From: Polyangiaceae bacterium
Lineage (GTDB): Bacteria > Myxococcota_A > Polyangia > Polyangiales > Polyangiaceae
Reading direction: 5' to 3'
Assembly (NCBI GenBank): GCA_013214025.1
Contig: JABSRN010000150.1
Span: 1-33,971 of the forward strand
DNA: 33,971 nt
Position numbers and translations under genes: made by a program. Each line of letters begins with the position of its first letter. Positions within the stretch are counted from its first letter, which is position 1. Shown piece after piece: positions 1-33,971 of this stretch. The notes under the pieces were generated by a model. It did not search any database. It was not told where the DNA came from and was given only the letters and a program-made list of their open reading frames with translations.

Positions 1-1
1 G

Positions 2-754
2 GCAGTCCGCCGCGCGCTCAACGCGTTGCAAGTACCCGGCACCCTCCACCCGTCCGTCAACCAGGCCGTAGAAGCCGTCGCCGGATCTCTGGGCATCGTC
101 CACAATTTGGCCCAAAGCATCCAAGCGGCTCCCGCTGCGCCACAACAACCCGCGGCTCAGCCTGTCGCTCAGCCTGTCGCTCAGCCTGTCGCGCAGCCTA
201 TTGCGCAGCCTATTGCGCAGCCTATTGCGCAGCCCGTTGCTCAGCCCGTCGCTCAGCCCGTCGCGCAGCCCGTCGCCGCCCAATCCGATGCTGCCTATGC
301 TGGCACGCTGATCGCGGCGCCAGCTGAGGCCGTCGCAGCGGCGGCGTCCCCAGCCCCTACCGCCGGTGGCTCGGTACCCCAGCCAGTGCCCGGCGCGCCC
401 CAGGGCAACGGTAAATATCAAATCGTAGAAGCTGCCCTCGGCGCCCACAGCGTGACTAACTTCTACAAGGGTTTGAGCGGCAACGACGTCGTCGACGCCG
501 GAGGCATCTTCGTCGCCACCTACCAAATTCCGCCCCACGGTCAGAATCTGATCATCAAAGTCAGCATGCCCGGTGGCTACGAATTTGAGGCCCGCGGGCT
601 AGTGGCTTGGAGCCGCGAGGTGGCTGCCGGCAATGAACAGCTGGATGCTCAGCCTGGATTCGGCGCTCAGTTCACCGAGATATCCAACGAAGGTCGTCAG
701 CTGATCTACCGCTACGTTCGCAACCGTGAACCGCTGTTCCACGACGATCTGTAG
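2..754 (+). CDS. PilZ-like domain protein with AQPV-repeat linker (5' partial)
   Basis: The frame is open from the first bases of the window, so the gene very probably starts upstream; the first in-window candidate start is a TTG at 26. Visible parts are a short alpha-helical N-terminal stretch, an Ala/Gln/Pro linker of ten AQPV/AQPI units, a second Ala/Pro-rich linker, and a C-terminal ~105-residue beta-rich domain. That domain contains AGGIFVAT, a GLVAWSRE strand and QPGFGAQF, the layout of the PilZ variant common in myxobacteria. The family often binds c-di-GMP through an RxxxR plus (D/N)xSxxG motif. Here RxxxR is not visible, and the second motif reads NDVVDAGG, without the serine at its usual place. 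A binding-deficient PilZ acting as a protein-interaction module is therefore plausible. The next gene starts 32 bp downstream on the same strand. Domain identity is fairly secure; ligand and role are unknown. Confidence 0.8.
   Translation, partial: AVRRALNALQVPGTLHPSVNQAVEAVAGSLGIVHNLAQSIQAAPAAPQQPAAQPVAQPVAQPVAQPIAQPIAQPIAQPVAQPVAQPVAQPVAAQSDAAYAGTLIAAPAEAVAAAASPAPTAGGSVPQPVPGAPQGNGKYQIVEAALGAHSVTNFYKGLSGNDVVDAGGIFVATYQIPPHGQNLIIKVSMPGGYEFEARGLVAWSREVAAGNEQLDAQPGFGAQFTEISNEGRQLIYRYVRNREPLFHDDL
155..274 (+). repeat. 12-bp tandem repeat encoding (AQPV/I)10
   Basis: Ten in-frame 12-bp units of the form GCN-CAG-CCN-RTY encode Ala-Gln-Pro-Val or Ala-Gln-Pro-Ile. The three Ile units (GCG CAG CCT ATT) are identical and adjacent, and the flanking Val units differ only at third positions. 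This pattern suggests recent unit duplication. It makes an extended Pro-rich linker in front of the PilZ-like domain. Confidence 0.95.
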
Positions 755-786
755 TTCAGTCCCATCGGCCCTGATAAGCTCGACTC

Positions 787-3762
787 GTGACTCCTACTAG
801 GAGAGGGCAGCTCTTCGTTTTCAGGCGTGTCTTCAGCGGCGTCTTCAGCCTCGCCTTTTGCCTCTGCCTGGCAGCTGGGACGGCACACGCCGGAGACCCC
901 TATTTGCAGTGGCGCACGGTGCGCTCGCCGCACTTCCGGGTGCATTTTAGCGTGGGCCTCGAAGCCATCGCTCAACAAGTGGCGGTGGTCGCCGAGGACG
1001 CTCAACTTCGGCTCACCCAGCGCCTGAAGTGGACTCCGTCTTCGCCCACGCACATTCTCATCATAGACCCTAGCGACGCTGCGAACGGCTCCGCCACCAG
1101 TGTTCCCTACGCGCAGGTGAAACTTCGGGTCACCGCCCCCGACGACATGTCGACGATCGGTGACTACGAGAACTGGATCGGACTGCTGGTCACCCACGAA
1201 CAGGCCCACGTCCTACACACCGACAACATGTCGGGCGTGCCTGCCATCGTCAACGCCGTGCTGGGCCGAACCTACGCGCCGAATATGGCTCAGCCCCGAT
1301 TTGTACTGGAAGGCTTCGCCGTCGCATTGGAGTCCCAGCTCAGTTCGGCGGGCCGCATCCGTTCATCTCTGTTTGACATGTATCTGCGCGCTGACGTGCT
1401 CGAAGACCGGCTGGCTCCGCTCGATCAGCTCAGTCATTTGCCGCGCCGCTGGCCCGGCGGGAACCTCGCCTACCTCTACGGCGGGCGATTCTTCAATTTT
1501 ATTTCCGAGACCTACGGCCCCCAGAGCCTCGCCGTCATCGCCCACGATTACGGCAACAATATCATCCCTTGGGGGATCAATCGATCGCTTCGGCGCGCCA
1601 CCGGCCGAAGTTACCCCCAGCTGTTTGAGGCTTGGAAACGAAAACTCCGTCGACAATATCGGGCCCAGCGCAAACGAATCCTCAATCGCGGCTTGCGAGC
1701 AGGCACACGGCTCACCTTTCACGGTGGGGAGGCTGGCTCCCCGCGCTTCGCTCCCGCCGAAGTGCGACGTGGATCCAGCCTCGAGCTCTGGTACTGGCGC
1801 GCAGATCTCGACCAACCCGCGGGCATCTATCGTCTGCCCTTGGGCCCGGCTGCTGCCAAGAACAGCGGCGAGCTCATTGTGCGTACTAACGGCAACTCGA
1901 GCTTCAGCTTCGAGCCAGACGGCTCGGCCGTCTTCGACAGTGTGATGCCATCCCGTCGCCGCTACCAGTTCAGCGACTTGCTCCGGCAGCCTTTCGGCAC
2001 GAGTTCCCCCCAAGGGCTCTCCTCCTCCATTGAGCGTCTCACCCACGGGCACCGCGCCAGGGACCCCGACGTCAGTCCAGACGGGCGGCAGATCGCCTAT
2101 GTGACCAACCACCAAGGCACCTCCACCCTGCGCATCGCTCAGCTGGGCGCCGGCGGGAACATGCACTCCGAGCGGCGGCTGGTGCCCACGCCGCGATTCG
2201 AACAAACCTTCACGCCAAGGTTCTCCCCCGACGGACATTCCCTCGTTTACGGTGCGTGGCTCCGCGGCGGCTGGCGCGCGATTCGTCGGGTCGATTTGCG
2301 CTCTGGCACGCTGACGGAACTGTACCGGGGTCGCGGGATGCATCTGCAGCCCAGCTGGTCACCGGACGGAAAGTACGTAGTGTTTTCCTCGGATCGCAGC
2401 GGAGTCGGCAACATCTACGCCATCGAAGTGGCGACCTCGGAGCTTCATCAGGTCACCAATGTTGTTTCTGGCGCCTACTCCCCCGAGCTGAGCCCGGATG
2501 GCCGCCAACTGATCTACGTCGGCTACACCAGCTTCGGCTTTGATCTCTTCGCAATGGCTTTCGAGCCGTCTCGATTTCTAGCTCCAGAATCGCCCCAAGT
2601 GCGCCCCCAGCCCCGAGCCCTTCTGCCCCACGCAGCGTACCCGGTGACGCCCTATTCCGCCTTCGAGACCCTACGCCCGCGGAGCTATTCCATCGAATAC
2701 GGCCCCGGTAACTTCGGGCAAACGGCGACCTTTCGCACCAACGGAAGCGATATCGCCGGGCTACATAATTTCCATGTCACCGTCGCGACGGCGGAAGACA
2801 TCGCGACACCTGCCGCGTCCGTCAGCTACAGCTATCGCCGCTTGCCCTTCGACTACCAGGCAACTCTATACCGCAGCTTTGTTCCGCGAAGCGGCGCAGG
2901 TTTTGCCCCCAACGAAAGCTTCAACGAGTCCCTGATCGGAGTCACGAACGCGCTGTCCTACGCATGGCCGGCCCCCTACGTTTCCCAGCGCGTGAGCCTC
3001 GGTTACTCGGTCACGCGCTACGAATCGGACATCCCACTGGGCAGCGAGGTGGACCCCTTCCTCCTGCCTGCTGGCAGATTCGAAGGCTTGCTAGGTAGCC
3101 TACGCCTCCGCTACGGATTCGATTTTCATCAAGGCAGCGTCCAGGCCATTTCGCCCGAGCGACACTTGTCGGTGTCCGTCGCGGGAGATTTCGCTTCCGA
3201 GGCGACTGGCAGCGACCGCAGTCTCGCCTCGCTCAGCGGCGCATTCGCCACCCACTGGGTCATGCCCTGGCTGCCTCACCACGTCGTAGCCCTCGCCGGC
3301 GCCGGCGGGACAGCGGCCGGCAGTTATCCGGGTCGCGGCTATTATTCCGTCGGCGGCTTCGTCGACATGGACTGGGTCGAAGCTTACGATACCGGAATCC
3401 GGCAACGGACATTTGTCTTGAGAGGCTACGAACCGGGCGCTTTCGCCGGCAGGAACTTCGTCGTGTACAAAGCCGAGTATCGCTTCCCAATCGCCACCAT
3501 CGACCGCGGCGTCGACACACTTCCGCTCTTCCTTCGGGGATTCAACGGAACCTTCTTCGCCGATTACGGCGGCGCCTGGACCACTCGGGATCCCGATGAT
3601 TTTCTCGCTCCCTACCACGGCTCGGTAGGTGCAGAACTCGCCGTGGATCTGGTGTTCGGCTACTTCAGCCCCATCCAAGCTCAGGCGGGCTACGCCTATG
3701 GTCTCGACGGGGACGCCATCGCCGGAGGACAGACTTACGTGGTGCTGGGCTCTAAATTTTAG
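787..3762 (+). CDS. Exported HExxH peptidase-like / TolB propeller / Omp85-type barrel fusion protein
   Basis: The 991-aa protein starts at GTG 787. Residues 1-35 form a signal peptide ending in AHA. Residues ~40-300 resemble a gluzincin-like metallopeptidase region with an HEQAH motif (H137 and H141, the zinc-binding HExxH pattern). Residues ~420-600 carry at least four PD40/TolB-type propeller blades with xSPDGxxxxYV signatures. From ~660 the protein is beta-rich, with alternating aromatic residues, an LRGY motif (878-881) matching the L6 motif of Omp85/BamA barrels, then EYRFPI and a C-terminal Phe typical of outer-membrane proteins. No POTRA domains are visible. The expected location is the outer membrane with the peptidase and propeller in the periplasm. 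It lies 32 bp after the PilZ-like gene. Substrate and activity are unknown, and the peptidase assignment rests mainly on the HExxH motif and its context. Confidence 0.85.
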   Translation: MTPTRRGQLFVFRRVFSGVFSLAFCLCLAAGTAHAGDPYLQWRTVRSPHFRVHFSVGLEAIAQQVAVVAEDAQLRLTQRLKWTPSSPTHILIIDPSDAANGSATSVPYAQVKLRVTAPDDMSTIGDYENWIGLLVTHEQAHVLHTDNMSGVPAIVNAVLGRTYAPNMAQPRFVLEGFAVALESQLSSAGRIRSSLFDMYLRADVLEDRLAPLDQLSHLPRRWPGGNLAYLYGGRFFNFISETYGPQSLAVIAHDYGNNIIPWGINRSLRRATGRSYPQLFEAWKRKLRRQYRAQRKRILNRGLRAGTRLTFHGGEAGSPRFAPAEVRRGSSLELWYWRADLDQPAGIYRLPLGPAAAKNSGELIVRTNGNSSFSFEPDGSAVFDSVMPSRRRYQFSDLLRQPFGTSSPQGLSSSIERLTHGHRARDPDVSPDGRQIAYVTNHQGTSTLRIAQLGAGGNMHSERRLVPTPRFEQTFTPRFSPDGHSLVYGAWLRGGWRAIRRVDLRSGTLTELYRGRGMHLQPSWSPDGKYVVFSSDRSGVGNIYAIEVATSELHQVTNVVSGAYSPELSPDGRQLIYVGYTSFGFDLFAMAFEPSRFLAPESPQVRPQPRALLPHAAYPVTPYSAFETLRPRSYSIEYGPGNFGQTATFRTNGSDIAGLHNFHVTVATAEDIATPAASVSYSYRRLPFDYQATLYRSFVPRSGAGFAPNESFNESLIGVTNALSYAWPAPYVSQRVSLGYSVTRYESDIPLGSEVDPFLLPAGRFEGLLGSLRLRYGFDFHQGSVQAISPERHLSVSVAGDFASEATGSDRSLASLSGAFATHWVMPWLPHHVVALAGAGGTAAGSYPGRGYYSVGGFVDMDWVEAYDTGIRQRTFVLRGYEPGAFAGRNFVVYKAEYRFPIATIDRGVDTLPLFLRGFNGTFFADYGGAWTTRDPDDFLAPYHGSVGAELAVDLVFGYFSPIQAQAGYAYGLDGDAIAGGQTYVVLGSKF

Positions 3763-3905
3763 CGATCGACCGCCTCTGGCTCTACCCGAGTTTTTTTGGA
3801 TCCTCGCCGGTAGAGCGGCGGCGGCGGCGGCCCGGAAGCTGCCGCTGCGGTTTGTGACCTCCTTATATTTGTCCCGGAGGGTCAGTCGGTGTTACGGCCT
3901 TGGCA

Positions 3906-4391
3906 ATGTCCCGACTGTTCCTCGTCCTCGCGCTCTCTGGAAGCACACTGATCGGCTGCATGCGGCCTCCTTCTCCGGCTGAGAAGTTTTCGGACACGGT
4001 CCGGCACGTGGCCATCGCGGCGCGCTTCGGTAGATTGGACGTGGCCATGGCCCACACCCGAGGGAAAGGCCGAGAAACCTTCATCGAGCAGCATCGGGAG
4101 TGGGGCAAGAATATCCGCGTACTCGATACCACCGTGAGCAACGTGCGCATGACCGATCCCGAGCACGCCACCGCCTACGTAGATTTTTCCTGGATGAGGA
4201 TGAACGAAGCCATCATGCACTCCACCCGAATCGCTCAAGTCTGGGAGAACCAGGATGGGGTTGGCTGGGTGTTGCAGCGCGAAAGCCGCGTCGCTGGGGA
4301 CTTCGGACTACTCGGGGAGAACGTCGTGCAAGCTCCCGCGCAACGCCGAAAAGACGTGCACTTGCCCAGCAAGACTATCCGCGCCCGCTGA
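3906..4391 (+). CDS. Small lipoprotein of unknown function
   Basis: The 161-aa protein starts at ATG 3906, with an in-frame TTG at 3900 as alternative. It has a short basic N-terminus, a hydrophobic core and a lipobox ending LIGC (Cys16 region), so it should be processed as a lipoprotein. The mature part contains two or three helices followed by a strand-rich segment (AYVDFSWMRM, QVWENQDGVGWVLQRES) resembling small NTF2/DUF4440-like folds. That fold suggestion is inference only. A CGGAGG lies about 25 bp upstream, too far to serve as a normal ribosome site for this start, so translation initiation looks weak. An intrinsic terminator at 4471-4501 ends the transcript. Confidence 0.75.
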   Translation: MSRLFLVLALSGSTLIGCMRPPSPAEKFSDTVRHVAIAARFGRLDVAMAHTRGKGRETFIEQHREWGKNIRVLDTTVSNVRMTDPEHATAYVDFSWMRMNEAIMHSTRIAQVWENQDGVGWVLQRESRVAGDFGLLGENVVQAPAQRRKDVHLPSKTIRAR

Positions 4392-4470
4392 GGCCACCCA
4401 GAACTGGCGCTCATCCCGGCTCGCCGCAGATTACGACCGCGCCGCATCTAAACCGCCCGCGACACAAACG

Positions 4471-4501
4471 AAAAACACCGCGCTAGCAGCGCGGTGTTTT
4501 T
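4471..4501. terminator. Bidirectional intrinsic terminator
   Basis: A perfect 14-bp inverted repeat (AAAAACACCGCGCT / AGCGCGGTGTTTTT) with a 3-nt AGC loop. It gives a GC-rich stem followed by a U-tract on either strand. It sits between the lipoprotein gene (plus) and the 39-aa basic gene (minus), so it can end both convergent transcripts. Confidence 0.93.
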
Positions 4502-4552
4502 GTATCGTTTGCCCGAGAACATCGCTCAGCTGGCGATGCCGGGCTCGGGGCT

Positions 4553-4672
4553 TTACTTCTTGCCGCGAGCCTTTCGAGTCTCTTCGGCGCGACGCTCGAT
4601 GCGGGCTTTCTTTTTTGCCTGGGCCTTGCGGCGACGCATCTTTTTGGAATTTCTACGGTCAAAGCTTGCCAT
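4553..4672 (-). CDS. Very basic 39-aa small protein
   Basis: ATG at 4672 and TAA at 4553-4555 give 39 residues, starting MASFDRRNSKKMRRRKAQAK, of which 19 are Lys or Arg. The rest is mainly Ala, Glu and polar residues, predicting a single amphipathic, highly basic helix. A GAGAG lies 9 nt before the ATG as a plausible ribosome-binding site, and the bidirectional terminator follows the stop. Such composition suggests RNA or ribosome binding, and the C-terminal half recalls the basic tail of ribosomal protein bS21. It is not bS21 or bTHX by any motif I can recognise. Independent promoter-side repeats and a terminator support a real single-gene unit. Function unknown. Confidence 0.75.
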   Translation of the reverse strand: MASFDRRNSKKMRRRKAQAKKKARIERRAEETRKARGKK

Positions 4673-4686
4673 GGTTACTTGCTCTC

Positions 4687-4726
4687 GATGTTCTGATTAG
4701 TCGATGTTCAGCTGATTGATGTTCAG
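4687..4726. repeat. Three short direct repeats upstream of the 39-aa gene
   Basis: GATGTTCTG (4687), GATGTTCAG (4703) and GATGTTCAG (4718) occur at 16- and 15-bp spacing, 15-55 bp upstream of the ATG of the minus-strand 39-aa gene. The spacing places them mostly in the 5' leader or core promoter. They could be a regulator site or a slipped duplication. Confidence 0.5.
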
Positions 4727-4791
4727 CCGGTTAGATTGACCAAAAGCCGCGGGGAGGCTCTGGGGTGCACACTGATAGTTCAGGGCCGGGG

Positions 4792-4816
4792 AAAAGGCCA
4801 GTCTAGAAGACTGACC
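4792..4816 (-). terminator. Intrinsic terminator after the 83-aa gene
   Basis: On the minus strand, GGTCAGTCT pairs with AGACTGGCC across a TCT loop (9 bp including one G-T wobble) and is followed by TTTT. On the plus strand the wobble becomes a C-A mismatch, so the structure favours the minus orientation. It lies about 40 bp past the stop of the minus-strand gene at 4856-5107. Confidence 0.8.
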
Positions 4817-4855
4817 CACCTAGACTTGGTTCGGTTCAGGGCAACCGAGTGCCCA

Positions 4856-5107
4856 TCAGCCGCTAGAAGCGTCGTCGAGACGTCGTTCGCGGTCGCGTAC
4901 TTCGAGGCGATAGCGGCTGTTGACGGTCTCGATATAAAACACATCGCGTGCCGCCATTCGAAGCACGCGCTTGACGGGAGTCGTCACGTATTCGTGCATG
5001 CCGTCAGAAAATTCGATCACGACAACCGATCCCTTGCGCGGCGCACGTACCAACCGACCACTGACGGACCGGGAGCCCTTACCTATTTTCCGGAGGACGA
5101 CCTGCAT
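4856..5107 (-). CDS. Conserved-looking 83-aa hypothetical protein
   Basis: ATG at 5107 and TGA at 4856-4858. A GTG at 5143 would add 12 residues but gives a less protein-like N-terminus. The product is basic and beta-strand rich: a run of strands (SGRLVRAPRKGSVVVIEFSDG, HEYVTTPVKRVLRM, DVFYIETVNSRYRLEV), then a charged tail (RDRERRLDD). The strand pattern suggests a small SH3-like or OB-like barrel, which is inference. Third codon positions are GC-rich on this strand and the gene is followed by its own terminator; both favour it over the overlapping plus-strand reading frame. I recognise no family. Confidence 0.65.
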   Translation of the reverse strand: MQVVLRKIGKGSRSVSGRLVRAPRKGSVVVIEFSDGMHEYVTTPVKRVLRMAARDVFYIETVNSRYRLEVRDRERRLDDASSG

Positions 5108-5519
5108 CTCAACAACTATAGCTACGATAGGGCGTTCATGCACGCCATTCTTCGTGTGCTAGCTCTGACAACGGGAGCAATTTCGAAGCCTACAGAAGCC
5201 TACGTGCTCGTGTGAACTGGGGCCACGAGCCCTCGTTTTGCGGAGTAAATTCAACGGGGTGAGCACCGCGAGCGAGCCAAGCCGCGCAGTATCGCCCGCT
5301 TAGGGACGATCTTCATTACGGCCCGCGACACGCCGCGCCATCCGCTGCGCTGAGGCGTCGTCCGCTGAGACTGAACAGATGCCGAGGACAGGGGCGCTGA
5401 GTGAACATGAAAAATGAGTCGGAGCGAGCCAGAACGACCCTTCCCACCCGCTGGGGTCAAGTAACCAGGGAGCCCACGCGGCCCGAAGCCCCGCGTCCAT
5501 GCCTTGGCCCCGATGCCCG
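5108..5519. other. Gene-free stretch (412 bp)
   Basis: No convincing coding frame on either strand. It holds a short direct repeat (GAAGCCTAC at 5185 and 5195) and a weak ACGA/TCGT hairpin followed by TTTT near 5227. I could not identify a clear promoter for the 83-aa gene. It separates the small-gene cluster from the 3' end of the PBP gene. Confidence 0.6.
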
Positions 5520-6764
5520 TTAGGGACGACTTACGCCGCGACGGCCTTGCTTGGCGAAGTAAGCCCGCAACACTTCACGCGCCAGGGTGGGGCCCTTGAT
5601 GCGCCAGATGGGCGTGTTCACCACCAATGCGGCGACCGCCACCTCAGGTTTGTTCGCCGGTGCGAAACCCACGAACCAGGTGTAGTGGCGGTTCGCTTTG
5701 TGTCGGGTCAGCGTGCCGGTCTTGCCTGCCACCTGCATGCCCGGCAGGAACGCATTTCGCTTCCGGTCGTGGAAGGTCTTGAAGCCCGATCCGCTCGCGA
5801 CGGTTTGGATCATCATCTTCGTCACTTCTCGCGCGGTGTCGGCCTTGATCGCGCGCCGCAGGATCTGGGGCTCCTCAGGAGTCGTCCAAATCTCTTCGCG
5901 GCCCTTAAAGATCTTCTCCACGATTCGCGGGCGGAGCGTCACTCCCTGGTTCGCCACGGTGGCCGCGATCAGCGCGCCCTGCAAAGGTGACAGACTAGTA
6001 TTCCAGAAGCCCGCAGCCGTTCGAGCGAACTCCAATGGGTCCTCGGGGATGTCGATCTTCGATGCCTCAGTCTTGACGGCGAAGGGGATGGGAGCGCCCA
6101 TACCGAAGGCGCCGCCCATCATCGAAAGATCTTCAGGCGTCAGGTTCTTCTGCGCCAGTCGCGCGAACACCACGTTGATGCTGCGGCCGAGGGCCATCGC
6201 CAGACTGGCACACCACTTGTCTCGCGCTGGGTTGTCCTTGAGTTCGTTCGCGCCGATACGACTGCGGCCACCGTGGTAACATTGCTCGGTGCTGGCGCTG
6301 AGACCGCCGATTTCAACCAAAGCCGAACTGGTGATGATCTTGAACACCGAGGCCGCGGGCGCCTCAGCCCTGACGTTCACATCGATCTGTTCGCCGCCGC
6401 TGACATGGCTCGCGTACACCAGCAGCTTGCCAGTCTTGATGTCCATCAACACCGCTCCCGCCTCGGGGATCCGATATCGCTTCATCACGGCCTTGGCGGA
6501 GCGCTGCAACTCAGGATCGAGGGTCAATTCAGCCAGACGCCCGCCCGAAAGCGGCGTGGTCACTCGCTGGGGCCGCATCTTCAACCGGATGAGATCCAAG
6601 CCCTTCAGATCTGGTTGATCCGACTTCCGGACGCGCTTTTCGAGCTTACCGAGGGGATCCGTGAGGTCGATTCCAGCAACATTCGCCCCTTGGACGACGG
6701 GAACCAGCGCCGAGATGATTCCGAGGGCGGCCGCCACTCCGATCCACCGATTGATTGAAGGCAT
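5520..6764 (-). CDS. Penicillin-binding protein transpeptidase (class B-like, short)
   Basis: The 414-aa protein starts at ATG 6764, chosen over a TTG at 6800 because GAAGAG lies just upstream. It has an N-terminal membrane anchor (residues ~6-25) and then a transpeptidase domain with the three penicilloyl-serine transferase motifs: S139-V-F-K142, S195-I-N197 and K348-T-G350. The family cross-links peptidoglycan stem peptides in the periplasm and is the target of beta-lactams. At 414 residues it lacks the long N-terminal pedestal of FtsI or PBP2 and has only ~100 residues between anchor and catalytic domain. It resembles the short PbpA-like or FtsI-like paralogues. It is not beside mraW/ftsL/mur genes, so it is unlikely to be the dcw-cluster FtsI. 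It diverges from phoH across ~100 bp. Confidence 0.92.
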   Translation of the reverse strand: MPSINRWIGVAAALGIISALVPVVQGANVAGIDLTDPLGKLEKRVRKSDQPDLKGLDLIRLKMRPQRVTTPLSGGRLAELTLDPELQRSAKAVMKRYRIPEAGAVLMDIKTGKLLVYASHVSGGEQIDVNVRAEAPAASVFKIITSSALVEIGGLSASTEQCYHGGRSRIGANELKDNPARDKWCASLAMALGRSINVVFARLAQKNLTPEDLSMMGGAFGMGAPIPFAVKTEASKIDIPEDPLEFARTAAGFWNTSLSPLQGALIAATVANQGVTLRPRIVEKIFKGREEIWTTPEEPQILRRAIKADTAREVTKMMIQTVASGSGFKTFHDRKRNAFLPGMQVAGKTGTLTRHKANRHYTWFVGFAPANKPEVAVAALVVNTPIWRIKGPTLAREVLRAYFAKQGRRGVSRP

Positions 6765-6868
6765 AGCTCTTCGGTAACTCCAGACGGCTCTATCGGCCAA
6801 AAAACGCGATCCACTTCGGCCGACGGAAAGGGACGAACACCACCGGAAAGCCGGCTAAACTCCCTGCC

Positions 6869-7975
6869 ATGGCCTCAAACACCTTCCGCAAGGAGCTGGA
6901 AGTCGAACGGAGCGACGTATTGATCTCGCTAGCGGGGCCCAACTCCGAGCTGTTGGCCGAGCTGGGAAAGCAGACCGCCACGACCGTGAACCTTCGAGGG
7001 AACAGCCTGCTGGTGGCCGGCAAGCCGAGTGACGTCGAGCTGGCCCACCGCTTTCTCAGCGGAGCCGTCGCCTGGGTGCGCGGGGGTTTCCGGGTCAGCT
7101 GTCACGACGTCGCCCCCGCATTGCGGTCTCTCAGGGACGATCCGACAGCCGCATTAACGGACTGGCTCGATCAGGTCATCACCCTGGCCAGCAACAAACG
7201 AGTCGCTCCGAAAAGCCTCACCCAGCGTCAGTACATCGAGAACATTCGTTCTCACGATCTGAGTTTCGGTTTGGGCCCCGCCGGCACCGGAAAGACCTAC
7301 CTAGCCATGGCCATGGCCGCGAGCGCGCTCCTGTCGCGGGAGGTCAAACGCATCATCCTCACTCGACCCGCGGTCGAGGCCGGCGAAAAACTCGGATTCT
7401 TGCCGGGCGATCTCGCGGAAAAGGTCAATCCCTACCTCATCCCACTCTACGACGCCCTCTACGACATGATGGACTACGACAAAGTCGAGCAGCTAAGGGC
7501 CAAGGGTCTCATCGAAGTCGCCCCTCTCGCCTTCATGCGGGGCCGAACGCTCAACGACGCCTTCATCATTCTCGACGAAGCCCAGAATACCACCAGCCAA
7601 CAGATGCGGATGTTTCTGACGAGGCTGGGCTTTCGCTCCAAAGCAGTGGTCACCGGCGATCTAACTCAAACCGATTTGCCCGGACAGCGAAGTGGGCTCG
7701 CCGAGGCTCACGCGCTTCTCAAGGACGTCCCCGGCATCAGCTTTTGTCAATTTTCCGACCGAGATGTCGTGCGCCACAGCTTGGTTCAAAAGATCGTGGT
7801 GGCCTACGAGGGCAAGGACGCCGCGGACGCGCAACGCCGTAGGCCCCAACGGTCCGCCGCCGAGGATCCCCGCCGCTCCAGTCAAGCCACTGACGGCGCC
7901 AGCCGTGCCTCCAGCCCTCCCCACGATTCTCGGGCGCAGACTCTGCGAAACAAGGGAGCCCCCCCCGGGACGTGA
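6869..7975 (+). CDS. PhoH family ATPase (YbeZ-type)
   Basis: The 368-aa protein starts at ATG 6869. Residues ~10-75 form the KH-like N-terminal region of YbeZ/PhoH proteins. The ATPase core carries Walker A GPAGTGKT (136-143), a [16 protein letters not shown] segment diagnostic of PhoH, and Walker [10 protein letters not shown] (232-240). A polar Arg/Pro/Ser-rich tail of about 55 residues extends past the usual end. PhoH-like proteins are cytoplasmic P-loop NTPases linked to RNA metabolism, often encoded with the endoribonuclease YbeY. Here neither ybeY nor the 7TM-HD gene follows directly; a GAF/HD-GYP gene does, after 128 bp. Family assignment is secure; the physiological role is inferred. 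Confidence 0.95.
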
Positions 7976-8103
7976 TCGACGCCCTTGTGCGGCCCTTTCA
8001 GCCGTGATCGAAGGTGGAGACGCCCACCCCCTCCGGCAAATCACTCTGCTCCCTGACGCGCAATAGCTAGAACCGGCTGGCATCCCGCGCTACAGCGGAC
8101 CGG

Positions 8104-10044
8104 GTGGGCGCGTTGACTGATCTCGAAAATCTCGCTGGCGAACTGAGCCAGGATGGTCGATTTTCCAAGTTCGGGCTGACCCGACCCGATCCGGACATCA
8201 TCCGACTTCAGGAAGAGGGTCGTTCCGTGCTCGTCCTGCTGGGTGCGGCGATGGACACCAATCGTCGATTGCTGAAACCCTACAGTCGGAGTCTGGCGGA
8301 CTTTCAGGCGCGCATCATCATGCTGGGCGCCCCCACCAGCGTCGACGTCGCCCGCGCTATGGAGCTGGGTGTGGGCGCGCTTCTCCGGACGGACGCCAGC
8401 ACCGACGAGCTCATCGTGAGCGTGCGGCAGGCCTTCGATTTTTTGGCCGTGAAGGGACGCAGCAAAGTGCGCGCCCAAACGGTCACGCGGTACCGCTACG
8501 AGCTCGACGAAATGATCGAGATTGCCCGAGCGCTAACTACCGAGCACGACATCGAGCGCTTGCTGGATCTGATCCTTCAAAAGAGCCGGCACATCACCGG
8601 AGCTGACGCCGGCAGCATGTACATCGTCGAAGATTCGGACGAGGACGGCGAAAAAAATCGGCTGCGCTTCAAGCTCAGCCAAAACGACTCTATCGGGTTT
8701 GACTCGGCCGAGTTCACGATGCCGCTCAATCAGAAGAGCATGGCGGGCTACGCCGCTTGTGAGAAAGAGACCGTCAATATCGACGATGTCTACAACCTGC
8801 CCTCTGGCAGCCCTTATGGCTTCGATCGCTCCTTCGACGAGCGCATGAAGTACCGCACCAAGAGCGTATTGTGTTTTCCGCTGGTGTCGAGCCAGGGCGA
8901 CGTGATGGGGGTGTTGCAGCTCATCAACAAAAAGCTCACGCCCCAGGTGAAGCTGACGGAGCCCGGAGACTTCGAGCGGAACGTCGTGCCCTTCGACGAC
9001 GGCAGTGAACGCCTGCTTGCCACGCTCGGTGCGCAGGCAGGCATCGCCCTAGAGAACGCCATCCTTTACGATGAGATTCGCAAAATATTCGAAGGATTTG
9101 TGCGCGCCTCTGTGGACGCCATCGAGGCACGGGATCCCACCACGAGCGGCCACTCCCGACGCGTCGCGGAGCTCACCCTAGGCCTGGCCAACGCCGTCGA
9201 ACGCGAAGACAGCGGCGAGTTCAAGGAGCTCAGCTGGAAACGCGGCGACCTGCGCGAGATCGAATACGCCTCCCTGCTCCACGACTTCGGCAAAATTGGC
9301 GTTCGTGAGCACATCTTAGTCAAGGCCAAAAAGCTGTTCCCAGAGAATTTGTCGGCCATTCGCCAGCGATTTGATTTCGTGCTGCGAACCATCGAGGCCG
9401 AGACCCTCCAGCGGAAATTGGAGGTCATTGAGAGTGGCGGCACCCGAGATCAACTCGAGAGCCTCGACCGCGAAATGCACGAGCGCCGTGCAGAAATCGA
9501 AACCACCTGGGCCACCATCGAACACGCCAACGAACCTACTGTGCTAGCCGAAGGTGATTTTCAGCGTATCGAGGAGCTCGGACGCAGCAGTTACCGCTCC
9601 TTGACAGGCGAGTCCCTACCGTTGCTCACCGCCAAAGAAGTCACGTCACTGGAAATCAAGCGAGGCTCGCTCACACCGGAGGAGTTCGCCGAGATCCGCT
9701 CCCACGTCGAGCACACCTATCGTTTTTTGTCCGCCATACCTTGGGGCAAGAGCTTCTCCAATGTGGCGGCCATCGCGGGTGCCCACCATGAGCGCCTCAG
9801 CGGCGACGGCTACCCGAACCAACTGCCCGCAGAGAAAATTCCGATTCAAAGCCGTATGATGAGCGTCAGCGATATTTTCGACGCGCTCACGGCGAGTGAC
9901 CGACCCTACAAACGCGCGATGCCCGTACCCAGGGCCCTCGACATCCTCGGCTACGAAGTCAAAGACGGCCACTTGGACGCCGAGTTGGTGCGCATCTTCG
10001 TCGCCGCCGAGCCGTGGCTCAAAGTCACTGGCGCGCTTTATTAA
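8104..10044 (+). CDS. GAF and HD-GYP domain protein (putative c-di-GMP phosphodiesterase) with degenerate receiver
   Basis: The 646-aa protein starts at GTG 8104; the nearest in-frame stop is TAG at 8068, so the start is well bounded. Residues ~30-120 look like a receiver-type domain, but no phospho-acceptor Asp is obvious. Residues ~140-330 are a GAF domain. From ~340 an HD-GYP domain shows HSRRVAE, LLHDFGKIG (catalytic HD at 393-394) and HHERLSGDGYP (His561, His562, GYP). Between the HD and GYP halves is a ~120-residue insertion rich in charged helices, probably coiled coil. HD-GYP enzymes hydrolyse c-di-GMP to pGpG or GMP with a metal centre, and the key metal ligands appear present. It probably acts in the cytosol with activity set by a GAF-bound ligand. 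Confidence 0.92.
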   Translation: MGALTDLENLAGELSQDGRFSKFGLTRPDPDIIRLQEEGRSVLVLLGAAMDTNRRLLKPYSRSLADFQARIIMLGAPTSVDVARAMELGVGALLRTDASTDELIVSVRQAFDFLAVKGRSKVRAQTVTRYRYELDEMIEIARALTTEHDIERLLDLILQKSRHITGADAGSMYIVEDSDEDGEKNRLRFKLSQNDSIGFDSAEFTMPLNQKSMAGYAACEKETVNIDDVYNLPSGSPYGFDRSFDERMKYRTKSVLCFPLVSSQGDVMGVLQLINKKLTPQVKLTEPGDFERNVVPFDDGSERLLATLGAQAGIALENAILYDEIRKIFEGFVRASVDAIEARDPTTSGHSRRVAELTLGLANAVEREDSGEFKELSWKRGDLREIEYASLLHDFGKIGVREHILVKAKKLFPENLSAIRQRFDFVLRTIEAETLQRKLEVIESGGTRDQLESLDREMHERRAEIETTWATIEHANEPTVLAEGDFQRIEELGRSSYRSLTGESLPLLTAKEVTSLEIKRGSLTPEEFAEIRSHVEHTYRFLSAIPWGKSFSNVAAIAGAHHERLSGDGYPNQLPAEKIPIQSRMMSVSDIFDALTASDRPYKRAMPVPRALDILGYEVKDGHLDAELVRIFVAAEPWLKVTGALY

Positions 10045-10107
10045 CGCCCACCGCATCTGAAGCCCCACCGCATCCGAGCCCGCGCCGGATCCGATGCTTC
10101 GCCGCTA

Positions 10108-10120
10108 CAGGTTCAACCTG
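10108..10120. promoter_or_regulatory. 13-bp perfect palindrome upstream of enolase
   Basis: CAGGTT-C-AACCTG, a perfect inverted repeat about 190 bp before the enolase start. It lies in the 263-bp gap after the HD-GYP gene and could be a dimeric regulator operator. No known regulator motif is claimed, and a chance palindrome is possible. Confidence 0.3.
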
Positions 10121-10244
10121 CGACACTGAACCGTTGCTCCCCACCGCGCACGACGTCCCCAACGGCAGTCTGGGCGAAGGCCTGCAGCCGTACAAACAGA
10201 CACGCCGAACGAAAAGGCCTGAGGGAAACACCGGGTGGTACTAG

Positions 10245-11579
<1,335 letters not shown>

Positions 11580-11661
11580 CCCACCGCTGGAGCCAGACGG
11601 CCGGACTCGTGGGGATCGGTCCCTATTTTGTCTACCTACGGGCTGGGCTTGCCCGCCATCT

Positions 11662-11684
11662 AGGGCTATGGAGGGAGCCCTTTT
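11662..11684 (+). terminator. Putative terminator after enolase
   Basis: AGGGCT (11662-11667) pairs with AGCCCT (11676-11681) across an 8-nt loop, and the 3' arm runs into TTTT. It lies between eno and the DUF362 gene. The stem is short, so it may be leaky. Confidence 0.55.
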
Positions 11685-11726
11685 CCCAGCGTCACCCCGC
11701 GCTGGCCGGATGTTCAGGAGTCTGTT

Positions 11727-12866
11727 ATGGCGAAAGCAAAAGTCGCGGTCATCAAGGTCAAACCCGAAACCATCCTGCGAGACACAGAAAAGCTGTGCGA
11801 CCTCGCTGGCATGGCGCGATGCATGGCTCATGACTCCACCACGATCCTGAAAGACAACATCTCTTGGCACTACCCGTTCCCGGGCGCCAACACGACGCCA
11901 TGGCAACTCGAAGGCACCATCCTCGCGCTGCAGAAGTCCGGCTTCGCCGACATCAGCTGCGTCCAGAACAAGACCGTAGTGACCAACGCCTTCAAGGGCG
12001 AAGACCTGAACCACTACCTACCGCTGTTCAAAAAATACGAGATCCCCGTCCTGTACAACTTCAAGCCCGAAGACATGACCTGGGTCAACTACCGACCCAA
12101 GGCGCGCATGCACGTCTTGCACGACATCTTCCCCGAAGGCATTCAGGTGCCAGAGTACTTCTTCGGCAAGAACATCGTGCACCTGCCCACTGTCAAGTGC
12201 CACATCTACACCACCACCACCGGCGCCATGAAGAACGCCTTCGGTGGTCTGTTGAACACCAAACGGCATTACACCCATAGCTGGATCCACCGCACCCTCG
12301 TCGACTTGCTTGCCATCCAAAAAGAGATCCACAGCGGCATCTTCGCCATCATGGACGGCACCACCGCCGGCAACGGCCCGGGTCCACGCACCATGTTCCC
12401 CGTCATCAAAGACTACATGCTCGCGTCCGACGACCAGGTAGCGATCGATGCGGTTGCCGCCAAAATGATGGGCTTTGATCCCATGAGCCTCGAGTACATC
12501 AACGTGGCCCACGAGGATGGCCTGGGAGTCGGCGATACCCGGGACATCGAAATAGTCGGCGACGATATCAGCAGCGAGTCCTGGGGATTCAGCGTCGGTG
12601 ACAACGCGGCCAGCAAAGTGGGCGACATCATGTGGTTCGGCCCCATGAAACGCTTTCAGAAGCTCTTCTTCCACACCCCGTTGGTGAACATCTTTGTGGC
12701 CGGCAGCGAGGCCTATCACGACTATTACCGTTGGCCCCGCAAGGACAAGCAGGTCTTCGAAAAGTGGTGCGCCGAAACCCACTGGGGGCAGCTCTTCGAG
12801 GCCTACGCCCGTGGACAGAGCCAGGACATCATCCAGTCAAATCCGGCGCCCGTCCCCGGGCAGTGA
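11727..12866 (+). CDS. DUF362 domain-containing protein
   Basis: The 379-aa protein starts at ATG 11727, preceded by CAGGAG about 7 nt upstream. The segments VHLPTVKCHIYTTTTGAMKN, GGLLNTKRHYTHSWIHRTLV and IFAIMDGTTAGNGPGPRT, followed by ASDDQVAIDAVAAKMMG, are characteristic of DUF362 proteins. Many DUF362 proteins carry a C-terminal 4Fe-4S ferredoxin domain, but this one has no CxxCxxC clusters, so it is an iron-sulfur-free version. No signal peptide is visible, so it is probably cytosolic. Biochemical function is not established for this family. It is downstream of eno on the same strand, and the NAD kinase gene converges on it. Confidence 0.88.
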   Translation: MAKAKVAVIKVKPETILRDTEKLCDLAGMARCMAHDSTTILKDNISWHYPFPGANTTPWQLEGTILALQKSGFADISCVQNKTVVTNAFKGEDLNHYLPLFKKYEIPVLYNFKPEDMTWVNYRPKARMHVLHDIFPEGIQVPEYFFGKNIVHLPTVKCHIYTTTTGAMKNAFGGLLNTKRHYTHSWIHRTLVDLLAIQKEIHSGIFAIMDGTTAGNGPGPRTMFPVIKDYMLASDDQVAIDAVAAKMMGFDPMSLEYINVAHEDGLGVGDTRDIEIVGDDISSESWGFSVGDNAASKVGDIMWFGPMKRFQKLFFHTPLVNIFVAGSEAYHDYYRWPRKDKQVFEKWCAETHWGQLFEAYARGQSQDIIQSNPAPVPGQ

Positions 12867-12929
12867 CCAACTGGGGTCGAGGCCCCGGTAGTGGATAACA
12901 GGGCGAGAACAACAGGGCACACGCGCCGT

Positions 12930-13832
12930 TTATTTTACGGGAACGGTCCGCCGCTTCGCGTTGAGGCCCAGCACCGTGAGCGGTTCCGGGGACGTTTGCA
13001 TGGTGATGGTATCGCCCAAGCCGACCTTGGTCTGCTTGTAGGGCCCGTCCAAAAACAGTCGAGCATCTTGCATCTTGCTCTGCACCGTTAGCTTGGCGGT
13101 ATTCGGGATCTCGATACGGCTCATACGGTAGGGCTTGCCCATCACCAGATACGGCTCGCGCACAACGGCCTGAATGCGCTTGGACGAAAAGGGCATTAGC
13201 TTGCCGCCCGCCGAATGGGCGGCTCCGGTGGAGCCGGCAGCTGTAGACACCCAGATACCGCTCGACCGTTGTTCTTCGCGACTTCGGCCGCAGCGCAAAA
13301 TATAGCGCGAGGTGGCCGCCGGGATGGCGTGACAAAACAACGCCTCGTTGAGCACATGGCGCGAGATCGTCCTCCCGTTGAGCGCCACCTCCATGCGACT
13401 CAGTTTGATCTTCGCCAGCTTTCCAAGCAGGGCCGCCTCCAGCTTTTGGGTCACGTTTTCGGAGCGCGCCGCGCAAAAGAAACCGACACTGTGCTCCGGT
13501 GAGCTGTTCACGCCCAGCACCGGCACACGATTCATATGATGGGAGGCCGCCAGCAGCGTTCCGTCTCCGCCCACGGCGACCACCAGGACCGCGTCCGTGG
13601 GATCAAACGCTACCTGGGCGCCGCGTACCTGCCAAACCGTTGCCCCGGCGGTTTTTAGTACGCGGTGCACCAGCTTCAGGGTCGCAACATGATTCTGGTG
13701 CGCCTTTTTCCAGCGGGCGACGCTGATGTCCCCGCGCCGAATGAGACGACGAGCGTGGGCGTCTTCCTCGTCTTCAATGTACCTCCCGTAGGCGGTCTCC
13801 TTGGCCACCAGGACGACTTTGGGAGCGCTCAT
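12930..13832 (-). CDS. NAD(+) kinase
   Basis: ATG at 13832 gives 300 aa. GGAG lies 9 nt upstream, which favours this over an upstream in-frame start at 13856. The diagnostic motifs are GGDGT (88-92), the conserved NE of LNEALF, and GSTGAA. The enzyme phosphorylates NAD to NADP with ATP or polyphosphate in the cytosol. The stretch GVNSSPEHSVGFFC after GGDGT resembles the corresponding region of mitochondrial NADK2-type kinases more than E. coli NadK, and the first ~45 residues form an extended charged N-terminus. It is convergent with the DUF362 gene and divergent from the HEAT-repeat gene. The general activity is well supported; the subfamily is inferred from memory of the motif. Confidence 0.92.
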   Translation of the reverse strand: MSAPKVVLVAKETAYGRYIEDEEDAHARRLIRRGDISVARWKKAHQNHVATLKLVHRVLKTAGATVWQVRGAQVAFDPTDAVLVVAVGGDGTLLAASHHMNRVPVLGVNSSPEHSVGFFCAARSENVTQKLEAALLGKLAKIKLSRMEVALNGRTISRHVLNEALFCHAIPAATSRYILRCGRSREEQRSSGIWVSTAAGSTGAAHSAGGKLMPFSSKRIQAVVREPYLVMGKPYRMSRIEIPNTAKLTVQSKMQDARLFLDGPYKQTKVGLGDTITMQTSPEPLTVLGLNAKRRTVPVK

Positions 13833-13983
13833 GAGGGGCACTCCTGCAGCTGCCACAGCGGCTGACTCGAGCGAAGTTCACAGATCATGACGACGGGAGG
13901 ACGAACGGCCCCAGGGGCAGCCCCACGATAGCACCCCGCTAGGGGGACGACCACGGGCCGACTGAGCGGAATCCGCCCTAGTC

Positions 13984-14013
13984 TTGCCAGTCTGGGTGCG
14001 AGCGCGGTACAGC
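13984..14013 (+). promoter_or_regulatory. Possible sigma70-type promoter for the HEAT/propeller pair
   Basis: TTGCCA (13984) and TACAGC (14008) are separated by 18 bp, about 25 bp before the ATG at 14039, in the gap between divergent genes. The -35 is fair and the -10 is weak. Confidence 0.3.
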
Positions 14014-14038
14014 ATAAGTATCGGAGAGAACCCTCTTT

Positions 14039-14836
14039 ATGTCTTATCGAAGCCTAGTCCTTGCCACCGCCATCGCCTGCGGAGCTCTCACTCTCACGCC
14101 GCTTTCTGCCAAAGAAGCCCTCGATATAGAGGCCATGGAAAGCGCGCTGCGCTCCCAGGATCAGGAAGCGGTGCTCAAGGCACTGAAGACGATCCGAAAA
14201 TCGAAGGAGCCGAAAGCGGCCCCGCTACTCGATAGTCTGCTCAACCGCGGGGGCAGCGCTCCTGTTCTCAAGGCGGCACTCAAAGCTGCGGGCAAACTCG
14301 GCCAGCGCTCCTCGACCCACGCGGTCGGCCCCTACGCCCGTCACCGCATGCCGGAAATCCGGCGCGCCGCAGTTCAAGCTCTGATCCGAACGGGCGGCCC
14401 CGAAGCTGTTCAAATTCTTCAGCTCGCCCTGCGAAGCAACGACGGCCGGGTCCGCGGTATCGCCGCCACCGGCCTCGGCAGTTTGGCGGCCCACGAGTCC
14501 ATCGACGACTTGATGACTGCCTTCGATCACGGGGTAGCCGAAGCAGCGGCCGCCATCGGACAACTTTGTCTCCCGGAGGAGTGCGAGGACTTCGCCGAGA
14601 GGGTGGGCCAGGCGCACTTCGACGTGATGACCGGCGGCTTTGATCAAATTCTGTTTCGTCCCACCAAAGAGATGCCGGACGCTCAGAAATTGCGAATCAT
14701 CGGCCGAGTCCGCGAACTGGGTACCAGTGAGGCAGCCGCCTTTCTCGGCGACGTGCTGGAACGATGGCCTTCGGATTGGAGCAAGAAGGTGAAACAAGCC
14801 CTGCAGTCCGCAACCAAAGCCACAGGAGGTTCCTGA
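14039..14836 (+). CDS. Exported HEAT-repeat protein
   Basis: The 265-aa protein starts at ATG 14039, with GGAGAG ~11 nt upstream. Residues 1-24 are a Sec-type signal peptide (cleavage near LSA-KE). The remainder is a solenoid of paired helices: repeated units such as APVLKAALKAAGKLG, PEIRRAAVQALIRTG and GRVRGIAATGLGSLAA match the HEAT/PBS-lyase repeat pattern and suggest a periplasmic protein-binding scaffold. The stop TGA overlaps the ATG of the following gene (TGATG), indicating translational coupling and joint function with the propeller protein. No catalytic motif is seen. Specific function unknown. Confidence 0.82.
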   Translation: MSYRSLVLATAIACGALTLTPLSAKEALDIEAMESALRSQDQEAVLKALKTIRKSKEPKAAPLLDSLLNRGGSAPVLKAALKAAGKLGQRSSTHAVGPYARHRMPEIRRAAVQALIRTGGPEAVQILQLALRSNDGRVRGIAATGLGSLAAHESIDDLMTAFDHGVAEAAAAIGQLCLPEECEDFAERVGQAHFDVMTGGFDQILFRPTKEMPDAQKLRIIGRVRELGTSEAAAFLGDVLERWPSDWSKKVKQALQSATKATGGS

Positions 14837-16596
14837 TGAAGAATCTAGCCCGACGTCTCACCACCTGCGCCGCCCTCAGCTTTGCCATCGCCTGTGGGGG
14901 CAACTCAGCTTTCGGCGACAAGGCCTTCTCGCAGAATTGGCAGAACGATGGCGGTGAATCCATCGCCGCCGTCTACGAACGAGTTCAACACGCCAGCATG
15001 CCCACCGGTACGGCCATAGCCTTGGGCATAACCAAGTCCGAGCTAACCGGACTCATGCTCAATGGCAAGGGCAAGTGGAAGTACACGGGCCCCGTGGACG
15101 AGCGCCCGGTCATCACTGGCGATGTGGTCGTCACAGTCGGCGGCGGCCAACTCACCGCACTCGACGCCAAAAGCGGGCAGCCGCTCTGGAAGCTCCCGGC
15201 CCCGAAGGGGCAGCTGCTGGGCGCCGGCGACGACGGCTCCCTCACTGCGATGAGCTTCACCATGGGCGCCGGCCAGGGCAGCCAAATCCTAGTGGTCGAT
15301 CGCGGCGGTAGCATCGTGCAAAAAATGGACGTCGAACCGCGCGTCGGCACTCCCGCTCTCCTCGGCGGCGTGCTGTTCGTGCCCTGGAGTGCCCAGTACG
15401 TCACCGCCATCGATGTCGAGTCCGGCAAAGAGATCGGACGCATGCTTGTGCGCTCTCAGGTAAGCCACGCGCTGAACATTGGCGGTAGCCTGTATCTCGG
15501 CGGGCGCGGTCTGTTGCGCTTCGACCAGAGGGCATCCAAAGCCTCCGAACACTTGGGGTCTTCGGTTCTGTTGCCTGAAAGGGAACTACCCGGCAAGCCC
15601 ATGTGGCTCCACGATGGCTCGATGGCTCAGACCGAACTGGCCACCGCCAAAGACAAGATCCGACTCTACGCCCGTCCAGCCTCTACGGAATCCGGCATTT
15701 CCATTGAGGGCAACCGCTACATGGCCACCTACTTTCGAGTCGTGTTGGGCATGAGCGCGGTAGACGGCGCCGTTGCGTGGGCGAAAACGACGGAGATGGA
15801 CGTGCTCGGCGGGGACGCCGCGTCCGGCGGCTTTGTCATTTGCGACGTCGGCGGCGGTGTGCGCGTGCTCGAAGGAAAACGCGGCGGAGAAACTCTCAAG
15901 CTCAACATAGGCCACGACATTGACGCCTGTATCGTGCAAGCCGGCGATCTGCGCATCCAAGGTGGCGGCGACACTGGACCGCTGTCACAGCAAATGGAAA
16001 ACGCCATCTTGCTCGAGGCATCCCAAATGGTCACTATGCAGCGCTTCTTGCTGCGCGAACTGGCAACCCGGGAGGATCCTGAAGTCACCAAGACTTTGAT
16101 TCGACTGGCAAGCAGCCCCCGCACGCCTCCCATGCTGCGCGACGATGCCAGCGGTTTGCTCGCAGCGCGCCGGCACGGTGCAGAGCACATGTTGGCAGCG
16201 CTGGAGTCACGATATGATTACCTCGAAGGTGTCACTCGCATTCCACCGGTAGGCGCCCTCGCCGACGCACTGGCGGCTATGAAAGAGTACAAGGCCGCGT
16301 CCTTGCTTGCCGAACACCTCGGGGATCCAGCCACCCCCATCAAGGATGTCCTGCGGGCAGCCCGAGCGCTCATCAAGCTTGGCAGCTCGGAAGAGTACCC
16401 GGCGCTGCAGCTGTTCTTTTCGATACATCGCGGGACGGCCTCCGATGAAGACTCCGTCGAGGCGGTTATCGCAGCGGCCCAAGCAATGGCGAAGATCAAC
16501 CCGGCGCTCTCCGGTCCCGTATTAAAGGCGGCAGCCAAAGACTCCCAGACGGTCGCCGGCGTGAAGAACGGCATCGCCTCCCTAACGGGCGGCTGA
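14836..16596 (+). CDS. Exported PQQ-type beta-propeller protein with C-terminal helical repeats
   Basis: The start is ATG 14836, not an upstream in-frame codon, because AGGAGG sits 6 nt before it and the stop of the previous gene overlaps it; 586 aa. The N-terminus is a signal sequence, and FAIAC at its end could serve as a non-canonical lipobox. Residues ~50-390 hold PQQ/BamB-like blades (for example DVVVTVGGGQLTALDAKSGQPLWKL). Residues ~400-586 are alpha-helical HEAT-like units (ATREDPEVTKTLIRLASSP, AARALIKLGSSEEYPALQL). The architecture implies a periplasmic or outer-membrane scaffold, partner of the HEAT protein encoded just before. BamB itself is shorter and lacks the helical tail, so this is not assigned as BamB. 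Confidence 0.8.
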   Translation: MKNLARRLTTCAALSFAIACGGNSAFGDKAFSQNWQNDGGESIAAVYERVQHASMPTGTAIALGITKSELTGLMLNGKGKWKYTGPVDERPVITGDVVVTVGGGQLTALDAKSGQPLWKLPAPKGQLLGAGDDGSLTAMSFTMGAGQGSQILVVDRGGSIVQKMDVEPRVGTPALLGGVLFVPWSAQYVTAIDVESGKEIGRMLVRSQVSHALNIGGSLYLGGRGLLRFDQRASKASEHLGSSVLLPERELPGKPMWLHDGSMAQTELATAKDKIRLYARPASTESGISIEGNRYMATYFRVVLGMSAVDGAVAWAKTTEMDVLGGDAASGGFVICDVGGGVRVLEGKRGGETLKLNIGHDIDACIVQAGDLRIQGGGDTGPLSQQMENAILLEASQMVTMQRFLLRELATREDPEVTKTLIRLASSPRTPPMLRDDASGLLAARRHGAEHMLAALESRYDYLEGVTRIPPVGALADALAAMKEYKAASLLAEHLGDPATPIKDVLRAARALIKLGSSEEYPALQLFFSIHRGTASDEDSVEAVIAAAQAMAKINPALSGPVLKAAAKDSQTVAGVKNGIASLTGG

Positions 16597-16630
16597 GCCC
16601 GCTTATCGAGACCCAAGTAGCGATCGCTGC

Positions 16631-16664
16631 GTGTCCCGCCCCAGTCTGGGCGAGGGCGGGACAC
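16631..16664. terminator. Strong hairpin after the propeller gene
   Basis: A perfect 11-bp stem GTGTCCCGCCC / GGGCGGGACAC with a 12-nt loop begins 35 bp after the stop at 16596. It lacks a T-run, so it is either a hairpin-only terminator or an mRNA 3'-end stabiliser. Confidence 0.55.
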
Positions 16665-16837
16665 TCCACTCATTCGTTACGGGTGGTCTCGGCGGAGTTT
16701 CTCTCTAGACCCTCGCTCCTACGGAGCTGCGGCGCCTCGCCTTCGGCGCGTCCAGTGTACAAGCCCTGGCACGAACGCTGCGCCGCCCACCGCCTGACCT
16801 TCGGCCAGTCCGGAATACGAGCCGCCGTCGACGCAGG

Positions 16838-16873
16838 ACAATTCACCCCCCTTGGGTGAAGGGTAAATTGTCT
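16838..16873. repeat. Nested inverted repeat
   Basis: GACAATTCACCC (16838-16849) pairs with GGGTAAATTGTC (16862-16873), 11 of 12 positions. Inside it an alternative hairpin TTCACCC/GGGTGAA (16843-16849 with 16855-16861) is possible. Two mutually exclusive folds of one segment are compatible with a switch or with a small palindromic repeat element. Confidence 0.55.
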
Positions 16874-17055
16874 TGCTCGTTCGCCGACCGCTGGCGCTAC
16901 CGGAGTCATTTCTTTAGGTCCTCGGCCTGTTGGGCCTGCGGCGGGGTGAGGGCGGTCGGCTTCGCTCGTCGCTCCTGGCTCTACTGGAGTGCCCCAAGCG
17001 GCGCAGCGGACCGGATGCTGAACACCTGATCGCCCCGTTTCCCGTCCAGGGGATC

Positions 17056-17089
17056 GGCCTCCCGAGGCCCCAGCCGTACCTAGCTGGGG
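17056..17089. repeat. Two adjacent hairpins just upstream of the DUF2760 gene
   Basis: GGCCT-cccg-AGGCC (17056-17069) abuts and shares bases with CCCCAGC-N8-GCTGGGG (17068-17089), so only one can form fully at a time. The second ends 16 nt before the ATG at 17106 and would lie at the ribosome-binding region of the first gene of the Hsp70 unit, where no Shine-Dalgarno sequence is evident. Confidence 0.5.
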
Positions 17090-17105
17090 TATAAGCGCAG
17101 CCTTC

Positions 17106-17741
17106 ATGCAAGCTGCTCTCACCCTCGGACAACGAATCCCTCTGGCCTTCCGACATTTTTTTCGCGTCCTTTTCGACGGGCAGTTCGCTGCGTCCGCGGG
17201 AGCCGAATGCCGCAGCCTGCCGCCGGCCATTACTGTTGGCGATGTCACACTGACCAGCACACCCGAGACCGCTGACTCGCCCCATCCGCCATCAAGCACA
17301 CTGGGGGAATCGACGCTAATGAGCCCCAGCGGCCAGAACGAACCGCACGACAAGTCCAGCGAACGGGAGCGGGGCGCGCTGATGTTATTGAGCCTCCTCC
17401 AGCAAGACGGGCGCTTGATCGATTTTCTCCAACAAGACGTCGAAGGTCACTCGGATGGCGATCTCGCCGCAGCGGCACGAGTCGTGCACGCCGGATGCCG
17501 CAAGACGCTCAACGCGAGAACACAGATCGCGCCGTTGCTCAGCGAGCCCGAGGGAAGCCCCGTGACCGTGCCCGCCGGCTACGGCTCCCAGAGCTATAAG
17601 CTCAGTGGCAACATCAGCGGACCCGCGCCTTATTCGGGCACTCTAGAACACCCAGGGTGGCGCTCCAGCGGCCTGCAGCTGCCCATCCCGGCGCCGGACC
17701 ACGACGCCGAGATCCTAGCCCCCGCCGAGGTGCTGCTGTGA
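17106..17741 (+). CDS. DUF2760 domain-containing protein
   Basis: The 211-aa protein starts at ATG 17106. The N-terminus (LAFRHFFRVLFDGQFAA) and the C-terminal half (ALMLLSLLQQDGRLIDFLQQD, AAARVVHAGCRKTL, VTVPAGYGSQSYKLSGNI, GTLEHPGWRSSGLQLP) are the hallmarks of DUF2760. A ~50-residue low-complexity linker (Thr/Ser/Pro-rich) separates the two. There is no signal peptide, so it is cytosolic or membrane-peripheral. Genes of this family are typically found directly before Hsp70-like genes, as here: the stop overlaps the GTG of the next gene. The role is not established; a dedicated co-chaperone or adaptor for the two Hsp70-like proteins is the natural inference. Confidence 0.9.
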   Translation: MQAALTLGQRIPLAFRHFFRVLFDGQFAASAGAECRSLPPAITVGDVTLTSTPETADSPHPPSSTLGESTLMSPSGQNEPHDKSSERERGALMLLSLLQQDGRLIDFLQQDVEGHSDGDLAAAARVVHAGCRKTLNARTQIAPLLSEPEGSPVTVPAGYGSQSYKLSGNISGPAPYSGTLEHPGWRSSGLQLPIPAPDHDAEILAPAEVLL

Positions 17742-19516
17742 GCGCGCCCTTCGTCGTTGGCATCGATCTCGGCACCACTCACACGGCCATCGCCCAATGC
17801 TTGGTCGAACAAGGCGCTGTCGAAAACTCCTCTCCCCTACAACTGGAGCCCGTGAGCCAACTCAGCGGCCCTTCCAGACTGGAAAGTCTGCCCTTACTGC
17901 CTTCGTTCTTGTACTTCGCAGCGGATGGGGAGCAGGCTCTCGCCCTGCCCTGGGACGATAGTCGCGATTTCGCCGTCGGAAGCTGGGCGCGAGATCACGG
18001 GGCCTCGACTCCAGGACGCGTCATCTCCAGCGCCAAAAGCTGGCTCTCCCACTCTGGAGTCGACCGACGAGCGGAGCTCTTGCCCCCCCACGGCGCCCCC
18101 GACATCGAGAAGATCAGCCCAGTCGAAGCTTCGTTTCGTTATCTCGATCATCTCGCCGAATCCTGGTCCCAGGACCACGAAGAGGCACTCGGAGACCAAG
18201 AAGTCATCCTCACGGTACCGGCATCCTTCGATGCCGGCGCTCGCGATCTCACGGTGGAAGCCGCCTACGCCGCAGGCTTCGAGAATGTGTTCTTGCTGGA
18301 GGAGCCCCAGGCGGCTCTCTACGCATGGTTGGAAGCATCCGGTGATGCCTGGCGCGAACACTTGAAGGTGGGTGACGTCATTCTCGTCATCGACATTGGC
18401 GGCGGTACCACCGACTTTTCCGCAATTTCTGTTCAAGACAATGACGGCGATCTCGGATTCTCAAGGATCGCCGTGGGCGATCACATCTTGCTCGGCGGCG
18501 ACAATATCGACTTGGCGCTGGCCCACACCATCAAACAGAAACTCACAGGCTTTAGGCACTGTGTCGACAACGCGGCCTTGCAGTCGCTGACTCATGCCTG
18601 CCGAGCCGCCAAAGAACGCCTGCTGAGCGAGAACCGTCCGGAGCAGGTACCCGTGGCCCTCGCCCAACGCGGCGCCAAGCTTCTGGGCGGCGTGGTGCAA
18701 ACTGACCTGCGCGCCGAGGAAGTGGACAACTTGGTACTCAATGGCTTCTTCCCCGAAGTGACTCTCGACGATCGTCCGCGATCGCGCGCCCGCGGCGCAC
18801 TGACGCAAATCGGCCTGCCCTACGCGAGCGACCCTGCGATCAGCAAACACCTCGTTCAGTTTCTGCATCAGCACGGTCCGGACGGGCAAGCCCTCACCCC
18901 CACCCGCGTGCTGTTCAACGGGGGCGTACTCAAGTCCACCGCGATCCGCGAGCGACTGCTCCAGATGTTAGGCGGCTGGTTCCCCACCACCACTATCAGC
19001 GAACTGCCCAGTACCGATCTCGACGGAGCGGTCGCCCGGGGCGCTTGTTATTACGGTCAAGTCCGCCGAGGTCGGGGCATCCGTATCCGGGGGGGCACCG
19101 GTCGCGCCTACTACGTCGGCGTAGAAAGCCCCGCCCCGGCCATTCCCGGAATCGAGCCCCCCGTCAGCGCGCTTTGCGTCGCACCCCTCGGGATGGAAGA
19201 GGGCAGCGAAGTGGCACTACCCGACACCGAGCTCGGACTGATCGTTGGGGAGGCGGTTCAGTTCCGTTTCTTCAGCAGCACAACTCGCACAGAGCCCGCC
19301 GGCACCCTCCACGAATCCGTCGACTCGACGGATCTGGTAGAGCTCGCCCCCATCGAAATCACTCTAACGGCCGACGGCCGAAGCGAAGGCGACGTCGTAG
19401 CGATACATCTCGAAGCCTCCATCACCGCAGTCGGCACCCTCTTGTTGGAGGCAGTACCCACCACCCCACTGCAGCCCGACGAGCGCTGGAAAATCGAACT
19501 CTCCGTCCGAGGCTAA
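17738..19516 (+). CDS. Hsp70-like ATPase A (no canonical substrate-binding lid)
   Basis: The start is GTG 17738, overlapping the preceding TGA (GTGA); 592 aa. The nucleotide-binding domain shows phosphate-1 motif GIDLGTTHT (8-16), VILTVPASFD, phosphate-2 motif VIDIGGGTTDF (~216-226) and an adenosine-side NGGVLKS in place of the usual GGSxRIP (~393). The NBD ends near residue 430. The remaining ~160 residues are a small beta-rich region with no recognisable DnaK peptide-binding sandwich, helical lid or EEVD-like tail. It should therefore bind and hydrolyse ATP but contact clients or partners differently from DnaK. Internal gene order DUF2760-A-B, with overlaps and a 5-bp gap, implies one operon. 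It is neither DnaK nor HscA. Confidence 0.93.
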   Translation: MSAPFVVGIDLGTTHTAIAQCLVEQGAVENSSPLQLEPVSQLSGPSRLESLPLLPSFLYFAADGEQALALPWDDSRDFAVGSWARDHGASTPGRVISSAKSWLSHSGVDRRAELLPPHGAPDIEKISPVEASFRYLDHLAESWSQDHEEALGDQEVILTVPASFDAGARDLTVEAAYAAGFENVFLLEEPQAALYAWLEASGDAWREHLKVGDVILVIDIGGGTTDFSAISVQDNDGDLGFSRIAVGDHILLGGDNIDLALAHTIKQKLTGFRHCVDNAALQSLTHACRAAKERLLSENRPEQVPVALAQRGAKLLGGVVQTDLRAEEVDNLVLNGFFPEVTLDDRPRSRARGALTQIGLPYASDPAISKHLVQFLHQHGPDGQALTPTRVLFNGGVLKSTAIRERLLQMLGGWFPTTTISELPSTDLDGAVARGACYYGQVRRGRGIRIRGGTGRAYYVGVESPAPAIPGIEPPVSALCVAPLGMEEGSEVALPDTELGLIVGEAVQFRFFSSTTRTEPAGTLHESVDSTDLVELAPIEITLTADGRSEGDVVAIHLEASITAVGTLLLEAVPTTPLQPDERWKIELSVRG

Positions 19517-19521
19517 ATCTC

Positions 19522-22269
19522 ATGAAGCCATTGGCCAATCCATCGCTCATGTTGTGCGGCATCGATCTCGGCACCACGCATTCTACGCTAGCCTACGCTC
19601 CCTCCAGCGATCCCCAAGCTCCGGTACTCGTATTCGAAGTCGAACAAGCGGTATCGGGCACTCAGCGCGCCAGCTCCGATTCTCTCCCCTCGTGTCTGTA
19701 CGCACCCCTCGAAGAAGAGCGCTCCAAGTCCCAGGACTGGGTCGTCGGCAAGTGGGCCCAATCGAGGATCCCCGAGTTACCCGGACGTTGCATCAGCTCC
19801 GCCAAAAGCTGGCTCAGTCACGCCCGGGTCGACCGACACAGCCAAATTCTACCGTGGGGCGCGGACGGCAGTACGCCCCAACTGAGCCCGGTGGAGGCTA
19901 GCTCAAGGATCCTCCGCGTATTTCGAGACTGCTGGAACGAACGCTTTCCGGACGCCCCCCTAGAAAAACAGATGGTCATTCTGACCGTGCCGGCGTCCTT
20001 TGATCAAGTCGCCCGTCGACTCACCTTAGAAGCGGCACACACAGCCGGCCTCACCGTCCGACTACTGGAGGAGCCGCAGGCGGCCTTCTATGACTACTGG
20101 GCAAACCCTGACTGCCCGCTGCACGACTCAATCAACGAGCAAGCAACGCAGATCTTAGTTTGCGATATCGGCGGGGGCACCTCGGATTTTACCCTGATTG
20201 AAGCCTCACGCTCCAGTGACGGCAGTCTGCTGCTCCATCGGAGCGCCGTGGGCAAACACTTGCTCCTGGGAGGCGACAATATGGATCTCGCCCTCGCACA
20301 CCTCTTGGAGTCGCAGCTGAGCACGGACGGCAAACGCCTCGATCCCACCGCCTTCGCCTCCTTGCAACAGAGCTGCCGCGCCGCCAAAGAACGACTCTTG
20401 CAAACCGACGGCCCAGACGACATCCCGATACAAATCGCCGCCCGCAGCTCCCGCCTCACGGGCTCGATCAAGACAGCCACGTTGACTCGCCAACAGGTGC
20501 ACGATCTTGTGCTGAATGGTTTTTTTCCGTTCGTCACCCGGGACGCCGCTCCACGCCCCACACGGGCCGGCCTCACTGGCTTCGGTCTGCCCTATGAACG
20601 CGATCCTGCCATCACCCAACACATTGCTCGGTTCCTGCAGACCCACAAGCAGTCAACAAATCCGGATCTCCTATTGGGTTGCGGCGGGGTCTTCGGATCC
20701 AGCCAAATCGCCGAACGCCTGACGGCTTGTCTCTCCCAGTGGTCAGACAAAACTCAGGCCTTCGACTACGTGCCTGATACTCGCCACAGTGTGGCGCGGG
20801 GGGCGGTATTTTTCGCCCGAGCGCTGCTCGGACACGGCGTCCGCATCGGCGGCGGTTCGCCCCGGGGCTACTATGTCGGCGTCGATGACAAACATCGCCA
20901 GGCCGTATGCCTCTTGCCTCGGGGGGCCACCGAGGGCGAAGAACACACCGCGATGCTCCCTGGACTCCGCCTCGTATTAGGTCGAGCGGCCCGATTCGAT
21001 CTGTATACAAGCGAGACCGAGCTTCATGCCCCAGGGGCTGTCGTCGACATCGACGGCGAGAAATATTCGCAGCTGCCACCGGTCACCACCCGATTCGACT
21101 CCACCGACAAGCAACAATCCGAACTCCCCGTGGCTCTCGGAGGCCTATTGAGCGAAGTGGGAACCCTCGAACTGGCGGCGGTAGAGCTGCGCCAAAGAGT
21201 CGCCAGCGGCAAACGTTTCTCCCTTGAATTTGAGCTACGGACTACCTCAGATGCACCCGCTGACGCCGCCAGCGACAAGAACGCTCACTCCCCCCCTCGT
21301 CCACCCCAGCTCTCAGTGGGGCGTGCGGGACAGCGACTGTATCAGGCGACGGAATTGATCCGAGATGCCTTCGACGACGCACGCAGTCCAACGCCCCGCC
21401 GCGCCAAAGACTTGATGCGCGGCCTAGAGAAACTGCTCGGGGAGCGTCGAGTCTGGACTACCGAACTGTGCCGCGCGCTGTACGACGAGCTGCTCAACTA
21501 CCCCAACGTGCGCCGTCGCAGCGAAGCCCACGAACGAGCCTTTTGGATGCTGGCGGGCTATTCGCTACGGCCCGGCGTCGGCTTTCCTGGGGACTCTAAA
21601 CGCATCGCTCGGCTGGTGCCGCTCTTTGGACCAGGCCCGCATTTCGGGGAAACTCGCAACTGGCAGCAATTTTGGATTGCCTGGCGACGCGTGTGCGCGG
21701 GGCTAGGTGAAAAGATGCAAGTCCAGATCCGGAATTCCATCGACCCCTTCCTGGCGCCCGCCGAAGCCAAGCTCAAGAGACGCAAAGGCTTCAAACCCCA
21801 GGCCAAGGAAGAAATGTTGTTCCTCGCCAGCACCCTAGAAAACGTACCGGTGGCCCAACGAAGCCAACTGGGGGAATGGTTGCTGGAGGATACCTGGACC
21901 AACCGAGATCCCCGCTTGTGGTCAGCGATCGGACGGCTAGGAGCCCGACTCCCAGCCTACGGCAGCGCTCATTATGTATTGCCCACGCGGCTCGCCGAAG
22001 AATGGTTGAAGCACGCCCTACAGGAAAAGTGGGACGAGGCCAGTACGGCTCAGGCAGCGGCGGTCAGCCTGGGGCGACGCACCGGCGACCGTAGCCGGGA
22101 CGTCTCCGATTCTGCCCGGACCGAGCTGCTCACGCGCTTGGAGGGCGCTGGAGCCGATCCAGAGCAGATCCGCCGCATCAACGAGGTGGTCGAACCGGAG
22201 GCCAGCGATCGCGCGGCCTTCCTAGGTGAGGAGCTGCCAGCTGGACTGCAATGGTCGGGTTCCGAATGA
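19522..22269 (+). CDS. Hsp70-like ATPase B with long helical C-terminal extension (DUF3731-like)
   Basis: The start is ATG 19522, five bases after the stop of ATPase A; 915 aa. An upstream in-frame region only shadows gene A. The NBD has GIDLGTTHST (13-22), VILTVPASFDQVARRLTLEA, CDIGGGTSDF (~214-223) and GCGGVFGSS at the adenosine site. A beta region (~470-600) parallels the C-terminus of A. After a Pro-rich linker (~600) comes a ~310-residue helix-rich extension (RAKDLMRGLEKLLGERRVW, HERAFWMLAGYSLRPGVGFPGD, RNWQQFWIAWRRVCAGL), which I recall as DUF3731 in large Hsp70-family proteins. A and B are clearly paralogous (matching ISSAKSWLSH, EEPQAA and RAAKERLL segments) and probably form a hetero-complex, which is inference. 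Confidence 0.92.
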   Translation: MKPLANPSLMLCGIDLGTTHSTLAYAPSSDPQAPVLVFEVEQAVSGTQRASSDSLPSCLYAPLEEERSKSQDWVVGKWAQSRIPELPGRCISSAKSWLSHARVDRHSQILPWGADGSTPQLSPVEASSRILRVFRDCWNERFPDAPLEKQMVILTVPASFDQVARRLTLEAAHTAGLTVRLLEEPQAAFYDYWANPDCPLHDSINEQATQILVCDIGGGTSDFTLIEASRSSDGSLLLHRSAVGKHLLLGGDNMDLALAHLLESQLSTDGKRLDPTAFASLQQSCRAAKERLLQTDGPDDIPIQIAARSSRLTGSIKTATLTRQQVHDLVLNGFFPFVTRDAAPRPTRAGLTGFGLPYERDPAITQHIARFLQTHKQSTNPDLLLGCGGVFGSSQIAERLTACLSQWSDKTQAFDYVPDTRHSVARGAVFFARALLGHGVRIGGGSPRGYYVGVDDKHRQAVCLLPRGATEGEEHTAMLPGLRLVLGRAARFDLYTSETELHAPGAVVDIDGEKYSQLPPVTTRFDSTDKQQSELPVALGGLLSEVGTLELAAVELRQRVASGKRFSLEFELRTTSDAPADAASDKNAHSPPRPPQLSVGRAGQRLYQATELIRDAFDDARSPTPRRAKDLMRGLEKLLGERRVWTTELCRALYDELLNYPNVRRRSEAHERAFWMLAGYSLRPGVGFPGDSKRIARLVPLFGPGPHFGETRNWQQFWIAWRRVCAGLGEKMQVQIRNSIDPFLAPAEAKLKRRKGFKPQAKEEMLFLASTLENVPVAQRSQLGEWLLEDTWTNRDPRLWSAIGRLGARLPAYGSAHYVLPTRLAEEWLKHALQEKWDEASTAQAAAVSLGRRTGDRSRDVSDSARTELLTRLEGAGADPEQIRRINEVVEPEASDRAAFLGEELPAGLQWSGSE

Positions 22270-22356
22270 GCCGCTGGATAACTCAAAATATCGTCGTGAG
22301 CACATCTATCGCGTTTGTGAGCACCGAGCCGCCCACACGATTACACTGGGGCGCTG

Positions 22357-23040
22357 ATGAATAGTTCGCAGGCTTTTCGCGCGTGGTTGGTTGATCTCGA
22401 TGGGACGCTATACCACCGTCTCCCGGTGCAACTTGCCTGCGGCTTAGAGCTGGCCTTCGGCGGCGGAAAAGCGCGCCGAACAGTCATGCGCTTTCGAGCG
22501 GAGCACGAAAATATGCGGCGCGCCCTCGCTGAGGCTGACGAGCTCGCTTCGACTCTGGACAGCGGCGACCAGAACGACGACGACCAGAACGACGACGACC
22601 AGAACGGCACCGCCAGCGCCTACGAGATCCAACTCCAGGGCGCTGCCAACGCTCTCGGGATTTCGACAACCGAGCTCCGAGGGGACGTCGAGCTCTGGAT
22701 GCACCAGAAGCCTGGGCGTTGGATCCACCAGTTTCGACGGCGCGAACTGTTAAGCGAAATCGAATACTTCCGTGCCACCGGAGGCCGAACCGCTCTGGTT
22801 AGCGACTACCCAGCCCGAGATAAACTCGCGAGCCTCGGCGTCGCCTCCTTGTTTGACACCGTCGTCGCCAACGGCGAACCCGGGGGCCCGAGTCAGCTAA
22901 AGCCCGCCCCAGAGGGGTATTTGCGAGCCGCACGCGCCCTCGACATCAACCCTAGCGAATGCCTCGTGATCGGAGACAGAGACGACGCTGACGGACAAGC
23001 CGCGCGCGCCGCTGGCATGAGCTTTCGTTTGATTCGCTGA
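22357..23040 (+). CDS. HAD-superfamily hydrolase with acidic repeat insert
   Basis: The 227-aa protein starts at ATG 22357. All four HAD motifs are visible: VDLDGTLY with nucleophile D13 and acid/base D15, ALVSDYP (motif II), SQLKPAP (motif III Lys), and VIGDRDDADGQAA (motif IV). The layout is that of a phosphoglycolate-phosphatase or haloacid-dehalogenase-like phosphatase. The cap region contains an unusual DQNDD repeat (SGDQNDDDQNDDDQN) encoded by a 15-bp tandem repeat. Substrate cannot be predicted. It lies 87 bp after the Hsp70 unit on the same strand, so cotranscription is possible. It converges with the diguanylate cyclase gene, 12 bp between stops. Confidence 0.9.
   Translation: MNSSQAFRAWLVDLDGTLYHRLPVQLACGLELAFGGGKARRTVMRFRAEHENMRRALAEADELASTLDSGDQNDDDQNDDDQNGTASAYEIQLQGAANALGISTTELRGDVELWMHQKPGRWIHQFRRRELLSEIEYFRATGGRTALVSDYPARDKLASLGVASLFDTVVANGEPGGPSQLKPAPEGYLRAARALDINPSECLVIGDRDDADGQAARAAGMSFRLIR
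22567..22605 (+). repeat. 15-bp tandem repeat (2.6 units) in the HAD gene
   Basis: Units of GAC-CAG-AAC-GAC-GAC are repeated without a mismatch and encode Asp-Gln-Asn-Asp-Asp. Exact identity at the DNA level suggests recent expansion, and unit gain or loss would keep the frame. Confidence 0.92.
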
Positions 23041-23052
23041 AGCGCCGCCGTC

Positions 23053-25200
23053 TCAGGCAGCGCCGCGAACGCTCGGGCTCCAGCACGATACCCGGTTGCG
23101 GCCTGTGCGCTTGGACACGTAGAGGGCTTCGTCCGTCGCTTTGAACATCGATGCCCAGTCACTGCCCGCCAACGGGAAGGTCGCACAGCCCACCGAGCAG
23201 GTGACCTTGATGGCCCCCCCCGCACTGTGAAAGGTGGTCGCCTCCAACTCCGTGCGGATACGTTCCGCCAACAGTACCGCACCGTCGGACTCGGTCTCTT
23301 CGCAAACAAAGACGAACTCTTCGCCACCAAATCGTGCGACCAAATCCGTATCGCGTTTGGTCCTCTTGAGTACGTCCGCAAAACCCTTGATAACCACGTC
23401 GCCCACGTCGTGACCGTAAGTATCGTTGACCTTCTTGAAGTGATCGATGTCGCAGACCAATACGCTGAGCGGCCGCCCAAAACGCACCGCGGCGCGAATT
23501 TTAGCCTCCGCCAAATCCGTCAGAGACCGCTTGTTGAGCAGCCCAGTCATGCCATCTGTGGTCGCCAGATTCTCCAGGCGCTTCACCATGCGGGCGTTGG
23601 AGAGAGACACGGCAATATGGCTCGCCAACACTTCGAGGATGGGGCGCACGCTCTCACCAAAGGCGTCCCTCTGCTCGGAACCCAATACCAAGGTGCCCAA
23701 CACATTGTTTTGCACCACCATCGGGATGACCAAGAGCCCGGGTAGCGGGGGGGGGCGCAAACCCTTCGAAAACACGGTCTGCCTAGCGGAATCGTAGTGC
23801 CCGCGATACGGCAAAGGGTGCTGGTTCGCCACTGCCATGGCCACTAGCCCCGAGTTGTGTCGAAAGGTTCGGCCGATGAGTTCCTCGGTGCCTTCGCCGC
23901 TGGCGGCACATATTTCATGCCGTGACTGGCTACGATCGAACAGGGTGACGACAGCAAAGTCGAAAGCCGTAAATTCCCGAGCCGAGCTGACCCCAGCTTC
24001 GATCACTTCCACCTCACTGGTGGCATCGGCCAGAAGGTTCACCGCTCGGTAGAGCTTGCCCTGTTCCACCTTGGAGCGTTCCAACTGAACAAAGATGCGT
24101 TCGTTCTCGATTGTGCGCATGATGTAGCGGCTCACGGACTCGAACAGCGCCATTTCGTCATCCGTCAACGGCTCCGCCTCTTTGCGGTCCGCCACCAGCA
24201 GGCCGCGAGGCGCGTTGTGTTCCAACAGCGGCAGCGCTCGAACGTAGGAGACCTCGCGCGGCGATCCGTAGTACGGCACATGCCGCCCCGCCTTGTCGCC
24301 GCTCATGCTCACCGCTCGCCGGTTGCTCAATGCCGCCGCGAAAATTCCTTCGGCCGCGCTGAAAGGGCCCGGATCGATCTGTTTGGACTCGGTGGAAATC
24401 TCTCGAATGTGCAGATGACGACCCGCGCTGTCCAACCACATCAGGACGGCGCTGCGCAGTCCCAGAGAGCGACGGAGCAGATCGAGGGTGTGCTCCAATG
24501 TCAGATGAATCTCTTCCACGCTCGACCGCAGCAGGCGTTCTTCGTCACCGCCACCCGCGTGGCTCGCCGGGCCGCCAGCTACGGCATCGATGGCGCTGCT
24601 CGGTGCGCCAATCAGCCGGTAGGAGCGGGCCGCCTCCTTCATCCGGTCAATCTCGCCTTGAAGCCGAGTCCGGGAGAGTCGGCGGACACGGGTGATCTCC
24701 GCCCGAAACGCCAAAAGGTTCAGGGACGAAAAGACGACGACCAGCGCTGCGTGGGGGATGAGGCTTTCCACCTCCCGCCCGAGTCCCGAGTGAGCGATGC
24801 TCGCCTCCAGCCCGATGGCGTAGACGACGGTAGCCGCCGCTGCCAGGGGACGAGCGAAGCCCGCCACCACAATGACCAGAGCGTACAGGGCTGGGTAGTA
24901 CTGGCCGTCTAGGCCCCCAGGGCTATACAGGATCCCCGCAAGAACCAGCACCACCAGGTGGGTGCAGATTTCGGCGTCCAAGCGACTCGCCCCAGTCGGG
25001 CTCAGTACCCGCAGGCGGCGAACCGCACGAATGGCCAGGGACAGGACCAAACTGCCCAGCATCAGGAGGTCCCAAACGACCGCTGTCTCCCCCCGGATCG
25101 ACCAGAAGAGGCAGGCCCCAAAAAAGAGACTCAAAAGGGACCCGACACATCGGGTGAGTGTTTGCTGAGCGGCGAATGCGATTCGCACAAGAGGGGCCAT
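23053..25200 (-). CDS. Membrane GAF-GAF-GGDEF diguanylate cyclase
   Basis: ATG at 25200 gives 715 aa. An upstream GTG at 25278 is unlikely because it would run into the divergent kinase start. Residues ~1-175 hold about five or six transmembrane segments (an MASE-like sensor). They are followed by a linker helix, two GAF domains (~225-375 and ~400-535), and a GGDEF domain (~545-705) with DGMTGLLNKR, DIDHFKKVNDTYGH and intact GGEEF (625-629). RDTD just upstream of the signature is a product-inhibition I-site (RxxD). It should make c-di-GMP from two GTP at the inner membrane, with feedback inhibition. It is divergent from the histidine kinase gene and convergent with the HAD gene. Confidence 0.94.
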   Translation of the reverse strand: MAPLVRIAFAAQQTLTRCVGSLLSLFFGACLFWSIRGETAVVWDLLMLGSLVLSLAIRAVRRLRVLSPTGASRLDAEICTHLVVLVLAGILYSPGGLDGQYYPALYALVIVVAGFARPLAAAATVVYAIGLEASIAHSGLGREVESLIPHAALVVVFSSLNLLAFRAEITRVRRLSRTRLQGEIDRMKEAARSYRLIGAPSSAIDAVAGGPASHAGGGDEERLLRSSVEEIHLTLEHTLDLLRRSLGLRSAVLMWLDSAGRHLHIREISTESKQIDPGPFSAAEGIFAAALSNRRAVSMSGDKAGRHVPYYGSPREVSYVRALPLLEHNAPRGLLVADRKEAEPLTDDEMALFESVSRYIMRTIENERIFVQLERSKVEQGKLYRAVNLLADATSEVEVIEAGVSSAREFTAFDFAVVTLFDRSQSRHEICAASGEGTEELIGRTFRHNSGLVAMAVANQHPLPYRGHYDSARQTVFSKGLRPPPLPGLLVIPMVVQNNVLGTLVLGSEQRDAFGESVRPILEVLASHIAVSLSNARMVKRLENLATTDGMTGLLNKRSLTDLAEAKIRAAVRFGRPLSVLVCDIDHFKKVNDTYGHDVGDVVIKGFADVLKRTKRDTDLVARFGGEEFVFVCEETESDGAVLLAERIRTELEATTFHSAGGAIKVTCSVGCATFPLAGSDWASMFKATDEALYVSKRTGRNRVSCWSPSVRGAA

Positions 25201-25231
25201 GCGCAAGAACACCGCGTAGCAATTTCTCGCC

Positions 25232-25252
25232 GGCCGGGCCCACTTTCCGGCC
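25232..25252. promoter_or_regulatory. Inverted repeat in the divergent cyclase/kinase promoter gap
   Basis: GGCCGG-N9-CCGGCC, a perfect 6-bp dyad in the 81-bp gap between two divergent signalling genes. It is well placed to be a shared operator. The GC-rich background makes chance occurrence possible. Confidence 0.35.
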
Positions 25253-25281
25253 GAGCTAGGATGTGAGAAAATGGGCACTTA

Positions 25282-26772
25282 GTGAAACCCGGCCTCCGTC
25301 TTCAGATCCTGCTCCTGCTCGGTGCGTTGCTCACTCTGGCGCTAGTCCCGCTGTTTTTTGCCGTGGCCACCTACACCAGTGTGGCGCTGACGGAATTGCG
25401 TACCGTCGGCGCCCGTTCCCTCGGCCGTGCGGTGGCCAGCCACATCTCTGACGCCCGGGGTGTGCGCTCCCCAGCCGCACTGGTCGAGTTGCTTGAGTCC
25501 CAGGTCGGCATCGACGGGGTGGAGTCCCTGACCGTCTACGACCGCGCGGCCAAGCGAGTCGCGAGTGTCGGCCCCCAAGCCACCCTGCCTCGAATTCTCG
25601 ACCACGTTCGACGCAGCGAAGAAGCGTCCTTCTCTCTGCCCACCCGACATGGCGCCGGCCTGGCTATCGTATTGCCCAGCGATCACGGATCCGTCGTCGC
25701 TATTCTCCGTACCGACACCGCGGTCACCCGAGCCGCTCCCTTGGTTCGCTTGGTCGGCCTCTACACCAGCGTCTTCGCGCTATTGCTACTGATTGTGTCC
25801 TACTTCGCACTCACTCGCTTCATCGTGCGCCCGGTCGACCAACTGTCCCGAGCTGCTCGCCGGGTTGCGGGGGGAGCCCGTCGCCTCGACGTCCCCGAAA
25901 CCGGCAGCCGCGAACTGCTCGAGCTCGGCGCCAGTTTGCGCACAATGACCGAGCGGCTTATCGCCGAAGAGGAAGCACTTCGAAAGAAGGTCGCCGAGGT
26001 TGAGCGCACCACCGCCACACTTCAACAGACGCAGAAGAACCTAGTGCAATCAGAGCGCCTCGCCTCCGTTGGGCGATTGTCCGCCGGCCTCGCTCACGAA
26101 GTGGGCAATCCCATCGCCGCCATCCTCGGCATGCAGGACCTGATGCTCGACGGCGGCCTGACCGCCGGAGAGTCGCGAGACTTTCTGACTCGAATGCGCA
26201 AAGACACCGAGCGCATCAACACCATCATCAAGGAGCTGCTGCAATTCGCCCGTTCGAGCGACGAGCTCGTGGGCAAAGGCAACGAGTCCGGCTCCGTCGA
26301 AATCGCCGTCCACGAAACGGTCACGCTACTGCGATCCCACGAGGGCATGGCAGAGGTCGAGGTGACGCTAGATCTGTACCCAGATCTGCCGGCCATCCCC
26401 TTGCCCACGGCTCAACTGGTACAGGTGCTCGTCAACTTGATGCTCAACGCCGCCGATGCTTGCGATGGCCAAGGGGAAATCCGCATCGCTGCCGGTTGCC
26501 AATCAGACATCGTCACGATCTTGGTGGAGGACACCGGCCCGGGAATATCCCCAGAGGTCCGCGACCTGTTATTCGAACCCTTCGTGACCACCAAGGACGT
26601 CGGAGACGGCACCGGGCTGGGGCTTTCGGTCTGTGCCGGCCTCATCAAAGCCGTACGCGGCACGATTGAAGTCGATCCCGACTATCAGGGGGGTGCCAGA
26701 TTCCGCATCGAACTGCCCGCCGTCAGATCCGACGACAAACAGCTCGGCGGCCCCGACCCTTCGTCCAGCTAG
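25282..26772 (+). CDS. Orphan membrane sensor histidine kinase
   Basis: The start is GTG 25282; 496 aa. TM1 is at ~8-30, a ~130-residue periplasmic sensor region follows, then TM2 (~165-185) and a HAMP domain. The catalytic region has a DHp H-box GLAHEVGNPIAAIL (phospho-acceptor His272), N-box VNLMLNAADA (Asn389), G1 DTGPGI (Asp417) and G2 GTGLGLS. The H-box context HEVGNP is the NtrB/AtoS-like class. It autophosphorylates from ATP and passes phosphate to a response regulator. No response-regulator gene is next to it, so the partner is elsewhere. It is divergent from the diguanylate cyclase, with which it may share regulation. Confidence 0.94.
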   Translation: MKPGLRLQILLLLGALLTLALVPLFFAVATYTSVALTELRTVGARSLGRAVASHISDARGVRSPAALVELLESQVGIDGVESLTVYDRAAKRVASVGPQATLPRILDHVRRSEEASFSLPTRHGAGLAIVLPSDHGSVVAILRTDTAVTRAAPLVRLVGLYTSVFALLLLIVSYFALTRFIVRPVDQLSRAARRVAGGARRLDVPETGSRELLELGASLRTMTERLIAEEEALRKKVAEVERTTATLQQTQKNLVQSERLASVGRLSAGLAHEVGNPIAAILGMQDLMLDGGLTAGESRDFLTRMRKDTERINTIIKELLQFARSSDELVGKGNESGSVEIAVHETVTLLRSHEGMAEVEVTLDLYPDLPAIPLPTAQLVQVLVNLMLNAADACDGQGEIRIAAGCQSDIVTILVEDTGPGISPEVRDLLFEPFVTTKDVGDGTGLGLSVCAGLIKAVRGTIEVDPDYQGGARFRIELPAVRSDDKQLGGPDPSSS

Positions 26773-26913
26773 GCGTCAACCGACGGACTGCAACTTTCGC
26801 GGTCATCGCCCGGCTGGCTCAGTGCCGCGGTTGCCCGCTCGCCCCGCAAATTCACGCTTCGCCCCGGCGATTTTGAATTCCCCTCCCGCCCCGGCTAATG
26901 CGTTACGCACACC

Positions 26914-28683
26914 GTGCTTTTTAACACCCTCGGCTACGCGCAGTTTTTTTGCGTTGTTTTTGTTGTCTCGTGGCTGCTAATCGACCGCCGTTGGGCGTTG
27001 CTGCTGCCCTGGGTGGGCTTAGCTCTGCATGTCGGGTCGCAATCGCTCAACCCCCAGAGTGCCTTAGTGTGTGCAGGCGCTCTGGGGCTGACCCTCGCCC
27101 TGCGTCCAGCTATCGGAAGCGGCAACAACCCCGAAACCGAACGGCTCGGTCTGAAGCGCGCAGTTACCGCCATATTTCTCAACTTCCTCGCCTTCGCATG
27201 GCTTGCGGGCCCGGGCATGCTCGTGGATCCCCTGGGAACAGCGCTGCGTGCGCTAGGCGTTCCGGTTCCGTCGGGGACTCTCTGGGCCGTAGCCGGTTGG
27301 TCGGGCGGCTTCGCTGTTCTGCTGAGCCTCGTGCGCGCTCGCAAGGTTCGGCTACTGTTCATCTTGGGCGCCAGCTACGTGTTTTACGCCCACTGGGACT
27401 GGCGTTTCCTACCGTTGATCTTCGGCTCTTCCACCATCGATTGGTGGCTGGGCAACGCCATCGGTAGAGCGGAAGATCCCACCGTGCGAAAGCGCTGGCT
27501 CGGCGTCACCGTCACATTGAATCTCGGCGTACTGGCCGTCTTCAAGTACTTCAATTTCGGTATCGACAACGCCCGTAGCTTGCTCACCCAATTCGGTTAC
27601 GACGCACCCGAGCTCAGCCTACAGATCGCCCTACCAGTCGCCATCAGCTTCTTCACCTTCGAGTCGATGAGCTACGTCATCGACGTTTACCGACGGGAGC
27701 TCGAACCCCAAGAAAGCTACGTCGAATACCTCTCGTTTGTAGCCTTCTTTCCGCACCTGGTAGCCGGACCCATCGTCCGCCCGCGGGACTTGTTGCCCCA
27801 ACTCGCCGGCCCTCCCCGCTTCTCCGGCAAGGTCGGCAGCGAGGCTCTGTTCTTGATCGCTCTGGGGCTGTTCAAGAAAATCGCCATTGGAGACTACCTC
27901 GGGCTCAACCTGGTGGACCGAGTCTTCGACGCGCCCGCCCAGTATTCCGCTCTGGAGTGTTACACCGCCGTCGTCGGTTACGCGCTGCAGATCTACTGCG
28001 ATTTTTCTGGCTATACGGACGTCGCCATCGGTTCGGCCCTACTGCTAGGCGTGCGTTTCCCGCTCAATTTCAACTCGCCCTACAAGGCCGCAACCATCCA
28101 AGACTTTTGGCGGCGCTGGCACATCTCCCTGTCCACCTGGCTGCGCGACTATTTGTACATCCCATTAGGTGGAAATCGCAGCGGTGGGGCGCGGACCTAT
28201 CTCAACCTCATGCTGACCATGCTGCTGGGCGGGCTCTGGCACGGCGCCAATTGGACTTTTGTTGTTTGGGGCGGCCTCCACGGCGGCGGCTTGGCACTGG
28301 AGCGGTACTTCACGAGAAAACGCAAGCCCCGGACCTCCGAAGCGGGCGCCCCCCGGCATCTCTTGCAGGTCTGCTTGACGTTTCATTTCGTTTGCATCGC
28401 CTGGATCTTTTTCCGCGCGGAACACTTTCAAAAAGCCCAGCTGATGTTCTCTCAAATGATAACACTCAGCACCTACCACCCGAACCTGGATAACCGAGTG
28501 CTCGCCGTGCTCGCCTTGGGTCTGTTCGGGCACTACGTGCCCGACACTTGGTTTGAACGCGTTCAGAAGGGGTTCACCGAAGCGCACCCCGCAGTGCAAG
28601 GGGCACTGCTCTTCGCCATCGCCATCGCCATTCGAAAAATGGCTAGCGCCCAGGCCGTACCCTTTGTCTACTTCCAGTTCTGA
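26914..28683 (+). CDS. MBOAT family O-acyltransferase (AlgI-like)
   Basis: The start is GTG 26914 (VLFNTLGYAQFF, a typical AlgI-type N-terminus); 589 aa, somewhat longer than AlgI (~520). It has about ten or more transmembrane segments. The motifs SYVFYAHWDWRF, SFFTFESMSYVIDVYR, FVAFFPHLVAGPIVRPRDLLPQ, FWRRWHISLSTWLRDYLYIPLGGNR and GGLWHGANWTFVVWGGLHG define the family, with conserved His443 and His456. The family moves acyl (often acetyl) groups across the inner membrane to exopolysaccharides or other envelope substrates. AlgI normally works with a periplasmic SGNH/AlgJ-like partner, and none is adjacent here. It is coupled (TGATG) to the next gene. Confidence 0.93.
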   Translation: MLFNTLGYAQFFCVVFVVSWLLIDRRWALLLPWVGLALHVGSQSLNPQSALVCAGALGLTLALRPAIGSGNNPETERLGLKRAVTAIFLNFLAFAWLAGPGMLVDPLGTALRALGVPVPSGTLWAVAGWSGGFAVLLSLVRARKVRLLFILGASYVFYAHWDWRFLPLIFGSSTIDWWLGNAIGRAEDPTVRKRWLGVTVTLNLGVLAVFKYFNFGIDNARSLLTQFGYDAPELSLQIALPVAISFFTFESMSYVIDVYRRELEPQESYVEYLSFVAFFPHLVAGPIVRPRDLLPQLAGPPRFSGKVGSEALFLIALGLFKKIAIGDYLGLNLVDRVFDAPAQYSALECYTAVVGYALQIYCDFSGYTDVAIGSALLLGVRFPLNFNSPYKAATIQDFWRRWHISLSTWLRDYLYIPLGGNRSGGARTYLNLMLTMLLGGLWHGANWTFVVWGGLHGGGLALERYFTRKRKPRTSEAGAPRHLLQVCLTFHFVCIAWIFFRAEHFQKAQLMFSQMITLSTYHPNLDNRVLAVLALGLFGHYVPDTWFERVQKGFTEAHPAVQGALLFAIAIAIRKMASAQAVPFVYFQF

Positions 28684-29069
28684 TGGCCAAAAGCGAAACA
28701 GAATCCAGCCAAAACCCAGCCGTGTCCGGCGCGGAGTCAGGAAAAACTCCAGCGGCAGGCCCGGAGCCAGCCCAGGACGCCGACGCCACCCAGCTTGATC
28801 CGGATGGCCGACGCCGCCCAGATTTCCTGCTCAGTTTCCCCGACAATGAGGAACTCGCCGCTGTTTGCCGCCAATTCGAGGTCGGCGACTTTCGAGGAGT
28901 GAAGATTGCAGCCCTCCGGCTCAAGGAACAAAGCAGCGACCCCGAGATTCGAGACGCAGCCGACGAGCTCTTGCTCCGAATCCAAGCAGATCCCACGGTC
29001 AAGTTCATGCTCGCAGCGTCCATCTTGCTATTCATATTCCTCTGCCTCTGGTCCTACGGGGGACACTGA
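28683..29069 (+). CDS. Small C-terminally anchored membrane protein of unknown function
   Basis: ATG 28683 overlaps the MBOAT stop (TGATG); 128 aa. The N-terminal ~45 residues are low-complexity (Ser/Ala/Pro/Gln-rich), then a helical region (DNEELAAVCRQFEVGDFRGVKIAALRLKEQ) resembles TPR-like helices. A single C-terminal transmembrane segment (FMLAASILLFIFLCLWSY) ends two residues before the stop. This is a tail-anchored topology with the body in the cytosol. It sits between MBOAT and lipoprotein genes with overlaps on both sides, so it is likely an accessory protein of the same machinery. Confidence 0.8.
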   Translation: MAKSETESSQNPAVSGAESGKTPAAGPEPAQDADATQLDPDGRRRPDFLLSFPDNEELAAVCRQFEVGDFRGVKIAALRLKEQSSDPEIRDAADELLLRIQADPTVKFMLAASILLFIFLCLWSYGGH

Positions 29070-29698
29070 TGACACGAACTCTCCGCGGTGTTCCCCGAGT
29101 CGCACCAGTTGCTGCGCTCGTGTTGAGCGGGTTTCTCACCGCCTGCGGAGGCTCCGAGAAACCCGCTCAAAGCCCAACCCCCCAGAGCCAGAGCGAGCTG
29201 AGCAGTGAGGCCGAGCGATACTTCCCGCTCAAGGACAACACCGTGCTGGCCTTCGTCACCGCTGGCGACAGCCCGAAAGACACGGGACTGCTGGTCATGG
29301 CCATTTCCCGCACCGGCCCGGCGAGAGCGAAGCTCACCGTCGCTGGCCGAAGCCAAGAACTGCAATTATTGCCCACTGGGATCCGACACCGAGATGGCGG
29401 TTTCGTGTTGCGCCTGCCCCTGCAGGTCGGCGCTCAATGGCGTGGGCTCGCCGGTATGGTCACCATCGAGGCCATCGATCAGACCGTCAAAGTCCCCGCC
29501 GGAGAATTTTTCGGCTGCCTGCAAACGGTGGAAGATGCCGGTGATGCGGAGAACGGAAAACGCATCGCCACTACCTATTGTCCCTACGTCGGGATCGTCA
29601 GTCTCGACATCCAAGCCTTCAGCGGCTCAACGCTAGTGGTGGAACACGCCCGGCTAAAATCCCACGGACCGCGCGTCGATCTGAGCGACATCAAGTGA
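29069..29698 (+). CDS. Lipoprotein coupled to the MBOAT operon
   Basis: ATG 29069 overlaps the preceding TGA; 209 aa. The signal peptide ends in lipobox FLTAC followed by GGS, so a lipid anchor is expected with no Asp at +2. The mature protein is beta-rich: YFPLKDNTVLAFVTAGD, DTGLLVMAISRTGPARAKLTVAG, LRLPLQVGAQWRGLAGMVTIEA and VKVPAGEFFGCLQTVEDA. It resembles the small extracytoplasmic DUF-type beta domains found in myxobacterial lipoproteins. It is the third gene of the coupled set MBOAT / tail-anchored protein / lipoprotein, implying a role in the same envelope acylation process. Function not established. Confidence 0.82.
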   Translation: MTRTLRGVPRVAPVAALVLSGFLTACGGSEKPAQSPTPQSQSELSSEAERYFPLKDNTVLAFVTAGDSPKDTGLLVMAISRTGPARAKLTVAGRSQELQLLPTGIRHRDGGFVLRLPLQVGAQWRGLAGMVTIEAIDQTVKVPAGEFFGCLQTVEDAGDAENGKRIATTYCPYVGIVSLDIQAFSGSTLVVEHARLKSHGPRVDLSDIK

Positions 29699-29749
29699 GC
29701 GGTCGGCGTCGCTAGTCAGTCAGCGATTCAGCTACGCTGGGCGGGAACA

Positions 29750-29782
29750 GTCTCGGCTGCCACATCCCCCGTCGCCCGAGAC
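29750..29782. other. Inverted repeat between convergent lipoprotein genes
   Basis: GTCTCGG (29750-29756) pairs with CCGAGAC (29776-29782) over a 19-nt loop in the 101-bp gap between two convergent genes. It could help end both transcripts, but there is no T-run. Confidence 0.3.
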
Positions 29783-29799
29783 GCTCCGTCCGAGTCGAC

Positions 29800-30375
29800 T
29801 CAAGGACCCCCATCCACCGGCGAGGGCAGCACAAATCGCTGCTCTACCAAAATTGAACTCTCGCAAGCCTCGTCCACTTGAGCGGTGAGAGACTCCGCCA
29901 CCTCGGGATAGCCGTCGGATTCTACCCGCAACTCGGCGGCGCCTGTTGTCCAAAGGTCGCATACGACAGCGCGAATCGCTGTCGCTGGGTCTTGACCCGC
30001 GTCTGCCGATGTCCCGCCGCCCTCGGCAGAGGCCGATCCAGGACCGGCGTCTACCCCGCTATCCACAGTCAAGCCGCATTCTGGCACCGGCAAGATTTCA
30101 CCGAGACCCGCGAAAAGCTGACAACACAGCACATCGGTGTCGTGCTCGCTGCCGTCCACCGAGAAACTCACCTCGCGCGATCCACCAAACAACACGTAAA
30201 CCGAAAATTCGCCTGGCAGCTGCCCCTCCGGGGGCGCCTCCACCGCGACGCGAAACGAAGGCACGGGGGCACCACAACTGGGAGTTTCTGAATGCCCGTC
30301 GCTGTCGCAGCCAAGAGCAGCACAGCTCAAAGCCAAGCCGAGCCCGCAGCGACTCAATCTAGTCAGGCGGTTCAA
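29800..30375 (-). CDS. Putative lipoprotein with Asp/Gly/Ser-rich mid-segment
   Basis: The stop TGA is at 29800-29802. No ATG is available, so candidate starts are TTG 30375 (giving a compact signal peptide LNRLTRLSRCGLGLALSCAA) and GTG 30432. I prefer 30375 because it fits signal-peptide length; no clear ribosome site supports either. The lipobox is AALGC with Asp at +2. The mature part has cysteines in CCQLFAGLG, PECGLTVD and AVVCDLWTTG that could form disulfides, and a GPGSASAEGGGTSADAG linker. The family is unrecognised; a surface or periplasmic lipoprotein is likely. A C9 tract (30391-30399) lies just before the preferred start. Confidence 0.65.
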   Translation of the reverse strand: MNRLTRLSRCGLGLALSCAALGCDSDGHSETPSCGAPVPSFRVAVEAPPEGQLPGEFSVYVLFGGSREVSFSVDGSEHDTDVLCCQLFAGLGEILPVPECGLTVDSGVDAGPGSASAEGGGTSADAGQDPATAIRAVVCDLWTTGAAELRVESDGYPEVAESLTAQVDEACESSILVEQRFVLPSPVDGGP

Positions 30376-30390
30376 GTCTGCAGCATGGAC

Positions 30391-30407
30391 GGGGGGGGGC
30401 AGGGGGG
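30391..30407. repeat. Homopolymer tract G9-CA-G6
   Basis: Nine consecutive G, then CA, then six G on the plus strand (C-tracts on the coding strand) at the 5' end of the lipoprotein gene. Such tracts are prone to slippage and to sequencing error. If translation starts at GTG 30432, a length change would shift the reading frame. Confidence 0.9.
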
Positions 30408-30513
30408 CAATGCTTTGTCGCGCCAGAATCACAGTTCGGTCCGGCTGCCCGCGGCTCGCGCCGGCGATTTACTATGGGCGACTTTCCGTCGGGCCTTGCC
30501 GGTCGGCCCACGC

Positions 30514-30543
30514 AAAAAAGCACCCGGTGAGGGGTGCCTTTTT
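30514..30543 (-). terminator. Intrinsic terminator of groESL
   Basis: On the minus strand, a GCACCC/GGGTGC stem with a short loop is followed by six T residues. It lies ~50 bp after the groEL stop, so it ends the groES-groEL transcript. Confidence 0.9.
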
Positions 30544-30590
30544 GTTGGCGTCCGAAGTGTTTGAACGCCGCGTCGGATCAGGACTGGGTC

Positions 30591-32219
<1,629 letters not shown>

Positions 32220-32230
32220 TCAGTTCTCCC

Positions 32231-32521
32231 TTATTTCTCGATTACGCCGAGGATGTCGTCTTCGCGGAGGATCAGATGTTCCTCGCCATTGAGTTTGACC
32301 TCGGTGCCGGCGTACTTGCCGAACAACACGCGGTCTTTCTTCTTGATGTCCAGGGCACGCACGGAGCCGTCTTCCAGCACCTTGCCGTTGCCAACCGCGA
32401 TGACTTCACCCTCGATGGGCTTCTCTTTCGCGGAGTCCGGAATGATGATTCCGCCTTTGGTTTTTTCTTCTTCTTCAACGCGCTTTACGATGACGCGGTC
32501 TTGCAACGGTCGGATCTTCAT
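32231..32521 (-). CDS. groES: Co-chaperonin GroES (10-kDa subunit)
   Basis: ATG at 32521, with GGAGG 11 nt upstream; 96 aa, the usual size. It starts [20 protein letters not shown], has the mobile loop [16 protein letters not shown], the conserved [10 protein letters not shown] and [33 protein letters not shown]. Heptameric GroES caps GroEL during the folding cycle. It is first gene of the groESL operon; a sigma70-like promoter lies ~180 bp upstream. No clear CIRCE (TTAGCACTC-N9-GAGTGCTAA) was found in the leader, so control by HrcA is not apparent. Confidence 0.99.
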
Positions 32522-32700
32522 AACTGGCTAAGCCTCCGGAATGGGTTCTGCGTGTCTGGCGGTGTTTCAAGAGTTGGGAGACAACTGCCCCCGGCTCAAC
32601 TTCTGCCCGCTGAATAGCTCAGCTGGAAGGAGTGAAACCCGTGTTATTTAGGTAATTTGAATAAATGCGCCCGGCACGATTGGCTCCAGACGCGCCGCGC

Positions 32701-32728
32701 AACTTAGCCACACGGCCGGGGGTGTCAA
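32701..32728 (-). promoter_or_regulatory. sigma70-type promoter of groESL
   Basis: On the minus strand, a perfect -35 TTGACA (plus coordinates 32723-32728) and TAAGTT as -10 (32701-32706) are separated by 16 bp. The transcript would have a leader of about 170 nt before groES. Confidence 0.6.
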
Positions 32729-32824
32729 GAAGCGGGAGGACGATATTTGTAGGTCTGGTCGGATCGCGAACAAACGCTGTCCAAGCGTCAAGGCACTGTC
32801 ATGGTCCGGCGGCCCGATTGAGCG

Positions 32825-32830
32825 TATACT
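32825..32830 (+). promoter_or_regulatory. -10-like element for the 32896 gene
   Basis: TATACT matches the -10 consensus at five of six positions, 65 bp upstream of GTG 32896. No good -35 is found at 16-18 bp spacing, so the call is tentative. Confidence 0.35.
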
Positions 32831-32895
32831 GAACAGGAGATGCCGATCATTCATCGCCCGTCCTGGGGCCCGCGAGGCCCTCAAAGGCACGCCCT

Positions 32896-33513
32896 GTGAG
32901 CGAGCCCCCGGACAGCGACAGCGGAACGCTCGACCTGTCCGGCGACGTCGGTGGATTCTTCGACGACATTCTTAGCGACACCGAAGAACGCGAGGGGTTC
33001 ACCTTGGACGGAGCTATTCATTCGTACCTCGTCGGGGTGCTGACGGACCAAACTCGGGCCAGGGAGCCGGGATCGGACACCGAACCCCTCACGCTCCGAT
33101 TGCATACGGCGACCTTGGCTCCCCCGGCGGAGTGCTTCGCTCAGTTACGGGAGCTAGGCGACGACGTGCTGTTCACCACGGGCTTCTTCGCTGACCGAAT
33201 CGCCTCCCAGGGCGTCAGCTCGGGTTATCTGTGCGGGATCGGAGCGCAGGCCTACGGCTCAGCCTCGGCCATGATGCGAGGAGGGACCGGTACCGGAACC
33301 GACGTACTCGGAGAGCTGGCCGGACAATTCGTGGAATTTGTTGGTTTTTTAAGCGCAGTGGCCGACCGCCTCCAGCGTACAGAAGCTCAGACCCCCCAGG
33401 CCACCCTTCGTCTGTACGAACGATGGATCGCCCGGGGTTCGGCCGGTGCTCTCGCGGATCTCGCAGCCCTCGGACTGAGCGCCCAACACCCAGGGCCTAA
33501 GTCCATCAACTGA
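32896..33513 (+). CDS. Hypothetical 205-aa protein
   Basis: The start is GTG 32896 (MSEPPDSDSGTLDLSGDVGG). The N-terminus is acidic. Two central segments are predicted helical and moderately hydrophobic (DGAIHSYLVGVLTDQTR, ELGDDVLFTTGFFADRIA), then a Gly/Ala-rich stretch (GYLCGIGAQAYGSASAMMRGG) and a long amphipathic helix (LAGQFVEFVGFLSAVADRLQ). There is no signal peptide or transmembrane segment, so it is cytosolic. I recognise no family. It is divergent from groESL, and its sequence composition matches the neighbouring genes, giving no sign of transfer. Confidence 0.75.
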   Translation: MSEPPDSDSGTLDLSGDVGGFFDDILSDTEEREGFTLDGAIHSYLVGVLTDQTRAREPGSDTEPLTLRLHTATLAPPAECFAQLRELGDDVLFTTGFFADRIASQGVSSGYLCGIGAQAYGSASAMMRGGTGTGTDVLGELAGQFVEFVGFLSAVADRLQRTEAQTPQATLRLYERWIARGSAGALADLAALGLSAQHPGPKSIN

Positions 33514-33665
33514 TCAGGACTCCATCGGCGCAGCTCCACCCGAGAGCTCAGCAAACCGGCCCCCGCCGCCGGACGCCGCGCTGACGACGCGCAAAACCAA
33601 GGCACCAACCGAATGCCGTCCGGCCGTTTCTTGCGGCTCTGGCTCGTGCGTGTGAAACATTGGTG

Positions 33666-33971
33666 ATGACGGCACTTCGAAATTCCCTCCTGGCGCACTC
33701 GGCGGCGGGCGCAATTGCGGGGCTCTGCGTGGCATGCGGCGGCCCACGTGAGGCAGAGGATCCTCATACTTTGTTGGGCGATCCGGATTTCCTGGAGGAT
33801 CCAGCCTATTTCAGTCCACCGGAACATTTCGAGCCGACAGGGCCCTACGAAGCCTCTGCAGGCCCAGAAGGCCCGGCCTCATCTGACGGCGCTCACGACA
33901 GCCGACCGATCGCCAGCACGCGTTCTCAGGAGCCGTCCCGGCGGAGACTGGACGCCGCCGAAGCCCCCCCC
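33666..33971 (+). CDS. Lipoprotein, 3' partial (runs off window)
   Basis: From ATG 33666 (an in-frame GTG at 33663 is alternative) the frame is open for 102 codons to the last base. The N-terminus MMTALRNSLLAHSAAGAIAG continues into lipobox LCVAC-GG, so this is a lipoprotein signal peptide. The rest is acidic and Pro/Gly/Ser-rich (DPDFLEDPAYFSPPEHFEP), as expected of a surface linker region before a domain that lies outside the window. The lipobox on this strand and the open frame favour it over the antisense frame covering the same bases. Function cannot be read. Confidence 0.7.
   Translation, partial: MTALRNSLLAHSAAGAIAGLCVACGGPREAEDPHTLLGDPDFLEDPAYFSPPEHFEPTGPYEASAGPEGPASSDGAHDSRPIASTRSQEPSRRRLDAAEAPP

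Follow-up and report, generated by a model that had tools for sequence, protein, structure and literature searches.

Hsp70s are regarded as J-protein-dependent machines. What, then, is the role of two divergent Hsp70-like ATPases that are encoded together with a protein of the DUF2760 family and have no J-protein gene beside them? The question is raised by a three-gene locus on the forward strand of a 33,971-nucleotide stretch of DNA from a Polyangiaceae bacterium (contig JABSRN010000150.1), hereafter called the window. In our best explanation, to which we give a probability slightly under one half (about 0.47), the locus encodes an obligate, three-component chaperone-type machine with two Hsp70s, probably J-independent and with DUF2760 as its adaptor.

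The first gene (17106..17741) encodes a protein of 211 aa that matches PF10816 (DUF2760) at aa 89-209 with 138.7 bits against a cut-off of 25 (E 1.1e-40). Its stop overlaps by 4 bp (17738..17741) the GTG start of A, a lidless Hsp70-like ATPase of 592 aa (17738..19516), and a 5-bp gap (19517..19521) leads to the ATG start of B, an Hsp70-like ATPase of 915 aa with a C-terminal solenoid (19522..22269). A preliminary description of this DNA had placed the genes, overlap and gap at these same positions, and had rightly assigned the motifs GIDLGTTH and DIGGGT to both ATPases and called them paralogues (41% identity across A 6-588). Both exceed the Hsp70 cut-off of PF00012 (20.6 bits), with 58.9 bits for A (E 3.8e-16) and 62.2 bits for B (E 3.8e-17). 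Their nucleotide-binding domains, about aa 4-445 of A (17747..19072) and about aa 10-438 of B (19549..20835), align with DnaK in hhalign at E 5.9e-26 (A 5-445) and E 3.5e-28 (B 10-438).

Three lines of evidence, namely co-occurrence, copy number and gene order, speak strongly for the proposal that these genes form a coupled three-component module. DUF2760 and DUF3731, the family to which the C-terminal region of B belongs, are present together in 58 of 585 genomes from two phylum draws and singly in 2, in both of which the gene lies at a contig end. These co-occurrence counts, which are inflated by shared ancestry, divide into 187 genomes of the window's phylum (DUF3731 in 32, DUF2760 in 31, both in 31) and 398 genomes of the second draw (27, 28 and 27, respectively). 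In 31 of the 32 DUF3731 genomes the A-like matches number two, an A and a B, and counterparts of A at 48-63% identity occur in 30 other genomes. The order DUF2760-A-B on a single strand is non-random, recurring at 64 of 80 loci on genome contigs; 15 of the 80 lack DUF2760, and 14 genomes carry it elsewhere, beside an A-like gene. DUF2760 adjoins A in every case examined (35/35, 65/65 and 15/15), and homologous DUF2760-A pairs keep the -4 spacing in 26/35 and 43/65, these locus counts overlapping because some contigs (L104/G071, L107/G036, L139/G107 and L160/G182, matched by their length) occur in both sets. B sometimes lies at another site in the genome, yet it is present. Such co-occurrence and order, recurring in distant groups, are more than chance.

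No widely conserved fourth partner was found around 45 sources (44 loci plus the window) or around the 80 loci, and the largest neighbour clusters around the 45 sources are made up largely of frames antisense to A, B or DUF2760. In the 80-locus scan, one neighbour cluster occurs in 10 group labels (12 loci, median distance 3.6 kb) and looks by eye like an FHA-like protein, and a second occurs in 8 group labels (14 loci); a loosely linked further partner may be among them. In a tree of 30 A, 30 B and 14 DnaK sampled sequences, the A sequences form one clade (support 0.67) and the root falls inside B. Among the alignments used, A1 comprised 32 of 34 B sequences (L069 and L078, cut by locus ends, were left out), A4 comprised 96 of the 107 sequences prepared, and A5 comprised 76 of 96 eligible ones; A4 and A5 were trimmed for size and near-duplicates and exclude the plasmid-record rows L059-L062.

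Are A and B driven like other Hsp70s? As in DnaK/Hsp70 (PF00012), those catalytic and proline-switch residues that were tested are conserved in the nucleotide-binding domains of both: D8, T11, K70, P143, F146, E171, D194, T199 and D201 are kept in 100/100 A and 113/113 B, and R151 in 98/100 and 112/113. Unlike in DnaK, the canonical linker and its docking residues are replaced, as judged from the alignments. No VLLLD linker aligns in A or B, the DnaK alignment stopping before it; N170 is E in all A (100) and all B (113), and T173 is Q in 100/100 A and 105/113 B, with T173 retained in 5/113 B and R167 in 75/113 B. PMC12406271 connects N170 and T173 with linker residue D393 and links P143 and R151 with the ATP relay. 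In PMC4022485, N170, T173 and R167 are listed among the residues linked to DnaJ binding or stimulation. On these residues, an A-B machine would probably be J-independent.

The foremost alternative is that A and B are accessory Hsp70s served by the housekeeping J-proteins and GrpE, with DUF2760 just a regulator or targeting factor. The earlier statement that no DnaJ or GrpE gene is present agrees with 0 matches among the 19 window proteins scanned at the thresholds used, and the window's contig has no J-domain match (PF00226) against 14 in the genome; these 14 could act in trans, and several canonical DnaK proteins are also encoded there. The missing J gene beside A and B is not special, because 4 of the 10 contigs with Hsp70 matches in this genome have one within 1.5 kb, and the canonical DnaKs on contigs C152 and C129 likewise have none within that distance. 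The conserved P143 and R151 also fit this alternative. Nevertheless, every A and B lacks N170, and all A and 108/113 B lack T173, at positions connected with DnaJ; no canonical linker aligns, and we consider reliance on the housekeeping J-proteins unlikely.

The region behind the ATPase domains also bears on how these proteins may work. The preliminary description saw no peptide-binding sandwich in either protein, which the model of B contradicts at the level of fold. In a Foldseek search with the model of B 385-915, the top-ranked rows are chains of Hsp70 and its substrate-binding domain in isolation; this likeness comes from one predicted model searched as a whole, and the alignment of several domains puts most rows at rmsd 7-23. 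For example, 7krv_B matches at E 4.9e-5 (prob 1.00) and the isolated substrate-binding domain 4wv5_B at E 4.5e-3 (TM 0.50 relative to its own length, rmsd 5.3), and the rows include the Hsp110:Hsc70 entry 3c7n via its Hsc70-type chain. The β domain of B spans about aa 445-574 (20854..21243; strands 65-186 of the model), and the C-terminal β domain of A (about aa 446-592, 19073..19513) is homologous to it by profile (hhalign E 2.1e-42). No match to DnaK was found for the β domain by sequence profile (hhalign E 0.03-0.31, also with 63 DnaK sequences): column-shuffled controls did as well in 1 and 55 of 100 cases, or 46 and 63 of 100 in global mode, and for B a reversed control outscored the real alignment. 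B thus appears to hold a divergent β-sandwich resembling the Hsp70-type substrate-binding domain, its modelled fold being of that type but having no profile link to DnaK; by its profile homology to B, A would carry such a sandwich after its ATPase domain too.

In another difference from DnaK, the helical lid is absent, as claimed before: A ends with its β domain at aa 592, and B continues in the lid's place as a modelled solenoid (about aa 597-915, 21310..22266) that matches DnaK SBDα in hhalign only at E 0.26. The extension of about 310 residues noted earlier is indeed all-helical in the model, but it is not nameless, since B 667-910 belongs to PF12531, DUF3731 (234.6 bits, cut-off 25, E 2e-69). 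The modelled solenoid is ARM/HEAT-like, with Z reaching 14.6 across about 260 residues and rmsd 4.6-5.7 in the top rows, where Z under about 13 may reflect merely a common helical-repeat arrangement. A PDB sequence search with the profile of B 385-915 returned no credible relative (1 match, at E 0.45).

DUF2760, the third component, is modelled as N-terminal helices (aa 1-37, 17106..17216; helices 7-23 and 25-37), a loose, low-confidence linker (aa 38-82, 17217..17351; pLDDT 50-57 across aa 41-80) and a small folded domain of a helical hairpin and strands (aa 83-211, 17352..17738; pLDDT mostly >90). The folded domain has 16 invariant columns in 76 sequences, and the linker has a median length of 45 aa and 22% Pro in 99 orthologues. 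A strong N-terminal transmembrane helix is present in 17 of these 99, a number that includes near-duplicates and one uncertain start (L060); K/R residues around the 17 helices average 0.35 before and 3.2 after, with 16/17 richer after. Several gammaproteobacterial DUF2760 proteins accordingly look, from their sequences, like inner-membrane-anchored proteins with a cytoplasmic domain, and the machine may be located at the membrane in some lineages. The helix in the window's own protein is weakly hydrophobic (0.76) and not strongly transmembrane. PF10816 is the sole family matched at E up to 1, and no DnaJ domain was found. A PDB sequence search with the DUF2760 profile gave 0 matches and, in a VIA search with the model, 0 of 537 chains reached Z >=5; the Bag2 BNB domain was rejected as a relative, its Z near 4.8 being indistinguishable from that of unrelated helical hairpins.

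The helices, loose linker and small folded domain make an adaptor role for DUF2760 plausible. The same layout, together with strict co-inheritance and a position beside A in every case examined, would also suit a single-client system resembling HscA/IscU, in which A and B would mature or insert DUF2760 as a dedicated client or scaffold. This alternative is doubtful: the loci scanned have no widely conserved further neighbour, and the confident, conserved domain would fit a surface for a partner better than it would an unfolded client. Far less probable is the idea that A and B, as actin-like ATPases with no chaperone role, form a cytoskeletal or scaffold assembly. A passes the MreB_Mbl cut-off (PF06723; 30.4 against 27 bits) and the EEPxAA loop resembles that of MreB, but B misses the cut-off at 20.8 bits, both proteins score higher for HSP70, the proline-switch residues are conserved and, in the model of B, the ATPase is followed by a β domain with an Hsp70-like substrate-binding fold. 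An accessory defence or mobile-element module is the least probable of all, as the set on a Bradyrhizobium conjugative plasmid and the DUF2760-A pair amid genes annotated anti-phage and TIR on a Thiodictyon plasmid stand against a weak PADLOC match confined to the ATPase region, 0 matches in a B-query scan of viral contigs, otherwise unconserved neighbours, and a single A and single B per genome in 31 genomes.

In the three-component machine that we favour, A would be a lidless Hsp70 made of ATPase and β-sandwich, B an Hsp70 with an ARM/HEAT-like solenoid replacing the lid, and DUF2760 an adaptor of non-J type, tethering the A-B pair and probably regulating it. The β-sandwich would open and shut around a client as ATP is bound and hydrolysed, with stimulation coming from the A-B pair and DUF2760, not from a J-protein. 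The solenoid of B may recruit the client or a partner, and the machine might aid stress recovery. A more specific version, tentative and improbable as it stands, is a J-protein-free machine with an obligate A-B heterodimer, in which B, by means of its solenoid, would serve like Hsp110 in exchange and in recruiting clients, and a tethered DUF2760 would take over stimulation from the J-protein.

Two known arrangements offer comparisons. Hsp110/Sse1 and Hsp70 are two paralogues, one of them extended, and A and B are likewise a paralogue pair with one extended member, presumed to act together; the extension of B differs in being a predicted ARM/HEAT-like solenoid. HscA/IscU is a specialised Hsp70 with dedicated partner genes. 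A and B resemble it as specialised Hsp70s with their own partner gene, and HscA models top the NCBIfam list for both (79.4 and 88.4 bits, far below the model cut-offs), but here there are two ATPases, and neither an iron-sulphur gene nor a J-partner is among the window proteins scanned.

No paper naming DUF2760 or DUF3731 was found in the literature searched, and no title in the available part of the literature on J-independent or divergent Hsp70s concerns this three-gene set. The earlier remark that its function is not established therefore stands for the set, but not entirely for B, whose probable orthologue MXAN_5323 has been studied in Myxococcus xanthus. Its mutant has a mild phenotype, which the remaining Hsp70 mutants in PMC8265645 also show. 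The orthology is suggested by length (925 aa, as in Myxococcus eversor B) and an NBD-only domain call; PMC8265645 treats MXAN_5323 as a lone Hsp70, and in the literature searched MXAN_5323 appears in one paper and MXAN_5321, 5322, 5324 and 5325 in none.

The set thus suggests missing partners for an Hsp70 already deleted in M. xanthus, and brings DUF2760 and DUF3731, two named families of unknown role, under one testable role. A set found so widely, with the ATPase switch preserved, the linker-docking loop replaced and a third protein of its own, would reveal a different way of driving an Hsp70. If the J-protein-free reading is true, it would break with the general J-domain dependence of Hsp70s.

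The genes for the DUF2760 protein and for two divergent Hsp70-like ATPases, A and B, form a recurrent set. DUF2760 lies at 17106-17741 (Pfam PF10816, E 1.1e-40), followed by A at 17738-19516, with a GTG start and a partial Pfam HSP70 match (E 3.8e-16), and by B at 19522-22269, with an ATG start and matches to HSP70 (E 3.8e-17) and to PF12531 DUF3731 (E 2e-69, residues 667-910). These coordinates bear out the 4-bp overlap between DUF2760 and A and the 5-bp gap between A and B. The preliminary description had also seen a helical extension in B; it is indeed all-helical in the predicted structure, but it is already a catalogued family, since PF12531 DUF3731, described in Pfam merely as 'DNA-K related protein', covers it.

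Gene order was surveyed at 80 loci on genome contigs from Myxococcota, Burkholderiales, Vibrio, Methylococcales and others. DUF2760-A-B stands on one strand in 64 of them (61, plus three where a long ORF sorts first), so the order, whose conservation had been proposed as a check, is kept across genomes, and A and B are at most 200 bp apart in 56 of these 64 pairs. The other 16 loci comprise one cut by a contig end, one with DUF2760-A divergent from B (L106, a Polyangiaceae genome) and 14 with B alone in the fetched stretch. For 14 of the 15 B-alone or cut loci, a whole-genome search located DUF2760 elsewhere, and all 15 places so found adjoin an A-like gene. DUF2760 adjoins A (within 164 bp) in 35/35 and 65/65 examined pairs, with a spacing of -4 in 26 and 43, respectively, and in 12 of 31 genomes of the window's phylum B sits on a different contig from A or more than 2 kb away from it. 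The partnership thus outlasts gene separation, which argues for a function beyond operon habit. Three of four opened plasmid regions keep DUF2760-A-B and one has DUF2760-A only. The conjugative plasmid pCC829_3 of Bradyrhizobium (L060) carries the complete set; the Thiodictyon plasmid pTs485 (L062) has DUF2760-A and no adjoining B, amid genes annotated as anti-phage and TIR.

Co-occurrence also shows that the set is real. In draws that each include their own centre genome, picked because it carries the set, DUF3731 was found in 32, DUF2760 in 31 and both in 31 of 187 Myxococcota genomes, and in 27, 28 and 27 of 398 genomes from the phylum of a Methylomonas genome (G213); Fisher tests, which ignore shared ancestry, give p 1e-34 and 5e-41. 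The lone match of each discordant genome sits at the end of a contig: the frame of B begins near the contig start in G127 (DUF3731 only), and in G241 (DUF2760 only) the contig ends within 84 bases of A. The missing gene likely lies in an assembly gap. Exactly two A-like matches, one A and one B, occur in 31 of 32 DUF3731 genomes; A of 30 other genomes is 48-63% identical to A of the window, and B is 37-47% identical to it. DUF2760 has a single match in 31/31 Myxococcota genomes, and DUF3731 is irregular in G144 (an additional fragment) and G123 (two pieces). A Methylococcales genome (G206) has two DUF2760 copies, each beside an A-like gene.

The nucleotide-binding domain (NBD), whose alignment to DnaK reaches A 445 and B 438, retains its catalytic switch. 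Site numbers are those of E. coli DnaK, and the V142-F146 and N170-T173 loops agree with PMC12406271. All 100 A and all 113 B sequences share D8, T11, K70, P143, F146, E171, D194, T199 and D201, and R151 is retained in 98 and 112. N170 is E in every A and B, and T173 is Q in 100/100 A and 105/113 B (T in 5 B); the DnaK loop is N-E-P-T in 62 of 63 sequences, the remaining one being unmatched by the pattern. Position 167 is T in 75/100 A and R in 75/113 B, and nothing in A or B aligns with the VLLLD linker. According to passages of PMC12406271, linker D393 touches N170 and T173 in DnaK, and the ATP signal is passed on through P143 and R151; R151, R167, N170 and T173 are among residues implicated in DnaJ binding or stimulation in passages of PMC4022485. 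The linker contact is thus altered on both of its sides, and we infer that A and B are J-independent. The missing adjoining J gene is weak evidence for this, because in the window's genome a J-domain match, below the cut-off in one case, shares the frame or lies no more than 1.5 kb away on only four of ten Hsp70-match contigs (C140, C122, C119, C73), and the canonical DnaKs on C152 and C129 have none within 1.5 kb. The Pfam matches of DUF2760 include no J-domain.

The earlier claim that the peptide-binding β-sandwich is absent is contradicted for B at the level of its predicted fold. In the predicted structure of B 385-915 (pLDDT 88.8, pTM 0.66; 96 sequences used), a disordered linker separates a β domain at about 449-570 from a C-terminal part made only of helices. 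The best 38 Foldseek rows are all Hsp70-related by title, 21 of them at E <=0.001 and the top one at E 4.9e-5 (prob 1.00), with rmsd 7-23 in multi-domain rows. As the fragment contains the NBD end, which may favour full-length rows (aligned ranges are not printed), isolated substrate-binding domains are better evidence, with TM up to 0.50 (4wv5_B, E 4.5e-3, rmsd 5.3). In VIA-align the helical part fills the rows, CAND1 and designed armadillo repeats reaching Z 14.6 over 260-263 residues, a moderately informative score for helical repeats. The β domain, with which A ends, is common to A and B (hhalign E 2.1e-42); profile comparison with DnaK found no link, controls for B scoring as well as the real comparison.

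The DUF2760 model (pLDDT 86.1, pTM 0.58) has helices at 7-23 and 25-37, a loose linker at 38-82 and a confident helical-hairpin-plus-strand domain; a fold search with this model gave no match above Z 4.8. Of 99 orthologues, 17 (16 of them gammaproteobacterial by record title) have an N-terminal helix of strong hydrophobicity (19-residue mean >=2.0). K/R average 0.35 before and 3.2 after it (richer after in 16/17), and this sequence bias points to a cytoplasmic domain in those proteins. Membrane binding of the window's DUF2760 is a guess, as its helix reaches just 0.76.

Neighbourhood clustering found no widely conserved fourth neighbour; two larger clusters were present. One of these, with 12 loci (L163 15972-18329 and 11 more; 10 group labels, median 3.6 kb away), looks FHA-like by eye. 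Separately, a small gene near the module (median 179 bp) in five betaproteobacterial groups (L154 6519-7112 and four other loci) resembles a phasin by eye. In the window, a HEAT-repeat protein, overlapping a PQQ-propeller protein that itself has a weak HEAT match, lies immediately upstream (14039-16596, plus strand). A 541-residue Cpn60/TCP-1 family protein (30591-32216, minus strand; 253.9 bits, E 3.7e-75), a second chaperone family there, may be a divergent chaperonin.

A phenotype lead comes from Myxococcus. Passages of PMC8265645 describe MXAN_5323 as a 925-residue Hsp70 with an NBD-only domain call, whose deletion lowers spore number and slows H2O2 recovery. Swarming and predation are not obviously changed in the mutant, nor is its growth in heat, in the cold or at high osmolarity. 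The gene fails to complement an E. coli dnaK mutant, and its expression rises under H2O2; on heat, the transcriptome text implies an increase, whereas qPCR of six genes including MXAN_5323 gave no obvious rise (passages of PMC8265645). The phenotype is not specific, because all five Hsp70 mutants tested there share the sporulation and peroxide effects. B of Myxococcus eversor also has 925 residues, and among 17 Hsp70 matches in that genome only B and A have short NBD-only matches side by side; from length and domain call, MXAN_5323 is likely the B orthologue.

A literature search confined to the main texts of non-subscription papers found no mention of DUF2760 or DUF3731. We give a probability of roughly 0.47 to a putative obligate three-component chaperone-type machine made of DUF2760, A and B, and a clearly lower one to its boldest version, a putative Hsp110-like A/B pair with DUF2760 substituting for a J-protein. 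We conclude that the set belongs to the Hsp70 kind, as a novel form.
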